From contig NZ_JAEFCF010000043.1 of assembly GCF_016405985.1 (NCBI RefSeq), positions 1 to 45,398 of the forward strand: a stretch of DNA of 45,398 nucleotides, in the 5' to 3' direction. Every line of letters starts with the position of its first letter. Positions within the stretch are counted from its first letter, which is position 1. The notes beneath the pieces were generated by a model. It did not search any database. It saw nothing but the letters and a program-made list of their open reading frames with translations, and was not told the DNA's origin. The stretch is from Paracoccus sp. IB05. GTDB taxonomy: Bacteria; Pseudomonadota; Alphaproteobacteria; Rhodobacterales; Rhodobacteraceae. Shown here in pieces: positions 1 to 45,398 of the stretch. The translations under genes were made by a program, and so were the position numbers.

Positions 1-52
1 AGAGGGCCGCCTAACATGAGCACCTGACCGGAACAGAACCGGGACAGGTCCA
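1..52 (-). repeat. Insertion-sequence terminal repeat (left window edge)
   Basis: These bases are the reverse complement of 45346-45397. Read outward from the window, both begin TGGACCTGTCCCGG. The TG start and outward layout resemble an IS3-family (IS2-like) terminal inverted repeat, but no transposase of this element lies inside the window. Here the end cuts the integrase reading frame after about residue 293. A short-read assembly typically breaks at such a multicopy IS end, so position 1 is probably a contig edge. Confidence 0.8.
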
Positions 53-932
53 ATCTGGAGTTGCCGGCACAGGTCTTGAGCGCGACGAGGATGTCGATCG
101 CCTGCTCAGGCAAATAAACGTTGTGCGCCTTGGATCGCTTCATCCGCTCTTTCGGAATCGACCACACCGCATTCTCGAAATCGACTTCATCCCAGGTCGC
201 ATCCTGCAATTCGCTCTTGCGGACCATGGTGAGCAGGAACAGCCTCATTCCGAGCCGGATGGTCGGCAACGTGGCCACATGCTCAAGCTGGCCCAGCATG
301 ACCCTGATTTCAGCAGGCGATAGCGAACGGTCCTTGGGAACGAAGGTTGCGATCGAGGCAGGCCCGACCTCATCGGCCGGGTTCGCCACCTTCTCCCCGT
401 GCAGGATCGCGAAGGAATAAACGAGCTTCACGATGTCCCGAACGTGGACCGCCGTGGCCGGGGCTCCACGCCCCTTCACCTTCGCGCACATCGCCCGGAG
501 ATCCTCGGGGCTGATTTCAGTCAGCAGCCGATTCCGAAATGTTGGAAGAATGTTCCGCTCGTAGATCGTGCGACGCATCGCGCGAGTGCTGTCGGCCATC
601 CGGTGCTCTTGCAACCAGCGCTCGCCAAACTCGCCGAAGCTCTTTGCTTCTTTAATGCGGCGCTTTTCGCGCTGCTTCTCCTGGGCGGGCGACCGCCCTT
701 CCAGAATGGCGCGCTGCGCGTCGATCAACTGCTCCCGCGCACGCGCCAGAGACAGGTGGGCAGCTCCATATCGGCCGAGGGTCAAGGTCTCGCGCCGGCC
801 ATTCATGCGGTAGTCGTACCGGAACACGATCGCTCCCGATGGCTGCACTACGACGTACATACCGTCACGGTCAGCGACCTTTTACAATTTATCTTTTGGT
901 TTCAGGGCCTTGATACCCGCGTCAGTCAGCAT
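53..932 (-). pseudogene. P4-type tyrosine integrase, nonsense-mutated and IS-truncated
   Basis: The frame reads as a DUF4102-type site-specific integrase of the phage P4 family. It starts MLTDAGIKALKPKDK at ATG 932, with GGAGGG five bases upstream. An N-terminal arm-binding domain covers residues 1-85 (DGMYVVV, TLGRYG, SLARAR) and a SAM-like core-binding domain roughly 95-190 (FGEFGERW, RTIYERNILP). The catalytic domain then shows the Arg-I box (TMVRKSEL) and the beta-hairpin lysine (IPKERMKRSK). Codon 17 is TAA (882-884) where relatives have Tyr or a similar residue, so full-length translation is blocked; an in-frame ATG at 860 could give a shortened protein. The frame is then cut at base 53 by an IS end, losing the HxxR box and the nucleophilic Tyr. 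It is therefore inactive as seen. Its place beside the 3' end of guaA marks an island inserted at that hotspot, with the rest of the island lying to the left of the window. Confidence 0.85.
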
Positions 933-975
933 TGGACCCTCCGAAATCGTTCAAAAAACGCGAGAGAGCCATCAA

Positions 976-1135
976 ATATACCGTCAACCCAAAACGGGCC
1001 TATCTGAGCGGGAAATTTCCTTTTATTCCCAATGGAATAAGGTCAAAAAAAATACCGTCACAAGCTCTCTAGGCCGTGACGGTATATTCGTTTTGCCGAT
1101 GCGACAAGAGTCGCCATACCGTCAGCTATACCGTC
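976..1135. promoter_or_regulatory. Cluster of ATACCGTC repeats between integrase and guaA
   Basis: The octamer ATACCGTC occurs at about 978, 1052, 1116 and 1128 on the plus strand. It also occurs inverted at 1078-1085, so that ATACCGTCAC (1052-1061) and GTGACGGTAT (1076-1085) form a perfect 10-bp inverted repeat around a 14-base spacer. The array lies in the noncoding strip between the integrase start and the guaA 3' end. That is where arm-type integrase sites, excisionase sites or an integrase operator would be expected. The assignment to recombination or autoregulation is inference. Confidence 0.6.
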
Positions 1136-1153
1136 GATCCCGAGGCTTACCCC

Positions 1154-1173
1154 GCGATAGACGGCGATAGACG
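1154..1173 (+). repeat. Tandem decamer GCGATAGACG, two copies
   Basis: Two perfect head-to-tail copies of GCGATAGACG lie just inside the junction between guaA and the island. Short direct repeats next to a recombination site could bind integrase or a directionality factor, but nothing in the sequence proves a role. Confidence 0.6.
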
Positions 1174-1251
1174 ATGACAGATTTATTGTGTTATTTCAGA
1201 GAGTTATGGAGGGTTCTGGCGTGTTATCGACGGCGTTCCGATGGGTCAAAA

Positions 1252-2808
1252 TCATTCCAGCTCGATGGTGCCCGGCGGTTTCGAGGTCAGGTCGTAGAAC
1301 ACCCGATTGACGCCTTTCACCTCATTGATGATCCGCGTCATGGTTTCGCCGAGGAATTCATGGGTGAAGGGGTAAGTGTCGGCGGTCATGCCGTCTACGC
1401 TCGTCACCGCGCGGATCGAGACCGCGAAATCATAGGTGCGCCCGTCGCCCATCACGCCGACGGTTTTCATCGGCAGGATCGCCGCGAAAGCCTGCCAGAT
1501 TTCGTCATAGAGCCCGTGTTTGCGGATCTGGTCGATATAGACCGCATCGGCCTCGCGCAGGATGGCGAGTTTCTCACGGGTGATCTCGCCGGGGCAGCGG
1601 ATTGCGAGGCCCGGGCCGGGGAAGGGGTGACGCCCGATGAAGGATGCTGGCAGGCCAAGTTCACGGCCAAGGGCACGGACCTCGTCCTTGAACAGCTCGC
1701 GCAGCGGCTCCACCAGTTTCAGGCCCATCTTTTCCGGCAGGCCGCCGACATTATGGTGCGATTTGATCGTGACCGAAGGTCCGCCGCTGAAGGAGACGGA
1801 TTCGATCACATCGGGATAAAGCGTTCCCTGGGCGAGGAATTCGGCGCCTTCGATCTGGTTCGCGTATTTCTGGAAGACATCGATGAACAGCCTGCCGATG
1901 GTCTTGCGTTTGACTTCCGGGTCCGAGACGCCTTCGAGGGCACCGAGGAAGAGATCCGATTCATCGGCCGCGATCAGTTTGATCTTGTAATTGTCGCGGA
2001 ACATTTTGACGACTTCCGCCGCCTCGTTCTTCCGGAGAAGCCCGTGATCGACAAAGACGCAGGTCAGCTGGTCGCCAATGGCCTCATGGATCAGGATGGC
2101 GGCGACAGAGCTGTCAACGCCGCCCGACAACCCGCAGATCACCTGTTTGTCGCCGACCTGTTCGCGGATTTTCGCGATGGCTTCCTCGCGGTAGCCGGCC
2201 ATGGTCCAGTCGCCGCTAAAGCCCGCCAGCCGCACGAAATTCTCGTAAAGCTTGGCGCCCTTCGGGGTGTGATGCACTTCGGGATGGAACTGCACGGCAA
2301 AGAAGCGGCGCGAGGGGTCGGCGGTGATCGCAAAAGGCGCATTTGGCGAGGTGCCATAGACCTCAAAGCCCGGAGCGATCTGTGAAACATGGTCGCCATG
2401 GCTCATCCAGACCTGCTCGTCACCGGCCTGGAACCAGCCGTCGAGGATCTCGAGATCGGCGCCTTTGCGGGTCACAAAGGCACGGCCGAATTCGGCGGTG
2501 CCATGACCCGATTCCACCAGCCCGCCCAGCTGCTGCATCATGGTTTGCTGGCCGTAGCAGATGCCAAGAACCGGCACGCCGGCGGTCCACAGGCTTTCCG
2601 GCGCGCGGGGGCTGCCCTCACGGGTGACCGAATCCGGCCCGCCCGACAGGATCACGGCCTGGGGCGCGAATTCTGCCAGAAAAGCGTCTGAGACGCGCTG
2701 ATAGGGGTGGATTTCGCAATAGACATTCAGCTCGCGCAGGCGCCGCGCGATCAGCTGGGTGACTTGCGAACCGAAATCGATGATGAGGAGGCGTTGGGGC
2801 TGGGTCAT
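1252..2808 (-). CDS. guaA: GMP synthase (glutamine-hydrolysing)
   Basis: Converts XMP, glutamine and ATP to GMP, the last step of guanine nucleotide synthesis, in the cytosol. The 518-residue protein has the usual length. An N-terminal class I amidotransferase domain covers roughly residues 5-195, with nucleophile Cys84 in GICYGQQ and a catalytic His/Glu pair in FHPEVHHT. It is followed by the ATP pyrophosphatase domain with the PP-loop GLSGGVDSS near residue 225 and the C-terminal dimerisation domain, ending PPGTIELE. The end matches the family consensus (GTIEWE in E. coli), so the gene is intact even though an island integrase sits 320 bases beyond its stop. It lies 62 bases downstream of dcd on the same strand. 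Confidence 0.97.
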
Positions 2809-2870
2809 GGTTTTGCCATAGGTCCGGGGCTGGAGAATCGCAAGCGGGGAATGGGGGCAGGGTGGTCTTG

Positions 2871-3947
2871 CTACCGGAACTGTTTCGCCAGTTTCAGGCC
2901 CTGGCCCTGGTAGTTCGATTTCAGATCGGCACCGTAGATCCGACCGGGCGGCGACGACATCCGTTCATAGACCAGCCGCCCCACCACCTGGCCATGTTCC
3001 AGAACAAAGGGGGCCTCGTGGCAACGTACCTCCAGCACCCCCCGCGAGCCATGGCCCCCGGCGGCGTCATGGCCGAAGCCGGGGTCGAAAAAGCCCGCAT
3101 AATGCACGCGGAATTCGCCCACCATCGCCAGGTAGGGCGCCATTTCGGCGGCATGATCGGGCGGGATCGTCACGGCCTCGCGCGAGACGAGGATATAAAA
3201 CGCGCCAGGGTCAAGGATGATACTGCCGTCTTCGCTATGGACCTCTTCCCAGAAATCGCGTGCCGGGTAATGGGCGATGCGGTCAAGGTCGATCACCCCG
3301 GTATGGGGCTTGGCGCGGTAACCGGCCAGGGTGCCCTCGGTCGGGCGCAGATCGACGGAAAAGCCGAGGCCTTCGGAAATAACCGGGGTGCCATCGACCA
3401 GCGGCACCTCCCGGTGCAGCTTTGCAAGATCGGCATCCGAGAGCCGCGCTTCGCCCGCACGAAAGCGGATCTGGTTCAGGCGCTGGCCCTCGCGCACAAG
3501 GACCGAGAAAGAGCGCGGGCAGACCTCGGCATAAAGCGGGCCGCTGTAAGCTTCGGGGATCCGGTCAAATTCGGAGCCGCCATCGGTGATGGTGCGGGTC
3601 AGCAGATCCAGCCGCCCGGTCGAGCTTTTGGCATTGGCGACCGCGGTGATTCCTTTGGGCAAAGCGAGGCTTTCGGCCAGTTCGATCAGATAGACGCAGC
3701 CTTTCTCCAGCACGGCGCCTTCGCTCAGATCGATGCGATGCATCGCAAATTCTTCAAGCCGCGCGCTGACGCGGCGGTCGCGGCCGGCGAGGAACGAGGC
3801 CCGCACCCGCCAGGCATACCGCCCGAGCCGCAGGTCAAGGCTCGCGGGTTGCACCTGGGCATCAAGGATCGGGCTGGTGGCCAGGATGGCGCGCGATTCT
3901 ATCAGGCTGCGAATTGCGTGATCGGGCAGGACGCCGCTCTTTGCCAT
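2871..3947 (-). CDS. dcd: dCTP deaminase, long alphaproteobacterial form
   Basis: Deaminates dCTP to dUTP, feeding dTMP synthesis. The 358-residue protein is about twice the size of E. coli Dcd and matches the two-part type (Dcd_N plus Dcd_C) found in alphaproteobacteria. Each half carries a dUTPase-like beta fold. Visible motifs include [13 protein letters not shown] in the first half and [14 protein letters not shown] in the second, which correspond to the substrate-binding signature of the fold. The frame stays open far upstream, but the start at ATG 3947 ([10 protein letters not shown]) is chosen because AAAGGAAG lies at the right distance and the family begins there. The next gene downstream is guaA. 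Confidence 0.9.
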
Positions 3948-4021
3948 GCTGTGCTTCCTTTCGTCCGATCCGTTGCCGTCCGGTTTTTGTCCGAAACTCT
4001 CGCTCCGGGATGCCGCAAATG

Positions 4022-4058
4022 AAAACCGCCCGCGCTGCGAAAGCAGGCGGGCGGTTTT
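4022..4058 (-). terminator. Hairpin terminator downstream of tRNA-Pro
   Basis: AAAACCGCCCGC (4022-4033) pairs with GCGGGCGGTTTT (4047-4058), giving a 12-bp stem with T-rich tracts on both strands. It starts five bases after the encoded CCA of tRNA-Pro and lies upstream of dcd. It would therefore end tRNA transcription and insulate dcd. Confidence 0.8.
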
Positions 4059-4062
4059 TCGA

Positions 4063-4141
4063 TGGTCGGGCCGGTGAGATTCGAACTCACGACCTCCCGC
4101 CCCCCAGACGGACGCGCTAAACCAGGCTGCGCTACGGCCCG
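4063..4141 (-). tRNA. tRNA-Pro (anticodon GGG)
   Basis: A complete cloverleaf can be folded on the minus strand. The acceptor stem is CGGGCCG with CGGCCCG, followed by A and an encoded CCA. The anticodon loop CTGGGGG has GGG in the anticodon position, and the T-arm carries TTCGAAT. It is a single gene between merR and dcd, followed by a strong hairpin. Confidence 0.95.
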
Positions 4142-4254
4142 ACACTGGCGCCTGAATAACGATTTCCCACGCAGGTTCAAGCACAAAGCAGCGCCGTCCT
4201 CGTCGATTTTCATCCCGGCTCTTTCGCGGGCTTTGATCCCGTGCAGGGCAGGGC

Positions 4255-5367
4255 TCAGCCGCTGTGCTTTTGCGCTTCGGAAAGCCTCTGGCGGAGCGCG
4301 GCGATCCGCCGTGAAAGGGCGCGAAGGGAATCATTGCGCGCAGACAGGCTGCCCGGCGGCAGCGCCCGAAGCCTTGCGGCGAGTGTCTGCGGACGGAAGG
4401 CGGGTGTTTCGTTGGCTGCCGCGGGCTCTGGCTCGGCTGCGCCGGGGCTATCCGTGTCATCGGCTGCATCCGCGCTCTGTTCTGCCACATGATCCGGCTC
4501 CGCAACGGTCACGCGGTCCGTTTCGGGAAGCGGGAAGGCAGTGATGCTTGCCGTTTCTGCGGCGAGGTCATCTTCGGGGCCGATATCAAAGGCGAAAGGC
4601 GCCTCTTCATGATCGGCCAGATCCGCATCCGCCGCGGCCACGGCAGGGAAATGATCGCCGGGCTGCGCAGACAGACTATCGGAATTGTGATCCTGCGCCT
4701 CGTCCTCTTCTGCCTCTTCCACAACGGTCATCACCAGGGTTTCGCCCGGATCATGGGCCGGTTCAAAGCCCGGGAACATCGACTGACGCGGATCGAAGGC
4801 AGACAAGGGAGGCTCTTTCTCGGGCGGTTCTGTGGCTTGCGGTATGGTTTCCGGGGCGGATTCCCGGGACGGCTCGCCGGGGAAGGCGATGACGGTTCCG
4901 GTGGTCTCGCCTGCGGAGAAATCACCTGCGTCAGAATCAGGCCTGTCATTGCGCGCCTGTGCGTCATGCACTTCGCTCTCGAGCGCTTCGATACTGGCCT
5001 CATTGGCCTCGCGCGGCGTCAGCCTGGTCACCTCGGCGCCGCGCCGGGTCGTTTTGACCGACATCGCCGAGATCAGCGCCTCTTCCTCGGCGCTGGTGTC
5101 ATCGGTCAGACCGGCGACATGGCGTACCCCCTGTTCGCGCAGGATCTTCTGCACGCCGCGGATCGTCATTCCCTCTTCATGCAAAAGCCGCCGGATCCCG
5201 GCCAGAAGCGCCAGATCCGAAGGGCGGTAATAGCGCCGCCCGCCCGCCCGTTTCACCGGGCGAATCTGCGGGAACCGCGTTTCCCAGAAGCGCAGCACAT
5301 GGGCCGGGGTCTCCAGCACCTCGGCGACTTCCGAGATGGTCCGGAAGGCGTCGGGAGATTTGTCCAT
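4255..5367 (-). CDS. MerR-family transcriptional regulator with long acidic tail
   Basis: A 370-residue protein. Residues 5-75 are a MerR-type winged helix-turn-helix ([20 protein letters not shown], then [11 protein letters not shown] and [15 protein letters not shown]). The remaining 250 or so residues are acidic, Pro/Ala-rich and probably disordered, ending in a short basic helix ([20 protein letters not shown]). There is no recognisable effector domain. The start at ATG 5367 is preferred over the upstream ATG because AGGAG lies seven bases before it. A MerR protein of this layout directly after ihfA is a standing arrangement in Rhodobacterales. Its targets are unknown. Confidence 0.85.
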
Positions 5368-5503
5368 CGGACGCTCCTGCCTCATCATGGCCGCAGCGTC
5401 TGAACCGCTCCGGCCGCTTTGCATATTCTCTGACTTTGCCGGCCGGGACTGCGGCGGGCGTCAGCCGGTCTGCGGGTCACATTGCAGCACCGGCCATCGG
5501 GCT

Positions 5504-5806
5504 TCAGCTGCCGGAGCCAGCCGCCACGCGGTCCTTCATCAGATGCGAGGGACGGAAGGTCAGCACCCGGCGGGGCGAGATCGGAACCTCGTCGCCGGTC
5601 TTCGGGTTGCGGCCGACCCGCGCCGTTTTCGCCCGCACCGAGAAGGTGCCGAAAGACGAAATCTTGACGGTCTCGCCGGCAACCAGCGCGTCAGAGACAT
5701 GCTGCAGCACGGTTTCAACCAGGTCGGCAGATTCGTTGCGGCTCAGCCCGACTTCGCGGAACACCGCTTCGGTCAGATCCATCCGCGTAAGCGTTTTCTC
5801 ACTCAT
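5504..5806 (-). CDS. ihfA: Integration host factor subunit alpha
   Basis: A 100-residue HU/IHF-fold protein that pairs with IhfB to bind and sharply bend DNA in recombination, replication and transcription. It begins [16 protein letters not shown]. The beta-arm signature [17 protein letters not shown], with the intercalating Pro at its tip, is present, and FGTFSVR precedes it. The alpha assignment rests on overall similarity and on its place after fabH and before merR. A 118-base gap separates it from fabH. Confidence 0.93.
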
Positions 5807-5925
5807 GTCTCAAGGTCCCCCCCGGGATTGACCTCGCAAGGATGGCGAGTCCGGAATTGCTTTGTCAATATCAAAGACTTGTGCCGCAGGCTTCAGGCCG
5901 CGTTTCCGGCGAAAACCGGCTGGAA

Positions 5926-6897
5926 TTACCAGCGCAGAACGACCGAACCCCAGGCGAGACCGCCACCGATTGCCTCGGCGACCAGCAGGTCGCCCTGTTT
6001 GATCTGGCCACGCGCATGGCCGACCGACATGGCGAGGGGAATCGATGCGGCCGAGGTATTGCCGTGATCCTGCACGGTGACGACCACCCGCTCCATCGGA
6101 ACCTTCATCCGTTTCGCGGTCGATTCGATGATGCGGATATTGGCCTGATGCGGCACGATCCAGTCGACATCGTCGCCCGTCAGCCCCAGCTTGTCGAGCG
6201 AGGCATGCGCGGTCTCGGCCAGTTTCTCGACAGCATGGCGGAAGACTTCCTTGCCTTCCATCCGCAGATGCCCGGTGGTGCCGGTCGAGGTGCCGCCATC
6301 GACGTAGAGCAGATCGCGGAAGCGCCCGTCGGAATTCAGATCGGTGGCGAGGATGCCGCGATCTGCGTTGTCACCCTGGCCCTCGACCGCCTCAAGAACC
6401 AGCGCGCCGGCGCCGTCGCCGAACAGCACACAGGTGCCGCGATCGGTCCAGTCCATCAGCCGCGAGAAGGTCTCGGCCCCGATCACCAGCGCGCGTTTCG
6501 CCTGGCCCGACACGATCAGCGCATTGGCATTTGAGAGCGCGAAGACGAAACCAGCGCAGACCGCCTGCACGTCAAAGGCGAATCCCTTTGTCATGCCAAG
6601 CCGGCCTTGCACCATGGTCGCAACCGACGGGAAGGTCAGGTCAGGGGTCGAGGTGGCGACGATAATCGCGTCAATATCATCGGCGGTCAGTCCGGCCTGG
6701 GCCAAAGCGGCCTCGGCCGCCTTGCAGGCCAGATCCGAGGTCATCTGACCTTCGGCTGCGAAATGGCGGCGCTCGATCCCCGAGCGCGAGCGAATCCATT
6801 CGTCAGAGGTCTCGACCAGTTTTTCGAATTCGGAATTCGGAACAACCCGCTCGGGCAGGTAATGCCCTACGCCCCTGACGACTGCACGCAAAGTCAT
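5926..6897 (-). CDS. fabH: Beta-ketoacyl-ACP synthase III
   Basis: Condenses acetyl-CoA with malonyl-ACP to start fatty acid synthesis. The 323-residue length is normal. The catalytic triad is visible: Cys114 in QAVCAGF, His in VPHQANIRI and Asn in HGNTSAAS, and the protein ends GGGLAWGSVVLRW. Its ATG overlaps the plsX stop by four bases (ATGA, 6894-6897), indicating translational coupling within yceD-rpmF-plsX-fabH. Confidence 0.97.
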   Translation of the reverse strand: MTLRAVVRGVGHYLPERVVPNSEFEKLVETSDEWIRSRSGIERRHFAAEGQMTSDLACKAAEAALAQAGLTADDIDAIIVATSTPDLTFPSVATMVQGRLGMTKGFAFDVQAVCAGFVFALSNANALIVSGQAKRALVIGAETFSRLMDWTDRGTCVLFGDGAGALVLEAVEGQGDNADRGILATDLNSDGRFRDLLYVDGGTSTGTTGHLRMEGKEVFRHAVEKLAETAHASLDKLGLTGDDVDWIVPHQANIRIIESTAKRMKVPMERVVVTVQDHGNTSAASIPLAMSVGHARGQIKQGDLLVAEAIGGGLAWGSVVLRW

Positions 6898-8060
6898 ACG
6901 GATGAACCGCCCTCTTTCGCGGGACCGGTTCCGGGTGTACCGGCAGGTCCCTCCATGGACCCCTCTGGCCCCGTTTCCTCAGACGCGCCATCCTGACGCG
7001 CCGTTTCGATAGATGCAAGCCGGGCCGCGATCCGTTCGGTCAGCCCGCTGAGCGCGAGACGCCGCGCCAGCCCGATGGCCGCCGAAATGCCGGTCGCATC
7101 GGATCCGCCATGCGATTTGACCACGGTGCCTTTCAGCCCGAGGAAGACCCCGCCATTTACGCGGCGCGGGTCGATATTCTTCTGGAACCGCTTCAGCGAG
7201 CGCATCGCCAGCAGTGCCGCGATTTTGGCGAAGAACCCGGCGGTAAAGGCTTCGCGCAGGCGCTCGACCACCAGTTTCGCGGTGCCTTCGCCGGTTTTCA
7301 GCGCGACATTGCCGGTAAACCCATCGGTCACGATCACGTCAGCGCGTGCGCCGGGGATCTCATTGCCTTCGACAAAGCCGACATGGGTAAAGCCGCCCGA
7401 AGCCGCATGGGCGGCAAGGATCTCATTGGCTTCTTTCAGCTCGGCCCGGCCCTTGTGGTCCTCGGTGCCGACATTCAGCAAACCGACACGCGGGCGCTGG
7501 ATCGAGAGACCAAGCGAGGCATAGGCCGACCCCATCACCGCATATTGCAAAAGATCCGAGGGCTCTGCCTTCACATCGGCGCCGACATCCAGCATCACGT
7601 TAAAGCCGCCGGGATTGCGCGAGGGCCAGAGGCAGGCAATCGCGGGGCGGTTGATCCCCGGCAGCTTGCGCAGCCGGATCATCGACACCGCCATCAGTGC
7701 GCCGGTATTGCCGCAAGAGACCGCAGCGCCCGCCTCGCCATTTCTGACACAGTCAATCGCCGCCCACATCGAGGTGTTCTGGCCATGGCGCATCACCTGG
7801 GCGGGCTTGTCCTCCATCGTAACCACGTCGGTCGCGTGACGCAGTTCGACCCGGCCTGCGAGGACCGGGGTCTTTGCAACCAGGGCAGAGAGCTGCGCCT
7901 CGTCGCCATGAAGGATGACGAAGAGATCAGGATGCCGGGCGATGGAATCAGCAAGGCCGGCGACAAAAACCGCCGGGCCCTGGTCACCACCCATAGCATC
8001 CGCAGATATGATGACGCGGGCAGCAGTGCCGGCAGGCGAGGTGTCTTTCACGCTCTTCAT
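6894..8060 (-). CDS. plsX: Phosphate acyltransferase PlsX
   Basis: Makes acyl-phosphate from acyl-ACP for phospholipid synthesis by the PlsX/PlsY route. The 388-residue protein shows the N-terminal signature SADAMGGDQGP and the family motifs AAVSCGNTGALM, NVGTEDHKG and VTDGFTGNVALKT. The C-terminal 35 residues are Gly/Pro/Glu-rich and look disordered. The chosen start (MKSVKDTSPAG) has only a weak ribosome-binding site, so a nearby alternative cannot be excluded. The gene lies 27 bases after rpmF and overlaps fabH. Confidence 0.95.
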   Translation of the reverse strand: MKSVKDTSPAGTAARVIISADAMGGDQGPAVFVAGLADSIARHPDLFVILHGDEAQLSALVAKTPVLAGRVELRHATDVVTMEDKPAQVMRHGQNTSMWAAIDCVRNGEAGAAVSCGNTGALMAVSMIRLRKLPGINRPAIACLWPSRNPGGFNVMLDVGADVKAEPSDLLQYAVMGSAYASLGLSIQRPRVGLLNVGTEDHKGRAELKEANEILAAHAASGGFTHVGFVEGNEIPGARADVIVTDGFTGNVALKTGEGTAKLVVERLREAFTAGFFAKIAALLAMRSLKRFQKNIDPRRVNGGVFLGLKGTVVKSHGGSDATGISAAIGLARRLALSGLTERIAARLASIETARQDGASEETGPEGSMEGPAGTPGTGPAKEGGSSV

Positions 8061-8087
8061 GCTGGAGTGCCGCTGCCCTGGGCAGGC

Positions 8088-8294
8088 TTATGCTGCGTCT
8101 TCGTCGATATCGACTTCGCGCGCCACAGCCACGACTTCTTTCGAATCGTAATGGCCGCAGGACGGGCAGACATGGTGCGGGCGCTTCAGTTCGCCGCAGT
8201 TGTTGCATTCGTTCGGATTCGCGGCAACCAGCGCGTCATGAGCGCGGCGCATGTTGCGGCGGGATTTGGTAACTCGGTTCTGAGGGACGGCCAT
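8088..8294 (-). CDS. rpmF: 50S ribosomal protein L32
   Basis: A 68-residue ribosomal protein beginning [19 protein letters not shown]. Two CxxC pairs (CNNCG and CPSCG) form the zinc ribbon. The frame extends upstream, but the L32 N-terminus fixes the start at 8294. Pairing rpmF with plsX-fabH and yceD is widely conserved and links ribosome and lipid synthesis. Confidence 0.97.
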
Positions 8295-8580
8295 GTCACA
8301 ACCTCGGGGCTTGGCTAGCGGGGACAAGCCCCTGATTTCTATAGGGCCTTCTGTTGCCAGCGGGCCTGCTTTTCCTTGTGATACAACGCTGGCCGGACCA
8401 TGCCCTCAGGGTCACAAGGACCATTTGGACAATAGAAAACCATTGCTGTTTCACAGCTTGAATGAGGCGCGGAAAATACTCGCTTTCGGCGGAGGTTCAA
8501 CCCCTATTCCGCTGCGATCCTGACCTTAGCCCGATATGTGCGCCCTGGAGCCGGTCACGATGGTCTGTATCGACCTGCGA

Positions 8581-9183
8581 TCACGATTCCGGTGCACCAT
8601 CGGGCTTGTCGCCTTTTTTCAGGAGACCCGCAAGCCCGGCAAAAGGTTTCAGGGCCTCCTGCGTCAGCGGCGTCTCTCCGGGGGGCGCAATGACCGTCTC
8701 GCCGAGCTCTGCGCCTTCGGCGCGCGGCCAGGGCGGCAGCGCCAGCGCCAGCGCCTCGCGGGCGACATCGGCAATGTCGAGCATTTCGGGAAGCGGCTCT
8801 TCGCTGTCGCCTTCGGGGATCTCGAATTCCTCGGCCTCAGGCGGCGTCCAGTCCGACAGGAAGCTGCGCCTGACCTCTTCGTCGATCCGGGCGGGGACGG
8901 GGGCAAGGGTGACGACACAGGACTGGGTCACATCGGCTTCCATTCTGGCGACCAGACGGAAATCAGCGCGGCCTTCCGGCAGAATCTCGCCGACAAAGGT
9001 AAAGCGGTCGATTCGCGGCAGATCGAGGCTCCGGGCGAGTTCGGCCCGCCCCGCCGCATCCGGGCGCCAGCGAAAGCGCGTGGGCTTGCGATGCGAAAGC
9101 GTGGCCGCGCGCAGAATCGGCGCGGCGCTGTCGCGGCCTTCGGCGGCTGCGGGGGCGGGCGGATTGGGGGTCTTGGCTGCCAT
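8581..9183 (-). CDS. yceD: YceD / DUF177 family protein
   Basis: About 200 residues starting MAAKTPNPPAP. The family signature is the conserved Cys with flanking acidic and hydrophobic positions (VTQSCVVTLAPV), followed by the acidic DWTPPEAEEFEIPE segment and the DIADVAREALALALP motif. Members are linked to accumulation of 23S rRNA, and the gene normally sits just before rpmF, as here. The start at 9183 is a judgement: the frame stays open upstream, but the extra sequence is not family-like and would overlap the bamE promoter region. A 286-base gap, in which I see no gene, separates it from rpmF. Confidence 0.88.
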   Translation of the reverse strand: MAAKTPNPPAPAAAEGRDSAAPILRAATLSHRKPTRFRWRPDAAGRAELARSLDLPRIDRFTFVGEILPEGRADFRLVARMEADVTQSCVVTLAPVPARIDEEVRRSFLSDWTPPEAEEFEIPEGDSEEPLPEMLDIADVAREALALALPPWPRAEGAELGETVIAPPGETPLTQEALKPFAGLAGLLKKGDKPDGAPES

Positions 9184-9454
9184 GAGTGTCACTTTGCCTG
9201 AATTTGCTGCGGTCTTATGCCCTTCCTCAGGGCGCGGTCTTCGGATCAGATCTTCCCGGGCCTTGTCGCGGCACGGATCGCGGGCCGGTACCCCGAACCG
9301 GCATGCCCGGGCCCGGTCCTGCTGAGGTCGGAGAGTGCTGCCTTGAACAAAGGGCGATCCTTCTGCTATCTCAGGGCGCAAGAGGGTATTGCCGGCCGGG
9401 ACGGGCGGTTATCGACCTTATCGCAGAGAATTCGGGCAGAGCAACGGGGCAGGA

Positions 9455-9913
9455 ATGGCAGGCAGGACTGGAATGGCGCTGCGTATGGCGGCCCTGGGGC
9501 TTCTGCTCATGGTCGCGGCCTGTGCGAAAGTCTATCGCAATCACGGCTATGTTCCCGATGATACCGAACTGGCAAAGGTCGAGGTCGGCGTCGATACCCG
9601 CGACACGGTGGCGACAAAAATCGGCCGGCCCTCGGCCCAGGGTCTGCTGAACGACCTGGGCTGGTTCTATGTGCAGAGCCGGTTCGAACATTACGGCCCG
9701 AAAGAGCCGACAGAGATCGAACGCCAGGTCGTCGCGATCAATTTCTCGGAAAACGGCACGGTGCAGAATATCGGTCGCTACGGGCTTGAAGATGGCCGCG
9801 TGATCGAACTGTCGCGCCGTGTGACGGAAACGAATATCAAGGGCGTGAGCCTGATCGGCCAGCTTCTGGGCAATGTGGGCCGTATTCAGGCCGGCGACCT
9901 CGTCCGGAACTGA
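9455..9913 (+). CDS. bamE: Outer membrane assembly lipoprotein BamE (SmpA/OmlA)
   Basis: A small lipoprotein of the Bam complex, which inserts beta-barrel proteins into the outer membrane. The 152-residue protein has a signal peptide ending in the lipobox LMVAAC, so the mature protein begins at Cys22-23. The SmpA/OmlA core follows (GVDTRDTVATKIGRPS, WFYVQSRFEHYGP). Starts at 9455 (MAGRTGMALR) and 9473 (MALRMAALG) are both possible; each leaves a workable signal peptide. It is divergent from yceD and converges on msrB through a shared terminator. Confidence 0.9.
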   Translation: MAGRTGMALRMAALGLLLMVAACAKVYRNHGYVPDDTELAKVEVGVDTRDTVATKIGRPSAQGLLNDLGWFYVQSRFEHYGPKEPTEIERQVVAINFSENGTVQNIGRYGLEDGRVIELSRRVTETNIKGVSLIGQLLGNVGRIQAGDLVRN

Positions 9914-9928
9914 TCTGATGCATTAAAG

Positions 9929-9962
9929 AAAAACGGCGCCGGTCTGCCCGGCGCCGTTTTTT
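9929..9962. terminator. Bidirectional terminator between bamE and msrB
   Basis: AAAAACGGCGCCG pairs with CGGCGCCGTTTTT around a short loop. The A and T tracts let it act in both directions, as expected between the convergent genes bamE and msrB. Confidence 0.93.
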
Positions 9963-9967
9963 ATTTG

Positions 9968-10009
9968 CCTGTCAGTCGTCCTGGCCGTTGTCCTGTCAGT
10001 CGTCCTGGC
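9968..10009. repeat. 24-bp-period duplication over the msrB stop codon
   Basis: CCTGTCAGTCGTCCTGGC occurs at 9968-9985 and again at 9992-10009. The second copy contains the msrB stop (TCA on this strand, 9996-9998) and the first carries a second in-frame stop 24 bases further on. It looks like a recent tandem duplication of the gene's end. Confidence 0.75.
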
Positions 10010-10394
10010 GGTCGAATTCAAGCGCCACACCGTTGATGCAATAGCGCAATCCGCCCCGCTCCGGCGGACCATCGGGGAAGACATGCCCCAGATGCGCATC
10101 GCAGCGTGCGCAATGGACCTCGGTACGGACCATGCCATGTGTGGTGTCGCGCGAGCCCCCGATGCTTTCATCGGCAACCGGTGCGGTAAAGGCGGGCCAG
10201 CCGCAGCCCGAATCGTAGCGCTCCTCTGAGGTGAACAGCGGCGCGCCGCAACAGATGCAGGTATAGACGCCGTCGCCTTCCGGTGTCTCGTCATGGGTAA
10301 AGGCGCGCTCTGTTGCATGGCGGCGGGTGACCTCATATGCGAGATCCGAGAGCTGCGCGCGCCAGTCCTGATCTGATTTGACGATCTTGCTCAT
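9996..10394 (-). CDS. msrB: Peptide-methionine (R)-S-oxide reductase
   Basis: Reduces methionine-R-sulfoxide in proteins, using thioredoxin. The 132-residue protein has the whole MsrB core: zinc ligands in CICCG and CARCD, the substrate pocket SGCGWPAF, HLGHVFPDGP, and the catalytic Cys in RYCINGVAL. It is probably a single-gene unit. The C-terminus (EFDRQDD) lies in a short tandem duplication. Confidence 0.95.
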   Translation of the reverse strand: MSKIVKSDQDWRAQLSDLAYEVTRRHATERAFTHDETPEGDGVYTCICCGAPLFTSEERYDSGCGWPAFTAPVADESIGGSRDTTHGMVRTEVHCARCDAHLGHVFPDGPPERGGLRYCINGVALEFDRQDD

Positions 10395-10444
10395 ATCGCT
10401 CTCCCTGAGATGATGGGTGTCTGAGCACGAATCTAGGGCGCGGG

Positions 10445-11203
10445 ATGGGAATGTCGAGGGGTGAGGCTACGATCATTGCGCCACAAATGGCCCGCATCAC
10501 GCGCGGCGGGATGCGGGCGCGGCTGGCAGACGGTGCCGGTGATACCGACGCGGTGATGGCGCTGAGGCACCAGGCCTGGCCTTCGGATGGTGCCGATCCT
10601 CTGGATGCGGTCGCGGGGCAGCTGATGATCGAGGGCAGGGACGGGCGGCTTCTTGCGACATTGCGGGTGGGGCTGGTGCCGGCTGTGGCGCTGGCGGGCA
10701 GCTATTCGGCGCGGTACTATGATCTTGCACCCCTGGCGGCGGGGAGCGGCCTCTGGCTGGAGCCGGGCCGCTTTGCCGCAGCCCCTGGCGCGGGCTGGGA
10801 GGCGCTGCGGATGTGCTGGGCGGCGCTGGCGCGGATCGCGCTGGAGGCGGGGGTGCGGGGTCTCTTTGGCTGCGCCTCGTTTCCGGGCGCTGACTGGCAG
10901 CCTCATCGCGAGGCGCTGGCGCTGCTGGCCGCGCAGCCTGTGCCGCCCGGCGCCCTGCGCCCGGGGCCGCGCGCGCCAGAGCGGGTGACCTATCCGGCCC
11001 TGGCCGGTGTGGTCAGCGACCACAAAGCGGCGCTGGCGGGGATGCCGCCCTTGCTGCGCTTTTATCTCTCGCTTGGCGGCCAGGTGTCGGATCATGCGGT
11101 GGTGGACCGCCAGCTCGACACGCTGCATGTCTTCACCTGCGTCGAGACCGACAGAATACCAAAGGCGCGCAGAGAGTCCCTGCGCGCCCTGGCGATGGAT
11201 TGA
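10445..11203 (+). CDS. OlsB-like N-acyltransferase (GNAT fold)
   Basis: A 252-residue protein resembling the hemolysin/OlsB family, which transfers a hydroxyacyl group from ACP to ornithine in the first step of ornithine lipid synthesis. Supporting features are the N-terminal GNAT-like stretch (VMALRHQAW), SARYYDLAPL, LEPGRFA, the central LFGCASFPG segment, and the C-terminal PPLLRFYLSLGGQVSDHAVVD followed by LDTLHVF. ATG 10445 and ATG 10487 are both possible starts and neither has a clear ribosome-binding site. No olsA lies next to it. The substrate is inferred from family similarity only. Confidence 0.72.
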   Translation: MGMSRGEATIIAPQMARITRGGMRARLADGAGDTDAVMALRHQAWPSDGADPLDAVAGQLMIEGRDGRLLATLRVGLVPAVALAGSYSARYYDLAPLAAGSGLWLEPGRFAAAPGAGWEALRMCWAALARIALEAGVRGLFGCASFPGADWQPHREALALLAAQPVPPGALRPGPRAPERVTYPALAGVVSDHKAALAGMPPLLRFYLSLGGQVSDHAVVDRQLDTLHVFTCVETDRIPKARRESLRALAMD

Positions 11204-11218
11204 CGGGGTTTGACCTGA

Positions 11219-12202
11219 TCAGCCGCGCGCGCGGCGCCCGCCACGACGGCCACCGGCCGCACTTGTCGCAGCCGCAGCCGAGGCCTCCGAAAAGGTCTGG
11301 CCGCCTTCAACCGCCTCGATCACCTTCGAGAAGCGGATCCATTCGCCGCCATTCGCATCATGGTTCATCAGGAAATTGGCGGCGCGGATTGCCTCCATTT
11401 CCTGCTGGCGGACCGGGTTCATGATCGCGCTGGTCATGCCGGCGCAGATCGCCATCGGCAGGAAGGCGCCGTTGATGCCATGACGATGCGGCAGGCCGAA
11501 GGAGATATTCGAGGCGCCGCAGGTGGTGTTGACGCCCAGCTCGTCGCGCAACCGGCGCACCAGCGTGAAGACCTGCTGCCCGGCAGAGCCCATGGCGCCA
11601 ACCGGCATCACCAGCGGGTCAACCACGATATCATGCGCCGGAATGCCGAAATCGGCGGCACGTTCCACGATCTTCTTCGCGACGGCAAAACGCACATCGG
11701 GATCGGGCGAGATGCCGGTATCATCGTTGGAAATCGCCACAACCGGCACATTGTATTTCTTGACCAGCGGCAGCACGAGTTCCAGCCGCTCCTCTTCCCC
11801 GGTGACCGAGTTCAGGAGCGGGCGGCCCTCGCAGGCCATAAGCCCGGCCTCAAGCGCGCCCGGGACCGAGCTGTCGATGCAAAGCGGCACATCGACCGTC
11901 TGCTGCACGATCTCGATCAGCTGTTTCATCAAGGGCGGCTCGACGAAGTTATTGTCGGCATAGCGCGGGTCTTTCGCCATCATATTGGTGAAGACAGCGC
12001 CTGAATTGATATCGAGCACGGTTGCGCCACAGGCGACCTGTTCCAGAGCATCCCGGATGACGGTGTCGAAATTCCCCGCCTCAAGCTCGGCTGCGAGCTT
12101 TTTACGCCCCGTCGGGTTGATCCGCTCGCCAATGACGCAAAAGGGCTCATCGAAACCGATGATCACGGTTTTCGTTTTAGATTCAATGACGGTACGGGTC
12201 AT
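11219..12202 (-). CDS. Methyltetrahydrofolate:cobalamin methyltransferase (pterin-binding, stand-alone)
   Basis: A 327-residue protein with only the pterin-binding TIM-barrel domain of MetH-type enzymes. It begins with the signature VIGERINPTG. Barrel motifs include ATVLDINSG, VPLCIDSS, LLNSVTGEEE, ISNDDTGI, VVDPLVMPVG and CGASNISFGLP. In MetH this domain carries the folate half-reaction. Here it stands alone, as expected for a split methionine synthase or another corrinoid methyl-transfer system with its B12-binding and substrate subunits elsewhere. The tail after residue 310 is Ala/Gly/Arg-rich. It is the last gene of a leftward operon behind an MTHFR-like gene. Confidence 0.88.
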   Translation of the reverse strand: MTRTVIESKTKTVIIGFDEPFCVIGERINPTGRKKLAAELEAGNFDTVIRDALEQVACGATVLDINSGAVFTNMMAKDPRYADNNFVEPPLMKQLIEIVQQTVDVPLCIDSSVPGALEAGLMACEGRPLLNSVTGEEERLELVLPLVKKYNVPVVAISNDDTGISPDPDVRFAVAKKIVERAADFGIPAHDIVVDPLVMPVGAMGSAGQQVFTLVRRLRDELGVNTTCGASNISFGLPHRHGINGAFLPMAICAGMTSAIMNPVRQQEMEAIRAANFLMNHDANGGEWIRFSKVIEAVEGGQTFSEASAAAATSAAGGRRGGRRARG

Positions 12203-12227
12203 TCCTGATCCTGTTGATTAAGCATGT

Positions 12228-13142
12228 TCAGGCAGCGCGAGCGGGTTTTCCGGCGAGGCCGCCATTGGCGGTGACCCATTCCGCATTGGTCTTGATGCCG
12301 CCGAGCGGGAAGAAATGCACCTGCTCGATCGCGAAACCGGGATTGGCGGCCTTATGGGCGGCAAGCGCGGCAAGCACATCGGTCGGCTCATAGGGCAGCA
12401 GCAGCTTGGTCACATCCAGCGCGCGTTTTTGCAGCACTTTCAAAGACGGGCCAACGCCGCAGGCAATGGCGAATTTGATCAGGGTCTGCAGCTTTGCCGG
12501 CCCCGCGATGCCGATATGGACGGGCAGGGACACGCCTTCCTGTTGCAGCCGGTTGACCCAGGCAATCACCGGTTCCGCGTCGAAACAGAACTGCGTGGCC
12601 ATCGCCATTTTCGCATCCGTCCGCTCGGCAAAGGCTGATTTCCAGCGCGCCGCCTCCATCACCGCACGATCCGAGCCATCGGCGTCGATATCCTTGTTGC
12701 CCTCGGGATGGCCCGCGACATGGAGGCGCTCGAACCCGTCAAAGGCACCCGATTCCAGCATCTGCATCGAGGAGTGGAAATCGCCATACGGTTTTGCGAC
12801 CCCACCCGCGAGCATCAGCCCCTGGCGAACGCCGACATCTTTGTAGCGCGAGATCCAGTCGACCAGCACCGCCTTATCCCTGATGATGCGGGCCGGGAAA
12901 TGCGGCATCACCGTATAGCCTTCTTCGCCGATCCGCTTTGCGGTGGCGACCATTTCCTCTATCGGCGTGCCTTCGATATGGGCGATATAGACGCGGGTTC
13001 CTTCGGGCAGCAGCGCGCGGAAATCCGGGATCTTCTCGGCGGTGCGCGGCATGACCTCGATGGAATAGCCTTTCAGAAAGGTTTCCAGAGCGCCGCCCGA
13101 TGTCGCGGGAGCGGCGGGTTTGCGGAAGGAAAACAGGGCCAT
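12228..13142 (-). CDS. Methylenetetrahydrofolate reductase-like protein
   Basis: About 304 residues with an MTHFR-type TIM barrel: EVMPRTAEKIPDF at the N-terminus, EGYTVMPHFPAR, LAGGVAKPYGDFHSSMQML, HVAGHPEGN, ATQFCFDAEPV, PVHIGIAGPA and EQVHFFPLGGI. It would supply methyl-THF to the neighbouring methyltransferase 25 bases downstream. The start at ATG 13142 (MALFSFRKP) follows AAAGGAG and is preferred over the longer frame. It is divergent from classical MetF, so the cofactor and direction are inferred. Confidence 0.85.
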   Translation of the reverse strand: MALFSFRKPAAPATSGGALETFLKGYSIEVMPRTAEKIPDFRALLPEGTRVYIAHIEGTPIEEMVATAKRIGEEGYTVMPHFPARIIRDKAVLVDWISRYKDVGVRQGLMLAGGVAKPYGDFHSSMQMLESGAFDGFERLHVAGHPEGNKDIDADGSDRAVMEAARWKSAFAERTDAKMAMATQFCFDAEPVIAWVNRLQQEGVSLPVHIGIAGPAKLQTLIKFAIACGVGPSLKVLQKRALDVTKLLLPYEPTDVLAALAAHKAANPGFAIEQVHFFPLGGIKTNAEWVTANGGLAGKPARAA

Positions 13143-13176
13143 CAGTCGCTCCTTTAACGTCAGTTGCATTCAGGGA

Positions 13177-13491
13177 TCAGCCCGCGGTCGGGGGCGTGGC
13201 CCAGCCATCATTGGCAATCAGCGCTTTGATCCGGTCGGTGTCGTATTCGGCCTCAAGACGGGCGGCGGCATCGCGGGCAATGTCATCGGGATCGCCTTCG
13301 GCCTCGCCTTCGACGGCCTTGCGCCACTCTGCGAGATAGGCGTCAGAGTCCCGCGCGCCGATCTTCATCGCGCAGCGGTCGATTGCCTGTTCAAACCGCT
13401 CGGGCAGCTGCACTTTTGATCCGCGCCTGCCCTTGCCGACGATGACCTGGGCGGGAATGTCTCGCCAGCGAACGATGGTGATTTCCGGCAT
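13177..13491 (-). CDS. Virulence-factor domain protein (PF13769-like)
   Basis: A 104-residue basic and acidic mixed protein beginning MPEITIVRWRDIPAQV, followed by KGRRGSKVQLPERFEQAID. This resembles the small domain named virulence factor after CvfC. The function is not known. It is the first gene of the operon with the MTHFR-like and pterin methyltransferase genes, so a role in that methyl-transfer system is plausible. GAGGGGGGAA lies 7-15 bases upstream of the start. Confidence 0.75.
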   Translation of the reverse strand: MPEITIVRWRDIPAQVIVGKGRRGSKVQLPERFEQAIDRCAMKIGARDSDAYLAEWRKAVEGEAEGDPDDIARDAAARLEAEYDTDRIKALIANDGWATPPTAG

Positions 13492-13686
13492 TGCTGCGAT
13501 TCCCCCCTCAAGCCTCTCCGTCTTTGTGTAGACGTCGCAAACCAGCCACCATAGTCGGTTTTCGACATGGCGACGCCTTGCAGCGACAGCGGGCACAAGC
13601 CTGTCCGGCGCGCCGAATCTCTGCGCGCCGCCGGCGCCACACTCTCCTGGCCGCCACCCTGCCATGCCGCGCCCCGTGATGAAACC

Positions 13687-13715
13687 TTGTCATACCAGGG
13701 CCGCGCTATTACATT
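13687..13715 (+). promoter_or_regulatory. Candidate sigma-70-type promoter for ppx
   Basis: TTGTCA (13687-13692), a 17-base spacer and TACATT (13710-13715) lie about 27 bases upstream of the ppx start. They are placed in the divergent gap with the methyl-folate operon. Confidence 0.45.
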
Positions 13716-13741
13716 CGTCTCAACCACATATGGAGGGCGGT

Positions 13742-14875
13742 ATGACGCCCGAGCGTCCCCAAGGGGCGGACGCGGCACCAGTCAGGGTCGAGCCAGAGCA
13801 ATCCGGCTCCCTCCCGGGTGTTTCGTCACCCCGCGAAGGCCGGGGGTCAGCGCTTTATGCTGCGCTGGATCTTGGCACGAATTCGTGCCGCATGCTGATC
13901 GCCCAGCCATCGGGCGCGCAGTTTGCGGTGACGGACAGTTTTTCCAAAACCGTGCAGCTTGGCGCGGGGTTGGAAGCATCGGGGCGGCTCAGCCGGACCT
14001 CGATGGCGCGCACCATCCAGGCGCTGCGCATCTGTCAGAAAAAGATCGAGAAGCATGGCGTGACCAGAATGCGTCTGGTCGCGACCGAAGCCTGCAGGCG
14101 GGCGAGGAATGCCCGCGAATTCATCCGCCAGGTGCGGCGCGAAACCGGCATGAGCCTCGAGATCATCTCGGCCGAGGAAGAGGCGCGGCTGGCCGTCGTC
14201 TCCTGCGCGCCCTTGGTCAGTGCAAAGACCGAACAGCTGCTGGTGGTCGATATCGGCGGCGGATCGACGGAACTCGTCTGGATCGACCTCTCCGCCGTTC
14301 CGCCCGAGGATCGCGCCAAATCGATCATGCGCCTCAGGACCGGGTTCAACCAGACCTCCGATCTGCCCCAGGCGCGGGTGGTGGACTGGATTTCGGTCAA
14401 GCTCGGTGTGGCGACGCTGAAGGAACAATTCCAGGATGTCGAGGATGACGCCGCGCGTTTCGCGCTGATGTCCTGGTTTTTCGAGGAGAACCTCGCCTCC
14501 TTCAGCCCCTATCACGCGCAGTCGAAACGTGACGGTTTTCAGATCATCGGCACCTCGGGCACGGTGACCACGGTTGCGGCCTCCTGGCTGGGGCTCAAAC
14601 GCTATGACCGCGCCAAGGTTGACGGGCTCGAGATGACCACGACCCAGATCGACAGGGTGATCCGCGATTATCTGGCGCTTGGCCCCGAGGGGCGCCGCTC
14701 AGATCCGCGGATCGGGCGCGACCGCCATACGCTGATCATGTCGGGGGCTGCGATTTTGCAGGCCCTGATGCGGATCTGGCCCACTGAGCGGCTGTCGGTT
14801 GCGGATCGCGGTCTGCGCGAGGGCCTGCTATATGCCCAGATGAGCGCCGATGGCGTACTGGACGAGGCGCCGTGA
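13742..14875 (+). CDS. Ppx/GppA family phosphatase (exopolyphosphatase / pppGpp phosphatase)
   Basis: A 377-residue ASKHA-fold phosphatase. The two phosphate-binding loops are ALDLGTNSCR near residue 43 and VVDIGGGSTELV near residue 170. RLVATEACRRA, ISAEEEARLA, IGTSGTVTT and VADRGLREGLL complete the family pattern. It lacks the extra C-terminal domains of E. coli Ppx, so it could act on polyphosphate, pppGpp or both. The ATG 13742 (MTPERPQG) follows GGAGGG and is preferred to the upstream start. The 40-residue N-terminal leader is probably flexible. rlmE follows 26 bases later. Confidence 0.9.
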   Translation: MTPERPQGADAAPVRVEPEQSGSLPGVSSPREGRGSALYAALDLGTNSCRMLIAQPSGAQFAVTDSFSKTVQLGAGLEASGRLSRTSMARTIQALRICQKKIEKHGVTRMRLVATEACRRARNAREFIRQVRRETGMSLEIISAEEEARLAVVSCAPLVSAKTEQLLVVDIGGGSTELVWIDLSAVPPEDRAKSIMRLRTGFNQTSDLPQARVVDWISVKLGVATLKEQFQDVEDDAARFALMSWFFEENLASFSPYHAQSKRDGFQIIGTSGTVTTVAASWLGLKRYDRAKVDGLEMTTTQIDRVIRDYLALGPEGRRSDPRIGRDRHTLIMSGAAILQALMRIWPTERLSVADRGLREGLLYAQMSADGVLDEAP

Positions 14876-14901
14876 GGGCGCCGTAAGAGAAGGGCCACAG
14901 G

Positions 14902-15648
14902 ATGTCGAAACCGCCAGAGGGCAAGAACACGTCGGGCCGTGGTGCGCGCGATCTGCGCGTCAAGGTCAAGACCGCCAAGGGGCGCAAGCTTTCCTCGACG
15001 CTCTGGCTGGAGCGGCAGCTGAACGACCCCTATGTCGTCCGCGCCAAACGCGACGGCTTTCGCGGGCGGGCGGCCTATAAAATCATGGAGCTTGATGACC
15101 GCTACGGCTTTCTGAAGCCCGGCGCCCGGGTGGTCGATCTGGGCTGCGCGCCGGGCGGCTGGTGCCAGGTGGCGGTGCCGCGCGTCAATTCGCTGGGCGA
15201 GAACCTGAAAAAGCCGCAAGGTTATGTGCTGGGCGTCGATCTTCAGGAAGTGGAGCCGATCCCGGGGGCCGAGATCCACCAGCTCGATTTCCTCGAAGAC
15301 GGCGCCGATGACCAGGTCAAGGCCTGGCTGGGCGGGCGTGCCGATGTGGTGATGTCGGATATGGCGGCGGCGGCCTCGGGCCATAAGGGCACCGACCACC
15401 TGCGGATCATCGCGCTGATCGAGGCGGCGCTGGCCTTCGCCTATGACGTGCTGGATGATGGCGGCACATTCGTTGCCAAAGTGCTGGCCGGCGGCGCCGA
15501 GAATCAGATGCAGGCCGAGCTGAAGCGCAACTTCACCAAAGTCGCCAATGTGAAACCGCCTTCAAGCCGCAAGGATTCCTCGGAAAAATTCGTGATCGCC
15601 ATGGGCTTTCGCGGACGGAACCGCGAGGAGAACCCGGACGGGGAATGA
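14902..15648 (+). CDS. rlmE: 23S rRNA (uridine(2552)-2'-O)-methyltransferase
   Basis: A SAM-dependent FtsJ/RrmJ-family enzyme that methylates U2552 in the A-loop of 23S rRNA during late 50S assembly. The 248-residue protein has motif [12 protein letters not shown] and the catalytic K-D-K-E set, spread over [29 protein letters not shown] and SSEKFVIA. The N-terminal 35 residues are basic. It is cotranscribed with the phosphatase gene upstream. Confidence 0.95.
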
Positions 15649-15699
15649 CCTGTCCGGTCGACGGGACATAGCAAGGACCAGAAACCGGTCCGGAACTGC

Positions 15700-15890
15700 T
15701 GATACCGTGAGGGCAGGTGTCAGTCGACGCGCGCGCGGGGCAGGGGCGGTCTGCCGGAACCTGCCCCCGGCTCTCACGGCTGTTTGCTCCTTGTGATGCC
15801 GCCTTTGGCGCGGTCGCTCCGGTAAAGCCGCGACCCGCTGAACGCCGTCCCGTCGCTTTTCATCCACGCCCGAGGGGCGAACATAGCCCG
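15700..15890. ncRNA. Candidate structured noncoding RNA, strand unresolved
   Basis: The gap 15649-16057 between rlmE and tRNA-Leu has no convincing reading frame but is strongly structured. CCGTGAG-GGCAGGT (15705-15718) pairs with ACCTGCC (15759-15765) and CTCACGG (15773-15779). GGTCGC (15812-15817) pairs with GCGACC (15830-15835) across a 12-base loop. On the minus strand, ATGTTCGCCC and GGCGGCATCAC occur about 75 bases apart. These resemble short motifs near the two ends of 6S RNA (TGTTCG and GGCGGCATC in E. coli), which is a weak similarity. The call as an RNA is inference from structure and lack of coding signal. Confidence 0.35.
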
Positions 15891-16057
15891 GATCCCAGGG
15901 TTGCGCCTCCAGGACCCTTGACGCCCGCCCCGCATTGACGCCATAAGCGCGGCAGCGGGCGAAGCGCCCCGGGTGTAACGGCCCGGAGCTCAGTCCGCGA
16001 AACGGTGCCCTCCGGCCGGATCCTGATCCTGCCGCTGCCATGCGGGTTCCGTGCGTT

Positions 16058-16141
16058 GCGGGTGTGGCGGAATGGTAGACGCGACAGACTCAAACTCTGT
16101 TTCCGCAAGGAGTGTCGGTTCGAGTCCGACCATCCGTACCA
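16058..16141 (+). tRNA. tRNA-Leu (anticodon CAA)
   Basis: An 84-base class II tRNA. The acceptor strands are GCGGGTG and CATCCGT, with discriminator A and an encoded CCA. The anticodon stem ACAGA/TCTGT encloses CTCAAAC with CAA in the anticodon position. A long variable arm follows and the T-arm carries TTCGAGT. Its 3' end is next to an integrase remnant, so it has served as an island attachment site. Confidence 0.95.
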
Positions 16142-16286
16142 GCAATTTCCCGGGATTTCCGGATATGCAGTAAAATAAGGGAAATTTGCGCTCTCAGTGG
16201 GTAAGATTTCCGCTGTGGGGTTGCCAATCTGACCAGTTTTGCCCTTCATATTGCGCACGAATTACGCACGTGCGTAGAAGGTGGTC

Positions 16287-17117
16287 ATGGCAACATTCCG
16301 AAAGCTCCCCTCGGGTGCCGTCAGGGCAGAGGTTCATTGCAAAGGCAAGCGGTCATCAAAGACATTGCCGACTAAGCAGGCTGCCAAGGAATGGGCAGCG
16401 CGGCAGGAGTGCTCTATCGCCGAATCTACTGCGGCGCCGGTCGATCATGGCACCTTTGGTGATATCCCCAAACGATATGCGAATGAGGTTTCTCCACCCA
16501 GGCGCGGCGAGCGTTGGGAGATACTCAAGATCAGAAATTTCCGGAGCGATCCGGTTTCCGCACATCATATGCCGGATCTTACGCCTGAGAGTTTTGCCAG
16601 CTGGCGCGATAAGCGACTGTACGAGGTTCAGCCCGCCACGGTCAGCCATGAGATGCAGCTCATGTCCGCCATCCTGAATTTGCCCGGAAGGAATGGGGCA
16701 TGTTTTCGGACAATCCGCTTTCCGATCTGCGTAAGCCAAAGAAGCCCCGGCCGAGGAATAGGTTGCCGTCGGCTGATGAGCCGGAACGGCTGGCTTACGC
16801 CGCGGGTGGTGATCTCTCCACCGCTACCTCCCGCGCGTTCCATGCCTTTAGATTTGCGATCCAGACTGCGATGCGCGCGGGCGGGATTGTTGGATTGACA
16901 TGGGACAGGGGCGATCTGCGGCGGCGCGTTGCCAGGCTCGATCAGACGAAGAATGGCCGATCCCGCGAGCTACCTCTCTCCTCGGAGGCGGTACGGCTGC
17001 CGGAGGCGTTGCCAAAATCAGACCCCGTGTTCAATCTGACAAGCGCCCAGGTCGGCGCATTGTGGCGTAAGATGCGCGACAAGGCGCAGGCTGTGGGGCT
17101 GAATTTTCACGCCAGCC
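16287..17117 (+). pseudogene. Tyrosine recombinase, frameshifted and IS-truncated
   Basis: A phage-type integrase remnant starting MATFRKLPSGAVRAEV, 146 bases after tRNA-Leu. The first frame runs to about 16677 (VSHEMQLMSAILN) and resumes in another frame (ARKEWGMFSDNPLSDLRKP), so about one base has been lost near 16680. The catalytic domain shows an Arg-I region (TAMRAGGIVGLTW, with Gly where RAGE is usual), a lysine region (TKNGRSRELPLS) and HASR in place of HxxR. The frame then stops at the IS5-type element at 17118, losing the final His/Trp and Tyr. It is inactive. Confidence 0.88.
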
Positions 17118-18220
17118 GGACGTTATTGCATTTATCGGTGCGATGGATTCACGTTGTGAAACCCGAGTGTCAGCATTGCTGCATGCGGCAACCTCGCCCT
17201 CCCCGCTGCCGCACGACGAACTGGCCTGCCTGTAACGCCGCCCTGCGCCGCCGCGGTTCGCTCTCGATCTGGGTCGACCCGACGATGGCCTGGCATGCAT
17301 CGAAGACCGGGAAGCGCGGTCATCCGGAAACGTTCTCCGAAAGCGCAATTCAGACCTGCCTGACGTTGAAATTTCTGTTCGGCCCGCCACTGCGGCAAAC
17401 GGTCGGGCTGGTCGCCAGCCTGATCGGGATAGCTGGACTGGCGGGTTCCGGACCATTCCACGCTCTGTCGGCGTCAGGCCAGACTTGCGGTGCAGATCCC
17501 CTGCCGCCGCCCGGACGGGCCGGTGATACTTCTCATCGACCGCACCGGCATCAGGTTCCCTGGCGTGAGGAGGAACCGTGGCTGCAGTGCAGCCGCGTAA
17601 GTCAGACGCAAAGCGGTGCCTGGCGCGCAAGCATGGTGCATCCCGCCGCAGGCAATGGCGCAAGGTCCATATCGACATGGACGCGCAGACCGGTGATGCT
17701 CGGGCCGTCGAATTCACGCCGAGCCGGCAGGGCGACAGCCCGGTGTTGCCAGATCTGCTGGCGCAGCTTCCCGAAGATGAAGAGATCGGCGCGGTCACGG
17801 CGGATGGGGCCTGTGAACCAGACGCTGCCATGGCGCGACTGGCGAGCGCGGGGCCGAAGCGCGTATACCCATCCGGCGGAACGGTCGCGCCTGGAGCGAG
17901 GATTGCCCGGCTGCCCGCGTCCGCAACGACATCCTGCATGGGACGCGGCGCCTGGGACGGGCCAACTGGAAGCGTTCAGCCGGCTACCACGTCTGAAATC
18001 GGGTCGAAGCACGCATGAATTGCCTCAGGGCCTTCGGCGAGCCCATCGCCTCACGCGACCCCGATCGGCAGATCGCAGAAATCCAAAGCAGAAATCCAGA
18101 TCCGCATCGCCATCATGAACAGATACAACGCCCCCGGCACCGCCGAGATCATAGTCGTCGGCTGAACGAAAAGCGGAAAAGGGGCATATCGGTCCGCAGC
18201 CGACTGGCCCAACAACGCCC
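17118..18220 (+). mobile_element. Degenerate IS5-family element
   Basis: The imperfect terminal repeats read GGACGTTATTG at 17118 and, inverted, GGGCGTTGTTG ending at 18220. The first 21 bases of the two ends agree at 14 positions. The 1.1-kb length fits an IS5-family element with a single transposase. It interrupts the integrase. No clear target duplication is visible, probably because of decay. Confidence 0.75.
17183..18165 (+). pseudogene. IS5-family DDE transposase, multiple frameshifts
   Basis: Successive pieces match an IS903/IS5-type transposase in three frames: CRTTNWPACNAALRRRGSLS to SLIGIAG (17183 to about 17440), then WRVPDHSTLCRRQARLAVQI to LLIDRTGI (to about 17560), then ARKHGASRRRQWRKVHIDMD to VTADGA (from about 17608). 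Next comes NDILHGTRRLGRANWKRSAG with an internal TGA, then RVEARMNCLRAFGEPIASRD. A 13-base tandem duplication near 18075 shifts the frame again before the terminal NRYNAPGTAEIIVVG. At least three frameshifts and one nonsense codon make it non-functional. Confidence 0.88.
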
Positions 18221-18596
18221 TTTGCCTCTATCATCGCCATTGCCGGGCGCGGCGGAGAACCTTCAGGGTTTCCGGCAGCGGCCATACCGCCCGTCGCACC
18301 ATATACGGAACGGGGAGGAACCCGGCCATATGCGGGCGAATTCCTGCAGGAAAATGATCCGCGAACGCACGATGTAAGGCCCGTCATTTCGCAGTTGTGA
18401 TCCCCTCATCCGCCGGATCACAACAAAACGCCAGCCCGCACCTTTCCGGATTGCCCGATCCCCAGGCAGGATCACATCCGCTCAGAAAGCCCGGGCATAT
18501 TTCGCCCGATGCCTCGCTCATCATGCGATCCTGCGCCTCACCCCGATGCCCATAACGGTAATTTCGGGAACATGGCGCGTATCGCGGAGGCAGCTC
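18221..18596. other. Gene-free strip between IS5 remnant and lexA
   Basis: I see no coding or RNA gene here. The integrase does not resume beyond the IS, and I find no second copy of the tRNA-Leu 3' end that would mark the far attachment site. The strip probably holds decayed island sequence. The only structure noted is the palindrome at 18394-18424. Confidence 0.5.
18394..18424. repeat. Perfect 10-bp inverted repeat GTTGTGATCC / GGATCACAAC
   Basis: The arms 18394-18403 and 18415-18424 are separated by 11 bases. There is no T-run on either side, so a terminator is unlikely. It could be an operator or a relic of a mobile element. Confidence 0.5.
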
Positions 18597-19328
18597 TCAG
18601 TAGCTGCGGATCAGCCCGACCAGCCGCCCCTGAACCCGGACCAGGTGATCCGGGATTACCCGGGTTTCATAGGCCGGATTGGCAGCCTCCAGCGCGATCA
18701 TATTGCCGCGGCGGCGATAACGTTTCAGGGTCGCTTCCTGGTCCTCGACCAGCGCCACCACGATATCGCCATTCTCGGCGGTTCCCTGTTCGCGGATCAC
18801 CACGATATCGCCATCGTTGATCCCGGCCTCGACCATGGAATCGCCTTTGACCTCAAGCGCATAGTGATTGCCACGCCCCGAAAGCATCGACCCCGGAACC
18901 GCGATGTGATGCGAGACTTCGGCGATGGCCTCGATCGGCACACCGGCAGCGATCCGGCCCATGACCGGCAGTTCCAGCGCATGAACCGCTGAAACCGGCA
19001 GCGCATTTGCGGGCTGCGCGACGCGGTCGCCGTCGATCACGCGGGGCGAGAAGCCGGGCGCTGTGGCGGTGACATCCCCTGCAGGCGCGGATGCGACAGA
19101 ACGTTTCTCAAGCGCTTCGGGGAGGCGGATGATTTCCAGGGCACGTGCGCGATGCGCGAGCCGGCGGATGAAGCCGCGTTCCTCAAGCGCTGTGATCAGC
19201 CGGTGGATTCCCGATTTCGAGCGCAGATCCAGCGCCTCCTTCATCTCGTCAAAGGAGGGCGGGACGCCATCGCGGTCCAGCCGGTCCCGGATGAAATTCA
19301 GAAGCTCGAGCTGTTTGCGCGTCAGCAT
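18597..19328 (-). CDS. lexA: SOS repressor LexA
   Basis: Represses DNA-damage genes and cleaves itself when RecA is activated. The 243-residue protein has an N-terminal winged helix-turn-helix (residues 1-65: [39 protein letters not shown]). A linker of about 55 residues follows, then the S24 peptidase domain with cleavage site Ala128-Gly129 (RIAAGVP), Ser164 (KGDSMVEAG) and Lys202. The start is the family's MLTRKQ at 19328, not the longer frame. A matching SOS box lies upstream, so it should repress itself. It follows moeA but is separated by 170 bases and its own control region. Confidence 0.96.
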
Positions 19329-19409
19329 ATCTTTCTCCGCCAGAGATCCGGGTTGCCCTGAATGACTGCGGCGTATGCCACGACACATATCACAAGGCGT
19401 TGATGTAAT

Positions 19410-19424
19410 GTTCTGACGATGTTC
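19410..19424. promoter_or_regulatory. SOS box (LexA operator), GTTC-N7-GTTC
   Basis: GTTC TGACGAT GTTC matches the direct-repeat LexA site known in alphaproteobacteria, as opposed to the CTG-N10-CAG palindrome of E. coli. It lies 82 bases upstream of the lexA start, in the expected place for autorepression. Confidence 0.88.
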
Positions 19425-19499
19425 TCTGTTTGTGTCAAGCCCCGTGCCGGTTTGAGCCGGTACCGCAATCGTGGATTGTGGCGGCTTTATCGCAGCCGC

Positions 19500-20741
19500 T
19501 CAGATCGGGATATAGCGGACGGGGTAGCCTGCATGACGCGCGCCGTCGCCGACCGGGCGCAGTAAAAGCGCGTTCGAGGCGCTGAGCACGGTCAGCAGCG
19601 CGCTGTCCTGGCGGTCAAAGGCGGTGATCCTGCCGTCCTCGACACGGGCGCGCATGTAATGGGCGCGCGGGCCATTTGCGGGCAGGTCCTGGGCGAGTTC
19701 GGCCGTCCGGAAATGCGGCCCCGGCGTGGGGTCGCCCTGCATATGGCGCAAAAGCGGGCGCAGGAAGAGCTCGGCACAGATCAGCGCCGAGACCGGATTG
19801 CCCGGCAGCCCCAGCATCGCCGCGCTGAACAGCCGCCCCGCCATCAGCGGTTTGCCGGGGCGCAGCGCGATCTTCCAGAACCCCGCCTCCATCCCGAGGC
19901 TTTTGGCCACCGGGGCCACCAGGTCGTGATCGCCCACTGACGCACCGCCCGAAGTCACGATCACATCTGCATCCTGCGCGAGGGTGAAGACCGCGCTCAG
20001 ATCGGCCTCGGTGTCGCGGGCAATGGGAAGGAAACGGGCAATCGCGCCTTCCTCTTCGGCTATCGCTTTGATCGCAAAGGAATTCGAGGCGATGATCTGA
20101 TCGGGGCGGGGGGTGTCTCCGGGCATGACCAGCTCGTCTCCGGTCGAGATCACCGCGACGACCGGGCGGCGGCGCATCGTGACGCTGGCGACATTCATCG
20201 AGGCGATCAGTGCCAGGTCGGCGGCGCGCAGCCGGCGCGGCCCGATCTCGGATCCGATGCGGAAATCCTGGCCGCGCGGGCGGATATTGGCGCCGGAATC
20301 GCGATCGGTGATGGTGATGCGGTCGCCCTCGCGGCGTATATTCTCCTGGATCACCACGCGCGAGGCGCCATCCGGGACCGGGGCGCCGGTGAAGATCCGC
20401 ACCGCCTGGCCCTCGCCGATCACGTCGGTAAAGGCATGACCTGCGCCTGCCTCGCCGATCACGCGAAAGCTCTCGCCCGGGGCGGGGGTTCCGGAAAGCG
20501 CATAGCCATCCATTGCCGAGGCATCAAAGGGCGGCTGGTCGCGACTTGCGATCACCGGCGCGGCAAGCCAGCGGCCGGCGGCGTCGCGGAGCGGCACCTC
20601 TTCGGTCTCCAGTTCTGGTGCAAGGGCAAAGAGCCGCGCCATAGCCTCTTCGACGGGCATCAGCGGGCCGGGGTTTTTCGGGCCGGGCCCAGTATCGGTG
20701 GGCCCGGTATCCGTGGCGCCAGTATCGGTGGGGCTGTTCAT
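19500..20741 (-). CDS. moeA: Molybdopterin molybdotransferase
   Basis: Inserts molybdate into adenylylated molybdopterin. The 413-residue protein shows [32 protein letters not shown] and [11 protein letters not shown] in order, covering the MoeA domains. The N-terminal 22 residues are a low-complexity Thr-Asp-Thr-Gly repeat not seen in the core family, encoded by an imperfect 15-base DNA repeat. Its ATG overlaps the moaC stop (20738-20741, ATGA), so the two are translationally coupled. Confidence 0.95.
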
Positions 20742-21256
20742 AACCCGGCCTCGAAACTGCCGGATTTGCCGCCTTCTTTGCGCAAAAGCCGGATGCCTTC
20801 GATCCGCATTCCCTTTTCCGCCGCCTTGAGCATGTCATAGACCGTCAGCGCCGCCACAGAAACGGCGGTCAGTGCCTCCATCTCGACGCCGGTCTGGCCG
20901 GTGGTGCGGACGGTCGCGGTGATATGGACGCCGCCCTGGCCTGCATCCGGGGTCAGCTCCAGCGCGACCTTGGTCACCGGCAGAGGGTGGCAGAGCGGGA
21001 TCAGATCGGCGGTGCGTTTCGCCCCCATGATCCCGGCAAGCCGCGCCGTTCCAAGCACATCCCCCTTGGCCGCGCGGCCTTCGGTCACAAGCGCCAGCGT
21101 CGCGGGCGCCATCATCACCCAGCCCTCGGCCAGAGCAAGGCGCGAGGTCACGGGCTTGTCGGAGACATCGACCATATGGGCATGGCCCTGATCGTCAAAA
21201 TGGCTGAGCGGCGAGGGGGGGGCGGTGGGCGTTTCAGCGGGCGTTCGGTTGGTCAT
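20738..21256 (-). CDS. moaC: Cyclic pyranopterin monophosphate synthase
   Basis: Converts the MoaA product to cyclic pyranopterin monophosphate, the first committed molybdenum cofactor intermediate. The core starts at [17 protein letters not shown] and includes [37 protein letters not shown] and [10 protein letters not shown], with the conserved Lys, His and Asp residues. A 15-residue Pro/Thr-rich leader precedes it. It lies eight bases behind trpC and overlaps moeA. Confidence 0.96.
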
Positions 21257-21264
21257 GGCGCCTC

Positions 21265-22086
21265 TCAGAGCGGCATTCCGCCCTGGGCGGTCAGCGGGCG
21301 GGAAAGGATTTCGCGGGTGGCGGCGGCAACATCGTCCTGGCGCATCAGGCTTTCGCCGATCAGGAAGCAGCGCGCACCGTAACGGGCGAGATCGGCGAGA
21401 TCTTCGGGCGTGTGGAGCCCGGATTCCGCGACGATCAGCCGATCCTCCGGCACCCGGCGCGCGAGGCGGCGAGTGGTGTCGAGGGTGACCTCGAACGTGT
21501 GGAGATTGCGGTTGTTGATGCCGATCAGCGGTGATTTCAGATGCTGGGCGCGGTCGAGTTCTTCCTCGTCATGCACCTCGATCAGCACATCCATTTTCCA
21601 CTCAAACGCGGCCGCTTCCAGCTCCATCGCCTGTTCATTCGACAAGGACGCCATGATCAAGAGGATGCAATCGGCCTTGAGTGCGCGGGATTCAGCGATC
21701 TGCCAGGGGTCATAGATGAACTCCTTGCGCAGGCAGGGCAGTTTCACCGCATCATGCGCCTGCGTGAGGAAGTCGTCATCGCCCTGGAAAGACGGCGTGT
21801 CGGTCAGCACGGACAGGCAGGTGGCGCCGCCCTCTTCATAGGCGCGGGCAAGGGCGGGCGGATCGAAATCGGCGCGGATCAGGCCCTTTGACGGGCTGGC
21901 CTTCTTGATTTCGGCAATCAGCCCGTAGCCGCCACTGGCCGCCGATTGCAGCGCCGCCGCAAAGCCACGCGGGGCCGGAGCCTGGCGGGCGCTGTCCTCG
22001 ACCTCGCTCTGGGAGCGCAGCGCTTTGCGGGCCGCGATCTCTTCGAGCTTATAGGCCCGGATGCGGTCGAGAACGGTCTTGGACAT
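21265..22086 (-). CDS. trpC: Indole-3-glycerol phosphate synthase
   Basis: Closes the indole ring in tryptophan synthesis. The 273-residue beta/alpha barrel has [69 protein letters not shown] and [17 protein letters not shown] stands at the right distance before ATG 22086. It is a single-function enzyme, not fused to TrpF. It is transcribed with moaC and moeA. Confidence 0.96.
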
Positions 22087-22155
22087 GGGGCAGCCTCCGT
22101 CTGGGACAGTGCGGGATGCCCCGGCGGAGCGCGCCGGGGGTTTCACACCCCCGGA

Positions 22156-22185
22156 CCCCCGTGGAGTATTTCCATCAAGAGGAAG
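22156..22185 (+). repeat. Intergenic repeat of the GGAGTATTT...CAAGAGGAAG type
   Basis: This copy reads CCCCCGTGGAGTATTTCC followed by ATCAAGAGGAAG. It lies between trpC and ung and resembles the left arm of the palindrome at 30133-30163. Such short elements are dispersed between genes in Rhodobacteraceae. Confidence 0.65.
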
Positions 22186-22233
22186 AGGCGCTCGTTGCCT
22201 GTTCTAACCGGCTGACCGGCTGAAGGAAAGGCT

Positions 22234-22917
22234 TCAGGCGGACCAGTCGATGCTGGTCTCGCCCCGGGCGGCCAGCCAGGCGTTGGTCTGGCTGAAGGGG
22301 CGGGAGCCGAAGAAGCCGCGATAGGCCGAGAGGGGGGAGGGATGTGCGGATTCGAGGAAGAGGTGGTTTTCCCGGGGGAGGCGGGCGCAGAGTTTTTGCG
22401 CGGGGCCGCCCCAGAGGAGGAAGGCGCGGGGGCCGTCCTGGGCGGTGGCACTGAGGATCTGGGCCGTGAGCGTGTTCCAGCCCCAGCTCTTATGGCCAAA
22501 AGCCTGGCCCACCGGCACGGTGAGGGTGGTGTTGAGGAGGAGGACGCCCTGTTCGGCCCAGGCGCTGAGGTCTCCGTCGGCTTTGCTCTGACCCGTGTCG
22601 GAAGCGAGTTCGGTCAGGATGTTTTTCAGCGAGTCGCGCGGGGGCGCGCCGGGGGGGAAAGAGAAGGCGAGACCCCGGGCGCGGCCTGGCGTGTGATAGG
22701 GGTCCTGGCCGAGGATGATGACGCGCACTTTCTCGCGCGGGGTCAGGGCGAGCGCGCGGAAGATGTTCTGTGCTTCGGGTTGCCAGCCGGGAGAGGCCGC
22801 GAGGCGGGTCCAGAGCGCGGGCCAGTCGGTCCGGAAGAAGGGAAGCGAGGCCCAGGATTCCGGGATTTCGGGGGAGGCGGGGATTTCGGGGCAGGCGGCG
22901 ATTTCGGGCGGGATCAT
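22234..22917 (-). CDS. ung: Uracil-DNA glycosylase (family 1)
   Basis: Excises uracil from DNA. The 227-residue protein has the catalytic water-activating loop GQDPYHTPGRARGLAFS, the VLLLNTTLTV motif, and the DNA-intercalation loop AHPSPLSAYRGFFGSRPFS with the catalytic His. The N-terminus contains repeated Pro-Glu-Ile-Pro units and is probably flexible, and another start inside it cannot be excluded. It lies between trpC and the unassigned gap before trpD, which breaks the usual trpD-trpC neighbourhood. Confidence 0.94.
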   Translation of the reverse strand: MIPPEIAACPEIPASPEIPESWASLPFFRTDWPALWTRLAASPGWQPEAQNIFRALALTPREKVRVIILGQDPYHTPGRARGLAFSFPPGAPPRDSLKNILTELASDTGQSKADGDLSAWAEQGVLLLNTTLTVPVGQAFGHKSWGWNTLTAQILSATAQDGPRAFLLWGGPAQKLCARLPRENHLFLESAHPSPLSAYRGFFGSRPFSQTNAWLAARGETSIDWSA

Positions 22918-23739
22918 CTCGGGTTACCTCGGGGCCTGGGCGGTGCCCGGCCGGTCGGTCGGCGCGGGCTGACGCTGTTCCAGGACTTGCGTTGCATGTG
23001 GTGCAGCGGCGGGCGCCGGGAAACCTGCATGGGCCGGTTTGTCTGGCGGAAAAGTGCATGTACCCAGGTCAGAAACTCCACTCAGGCGTGATGCATTTCG
23101 GGCGGCCATGATGTGGAGGTGAGCTTTCGCATCCTCCCCGGCAGGCCCGGCGGCAGGGGCAGGCGCTGCCTGCGGCATTTTTCGCGGCGACAGCTTTATC
23201 AGGATCTCACCGGGCAGGTGCCGCCAGTCCGGGCCATTTTCGAAAGACGTCAGACGCAGGCCGGGTCGGCCGGGCTCGCCTGTCAGCCGAGGGTTCAGCA
23301 GCGGGCGCCGCCGGGGCGCCGGATCTGTCGGATTGCCGTTGCGCGGCGCGCTGCCAGGAATGTTGCGAAGCCCCTCCCGGAAGGGGGCGATGGTGGGGAG
23401 GGTCGGGATATTCCCACCAGTCGCAGGGGGCCGGGCCGGGCCGGAGGAGTGGTGATCCCTGGGATTTTGGTCCCGCCCGACGGCGCGCAGCCCGTCGGGC
23501 GGGGGGCGGTCTGATGCGCGAAAAATCAGTCTGGGAACGGGGGGCGGGTGGCGGCCCGATCCGGTTTTTGCAAGGATGGAAGGGTGGCTATAGTGCCGGG
23601 CCTGCTCATGATATGCGACGGGCTGCCGCAAAAAGCGCTGGTCCGGCCAATCGCTTTCGCCTTGCGGGCGTGCAAGAGGGGGAAGGAGGCGCTCCGCCAC
23701 CTTCCTGCGCACTGTGGTCAGCGGCACGCCGGAACGCCC
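22918..23739. other. Unassigned 0.8-kb gap between ung and trpD
   Basis: Several long frames are open here, including one of 267 codons on the minus strand. All are Pro/Arg/Gly-rich, match no family I recognise and lack convincing start signals, as expected from high GC content. Visible structures are GCAGGCGCTGCCTGC followed by GGCATTTTT (23159-23182), which could end rightward transcription, and the strong palindrome at 23472-23503. I call no gene. It could be a degraded gene or a 5' control region. Confidence 0.45.
23472..23503. repeat. Strong GC-rich hairpin CCCGCCCGACGG
   Basis: CCCGCCCGACGG pairs with CCGTCGGGCGGG across about eight bases. It lies about 240 bases beyond the trpD stop, in the gap before ung. 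There is no T-run, so its role is unclear. Confidence 0.6.
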
Positions 23740-24753
23740 TCAGGCATTCGACACCCTCACCAGGGCCTCCAGCTTTGCCTTTGCCGCGCCGCTGTCGATG
23801 GCGGTGCGGGCAAGCTCTGCGCCCTCTTTCAGGGTCGCGGCCTTGTCGGCCACCACGAGGGCCGCCGCAGCGTTCAGGAGGACCGCGTCACGATAGGCCC
23901 CCGCCTCGCCTTCGAGCAAGGCCCGCAAGGCTGCGGCGTTTTCCGCAGGATTGCCGCCCATGATCTTCTCGAACGGATGGTAGGGCAGGCCGGCATCTTC
24001 CGGATGCAGGGTGAATTCGCGGATCTCGCCCCCCTCCAGCGCCGCCACTTTGGTCGGCGCGGCAATCGAGATCTCATCGGTGCCGTCGCCGCCATGCACC
24101 AGCCAGGCCTTGACGCTGCCAAGCGCGCGGAGCGTTTCGGCCATCGGGCGGATCAGCGCTTCGGAAAAAGCGCCGGTCAGCTGGCGGGTCACCCCGGCCG
24201 GATTGGTCAGCGGCCCGAGGATGTTGAAGATGGTGCGGGTGCCAAGCTCGGTCCGCACCGGGCCGACATGACGCATCGCCGGGTGATGCATCGGGGCCAT
24301 CATAAAGCCGATGCCGGTCTCCCTCAGGCAGGTCTCGACCTGTTCCGGTGCGAGCATCACATTGAGGCCAAGCTCCGTCAGCGCATCCGCCGCGCCCGAT
24401 TTCGAACTGAGATTGCGGTTGCCGTGTTTGGCGACGGCGACGCCGGCGCCCGCGACGACGAAAGCAGTCGCGGTCGAGATGTTCAGCGTGCCCTTGCCAT
24501 CGCCGCCGGTGCCGACGATGTCCATCGCGCCTTCGGGCGCGCGGACGCGGTGGCTTTTCGCGCGCATCACGGCGCTGGCGGCGGCATATTCATCGACCGT
24601 CTCGCCACGGGTGCGCAGCGCCATCAGGAAGCCGCCCATCTGGGCCGGTGTCGCGGCGCCCTCGAACAGCGCGTTGAAGGCGGCTTCGGCCTCAGTGCGT
24701 GTCAGCGGGCGGCTGGCGGCAAGGCCGATCAGCGGTTTGAGAATATCGCTCAT
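23740..24753 (-). CDS. trpD: Anthranilate phosphoribosyltransferase
   Basis: Joins anthranilate and PRPP in tryptophan synthesis. The 337-residue protein has the PRPP and magnesium loop [38 protein letters not shown] and GPLTNPAG. It overlaps the trpG stop by four bases (24750-24753), so subunit synthesis is coupled. The gene has the single-domain form, without a fused glutaminase. Confidence 0.96.
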
Positions 24754-25337
24754 GCGGTGACCTTAACGCCTGCTTCTTCGAGGAAATTCGCGAGCAGCCG
24801 GTGGCCGTGTTCCGAGGCGATGGATTCCGGGTGGAACTGCACGCCCTCGATCAGCTTTTCGCGATGCCGGAGCCCCATGATGGTGCCGTCCTCCAGCCAG
24901 GCGGTGACCTCGAGGCACTCGGGCAGGCTCTCGCGCTCGACGATCAGGGAATGGTAGCGGGTGGCCTCGAACGGCGAGGGCAGGTCCCGGAACATGCCCT
25001 GGCCCGCGTGATGCATGGAGCCCATCTTGCCATGCACGATCTCATGGCAGCGCACGACCTTGCCGCCAAAGGCCTCGCCAATGGTCTGATGGCCAAGGCA
25101 AACCCCCAGAAGCGGCACATCGGCCTCATAAGCGGCGCGGGTCAGGGGCAGGCAGATCCCGGCCTGGGCCGGATCGCAGGGACCGGGCGAAAGCACGATG
25201 GCCTCGGGGCGCAGCGCCAGCGCTTCCTGCACCTCAAGCGCATCATTGCGCTTCACCACCACATCGGCGCCAAGCTCGCCGAAATAATGCACCAGATTCC
25301 AGGTGAAACTGTCGTAATTGTCGATCAAGAGCAGCAT
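24750..25337 (-). CDS. trpG: Anthranilate synthase glutamine amidotransferase subunit
   Basis: Supplies ammonia from glutamine to TrpE. The 195-residue class I amidotransferase has [12 protein letters not shown], nucleophile Cys in [15 protein letters not shown] and the His/Glu pair in [13 protein letters not shown] paired folate role (PabA) is possible in bacteria with one shared subunit. trpE is not in the window. The gene starts the leftward trpG-trpD unit. Confidence 0.95.
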
Positions 25338-25529
25338 ATGTCTTCACCCTCCAGGCCCTGGCGGTTCCGTCGCGGTGGTCGGCGGGATGCGGCCGGGAGG
25401 TGCCCGTGGGCCCAGGTTTGGGCTCCGGTCTCCTGTCCGGGCGGGTATCGGCCCCGGGGAACATGAGACGCTTATCGCGCATCTGCCGGGGGGGAGCAAC
25501 TGCCCCCGCACCCGGCTTAGCCGGTCTGA

Positions 25530-25901
25530 TCAGTCTCTGGAATTGACGAAGCCGCCGCCGAGGCCGAAGTCGATATTGCGGGTGCCGATATTGTAGCCGA
25601 AATTCGCATCGACATAGCCGCCATCGCCGACATAGGAGATGCCGAGATTGGGGCGCAAAGACTCGGAAGCGAAATGGTAATCCAGCCCAAGTGAACCGGC
25701 CGAGTGATCTTTGTCGCGGTCGGTGAAGATTTTTGCGCCAGCGGCGAGGCCACTGTTGGAACCGCTGCCAAACACCCAGCTCAGGCCGATGCCAAGCCCG
25801 GCATCACCGGCTTGCGCGGGGGTGGAGGTGCCGGGAACGACGCCGGCGATAAGGGCGCTCAGCGCAAGGCCGAGCCCGAAAGCTTTGCTGATTTTGGTCA
25901 T
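25530..25901 (-). CDS. Small secreted outer-membrane-like protein, function unknown
   Basis: A 123-residue protein with a clear signal peptide (MTKISKAFGLGLALSALIAG, ending near TPAQAGDA). The mature part has alternating Gly, aromatic and polar residues (GLGIGLSWVFG, GLDYHFA, GYVDANFGYNIG) typical of short beta-strands in an outer-membrane barrel or a surface protein. AGGAGA lies nine bases before the start. No family name can be given. Confidence 0.75.
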   Translation of the reverse strand: MTKISKAFGLGLALSALIAGVVPGTSTPAQAGDAGLGIGLSWVFGSGSNSGLAAGAKIFTDRDKDHSAGSLGLDYHFASESLRPNLGISYVGDGGYVDANFGYNIGTRNIDFGLGGGFVNSRD

Positions 25902-26073
25902 GGCGTGTCTCCTGCCCGATCGCAGATCCTGTCTGAGGGAAGCATGTATCCCCCTGGATCTGGCATTGATTATGGCCGGAGCTTAGACCATTTTGCCCGG
26001 GTTGGAAACCCTCACGGCGGGGACAGGCGGGGGCTTTGCCCCGGATCAGCGAGGCGAAGCCGGGGGGGCAGGT

Positions 26074-27363
26074 TCAGAAGATCAGGAAGTCAGTGGCGGA
26101 AACCGCGAGGCCCGCGACCGGTGCCGCGAGGGTGGCGATCAGCACAGCGGCGCCGGCGCCATTGCCGTCGGCATCATACCAGATGGTATTGTCTGAGGTG
26201 CGATGCAGGAACCGCACATTGGCATTGGCCGCGACATTGGTGGTGCCGGCCTGGAAGGCTGAAGCAGCCAGGGCACCTGCCACCAACCCGCCGCCAAAAC
26301 CCGCCGCCGAGACCTGGAAGAAGTCATTATTGCCACCGGCATTGGCAAAATCCATGATCAGATCGCCACCATCATCAGGGCTGAGATACTGGAACACATC
26401 ATTCCCGGTGCCGCCCGCCAGCGTATCGGCCCCCGGACCGCCGCGCAGAATGTCACTGCCATCGCGCCCGTGCAGCCAGTCAGCGCCATCTTCGCCGGTC
26501 AGCACGTTATTGCCGTTGCTGCCGGTGAGGATGTCATTCGACTGCGAGCCGAAGACATTCTCAAAGCCGAAATAGGCATCCCCAAGCGCCTGGCCCGAAT
26601 TCGGCCGGCTCAGATCCAGCGCCACGATCACCGATCCGCCATTGCGGAAATCCAGGACATCGACGCCGTCACCCCCGTTGAAGGTTTCGGCGCGGTTCGG
26701 ATTGCCGATGAAGACATCATTGCCGGCCCCGCCGGAGACGGTGCCATTCATAATCCCACTGCACGTGTCGACAAGATCGGCGCCACTGCCGAGAATCACA
26801 TCGCCGGTGATGGTGCCGCTGTTGATGATCCGTATCGTCGAGGTGCTGCTCTGGGCCGTTATCGCGGCTTGCAGCCCGCTGATGGTTCCGGAGTTGAGCA
26901 GAACGCCAAGCCCTGCGGGGCCGGAGAGATTGAGATCCAGGCCGACCCTGCCTTCGATCAGACCGCGATTGGTGATTGAGTTGATGTCGCCGCCGGATAT
27001 GAGCCGCAATGCGCTGTGGCTGGCAGAGACGATCGAGCCGTCATTGACGACGCGATTGCCGGTTCCCACCATGAATACGGTCGAAAATCCGGAATTTGAC
27101 GAGGTGAGCGTGCCGGTGCTGCCCACAAAGAGATAATGGCCGCTCAGGGTCGCATCTATGCCATTTGCAAAACGGATTGCAGAGTTATGGGCGGCAAGCT
27201 CACCATAGACAAAGGCGCTCAGATTGCTGCCCACATCACTGGAAATCGCGCTGCCGCTTGTTGAAATCACGGTGGCGAAGCGGGAGACAAAGATGCTGTC
27301 TCCATCCGCAAGGCTGTATTGTACGCCTGTGCCGATACTGGTTGGGGCATTGATCAGGGGCAT
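26074..27363 (-). CDS. RTX-type calcium-binding protein, probably secreted by a type I system
   Basis: A 429-residue protein with no N-terminal signal peptide. Residues 1-200 form beta-helix-like repeats rich in Asn, Ser and Gly (ALRLISGGDINSITNRG, TIRIINSGTITGDVILG). RTX nonapeptides follow, such as GGAGNDVFIG, LTGSNGNNVLTGEDGADWL, LHGRDGSDILRGGPGADTL and AGGTGNDVF, which bind calcium and fold after export. The tail ends with the hydrophobic DFLIF expected of a C-terminal type I secretion signal. No ABC exporter lies in the window, so its export route is inferred. Confidence 0.85.
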   Translation of the reverse strand: MPLINAPTSIGTGVQYSLADGDSIFVSRFATVISTSGSAISSDVGSNLSAFVYGELAAHNSAIRFANGIDATLSGHYLFVGSTGTLTSSNSGFSTVFMVGTGNRVVNDGSIVSASHSALRLISGGDINSITNRGLIEGRVGLDLNLSGPAGLGVLLNSGTISGLQAAITAQSSTSTIRIINSGTITGDVILGSGADLVDTCSGIMNGTVSGGAGNDVFIGNPNRAETFNGGDGVDVLDFRNGGSVIVALDLSRPNSGQALGDAYFGFENVFGSQSNDILTGSNGNNVLTGEDGADWLHGRDGSDILRGGPGADTLAGGTGNDVFQYLSPDDGGDLIMDFANAGGNNDFFQVSAAGFGGGLVAGALAASAFQAGTTNVAANANVRFLHRTSDNTIWYDADGNGAGAAVLIATLAAPVAGLAVSATDFLIF

Positions 27364-27614
27364 TGCAGGGCTCCGGATGAGGGAAGGACCGACTCGGGGA
27401 TAAAGCTGATCGGGCAGGGGTCAGAGCAGGGAGGCGCAAAGGCATTGGCAAGCTGCTATGCGGGGAGGCGCGCGGCGGCGCCGGTTTTCCCGCAGGACAG
27501 AAATCACCAGGCCGCAGGCAGACCTGCGGTAGTCCGGCGCCATCTGGCGCGGCGAAAATCTGAAAATCAAGCGTTTTATGCAGGGCAGGGCGATCGGTGC
27601 AGGGCGGGCAGGGC

Positions 27615-28058
27615 TCAGCCCGCGGCGCTGTCGATCCAGATGGTGACCGGCCCGTTATTCGTCAGGCTCACCGCCATATCGGCGCCAAAGATGCCCGTCT
27701 CATTTGGCACCCCTTCGCGGGCGAGACTGGCCGCGAAATGCTCATAGAGAAGCTTGCCCTCTTCGGGCGGCGAGGCGGTCGAAAAGCCCGGCCGGTTGCC
27801 ACGCAGATCGGCGGCCAGGGTGAACTGGCTGACAACCAGCGCCGAGCCGCCGATATCCCTGACCGAGAGATTCATCTTGTCCTGGTCGTCTTTGAAGATC
27901 CGCATCTTCGCGATTTTCGCCGCCAGTTTTGCCGCCACCGCCTCGTCATCGCCCTGCATGGCGCAGATCAGGATCATCAGCCCGGGACCGGAGCGCCCGA
28001 CCACCTCGCCCGCCACCGCCACTTCGGCGCGGGTGATGCGTTGCAAAACCGCTCTCAT
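27615..28058 (-). CDS. dtd: D-aminoacyl-tRNA deacylase
   Basis: Removes D-amino acids mischarged onto tRNA. The 147-residue protein carries both DTD signatures: [16 protein letters not shown] and the C-terminal [10 protein letters not shown]. The start at 28058 ([13 protein letters not shown]) overlaps the stop of the sugar kinase (ATGA), so translational coupling supports it over the start two codons earlier. Confidence 0.94.
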
Positions 28059-28990
28059 CCGCACAGTCCGATCTCATGCGCCCAGGGCGGATTGGCGCCG
28101 GCGCGCGAAACGGTGACGCCGGCGGCCCGGATCCCGAGGTCGAGACAGGCATCTGTCTGCGCTGCCGTCAGCCCGGCCAGCCGCGCGCGGCTCAGCGCGC
28201 CTTCACGGGCAAGGCCTGCGAGGAAGCCGGCATTGAATGTATCGCCCGCGCCGACCGTATCGACCACCGTGACCTTCCCCGCCGGGCGGCGACGGCTGCC
28301 GCCTGCGGAAAACGCCCGCGCGCCCTCGGCGCCTTCGGTGATCAGCACCAGCGCCGGCCCCTGCGCGAGCAGGCGGGCAGCAAGCGCCTCAGTCTCGCCC
28401 GCACCTTCCAGCCAGTGGAGGTCTTCATCCGAGAGTTTGACGATATCGCTTTGCGCAATCATCCGGCTGATGCGGGCGCGATAGGTCGCTTCCTGACCCG
28501 CGATGAACCCAGGACGGATATTCGGGTCGATCATGATCAGCCGGCGCCCGGCCTCGCGCGCCAGCAGCGCCTCATAGCTTGCGGCCGCCGGGTCATTGAC
28601 CAGCGAGATGCCACCGAAAAACAGCGCCTGGACCCGGTCGGGCAGGGCCGGAAGATCCGTTGTCGCGAGCATCCGCCCGGCGGTGGCCTCGTCGTAAAAA
28701 GCATAGCTCGCCTGGCCATCGGTCAGTTTGACGAAAGCCACGGTGGTCGGCCGGTCTGAACGCGCAAGCAGGCTGGTATCGACCTTTGATGCCGTCAGCG
28801 TATCCGCCAGGATCTCGCCGAGCATATCGGTCGAGACCCCGGAAAAGAAGCCCGCCGGCGTGCCGAGCCGTCCAAGCGCGATGGCAGTGTTGAACACCGC
28901 CCCCCCGGCATAGGGCGCGAAACAGGCCTCTCCCGCGGTCGAGACCCGCGGCAACATGTCAATCAACGCCTCACCACAGCAGAGAATCAT
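28055..28990 (-). CDS. PfkB-family sugar kinase (fructokinase-like)
   Basis: A 311-residue ribokinase-fold enzyme. The N-terminus [15 protein letters not shown] and [15 protein letters not shown] form the sugar-binding region. The C-terminal signature [18 protein letters not shown] holds the catalytic Asp and the anion hole. The nearest relatives in Rhodobacterales are usually called fructokinase, but the substrate is not certain from sequence. It overlaps dtd by four bases. Confidence 0.85.
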
Positions 28991-29055
28991 CGCAGCCTCC
29001 CGGTTTCCCTGTGCATTGTTAGCGCAAACATGATGCCGGTGTCAGGATGTCACTG

Positions 29056-30036
29056 TCAGGCGGTGAAATACGGCGCCAGATTGGCACGCACCCGCGCCAG
29101 CGGCGTTTCACCCGAGCTGTCGGGGCGGAAGGTCTCGCCGGTGATCCGCTCAAAGGCGGCGATATAGACCTCAGCGGTCTGCGCGATCATTTCCGAAGGG
29201 ATGTCCGGCACCGGATCCTTATAGGGATCACAGCGCGCCGCGACCCAGGACCGGATCACATCCTTGTCGAAAGACGGCGGGCGGGCGCCGGTGGTCAGCG
29301 CTTCCTGATAGCCTCCGGCGATCCAGTAGCGGCTGGAATCCGGGGTATGGATCTCATCGGCAAGCAGGATCCGGCCCCGGTCATCCAGGCCGAATTCATA
29401 TTTCGTATCGACAAGGATCAGCCTGCGCTCTGCTGCGACCTTCTGGCCAAAGGCAAAGAGGGCCAGCGCCTTGTCCGAAACCTCATCCCATTGTGCCTGA
29501 GTGAGGAGCCCCTGGGCGACGATCTCCGCTGCCGTCAGCGGCTCGTCATGGCCGCCGTCAAAGGCCTTCGAGGTGGGGGTGATGATGGCCTCGGGCAGGG
29601 CCTCATTATCGCGCAGGCCATCGGGAAGGCGGTGGCCATACATCTCGCGCGCGCCGGCCTTGTACCGGGTCAGAACCGAGGTGGAGGTGGTGCCGGCGAG
29701 ATAGCCGCGCACGACGACCTCGACGGGCAGAATGCTGACATGGCGCCCGATCACGACATTCGGATCGGGATAGGCCACGACATGATTGGGACAGATATCG
29801 GCGGTGCGGTCGAACCACCAGCGCGCGGTCTGGGTCAGGACCTGGCCCTTCCACGGGATCGCCGCCAGAATGCGATCAAAGGCCGAAATCCGGTCCGAGG
29901 AAATCAGGATCCGCCGGCCGTTCGGGAAAACTGCATCTGCAGGCAGGTCGTAGCAGTCGCGCACCTTGCCAAAATAGGGCGAGGGCAGTTCCGGAATGCG
30001 CGCCTCGCTCAGCACGCGGGAGAGATCAATCGACAT
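29056..30036 (-). CDS. purC: SAICAR synthase
   Basis: Phosphoribosylaminoimidazole-succinocarboxamide synthase, a step of purine biosynthesis. The 326-residue protein is longer than the E. coli form (about 237) and matches the larger alphaproteobacterial and yeast-like type. Motifs are [41 protein letters not shown] and [14 protein letters not shown]. The start at ATG 30036 follows AGGAAGG, although the frame extends upstream. Confidence 0.95.
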
Positions 30037-30132
30037 ATGCGCCTGCCTTCCTCTGGTGACGCGGCTGCTATGAGCGCCGGGCGCGCCCATGTCAACGCCC
30101 GGAAGGGGGCGCTGCCCCCAGGCCCTTGCAGG

Positions 30133-30204
30133 GCCTCCCCCGGAGTATTTTGATCAAGAGGAAAAAGCCGGCTTCCTCTTGACCTAAATACTCCCGCCGG
30201 AGGC
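30133..30204. repeat. Large palindromic intergenic repeat
   Basis: A left arm (30133-30163, containing GGAGTATTTTGATCAAGAGG) and a right arm (30173-30204, containing CCTCTTGACCTAAATACTCC) form an imperfect hairpin of about 30 bp. The left arm recurs at 22156 and the right arm at 40280. It lies in the gap upstream of purC, downstream of the envelope operon, and could also end transcription. Confidence 0.75.
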
Positions 30205-30224
30205 GAAGGCTGGCAAAGCCCGGC

Positions 30225-31358
30225 TCAGTCCAGCCAGTCGAGCGCATTGCTGCCAATGCTGATATCGCCGTCCTTCATCAGATAGAGCACGGCGCCCGCA
30301 ACCAGGGCCGCCGCCACAGCCGCGAGTGCGATTTTCCAGACCGACCACGGGCGCTGGCCCTGGACTTCGCCGGTCTGGCCATTGACGAGGAACTGATAGC
30401 TTTTGCCGTTGTATTTATAGGCCGCCATCCAGATCGGCAGCATTATATGTTTGAAGGTTTCGCCACTGTAGTCGGTGTCGATGCCGGAGATCCGCTGTTC
30501 ATCACCGCCGATGTCGCGGCGCACATCGGTTTCGATCACGCGGGCCATTTTCTGCTTTGATTGCAGGCTCGCGGGTTCCAGCGGCACTGTATAGCCCTCG
30601 GCCGAGAACCCGGCCAGATAATCCGGCGCATAGGGGACAAGCCTGGTCAGATCCCAGGGATCGAGCTCATTCGCATAGCGCGCCGGAACGCTCAGCGAGG
30701 CCAGCACTCCGACATCATCGAAGTCGCGGGCGACGTGGCCTGAGACCGGGGTCCAGCGGATTTTGCGCTCCTGGCGGGTCTCGCGTTTGCCGTTCACCGT
30801 GACCGTGCGCGAGACGTAATAGGCGTCACCCCTGCTGCCGGAATAGCGTGAGCGGGTTTCGGCATCAAAGGTCCACCAGGGCACATAGACGCCGTTCATC
30901 GCCCGTCCGCGCCTCGTATATTCCAGCAACCGGTTCGGCGCGAACCAGAGCGAGCCGAGCCATTTCACCAGGGCTTCACGCGCCTCGCGTTCGGAAAGCA
31001 CGAAGGGGATCAGTGCCTGGGGTTTGATCTGCCTTGTCTCGCCGGTCGAGGTCACCACAGGTGTCGCACAGAAGGGGCATTCGGTGGCATGGCTGGCACC
31101 GATCATCTCGATCAGCGCGCCGCAGGAGGTGCAGCGCGTGGTCCGCACCACTTCCATCGCCGAAGAGGACAGATCGTCGGCGAGCCCTTTGGCGAGGTCA
31201 TGTTCGACCAGCGCCCGGTCCTGATCGGCGAGGGCGATATCGGGCAGGCGCTGGTGATTGCCGCAATGTTCACAGACCAGATCGCGCTGGCCCGGGGCAT
31301 AGCGCAGCTGCGCGCCGCACTGGCTGCAGGGCCAGCGGTGTTCTCCGAGGGCAGGCAT
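30225..31358 (-). CDS. Zinc-ribbon membrane protein (YdjG-like)
   Basis: A 377-residue protein. Two zinc ribbons lie at the N-terminus: residues 11-33 (CSQC with CEHC) and about 76-97 (CTSC with CPFC). A conserved middle domain follows (FVPWWTFDAETRSRY-like, here VYVPWWTFDAETRSRY). The C-terminus has one membrane segment (IALAAVAAALVAGAVLYLM, about 343-362) and a short outside tail. The layout matches B. subtilis YdjG, which sits next to an SPFH protein as here. It begins three bases after the SPFH gene. It is the last gene of the operon. The biochemical role is unknown. Confidence 0.8.
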   Translation of the reverse strand: MPALGEHRWPCSQCGAQLRYAPGQRDLVCEHCGNHQRLPDIALADQDRALVEHDLAKGLADDLSSSAMEVVRTTRCTSCGALIEMIGASHATECPFCATPVVTSTGETRQIKPQALIPFVLSEREAREALVKWLGSLWFAPNRLLEYTRRGRAMNGVYVPWWTFDAETRSRYSGSRGDAYYVSRTVTVNGKRETRQERKIRWTPVSGHVARDFDDVGVLASLSVPARYANELDPWDLTRLVPYAPDYLAGFSAEGYTVPLEPASLQSKQKMARVIETDVRRDIGGDEQRISGIDTDYSGETFKHIMLPIWMAAYKYNGKSYQFLVNGQTGEVQGQRPWSVWKIALAAVAAALVAGAVLYLMKDGDISIGSNALDWLD

Positions 31359-31361
31359 GGG

Positions 31362-32459
31362 TCAGCCTGCGGGCGGGGGCGGCGGCGGCAGATGCGAGAA
31401 GAGGCGGGCGAGTTCGGTCTCGACGGCGGGTTTCCAGCCCTCCATCCCCTGCGCCCAGACCATAGTGCCGCGTGCAAGCTGGCCCGATGCCGCGAGGCCG
31501 GAAAGCTGCGCTTCGGTATAAGGACCTTTGGTGGCGCCGTTTTCGGCAAGATGCCATTCCTTGCCAACCGGCGGCGGGGGCGGCGGTGCATGCGCGGCGG
31601 CTGCGGGCTGCGCCCCCCAGGGGCCCATATTCTGGGCCATGCCCATACCCATCGCCATGCCCGCCCCGGTCGCCATCGCCGAGCCGGCCCCCGAGGCAGG
31701 GTTGCCCATCGCCTCGGCCGCGTTGAACTGCATATATTTGTTCAGATCGCCCACCACACCCATCGAGGTGCGCTTGTCGAGCGCTTTCTCGACTTCTTCC
31801 GGCAGGCTGATGTTCTCGATATAGAATTCCGGAATGCTCAACCCGTATTCCGCGACTTTGGGGGTGATGGCACCGGCAATCAGCTTGCCAAGGTCTTCGG
31901 TATTCGCAGCCATATCCAGCACCGGGATCTGTGATCCCGCCAGCACCTGGCTTGCCGCCTGGACGATGATATTGCGGATCTGCACCGAGATCTCGTCGGC
32001 AGTGAATTCGCCATCGGTGCCGACGATTTCCGTCATGAATTTTCCGGGATCCGCGACCCGCATCGAATAGGTCCCGAAGGCCCGCAGCCGGACCGGGCCG
32101 AATTCGGGATCGCGCGCCATGATCGGGTTTTTCGTGCCCCATTTCTGGTCGTTGAACCGCGTGGTCGAGACGAAATAGATCTCGGATTTGAACGGCGACT
32201 GAAAGCCGTGATCCCAATGCTGCAGCGTCGTCAGGATCGGCATATTGTTGGTCTCAAGCTGATAGAGACCGGGGCCGAAGACATCCGCCAGCTGACCCTC
32301 ATGGATGAAGACCGCCGCCTGGCCTTCGCGCACCGTGAGTTTCGCGCCGTATTTGATCGCCTGGCCGCGGCGCTCAAAGCGCCAGACCATGGTGTCGCGG
32401 GTGTCATCGAGCCAGGAGATGACGTCGATAAACTCGCCCCTGAGGAAGTCGAAGACCAT
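31362..32459 (-). CDS. SPFH-domain protein with C-terminal GYF_2 domain (YdjI-like)
   Basis: A 365-residue protein. Residues 20-240 form an SPFH (stomatin/flotillin-like) domain with the YdjI/virion-core pattern (TVREGQAAVFIHEGQLADVFGPG). There is no N-terminal membrane segment, so it probably assembles at the membrane through partners. A Gly/Met/Ala-rich linker and a run of prolines follow. The last 60 residues are a GYF_2 domain (KEWHLAENGATKGPYTEAQL, MVWAQGMEGWKPA), which binds proline-rich partners. The start at ATG 32459 (MVFDFLRG) is chosen for family fit. It is coupled to the zinc-ribbon gene. Confidence 0.85.
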   Translation of the reverse strand: MVFDFLRGEFIDVISWLDDTRDTMVWRFERRGQAIKYGAKLTVREGQAAVFIHEGQLADVFGPGLYQLETNNMPILTTLQHWDHGFQSPFKSEIYFVSTTRFNDQKWGTKNPIMARDPEFGPVRLRAFGTYSMRVADPGKFMTEIVGTDGEFTADEISVQIRNIIVQAASQVLAGSQIPVLDMAANTEDLGKLIAGAITPKVAEYGLSIPEFYIENISLPEEVEKALDKRTSMGVVGDLNKYMQFNAAEAMGNPASGAGSAMATGAGMAMGMGMAQNMGPWGAQPAAAAHAPPPPPPVGKEWHLAENGATKGPYTEAQLSGLAASGQLARGTMVWAQGMEGWKPAVETELARLFSHLPPPPPPAG

Positions 32460-32615
32460 GGGTTCAGCCTTTCTGTCACGCGCGGGCCGGCGGCGCCGCA
32501 TCTGCCTTTGTCAAAATAGCGCGCATGCGCCCGGATTGAAGGGGAAATTTCGCCCGGCGGGGCCTGATGTCGCTTTGTTCATCGCTGATCCAGCCTGCAT
32601 CTTCCCGCGCGCCGG

Positions 32616-33341
32616 TCATGACGTGCCGCAGTCCGGAGGGAGGAGCCAGTCGCCCTCTGCGTTTTTGCCCATGAAATCGGCAAAAAGGGCGACGGTCTCA
32701 CCAGTGGCCGACCGCAGCCGCGCGACCGGATAGCCGCCATCGCCCCAGCCGGAGGATGCGATGGGAATCAAGGTTTTGTCGGGCAGAGGCAGGATATGGC
32801 CGACCACCCAGACTTCACCGATCATCCTGTCGAACCAGCCATTATAGAGATCTTTTTCCGGGCCGAGGATCCCGGCCGAGCGGGTCACGGCCGCTGCCAT
32901 GGATCTGTCGAAAAAGCCCGCAAGCCCGGTATCGACAGGGATTGTAGCAACATCATCGCCACAGGTCGGGGCGGCATCGGAAAAGACCAGCAGCGCCTTC
33001 GAGACGCGCCCTTCGTCCTGGTCAAGCGCCAGTAAAAACCGTGCCTCGCCGGCGGGCACCTCGATCCAGGGCAGATCCCAGGCGTCCGACCAGGTCAGCG
33101 GATCAACCGCAATCACCCCGCCCGGGGCGAGGGTGATCCGGCCCGCATCACGGAACTCAAGCGCGAAATCCGATTGCGCCTGCAACCAGCCAAGGCTGCC
33201 GGTCTGTGCGACCTCTGCCGGTGACATTTCAGCGCCTGGCGGCTGTTGTTCGGCCAGGAGCGCGTCTGGCACTGCTTCCTGCGCTTCGCCCGCGCCGGCC
33301 AGCAGCGCGGTCACGGTCAGAAGGCAGGAAAACCGGATCAA
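32616..33341 (-). CDS. DUF4241-like secreted protein
   Basis: About 241 residues beginning with a signal peptide (IRFSCLLTVTALLAGAGEA). The mature domain has ITLAPGGVIAVDPL, FLLALDQDEGRVSKA, PTCGDDVATIPVDTGLAGFFD and PIASSGWGDGGYPV, as in DUF4241. A TTG start at 33341 overlaps the previous stop (TTGA), giving the right signal peptide length and translational coupling; the ATG-initiated frame would begin inside the neighbour. The role is unknown. Confidence 0.7.
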   Translation of the reverse strand: MIRFSCLLTVTALLAGAGEAQEAVPDALLAEQQPPGAEMSPAEVAQTGSLGWLQAQSDFALEFRDAGRITLAPGGVIAVDPLTWSDAWDLPWIEVPAGEARFLLALDQDEGRVSKALLVFSDAAPTCGDDVATIPVDTGLAGFFDRSMAAAVTRSAGILGPEKDLYNGWFDRMIGEVWVVGHILPLPDKTLIPIASSGWGDGGYPVARLRSATGETVALFADFMGKNAEGDWLLPPDCGTS

Positions 33342-34297
33342 GCGCCACTCCCGAGCAGTCGTTGTGCGATGCGCCTCACCACCGGGACCGCTTCTGCCTC
33401 GGACATGCCCGGCCACAGTTCCGGATCATAAAGGATCTTCAGCATCAGCTCGTCCAGTTTGGTCAGGAGCGCGAATTCCTCGTCATCATTGAAGATCGAG
33501 GGCCGCGCGCGCGGGCTGTCATTGGCGAGCCCGAGGCCCTGCGCGATTTCCTCATGATAGCAGGATTGCCGCAGAAGATCGGGATGTTCGGCCCGGACCA
33601 CGGCCACCGCGCGGCGGTAATTGCCGCTGTCCCCGTCCGAGAGCGCATAGACGAGGCAATAGGTGGTCTGGGCCATGCCGGTCACATCGGCCACATCCTG
33701 GGGGCTGAGGCCGGGAAGCTCGCGGCGCAGGATGGGGCCAAGCTGTTCGCGCTCGTCTTCCGAGACGACATGCAGGGTGAAATTGCCGCCCTGATCGACA
33801 AGTGTGATCGGGTGGCCGGTCAGGCTGGCAAGGCGTTTGATATAAGAGGCGATCCGCGCGCGGTCGGTGGCGCGGCGCTCCTGGGGGACAGAGGCGCCGA
33901 ACTGGATCTGAAACCGGATCGGCACGTCCCAGCGGCGCAGGATCGACGCGGTTTCACCGCGCGCAAACGCCCCGCCGGCGCGACTGTATTCATCGTAAAG
34001 CGCTATGCGGATGAAATTTTCAGCGAGAATGCGGGCGTCGAAAGGCGTATCCACACCGCCGCCATCGGTACGCAGCAATCCCTGCGAGAGCAGCGCGTTC
34101 TGCACCTGGGCGTAATAGGCGCGGGCCGCAGCACTTTTCGGTGTCTCGGGCGTCACCGCGACCGGAACAGCGGGTCTGGGCGGCGGCGGGCCGATCCGTT
34201 GCGGCGCCTGGCCGCCCGAGGACACACAGGCGGAAAGGCCCGCCACCAGCAAGGTGGCAGGCCAGAGGGGCAGTCGCTGGCGCCGGGCTGGCGTCAT
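33338..34297 (-). CDS. DUF2927 family lipoprotein
   Basis: A 319-residue lipoprotein. The signal peptide ends in the lipobox VAGLSAC near residue 24, and a Pro-rich linker follows (IGPPPPRPAVPV). The DUF2927 core has TYCLVYALSDG and the C-terminal QSCYHEEIAQGLGLANDSP and SIFNDDEEFALLTKLD. The HEE segment resembles a metallopeptidase HExxH helix, but the second His is replaced by Gln, so activity is uncertain. Its ATG overlaps the telA-family stop (ATGA). Confidence 0.82.
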   Translation of the reverse strand: MTPARRQRLPLWPATLLVAGLSACVSSGGQAPQRIGPPPPRPAVPVAVTPETPKSAAARAYYAQVQNALLSQGLLRTDGGGVDTPFDARILAENFIRIALYDEYSRAGGAFARGETASILRRWDVPIRFQIQFGASVPQERRATDRARIASYIKRLASLTGHPITLVDQGGNFTLHVVSEDEREQLGPILRRELPGLSPQDVADVTGMAQTTYCLVYALSDGDSGNYRRAVAVVRAEHPDLLRQSCYHEEIAQGLGLANDSPRARPSIFNDDEEFALLTKLDELMLKILYDPELWPGMSEAEAVPVVRRIAQRLLGSGA

Positions 34298-35475
34298 GAT
34301 TGCGGCTGTGCGGCGGGCGCGGTGCTCCGCGCCCGGGCCGAAGCCAGCGTTTCGTGCAGATCGGTTTCCATCTTCTGCAGCTCGACCTCGGCAGCCGCGC
34401 GCCTTGCCTTGCCCTCATCGGCGATCTGCAGGCTTTCATTGATGGTGGCGATCAGCGTCTCATTCGCGTGTTTCACCGTTTCAATGTCGAAGACGCCGCG
34501 CTCCATTTCCTCGCGCACGGTGCGGTTGGCCTGCTGAAGGTTCTCGGCATTCGATTTCAACAGCTCATTCGTGAGATCATTGGCGTCGCGGATCGACTCG
34601 GCTGCCTCTTTCGACCGCTGGATCGTCACGGCCTGGGCGAGCTGCGTCTCCCAGAGCGGCACGGTGTTGACGAGGGTCGAGTTGATCTTCGTCACCAGCG
34701 ATTTGTCGTTTTCCTGCACCAGCCGGATCGAGGGCAGAGACTGCATCGTGACCTGGCGGGTCAGTTTCAGATCATGCACCCGGCGTTCCAGATCATCCCG
34801 CGCCGCGCGCAGATCGCGCAGCTCCTGCGATTTGATCATCTTGTCATTCTCGGGTGCAGCCGCGACCTCGGCCTCTTTCGCGGGGATAGAGGTGGTATCG
34901 GTCTCTTTCAGCTTGGCCTCGCCTGCGGCGATGTAAAGCCCCAGTTCGTCATAGAAATTCAGGGTTTTTGCATAAAGCAGGTCCAGCGATTTGATGTCTT
35001 TCAGAAGCTTCGTCTCATGGCCGAGCAATTCGCCCGTGACCTTGTCGATCTGGCTCTGGACATCTTCATATTTCGCAACGAAATCCGCGAAAGGCGCAGC
35101 GCGGCCCAGCAGACGCTCCCACCACGAGCTTTCGCGGCGCAGGTCCAGCTCATCGGTCGAGAAACCGCGAATGGTGGTGACGATTTTGCGCAGGCTGTCG
35201 CCGGCCGGGCCGACATCCTTGTTTTTCACGTCCTGCAACATCTCCTGAGAGATCACCTGCAATTCAGCCTGGGCCGAAGAGCCGAACGAGATGATCGACT
35301 GGGTGTTGGTCAGATCCAGCTCGCCCATGCGCTTTTCAATCGCCGCGGCCTTGTCGGGCGAGGCGGATTCCAGGGGCACGATTTCGCCCGTCGGTTCCGG
35401 CAGGATGACAGCGGTGACCTTCTCGACCTCGGCCAGGGTGGCCTCGGCGGCGGCGCGGGTGGTGTTCTCGGTCAT
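34294..35475 (-). CDS. TelA-family toxic anion resistance protein
   Basis: A 393-residue protein that is largely helical and coiled-coil. It shows the TelA pattern of long helices: ELDLTNTQSIISFGSSAQAE at residues 45-70, LLGHETKLLKDIKSLDLLYAKTLNFYDELGLY near 155-190, QSLPSIRLVQENDKSLVTKI near 265, and LPLWETQLAQAV-like TVPLWETQLAQAVTIQRSKE near 290. Family members confer resistance to tellurite, nisin or cell-envelope agents in some bacteria, by an unknown mechanism. It lies 15 bases behind the XpaC gene and overlaps the DUF2927 gene. Confidence 0.92.
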   Translation of the reverse strand: MTENTTRAAAEATLAEVEKVTAVILPEPTGEIVPLESASPDKAAAIEKRMGELDLTNTQSIISFGSSAQAELQVISQEMLQDVKNKDVGPAGDSLRKIVTTIRGFSTDELDLRRESSWWERLLGRAAPFADFVAKYEDVQSQIDKVTGELLGHETKLLKDIKSLDLLYAKTLNFYDELGLYIAAGEAKLKETDTTSIPAKEAEVAAAPENDKMIKSQELRDLRAARDDLERRVHDLKLTRQVTMQSLPSIRLVQENDKSLVTKINSTLVNTVPLWETQLAQAVTIQRSKEAAESIRDANDLTNELLKSNAENLQQANRTVREEMERGVFDIETVKHANETLIATINESLQIADEGKARRAAAEVELQKMETDLHETLASARARSTAPAAQPQS

Positions 35476-35490
35476 GGCAAAATCTCACAC

Positions 35491-36405
35491 TTAGGAAGGG
35501 TTGGAGCCGGAAGGCGTCTCGAATTTCAGCCGGTCCCGCAGCACGGAAATCTCGATATCGAGAGTGTCGCGGTCATTGCCAAGCAGGCGTTCCGAGCGGC
35601 TGGCAAAGGTGGTTTCCAGATCGGTCAGCAGCTGTTCATAGTCTTCGCGCGCCTTCGGATCGGGGCGGATGGCCCAGAGATCGGCGAATTTCACCGTCGC
35701 GTCGCGGGCGCCTTCCAGGTAAACGGTCAGATAACGGCGCGCGGCGGTCAGATCGCCGGGATCTTCCTCGACCCTTTGCATGAGCCCTCTTGTCTGGCCG
35801 ATGAAACGATCAACCCGGGCCTCAAGCTGGCGGTCGCGGGCGCGCAGGATCGCGTCTTTCATCTGCGCGAGCGTCTTCTCGGCCCCGGCCAGGGCACGGG
35901 CGACGCGGTCGGTCTGAAAACGGTCGACGCCCTCCATCCCCTTGTCGGTCCAGGGGTCAAATCCGAAGGCGCCAATATGCAGCCCGGCCCCGGCGAGACC
36001 GAAGAGGATCGGGTAAAGCGAGACGCCATGCCCGATCAGCCCGCCGGTGAACAGCGCGGCCCCGGTGGCGATGGCGCCGAACAGGATGCGCGGGATCGCG
36101 GGGCGGCGCGCGACCCGGCGGGCGTCATAGGCCGCACGGGCGCGCATGCCCTCGCGGGTGAGCCAGGCGCTCAGGATCAGACAGCCGCCTGCGATCAGGC
36201 TTAAAAGCATCGCGCCAGGCTCTTCGCCGAAAGCGGGGAAGAGGAAGACAAAGGCCGAGAGGAAGAGGAATGTGGCGCGCCAGCCACCTGCCGGCTTTTC
36301 CATCCCCGGGGCCGCGCGCGGAACTGGCGGTTGCGGGCCAGAGCCCGATCCGGTCGGTCGGGTGCCGTCAGGGCTGAATTTCCCGCCAAAGCGCTGAGCG
36401 GCCAT
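35491..36405 (-). CDS. XpaC-family membrane protein
   Basis: A 304-residue protein. After a 40-residue Pro/Gly-rich cytosolic leader come four hydrophobic segments in two pairs (ATFLFLSAFVFLFPAF, AMLLSLIAGGCLILSAWL, ILFGAIATGAALFTGG, LYPILFGLAGAGLHIGAF). A soluble helical domain follows (ARALAGAEKTLAQMKDAILR, RRYLTVYLEGARDA). This is the layout of XpaC, which is often encoded beside TelA. The start at ATG 36405 follows GGGAGGAATGTG. It overlaps the stop of a 27-codon upstream frame by one base (TGATG). Confidence 0.88.
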   Translation of the reverse strand: MAAQRFGGKFSPDGTRPTGSGSGPQPPVPRAAPGMEKPAGGWRATFLFLSAFVFLFPAFGEEPGAMLLSLIAGGCLILSAWLTREGMRARAAYDARRVARRPAIPRILFGAIATGAALFTGGLIGHGVSLYPILFGLAGAGLHIGAFGFDPWTDKGMEGVDRFQTDRVARALAGAEKTLAQMKDAILRARDRQLEARVDRFIGQTRGLMQRVEEDPGDLTAARRYLTVYLEGARDATVKFADLWAIRPDPKAREDYEQLLTDLETTFASRSERLLGNDRDTLDIEISVLRDRLKFETPSGSNPS

Positions 36406-36488
36406 CACATTCCTCCCGAACCGGCGACATAGAAAACAAGGGCGATCAGAATCGCCAGCGAGAGGGTGCGCAGGCCGGATTCGGACAT
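36405..36488 (-). CDS. 27-residue single-span membrane microprotein
   Basis: A frame too short for usual gene calling starts at ATG 36488 and ends with the TGA at 36405-36407, just over the XpaC start. The peptide begins MSESGLRTLSLAILI and continues ALVFYVAGSGGM. Its middle (LSLAILIALVFYVAG) is a single predicted membrane helix, with Arg on the N-terminal side and a Gly-rich end. The TGATG overlap with xpaC suggests coupled translation. Only a weak ribosome-binding site (GGAA) precedes it. It could instead be a leader peptide for the operon. Confidence 0.6.
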   Translation of the reverse strand: MSESGLRTLSLAILIALVFYVAGSGGM

Positions 36489-36948
36489 TCTGGGTTCCGG
36501 AAATAACGGTCGGTTGCCGCAATCCTAGCGAATGGATCTGCCGCTTGCCAGTCTGAGACAGGGCATATGCGCGGGAATCTTCCGCCCGAATTCCCGGTTG
36601 TGTCTGGCCCGCGCCCTTCTGTGCGCGGTCAACCGGATCCCTGATGCCGCGATGCGGCATGGAGGGCAGGGCATTCTGGCATCCCCGCCTGGGAAGTCAG
36701 GCCACCCCGCCGCGGCAATCCCTTGATGTCGCGTGCTTATTGGTCAGGTCTCGCATCGCATCGCGGCGCCAGATGCCCGGGGCCGCGCACAAATGTACAG
36801 GCAGGCCGCATCCTGGCTGCCCGGTCGCAGGGCAGGAACCCTCCAGGCTGCGCGGTGCCTCCCATAGCGAGCGGGGTGCGAGGCTCAGAGCACGGGAAAC
36901 TGCGCACGGGAAACTGCGCGCGCGAAACACGCGCACATCCTTTATGTT
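36489..36948. other. Intergenic region between the envelope operon and rluB
   Basis: No gene is visible. The region should hold the promoter of the leftward microprotein-XpaC-TelA operon, though I find no strong -35/-10 pair. It also contains a 14-base tandem repeat (CACGGGAAACTGCG at 36891-36904 and 36905-36918) just beyond the rluB stop, with a degenerate third copy. Confidence 0.5.
36891..36918 (+). repeat. Tandem repeat of CACGGGAAACTGCG
   Basis: There are two perfect 14-base copies, followed by a degenerate copy (CGCGAAACACGCG). It lies about 30 bases past the rluB stop codon. No function is apparent. Confidence 0.7.
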
Positions 36949-38394
36949 CTATCCTTTGCGACCCGGGCCGCCGCGGCCGGAAGGACCGCCGGGCCTGGTG
37001 GGGCCGCCGGGCCTGGTGGGGCCGCCGGGCCTGGTGGGGCTGCGCGAGGTGTGCGCGCCGGTGGTCGCCGGTGCATTGCGGGTGCTGACGAGTTTCGGGG
37101 CGCGCGGTTTGCGCGGCGCTGACCGTTCAGAGACCGGGTCAGCACCGGCAGATGCCGTCCAGCGCTTTGCCGCGCCCGGAGCCCGGTCGGGGCGCGCGGC
37201 GTCGCCCGGGCCGCGTGCGGGTGGTTTCGGCTGATAGGAACTCCCGCCAGAGCCCTCGCTGTCTTTGCGCCCGGCAGCTTCCGCCCGGTGGGTAAAGTAT
37301 TCGCGTGCGGTAAGGCCAGATTTCCGCCTGGCGCTGGCCGGTTTTCCGGCCGCCTCGGTGGATGCAGCGCCGGTTGCGCGCGACGCAGGGGAGGCCGTGC
37401 GTGGGCCCCTGTCCGTGGCCGGAGGCCCCGATCTGCTCGCATTCGCCGGTCTGTCAGAGCTGGCGGCTCTGGTCGCACTTGCGGATCTGACGGGACGCGC
37501 AGCGGGAGAGGCCCGTTCGGCCCCGGCGCGATCGGTTTTGCCCGCTGCTGGTGTTCCCGGTACTGGTTTTCCGGCCCGCACCCGCGTCATCGCAGGGCGC
37601 TTGCGGGGGGCTTCTGCTGCCGCCTCGTCCGCCGCGATCTCGCCGAGCTGGTCGCGCAGCACGCGGGCCTTGACCTCTTCGACCTGACCCGGTTCCAGAC
37701 TTCCCAGCCGGAAGGGGCCGTAAGAGACCCGGATCAGCCGGTTCACATAAAGGTCGATGGCATTCATCGCGCGGCGGATCTCGCGGTTTTTGCCCTCGCG
37801 CAGACCCACGGTCAGCCAGGCATTGGCACCCTGCTGACGGTCGATGGTGACCTGCATCGGCTTGAACCGCTCGCCCTCAATGGTGATGCCATCGCGCAGG
37901 ATCTGCAGTTTCAGATCATCGGCCTGACCATTGACGCGAACCCGGTATTTCCGCAGCCAGCCGGTCGAAGGCAGTTCCAGCCGCCGTTTCAGCCCGCCAT
38001 CATTCGTCAGCAGCAAAAGCCCCTCAGAATTAAGATCGAGCCGCCCGACCGACATCACCCGCGGCATATCCTCGGGGAGGTGGTCGAAAACGGTGTCGCG
38101 GCCTTTTTCGTCGGATGCGCTCGTCACAAGCCCCTCGGGTTTGTAGTAAAGCCAGAGCCGCGCTTCTTCCTCTTCGGGCAGCAGCCTGCCGGAAATGGTG
38201 ATGCGCTCGGTTCCGGTCACGTTCAGCGCCGGGCTGGTGATGATTTTGCCATTGACGGTGACTTCGCCCGCCTCAATCAGCCGCTCGGCCTCGCGCCGCG
38301 AGGCGACGCCCCGGCGCGACAGCAGCTTGGCAATGCGCTCGCCATCGGGCGTTCCATTCGGGTCCCGGGCGGGAGGACTTGTGTTTTCCGGCAT
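36949..38394 (-). CDS. rluB: 23S rRNA pseudouridine synthase, RluB type, with long basic tail
   Basis: Modifies uridine in helix 89 of 23S rRNA if it acts like E. coli RluB. The 481-residue protein has an S4 RNA-binding domain (RIAKLLSRRGVASRREAERL, residues 20-75) and the RluB/E/F catalytic domain with VGRLDLNSEGLLLLTNDG carrying the catalytic Asp. LREGKNREIRRAM and FRLGSLEPGQV follow. From about residue 270 the rest is a low-complexity tail rich in Ala, Arg, Pro and Ser, ending in three tandem TRPGGP units. Family members are usually near 290 residues, so the tail is an extension. The start at 38394 (MPENTSPPA) is chosen over the longer frame. Confidence 0.9.
   Translation of the reverse strand: MPENTSPPARDPNGTPDGERIAKLLSRRGVASRREAERLIEAGEVTVNGKIITSPALNVTGTERITISGRLLPEEEEARLWLYYKPEGLVTSASDEKGRDTVFDHLPEDMPRVMSVGRLDLNSEGLLLLTNDGGLKRRLELPSTGWLRKYRVRVNGQADDLKLQILRDGITIEGERFKPMQVTIDRQQGANAWLTVGLREGKNREIRRAMNAIDLYVNRLIRVSYGPFRLGSLEPGQVEEVKARVLRDQLGEIAADEAAAEAPRKRPAMTRVRAGKPVPGTPAAGKTDRAGAERASPAARPVRSASATRAASSDRPANASRSGPPATDRGPRTASPASRATGAASTEAAGKPASARRKSGLTAREYFTHRAEAAGRKDSEGSGGSSYQPKPPARGPGDAARPDRAPGAAKRWTASAGADPVSERSAPRKPRAPKLVSTRNAPATTGAHTSRSPTRPGGPTRPGGPTRPGGPSGRGGPGRKG
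36986..37039. repeat. Three perfect 18-bp tandem repeats in the rluB tail
   Basis: CCGCCGGGCCTGGTGGGG occurs at 36986, 37004 and 37022 and encodes repeated Thr-Arg-Pro-Gly-Gly-Pro units on the minus strand. Exact identity at the DNA level suggests recent slippage, and the copy number may vary between strains. Confidence 0.9.
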
Positions 38395-38457
38395 GGGAGG
38401 CGACCTTTTGAAGGAGAGCAGAAGCCGGGGGCTGGCGCCCCAGGATTTTTGGCTCGT

Positions 38458-38489
38458 GGCCCCCAAGGATATTTCAGGACAGATGAAAG
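38458..38489 (+). repeat. Second type of dispersed intergenic repeat (CCCCCAAGGATATTTC)
   Basis: GGCCCCCAAGGATATTTCAG followed by GACAGATGAAAG resembles a motif found between genes in many Rhodobacteraceae genomes, recalled from general knowledge and not checked here. It overlaps the likely translation start of tadA. Confidence 0.4.
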
Positions 38490-38962
38490 GACAATGCGGC
38501 GTGGTCTTTCGATCCCATATGGACCTCGCGCTGGAAGAGGCGCGGGCGGCGGCCTTGCGCGGCGAGGTGCCGGTGGGGGCGGTGCTTGTCTCTGGCGCGG
38601 GCGAGGTTCTGGCCCGGGCCGGGAACCGGACGCGCGAGCTGAAGGACCCGACCGCACATGCCGAGATGCTGGTGATCCGCGAGGCGTGCCGGCGCCTTGG
38701 GCAGGAGCGGCTGGAAGGCTGTCTTCTCTACGTCACGCTGGAGCCCTGTCCGATGTGTGCTGCCGCGATTTCGGCGGCGCGGATCGCGCGGCTGGTTTAC
38801 GGCGCGGCGGATCCCAAATCCGGCGGCGTGACGGTGGGCGCGCGGGTTTTCAGCCATCCGCAATGCCATCACGTGCCCGAGGTGCTGGATGGAATCGGTG
38901 AGGCCGAGGCCGGGCGGCTACTGCGCGATTTCTTTGCTGCCCGGCGCAAAAGCCAGAGCTGA
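38483..38962 (+). CDS. tadA: tRNA-specific adenosine deaminase
   Basis: Converts A34 to inosine in tRNA-Arg(ACG). The protein of about 159 residues has the zinc-binding catalytic motifs TAHAEML and EPCPMCAAA, plus ARIARLVYGAADPKSGG. Three starts are possible: ATG 38483 with AGGA, GTG 38501 (giving MVFRSHMDLAL, the form usual in this family) and ATG 38519. The first is listed for its ribosome-binding site, but the second is also likely. It is divergent from rluB. Confidence 0.92.
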   Translation: MKGQCGVVFRSHMDLALEEARAAALRGEVPVGAVLVSGAGEVLARAGNRTRELKDPTAHAEMLVIREACRRLGQERLEGCLLYVTLEPCPMCAAAISAARIARLVYGAADPKSGGVTVGARVFSHPQCHHVPEVLDGIGEAEAGRLLRDFFAARRKSQS

Positions 38963-39022
38963 CCTCACGACATATTTAAAATCATGACCTCTGGTGGGGG
39001 GCTCCTCCTCCCGCCGGCCGGC

Positions 39023-39439
39023 TCAGGCGGTCAGCGCGCGGAAGTGCTCATACATGATGCGATATTCCGCCGGGATATCGCGCACCGACAGAAGTCCGAG
39101 GCAGGTGCCCCTGCCATCCATCACCGGCAGATGCCGGAACTGCCCGCTTTCCATCTTCGCAATCGCCTCGGCGAGCGGGTCGCTCTCGCAAACGGTAACC
39201 GGATCGGGGGTCATGGCGCTGGCAACGGTGACGGTTGCCGGCGCAAGCCCCTGGCCTACCACCCTGCGCAGCACGTCACGCTCGGAGAGGAGGCCGAGGA
39301 CGCGACCTTCCGCCATCACCACCACAGCGCCGATCTCATAATGCTCAAGAACCGCAGCCGCCTCGATGATGGTGGCCGCAGGGCTGATCTGTGGCAGATC
39401 GCGGCCCCTGATGGCATCTCCGACAGAACGGATCAGCAT
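39023..39439 (-). CDS. Tandem CBS-domain protein
   Basis: A 138-residue protein made of two CBS domains: about residues 12-62 (ATIIEAAAVLEHYEIGAVVV and GLLSERDVLRRV) and 77-130 (AMTPDPVTVCESDPLAEAI and HLPVMDGRGTCLGLLSVRDI). Such stand-alone pairs bind adenine nucleotides and act as energy sensors. It follows the hydrolase gene by 25 bases. The start at 39439 has AGGAGG close upstream. Confidence 0.9.
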   Translation of the reverse strand: MLIRSVGDAIRGRDLPQISPAATIIEAAAVLEHYEIGAVVVMAEGRVLGLLSERDVLRRVVGQGLAPATVTVASAMTPDPVTVCESDPLAEAIAKMESGQFRHLPVMDGRGTCLGLLSVRDIPAEYRIMYEHFRALTA

Positions 39440-39464
39440 GGCAGTCCTCCTTCTTCCGGTTGGG

Positions 39465-40160
39465 TCAGAACAAAATCGGCTCCAGCACCCCTGGCTCAAT
39501 CACTTCGACGCCGGGCGGCAGACCGGCGCGCAACGGATCTGCAGTCTGCGCCAGCAGCGGGAAGGTCTTGTAATGGCAGGGAATTACACAGCGAAAGTTG
39601 AAGTATTTCCGCGCAGCCCAGGCGGCTCGCTCCATATCCATCGTGTAATGCCCGCCGCAGGAGAGAATGCCGATCTCCGGCTGATGCAGTTCTCCCATCC
39701 AGGCCATATCGGCCATGATATCGGTATCGCCCGAAACATAGATCGTGCGGCCTTCGCCTTTGATCATGAAACCGGCGGCGGATCCGGCAGGCAAAAGCGC
39801 GCCACCCCCGAAATCGACCGAGGCCGAATGGCTGGCATTCACCATCGTCACTTTCGCGCCGCAGCAATCGATGGTGCCGCCCTTGCCAAACCCGATGGTC
39901 GAGGCGCCCTGGCCGTTCAGCCAGACCGAGGCCTCATGGATACAGGCCACCGGAACCTGCAATTCCTGCGACAGGCTGGCGGCATCGGCGGCATGATCGC
40001 CATGGGCATGGGTCAAAAGAATATGCGTGGCGCCCGCCACCGCCTCGGCGCGCGCGTCAGCGGGGAAGACCGGGTTGCCGGTCAGCCAGGGATCCACCAG
40101 CAGAACCGCCTGTTCGATTTCGATACGGAAACCGGAATGTCCGAGCCAGGTGATTTTCAC
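39465..40160 (-). CDS. Metal-dependent hydrolase, UPF0173 (metallo-beta-lactamase fold)
   Basis: A 231-residue protein beginning MKITWLGHSGFRIEI, the UPF0173 signature. The metal-binding motif THAHGDHAAD, ASHSAS, SGDTDIM and IPCHYKTFP supply ligands at the expected spacing. The fold is a two-metal hydrolase, but the substrate is unknown. It is cotranscribed with the CBS-domain gene. Confidence 0.9.
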   Translation of the reverse strand: MKITWLGHSGFRIEIEQAVLLVDPWLTGNPVFPADARAEAVAGATHILLTHAHGDHAADAASLSQELQVPVACIHEASVWLNGQGASTIGFGKGGTIDCCGAKVTMVNASHSASVDFGGGALLPAGSAAGFMIKGEGRTIYVSGDTDIMADMAWMGELHQPEIGILSCGGHYTMDMERAAWAARKYFNFRCVIPCHYKTFPLLAQTADPLRAGLPPGVEVIEPGVLEPILF

Positions 40161-40279
40161 AGCATCTTCTCCTGTTCTGATTGTGCGGAAGAGACTTTAC
40201 CCGCCCATTGTGACAGGTTTCCAGTCTCTTTCGAACCGGGTGGTTCGAAATGACGAGGCTGCCGTCATTTCCCCTGACA

Positions 40280-40309
40280 AAAATACTCCCGCCGGAGGCG
40301 CAGGCTGGC
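40280..40309 (+). repeat. Copy of the intergenic repeat (AAATACTCCCGCCGGAGGCG)
   Basis: The 20-base core AAATACTCCCGCCGGAGGCG is identical to the right arm of the palindrome at 30186-30205, and the next bases (AGGCTGGC) also agree. It lies in the divergent gap between the UPF0173 gene and gatC. Confidence 0.75.
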
Positions 40310-40423
40310 CAGAGGCGCCAGATCCGGCCTTTGTCCAACCCAGCCTTGGCCTTACCCAGCCTTTGCCTTGCGCAGCCGCCAAGCGCTCGCTAAACGGGGC
40401 CGGAGCTTAAAAGGGTCTGATCC

Positions 40424-40711
40424 ATGTCCATCGACATTGATACCGCGCGGAAAGTGGCGAAGCTTGCCCGCATCCGGGTTGAGGAAGCAGCGCTTCCCGA
40501 TCTTGCACGCGATCTCTCCGGCATTCTCACCTTCATGGAACAGCTGAACGAGGTCGATGTGACCGGCGTAGAGCCGATGGTCTCGGTCACGCCGATGCGG
40601 CTGCGCCGGCGCGAGGATGTCGTGACCGATGGCAATATCCAGGCCCAGGTTCTGAAAAATGCCCCCGAAGCCCGTGAAGGCTTCTTTGCCGTGCCGAAGG
40701 TGGTGGAATGA
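40424..40711 (+). CDS. gatC: Asp/Glu-tRNA amidotransferase subunit C
   Basis: A small structural subunit of GatCAB, which makes Gln-tRNA and Asn-tRNA by transamidation. The 95-residue protein has [38 protein letters not shown] and [11 protein letters not shown]. Its stop overlaps the gatA start by four bases (ATGA), which couples their synthesis. Confidence 0.94.
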
Positions 40712-42198
40712 GCATGACCTCCGAGTCGAACAGCTGGACGATCGAAAAGGCGCGCGATGCGCTCAGGAAAGGCGAGATTTCCGCCGTTGACCTGACCATG
40801 GCCTGCCTGACCGCGATTGACGCGGGCGATGCGCTTGGCGCTTTCGTGCATAAAACTCCCGAGATCGCGCTGGACCAGGCGCGGGCGGCGGATGCGCGGC
40901 TCAAAGCCGGGGACGCGCCGTCCTTGTGCGGCATCCCGCTGGGGATCAAGGATCTTTTCTGCACCAAAGGGGTGAATTCCCAGGCGGCGTCTGGCATCCT
41001 CGAAGGCTTTAAGCCGGAATATGAGTCGACCGTCACCACGAAGCTTTTTGCCGATGGCGCGGTGATGCTTGGCAAGCTGAACATGGACGAGTTTGCCATG
41101 GGCTCGTCGAATGAGAGCTCGGTTTACGGGCCCGCCGTGAACCCCTGGAAGATTGATGATCGCAAGCTGACGCCGGGCGGCTCTTCGGGCGGGTCAGCCT
41201 CGGCTGTCGCGGCGGATCTCTGTCTGGCGGCGACCGGCACCGATACCGGCGGCTCGATCCGTCAGCCGGCGGCGTTTACCGGGATTGTGGGCATCAAGCC
41301 GACCTATGGCCGCGTCTCCCGCTGGGGGGTGATCGCCTTTGCCTCTTCGCTCGACCAGGCCGGACCTATGACGAAATCGGTGCGGGACGCGGCGATCTTT
41401 CTGCAATCCATGTCGGGCTATGACCCGAAGGATTCGACCAGTTCCGAGATTGCCGTCCCCGATTTCGAGGCCGCCCTGACCGGCGATATTCGCGGCAAAG
41501 TCATCGGCATTCCGAAGGAATACCGTCTCGACGGTATCCCGGCCGAGATCGACGCGCTGTGGGAGCAGGGCATTGCCATGCTCAGAGATGCCGGCGCCGA
41601 AGTGCGCGAGATCACCTTGCCGCATGCGAAATATGCGCTGCCGGCCTATTACGTGATCGCGCCCGCCGAGGCCTCGTCGAACCTCGCCCGATATGACGGG
41701 GTGCGCTATGGCCACCGCGCCAAACTGGGCCCGGGCGATGGCATCACCGAGATGTATGAAAAGACCCGCGCCGAGGGCTTCGGCTCCGAGGTGCAGCGCC
41801 GGATCATGATCGGCACCTATGTGCTGTCGGCGGGCTTTTATGACGCCTATTACAACCGTGCCCGCCGCGTCCGCGCCCTGATCAAACAGGATTTCGAAAA
41901 GGTCTTCGAGGCCGGCGTCGATGCGATCCTGACGCCCGCGACGCCCTCTTCGGCCTTCGGGCTGGGCGAGATGGCCTCGGCGGATCCGGTCGAGATGTAT
42001 CTCAACGATGTCTTCACGGTGACGGTGAATCTTGCCGGCCTGCCGGGGATCTCGGTTCCGGTCGGGCTGGATGCCAAAGGCCTGCCGCTTGGGCTGCAAC
42101 TGATCGGGCGCCCCTGGGATGAGGCCGGGCTTCTCAATCACGCCTATGTGCTGGAACGTGCAGCAGGATTTGTAGCCAAGCCGCAAAAATGGTGGTAA
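40708..42198 (+). CDS. gatA: Asp/Glu-tRNA amidotransferase subunit A
   Basis: An amidase-signature enzyme that releases ammonia from glutamine for GatB. The 496-residue length is usual. The catalytic Ser-cisSer-Lys triad is visible in [14 protein letters not shown] (Lys), [15 protein letters not shown] (cis-Ser) and [14 protein letters not shown] (nucleophile Ser). gatB is not next to it, as in many alphaproteobacteria. Confidence 0.96.
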
Positions 42199-42288
42199 TT
42201 GCCGCCGGATATGCGCCCGCGCCGTCCGGATTTCCGGTTGGATAACACGCCCGTGGCGCGCCGTTTTGCCGTTTGACATGAGGACGCG

Positions 42289-43077
42289 ATGACCACCCGC
42301 AGGCAGATCATTTCGGGTTTTTCAGGTAAAGGCGCTGCCGTTCTGGGCGTTCTGGTGCTGGCGGCCTGCACGCCTTCGGTTCCCGATTCCGGCAGCGGCG
42401 TCGGCTTTCAGGATTACAACTCCTATATCCGCAACACCAATAGCGGTGCGGGGCAAACTGCGGCACCTGCCGCGGCCGCACCGGCCGCGATGGCCCCGGC
42501 CGGCACCGGTTTCGATCCCACCGCGGCGGCAGCGGCGATTGACCGCGCCGATGGCAGCACCCCGACCGCACCGGTCAGCGCAATCACGCCGAATACCAAT
42601 TACGTGGCTCCCGCCAGCACCGGTGCCGCGCGTCCGCGGGGCAATGCGCCGGCCGGGATCAAAGAGGAATCGGGGGAACTGATCCATTCCAATCCGACCA
42701 TCTCGGACGAGAATGATTTCACCGCCGTGGCCGCCCGCGAATCCATCGCGTCGGATGCCGAGCGGATCGCCCGAAACCGCGCTGAATATGTCGTGGTCCA
42801 GCCCGGCGCGCTGCCGGTGCGCCCTGGTGAGAGCGGGCCGAATATCGTTGAATTCGCGCTTGCGACCACCCATGCGCCGGGGGTGCAGATGTATAATCGT
42901 AGTCGCAGCTCGAAAGATCCGATGGTTGCCTGCGCGAAATACACGTCTCCGGATCTGGCGCAGCAGGATTTCCTGGCGCGTGGCGGCCCGGACAAGGATC
43001 GCCAGGGGCTTGACCCCGATGGTGACGGTTTCGCCTGTGGCTGGGATCCGCGCCCGTTCCGCACCGCATTGCAGTGA
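42289..43077 (+). CDS. Lipoprotein with C-terminal excalibur-like calcium motif
   Basis: A 262-residue protein with a signal peptide and a lipobox (LVLAAC). A long Ala/Pro/Thr-rich linker covers about residues 50-130. The C-terminal 60 residues (KDPMVACAKYTSPDLAQQDF, LDPDGDGFACGWDP) match the excalibur pattern, in which two cysteines bracket a DxDxDG calcium loop. Such domains are usually extracellular. Its stop overlaps the GTG start of the amidase (GTGA), so the two are coupled and may act together at the cell wall. Confidence 0.72.
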   Translation: MTTRRQIISGFSGKGAAVLGVLVLAACTPSVPDSGSGVGFQDYNSYIRNTNSGAGQTAAPAAAAPAAMAPAGTGFDPTAAAAAIDRADGSTPTAPVSAITPNTNYVAPASTGAARPRGNAPAGIKEESGELIHSNPTISDENDFTAVAARESIASDAERIARNRAEYVVVQPGALPVRPGESGPNIVEFALATTHAPGVQMYNRSRSSKDPMVACAKYTSPDLAQQDFLARGGPDKDRQGLDPDGDGFACGWDPRPFRTALQ

Positions 43078-43736
43078 CCGCCTTCCCGTCGCCGAATTTC
43101 GGCGCGCGGCGGGGCGGGGTGCGGCCCTCGCTGATCATCCTGCATTACACCGCGATGGAGAGCGCTCAGGCTGCCCGCGCGCGGCTATGTGACCCGGATT
43201 ACGAGGTCTCGGCCCATTGGCTGATCGGCGAGGATGGCCGCAGCGAGGCGCTGGTCTCCGAGGCCGAGCGGGCCTGGCATGCCGGGCGCAGCTCCTGGCG
43301 CGGCATTGAGGATGTGAACAGCCATTCCATCGGCATCGAGCTCGCCAATCGTGGCACGCATCCTTTTCCCGAGCCGCAGATGGCGGCGCTGGAGGATCTT
43401 TTGCGCGGGATCATGGCGCGCTGGAACATCACCCCGGCCGGAGTGCTGGCCCATTCCGACATCGCGCCGGATCGCAAAATCGACCCCGGCCCCCATTTCG
43501 ACTGGCAGCGTCTTGCGCGCCAGGGCCTCGCGCTGCGGCCTCAGAGGGGGGCAGGGGGCGAGGCTGATTTCAGCCATCTGCTGACGGCAATCGGCTATGA
43601 TCGGTCACAGGAGCCGGAGCTGCTTTTGCGCGCCTTCCGCCTGCGGTTCCGCCCCTGGGGCCATGGGCCGGTTGAGATAGAGGATATCCGCCTTGCCGAA
43701 GGGGTTCTGGCCGCGATTTCCGCCGATGGCGCTTGA
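43074..43736 (+). CDS. N-acetylmuramoyl-L-alanine amidase (AmpD-like)
   Basis: A 220-residue amidase_2 family hydrolase that cleaves the lactyl-amide bond of muropeptides. The zinc ligand His24 lies in IILHYTAME. YEVSAHWLIGEDG, SHSIGIELANRG and AHSDIAPDRKIDPGPHFDW supply the other ligands and the catalytic Lys. No signal peptide is present, so it may be cytosolic like AmpD. The start is GTG at 43074, in overlap with the lipoprotein stop. Confidence 0.92.
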   Translation: MTAFPSPNFGARRGGVRPSLIILHYTAMESAQAARARLCDPDYEVSAHWLIGEDGRSEALVSEAERAWHAGRSSWRGIEDVNSHSIGIELANRGTHPFPEPQMAALEDLLRGIMARWNITPAGVLAHSDIAPDRKIDPGPHFDWQRLARQGLALRPQRGAGGEADFSHLLTAIGYDRSQEPELLLRAFRLRFRPWGHGPVEIEDIRLAEGVLAAISADGA

Positions 43737-43761
43737 CGACAACCAGGCAGGAGCCTAAGCC
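43733..43761 (+). promoter_or_regulatory. Promoter of rnpB
   Basis: TTGACG (43733-43738), a 17-base spacer and TAAGCC (43756-43761) place a start near 43769, exactly at the first base of the RNase P P1 helix. The -35 box overlaps the stop of the amidase gene. Confidence 0.7.
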
Positions 43762-43768
43762 CCGCTTC

Positions 43769-44189
43769 GCACGGATGGCCGGATGACCGCGGGGGGCGCG
43801 CAAGCGTCGTGCCGAGGAAAGTCCGGACTCCATGAAGCAAGGGCGCCGGGTAACTCCCGGCCGGGGTAACCCGAGGGAAAGCGCAACAGAGAAGAGACAG
43901 CCGCGCCGCCGGCCTCGGTCGGAGATCGGTGCGGTGATGGTGAAACGGTGGGGTAAGAGCCCACCGCGGTCCTGGCAACAGGAATGGCATGGCAAGCCCC
44001 GCCCGGAGCAATGCCGAATAGGGGCCTCGCGCGGGGCAGGTCGGGTCCGCCCGATACCGCCGCAGGGATGCTTCAGCCCGAGAGGCCCGGGTTGGCAGCT
44101 GGATCCCGTCCGTAAGGGCGGGGGCAGAGGAATGGTCATCCAGGGCAGGCAACTGCCTGGACAGAATCCGGCTTACAGGCCATCCGTGC
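43769..44189 (+). ncRNA. rnpB: RNase P RNA
   Basis: The catalytic RNA that matures tRNA 5' ends. The terminal P1 helix is GCACGGATGGCC (43769-43780) with GGCCATCCGTGC (44178-44189). The universal conserved core is present: GAGGAAAGTCCGGACTCC near 43813, GGTAACCCGAGGGAAAGC near 43863 and CAGAATCCGGCTTACAGG near 44162. The length of about 421 bases fits the alphaproteobacterial bacterial A type. Confidence 0.97.
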
Positions 44190-44334
44190 AAACCAGCCAC
44201 TTCAGATGCCGCCAGGTCTTTGCAGGCGTGGGCAGGCTTTGATCCTGTGTCCGCCGCCCGGGCGGAATCCCGATGCCAGGAAAAACCGGAACTGCCCGGG
44301 GCGATCGGCCCCCCCGAAGAGGCAAGCCCCTGAT
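44190..44334. other. Spacer between rnpB and IS5 remnant
   Basis: No gene is visible in this strip. The antisense frame that stays open across it also covers rnpB and is not a gene. I see no obvious terminator for rnpB. Confidence 0.45.
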
Positions 44335-44552
44335 GGGCGTTGTCGCAGAAATCCCTGCCAGGCTCAGGCTCTGTCATGAGCCGGCCAGATCCTGCCCGCG
44401 CCTGCACAGCGAACCGCAAATCCTGTAACGATGCGTCGCAGCGGCAAGCGGCTCTGCTGATCTGGCTGGACAGGGACATCTTATGCCCGAGGGCATGCGC
44501 ACAGGCAATGGCGTGGATCAGCCATGCAGCGGGTTCAGGCCTCGCCGCGTGA
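44335..44552 (+). pseudogene. IS5-family remnant: left end plus transposase N-terminus
   Basis: GGGCGTTGTCGCAGAAATCC at 44335 matches the first nine bases of the IS5-type end found at 18220. From ATG 44376 the frame reads MSRPDPARACTANRKSCND, then QAALLIWLDRDI. This aligns by eye with the N-terminus of IS5-group transposases (PARYRTTNW, then SLLIWLD). After about 35 codons similarity is lost and a stop comes at 44550. The rest of the element is not visible. Confidence 0.55.
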
Positions 44553-44718
44553 TCACTGCGATGCCTGTGGAGGTATGCCTCCTGCACCAAAGCCGCCGCC
44601 TCGTGGCGCGCGCGGGTCAAGCGGGGATTGCCCCAGTCGCCGCCAGCATACCTCATGGCTCCCAGCAGATTGAGGGGCAGGAGTTCGAACCGGATCGGGT
44701 GCATGGTTTGCAGAAGGC
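44553..44718. other. Unassigned sequence between IS5 and IS3 remnants
   Basis: No gene can be supported. A minus-strand frame starting at 44704 (MHPIRFELLPLNLLGAM) reads plausibly for about 90 codons but has no stop until within the amidase gene and matches nothing I recognise. Confidence 0.35.
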
Positions 44719-44774
44719 TGAATAGCCCCATGTTTCGTGGACGCCTTCTTTGCTAATTTTGAGGCAAGGAGGCC

Positions 44775-45023
44775 ATGATGGGCACAGCCACTTTCAGCGA
44801 CGACTTCAAGCGCGATGCGGTCGCTCAGATCACGGAACGGGGCTGCCCGGTCAGCGAGGTTTCTGAACGGCTCGGGGTGAGCAAGCACTCGCTCTATGCC
44901 TGGAAGCGCAAGTTCGCGAAGACGGTATCAGGCGAGACCGGGAAGGATGCCGAGATCCGCCTGTTGAAGCGGGAGCTGGCACGGGTTTCCGATGAGCGCG
45001 ACATCCTAAATCGAGGAGGATGA
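44775..45023 (+). CDS. IS3-family transposase OrfA (HTH_Tnp_1), altered C-terminus
   Basis: An 82-residue DNA-binding subunit of the transposase. The helix-turn-helix lies at residues 8-45 (FSDDFKRDAVAQITERG, RLGVSKHSLYAWKRKF) and a leucine-zipper-like helix at 55-80 (EIRLLKRELARVSDERDIL). AGGAGG stands before the start. The usual end (KKATAYFA...) is displaced: after ILN the frame runs into RGG and a stop, while ATAYFARDAK is found intact 47 bases later, beyond a palindromic insertion. Confidence 0.88.
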   Translation: MMGTATFSDDFKRDAVAQITERGCPVSEVSERLGVSKHSLYAWKRKFAKTVSGETGKDAEIRLLKRELARVSDERDILNRGG

Positions 45024-45048
45024 GAAAACAGTCCAGTGGACTGTTTTC
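45024..45048. repeat. Perfect palindrome inside the IS3 orfA/orfB junction
   Basis: The arms GAAAACAGTCCA and TGGACTGTTTTC are perfectly complementary around one central G. The palindrome is the core of about 47 bases that separate the two parts of OrfA. It lies just after the premature stop of orfA. Confidence 0.85.
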
Positions 45049-45105
45049 CCGACGAAGGGCCACCGCGTATTTCGCCAGGGATGCAAAGTGAGTGGAGCCA
45101 TTGGA

Positions 45106-45132
45106 GCGCCATTGGTTCGAGCCCAATGGCGC
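45106..45132. repeat. Second palindrome inside the IS3 orfA/orfB junction
   Basis: GCGCCATTGG pairs with CCAATGGCGC over a seven-base loop TTCGAGC. The loop and inner stem resemble a tRNA T-arm, though the 10-bp stem is too long for one. It lies within about 43 bases that displace the normal start of orfB. Confidence 0.8.
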
Positions 45133-45140
45133 CGGCGTTT

Positions 45141-45345
45141 GTGGCCGCGCATCGAGGGCATTTCTCCGTCCGTGCCATGTGTCGGTGCCTGCGCATCCAG
45201 CCGAGCGGATTCTATGCCTGGCTACAGGCTCCGATGAGTGCGCGAGCCCAGGAAGACAGGCGCCAGACTGAACTGCTGCGGAGCGCCTGGGCGGAGAGTG
45301 GGAAGGTCCACGGATACCGCAAGCTGCATGACGATCTGGTTGAAC
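45141..45345 (+). pseudogene. IS3-family transposase OrfB, 5' fragment
   Basis: From GTG 45141 the frame reads VAAHRGHFSVRAMCRCL, QPSGFYAWLQAP and then HGYRKLHDDL, the N-terminal part of the IS3 OrfB with its HTH_21-like domain. It is cut after LVEL by an IS end, before the DDE catalytic core. The usual N-terminus (KYAFV) is displaced by the palindromic insertion at 45106. Confidence 0.85.
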
Positions 45346-45397
45346 TGGACCTGTCCCGGTTCTGTTCCGGTCAGGTGCTCATGTTAGGCGGCCCTCT
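45346..45397 (+). repeat. Insertion-sequence terminal repeat (right window edge)
   Basis: The 52 bases starting TGGACCTGTCCCGG are the exact reverse complement of 1-52. They interrupt orfB of the IS3 element. The same end of the same IS therefore faces inward at both window edges. Confidence 0.85.
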
Positions 45398-45398
45398 G

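Follow-up and report, generated by a model that had tools for sequence, protein, structure and literature searches.

A conserved operon unites two membrane-stress gene sets in most of the Rhodobacter-family bacteria sampled

In Bacillus subtilis, sigma-W is reported to drive both xpaC-yaaN and pspA-ydjGHI (PMC3498285). A membrane-stress role was shown for pspA-ydjGHI in this species (PMC8581546, PMC11237479), and YdjI, YdjG and YdjH are described as required for the membrane localisation of PspA (PMC8581546). XpaC and TelA have been linked to membrane stress as well: L. lactis cells overproducing a membrane protein were partly impaired by deletion of llmg_1115/1116 (XpaC-TelA) (PMC3139573), and the susceptibility of a mutant in lmo1967 (TelA) is recounted to increase 4-fold to nisin and 2-fold to tellurite (PMC12791056). 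TelA and XpaC are widespread stress proteins.

Here, we analysed a window of 45,398 nucleotides from Paracoccus sp. IB05 (contig NZ_JAEFCF010000043.1), in which seven leftward genes occupy 30225..36488 (Table 1). The seven genes of the original prediction, with their coordinates and junctions, were all borne out by reading the sequence. The microprotein gene overlaps that of XpaC by 1 base at 36405, XpaC and TelA are separated by 15 bases, and the TelA/DUF2927 and DUF2927/DUF4241 junctions each overlap by 4 bases, with the DUF4241 start codon at 33341. A gap of 156 bases precedes the SPFH start at 32459, and 3 bases separate SPFH from the zinc-ribbon (ZnR) gene. Pfam searches of the window identified Halogen_Hydrol/XpaC (E=6e-26), TelA (E=8e-107), DUF2927 (E=1e-63), DUF4241 (E=1e-7), Band_7_1 (E=6e-103) and GYF_2 (E=7e-17). 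Since a consensus scan of 29800-37200 found no sigma-70-like promoter (a negative result of little weight in this group), and since the 7 terminator-like sites there compare with 5.1 ± 2.3 in shuffles, it is from gene spacing alone that we infer a single transcription unit.

Table 1. Features of the operon in the Paracoccus sp. IB05 window.
Feature	Position	Strand	Evidence
Microprotein (micro), 27 aa, single TM	36405..36488	-	micro profile matches
XpaC-like membrane protein, 304 aa	35491..36405	-	PF10112
TelA, 393 aa	34294..35475	-	PF05816
DUF2927 protein, probable lipoprotein, predicted metzincin fold	33338..34297	-	Pfam and model
DUF2927 residues 246-260, where metzincins have the helix and turn with HExxHxxGxxH	33518..33562	-	sequence mapping
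Secreted DUF4241-like protein of 241 aa, start codon TTG; accessory, occurs sporadically	32616..33341	-	Pfam
SPFH (Band_7_1) with C-terminal GYF_2, 365 aa	31362..32459	-	PF13421, GYF_2
Double zinc-ribbon protein (ZnR), one C-terminal TM-like stretch, 377 aa	30225..31358	-	Cys clusters, hydropathy

Conservation was followed in 121 genomes of the family, which hold 119 TelA loci, and in 80 named loci of relatives. TelA is near-universal (119/121 genomes), and micro, XpaC, TelA, DUF2927, SPFH and ZnR are complete in that order in 93 of the 119 loci; this tally counts matches only where they share TelA's strand, which drops the ZnR of one locus (L127). Such recurrence is beyond chance. Most sampled members of the family thus keep an operon that unites two membrane-stress gene sets known separately in Bacillus-type bacteria, which supports the original prediction in its joining of the TelA-XpaC and SPFH-ZnR pairs. 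XpaC (PF10112) lies inside 112/119 TelA loci. SPFH and ZnR are both present in 117 of the 121 genomes and both absent in the other 4, with Band_7_1 over cut-off in 117/121, and in one locus (L140) the two are fused as one ORF. In three genomes from three genera (G011, G085, G106), XpaC, SPFH and ZnR are absent and TelA is gone or a fragment, while a fourth (G081) keeps XpaC-TelA and has neither SPFH nor ZnR. The cluster is also parted in places: micro-XpaC has moved away from the TelA locus in 6/6 genomes of genus g7, ZnR is located elsewhere in 6/6 genomes of genus g8, and in G048 SPFH and ZnR lie together (L213) on a different contig from TelA. Two of the relocated ZnR matches (G101, G069) cross one in-frame TGA. 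The gap between SPFH and ZnR holds a cytochrome b561-like cluster, named by eye, in 30 loci, plus isolated genes; since its contents are mixed, we dropped the idea of a functional slot there.

The microprotein gene was listed in the original prediction, which did not describe its conservation. A single search rule found it ahead of XpaC in 111/112 loci; applied to the stretch before other operon genes, that rule found a micro-like ORF in just 0-8 of 102-119. The micro profile matches in 111/119 TelA loci, the microprotein occurs in 73/73 further named loci holding XpaC, and it travels with the relocated XpaC in 6/6 loci. Its pooled dN/dS is 0.17 (58 pairs). These results show that the microprotein is a real gene under purifying selection. 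At about 27 residues, it is an easily overlooked membrane protein.

XpaC has two TM-like stretches followed by the PF10112 domain. TelA has no TM-like stretch and is predicted to form long helices. Its structural model is middling (pLDDT 74.7; four others range from 60.7 to 65.2), and a fold search with this model gave no match at E<=0.001 and neither PspA nor ESCRT-III among the 50 matches listed, which are varied long-helix proteins (axoneme proteins, BAR domains, helical pore-forming proteins and designed bundles). A sequence search against solved structures returned helical matches for TelA, mostly cytochrome b562 fusions among the 60 listed of 299 (best E=0.0012), which we took as chance. 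The SPFH-GYF protein also has no TM-like stretch, and the same type of search yielded for it a single weak match, to the GYF part. ZnR matched no Pfam family over cut-off and gave two weak matches to solved structures. Its two CxxC...CxxC clusters (C11/C14/C29/C32 and C76/C79/C94/C97) are each conserved in 95% or more of the 103 sequences aligned, and hydropathy places the TM-like stretch at residues 338-363.

DUF2927 is probably a lipoprotein, as judged from its sequence: C24 is invariant in 55/55 sequences, and a simple lipobox pattern matched in 144/198. It gave no match at E<=1 in a sequence search against solved structures, and our literature search on the family returned no paper. In a Foldseek search with its model (pLDDT 89.4), the best 50 of 852 matches at E<=10 were all PDB entries of matrix metalloproteinases (MMPs); 2 of these 50 reached E<=0.001, and TM-scores were mostly ~0.6 by target length and ~0.34 by query length. 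DUF2927 is thereby predicted to have a metzincin fold, a likeness absent from the original prediction that gives this family a structural hypothesis. The motif HExxHxxGxxH forms the zinc site of metzincins. When residues are mapped by sequence, DUF2927 has EExxQxxGxxN in its place, the ligand positions read E249/Q253/N259, and the expected Met-turn carries SIF and no methionine. HEExxQxxGL occurs in 188/198 sequences, and E249, E250, Q253 and N259 are invariant in 55/55. Since the usual zinc ligands are absent, DUF2927 would bind rather than cut. The original prediction counted DUF2927 among the outer members that belong with TelA. This was upheld at the locus, where the gene is found in 115/119 cases (it is ~11 kb away in L044), and was weakened elsewhere: 3 loci that are complete in all else lack DUF2927, 2 of the 3 genomes with TelA lost or broken still have it, and most genomes carry further copies elsewhere.

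Outside the Rhodobacter family, a phylum sample gave a TelA match in 36 genomes, and 30 loci from 29 of them were examined, the 7 with short or weak matches being left out. The family's own profiles found no DUF2927, ZnR or microprotein in these 30 loci, XpaC in 6 and SPFH in 1; such absences are weak evidence because the same profiles missed many distant TelA proteins. With Pfam, the 29 genomes have 5 strong Band_7_1 places, on another contig or ~130 kb from TelA, and a sole DUF2927, on another contig than TelA. One outside locus alone (L179) has an XpaC-TelA-SPFH-like/GYF arrangement, its Band_7_1 match falling below the curated cut-off.

By analogy, the best reading is that a YdjI/YdjG-type SPFH platform would work with TelA-XpaC where Bacillus uses PspA. 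PspA is present in only 41/121 genomes and outside the operon; where it shares a contig with TelA, the closest copy is ~20 kb away, and in the window's genome PspA is on contig C35 and TelA on C46. ZnR would hold the soluble SPFH-GYF protein to the cytoplasmic face of the membrane as a ring or platform, in the way that YdjG/YdjH anchor YdjI in Bacillus subtilis. Recruitment of the long, helical, cytosolic TelA, the putative effector, onto stressed membrane would fall to this platform and to the micro-XpaC membrane pair, TelA taking the place held by PspA in Bacillus. DUF2927 may act in the periplasm as a sensor or a tether, and DUF4241 would be an optional add-on. We consider it evenly balanced whether the operon protects the inner membrane independently of PspA, as a core system of the family in which TelA is recruited in this way. 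A more extended proposal, a PspA-free trans-envelope membrane-repair complex core to the family, with TelA on the SPFH-ZnR platform, micro-XpaC gating and the pseudo-metzincin lipoprotein as periplasmic link, is tentative and on balance unlikely.

Of the original prediction of a single seven-part machine, the joining of the pairs in one conserved gene cluster was supported, TelA, XpaC, SPFH and ZnR being lost together in three genomes, and the membership of DUF4241 was not. By its own profile, which covers the fetched loci, the DUF4241-like gene is sporadic, in 10/119 loci and 0/80 named loci, and Pseudogemmobacter hezensis, the closest named relative, lacks it between flanks that are 82% identical; we therefore rejected it as a core gene. 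The count of 10 may be low, since L102 holds a diverged relative that scores E=0.08 with the own profile and stays under the Pfam cut-off. What speaks for an integral DUF4241 is its position, always between DUF2927 and SPFH (10/10 loci), with three tandem copies in L040. With Pfam, which covers whole genomes, 8 of 11 matches also occupy this slot, but the other 3 lie elsewhere and on another part of the profile. A machine with DUF4241 as an integral part is thus very improbable.

A less remote alternative, possible if rather doubtful, is that micro-XpaC with TelA, DUF2927, and SPFH-ZnR are three separate modules, each protecting the envelope alone and adjacent through one stress promoter. The separations in g7, g8 and G048 and the XpaC-TelA retained alone in G081 fit such modules. 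The separations and G081 also count against one system, as do the loci without DUF2927 and the TelA-less genomes that retain it; with its middling model, the TelA fold search lends that system no support. In addition, xpaC-yaaN and pspA-ydjGHI are reported as separate units of one B. subtilis regulon (PMC3498285). Separate modules sit poorly, however, with the threefold joint loss and with the stable order. The name of TelA would instead point to resistance to tellurite or toxic oxyanions, and a review names telA among the chromosomal tellurite-resistance determinants of R. sphaeroides, citing O'Gara 1997 (PMC6955997). We find this improbable: nearly every sampled genome of the family has TelA, Pfam assigned none of the core genes to a reductase, transporter or thiol enzyme family, and the Firmicutes relatives are tied to membrane-active peptides and membrane-protein overload in the accounts available (PMC12791056, PMC3139573). 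In the membrane-protection reading that we favour, TelA-XpaC would have concrete partners in the SPFH platform, the microprotein under selection and the lipoprotein of metzincin-like fold, for which Rhodobacter sphaeroides offers tractable laboratory strains.

Compared with described systems, the operon shares adjacent XpaC and TelA families with the reported Firmicutes operons xpaC-yaaN, llmg_1115-1116 and lmo1966-1967, whereas here a conserved TM microprotein precedes the pair and DUF2927, SPFH and ZnR follow it. The model of DUF2927 matches the catalytic domain of metzincins/matrix metalloproteinases, and the protein differs from these in lacking both the zinc motif and the Met-turn methionine and in being a probable bacterial lipoprotein. 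Set against the YdjGHI-type phage-shock (PSP) system, the operon has an SPFH protein of the Band_7_1 family that lacks TM stretches and, at the level of architecture, an adjoining TM partner with two zinc ribbons and an extra domain, as reported for B. subtilis pspA-ydjGHI. In contrast, it encodes no PspA, and no YdjH/TPM family was found among the window's operon genes (Pfam, E<=0.5); TelA-XpaC and DUF2927 are present instead, and the SPFH protein carries a GYF domain where YdjI has a reported C-terminal zinc finger (PMC8581546).

The seven leftward genes of the operon and their junctions, as first described in the window, were borne out by sequence reading and Pfam. The operon is confirmed as an observation, and the interpretation given in the original prediction is partly supported. 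The host belongs to the Rhodobacter family, and among the matches listed Pseudogemmobacter hezensis has the closest named TelA, at 93% identity (the window's own genome was possibly left out). Among 121 genomes sampled from the order, all of which fall in one family, TelA was found in 119 (the copy in genome G085 is a fragment), DUF2927 in 120 and XpaC in 118; Band_7_1 scores above the cut-off in 117, and 11 have DUF4241 at E ≤ 0.001. One region was fetched per genome, giving 120 and the window; the 120 comprise 117 in which TelA is intact, the one holding the G085 fragment and two taken from genomes without TelA, and the tally of 119 TelA loci includes the window and the fragment.

The order microprotein-XpaC-TelA-DUF2927-SPFH-ZnR is kept in 93 of the 119 TelA loci, with other genes sometimes interspersed. 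ZnR is missing in the same orientation in a further 14 (some cut by contig ends), the microprotein and XpaC in five, DUF2927 in three and the microprotein alone in one, and three are less complete than that. The 80 named loci, several of which are short contigs, contain TelA (80), DUF2927 (80), SPFH (78), XpaC (76), the microprotein (76) and ZnR (71). A second XpaC-like gene lies closely upstream of the microprotein and XpaC in loci L057, L077, L081, L082, L090, L127, L251, L264, L267, L270 and L296, and in L044, which has no microprotein match, about 11 kb separate TelA from DUF2927.

Positions of the operon in the window and of selected arrangements in fetched loci
Locus	Positions	Direction	Content
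Window	30225-36488	leftward	seven-gene operon
L040	7019-8897		three DUF4241-like genes in tandem, flanked by DUF2927 and SPFH
L145	4134-4835		233-aa ORF without Pfam match, between XpaC and TelA
L179	1888-8927	all one direction	XpaC-TelA-SPFH-like/GYF, a 201-aa gene, three SLT lytic-transglycosylase genes

The original prediction envisaged a single envelope machine of seven parts. The comparison of TelA neighbourhoods upholds the six-gene core, which co-occurs in order, but not the DUF4241-like gene as an integral part. With a profile built from the family's own sequences, this gene was found between DUF2927 and SPFH in only 10 of the 119 loci, window included, and in none of the 80 named loci. 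Genome-wide, eight of 11 Pfam DUF4241 matches lie in this slot, and the other three lie elsewhere and fall on a different part of the profile. In P. hezensis, both flanks match at 82% and the DUF4241-like stretch of about 0.8 kb is absent. The DUF4241-like gene is an accessory with a preferred slot.

A profile seeded from 111 loci found the microprotein at 117 places within 2.3 million bases; of these, 111 belong to TelA loci and six to the six genomes of one genus with a relocated XpaC. By an automatic test, 116 of the 117 lie directly before XpaC; the exception, in L207, is inside an over-extended XpaC ORF and was counted as before XpaC too. Because the seeds had been picked beside XpaC, controls were needed. 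The same seed rule succeeds before XpaC in 111 of 112 loci, before TelA in 0/119, before DUF2927 in 4/115, before SPFH in 8/116 and before ZnR in 2/102. Reversed ORFs gave three matches at E ≤ 0.5 (best 0.037). Among 77 named loci not duplicating the first set, XpaC is present in 73 and the microprotein in those same 73. The pooled dN/dS is 0.17 (58 pairs, 75-97% DNA identity), and in 110 of 111 loci the microprotein stop has an XpaC-frame start codon at a distance of -4 to +4 bases. L044 is the sole TelA locus with XpaC but no microprotein match. No description of a microprotein beside XpaC was found in the operon literature among the matches listed.

ZnR is present in 103 of the 121 fetched regions. 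A genome search of 20 genomes found it elsewhere in all 14 other SPFH-bearing genomes (in G101 and G069 the match crosses one in-frame TGA) and did not find it in the four SPFH-less genomes G011, G081, G085 and G106. In three of these four, XpaC and an intact TelA are missing as well, and G099, of the same genus as G106, keeps the whole operon. The set probabilities for the joint absence are 1e-7 to 1e-5 with relatedness ignored. In G048, SPFH and ZnR lie side by side (L213) on a different contig from TelA, and in L140 they form one ORF, in which the GYF stretch is missing by eye. The joint presence and absence, the joint relocation and the single ORF support a physical partnership, which SPFH and ZnR would form. 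Between the two, 30 loci carry a membrane gene identified by eye as cytochrome b561-like.

DUF2927 was labelled a probable lipoprotein since C24 is invariant (55/55 sequences); a simple lipobox pattern matches 144 of 198 sequences, a shortfall that perhaps comes partly from over-extended ORFs. For its AlphaFold model (pLDDT 89.4, pTM 0.83), the 50 best of 852 PDB matches (E ≤ 10) are all matrix metalloproteinases; among the matches listed, two reach E ≤ 0.001 and the TM-score is mostly about 0.6 by target length and about 0.34 by query length. The conserved motif C-x-HEE-x-x-Q-x-x-GL-x-ND falls on the helix formed by residues 240-255 and on the turn that follows. The metzincin zinc motif is HExxHxxGxxH; from a sequence alignment to it, we take E249, Q253 and N259 to occupy the positions of the three zinc ligands, with E250 presumably retaining that of the catalytic glutamate. 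HEExxQxxGL was read in 188 of 198 sequences, and the EExxQ pattern also occurs in three paralogues elsewhere (5 of 20 loci readable). DUF2927 is predicted from the model to be metzincin-like and may bind another metal. No paper naming the family was found in the literature search; the microprotein and the putatively metzincin-like DUF2927 are two elements without prior description among the matches listed.

TelA matches occur in 50 of the 299 phylum genomes; 36 of the 50 fall outside the Rhodobacter family, and 30 loci from 29 of these 36 were compared. Only L179, from a genome of another class, shows a related arrangement, and for this reason the full set appears to have originated in the Rhodobacter family, as judged with own profiles that missed many distant TelA proteins. 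Among 13 TelA loci on viral contigs, seven (L297-L303, some of them near-identical to each other) have XpaC immediately upstream of TelA; in L298 the pair is followed by SNase- and NADAR-domain genes.

PspA (PF04012) was found in 41 of the 121 genomes (40 above the cut-off), including the window's own (contig C35 of G000), so that of the 118 genomes whose TelA is intact, 77 have no PspA match. It is never in the operon among the 41, and the nearest copy on a contig shared with TelA is about 20 kb away. The portions of the literature available, among the matches listed, contain no experiment on this operon. As far as the extracts of the cited papers go, L. lactis without XpaC-TelA grows more poorly under membrane-protein overproduction (PMC3139573), xpaC is 7-fold up in an E. 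faecium liaR mutant (PMC10269926), and an XpaC-like gene is broken along with others in bacteriocin-resistant L. lactis, its role being uncertain (PMC7864038). Extracts on B. subtilis report that bringing PspA to the membrane requires YdjI, YdjG and YdjH (PMC8581546) and that xpaC-yaaN and pspA-ydjGHI, both under Sigma-W control, are separate units (PMC3498285). In the operon, TelA-XpaC would stand in the effector place. What forms two separate units in Bacillus is joined here in one operon, without PspA.
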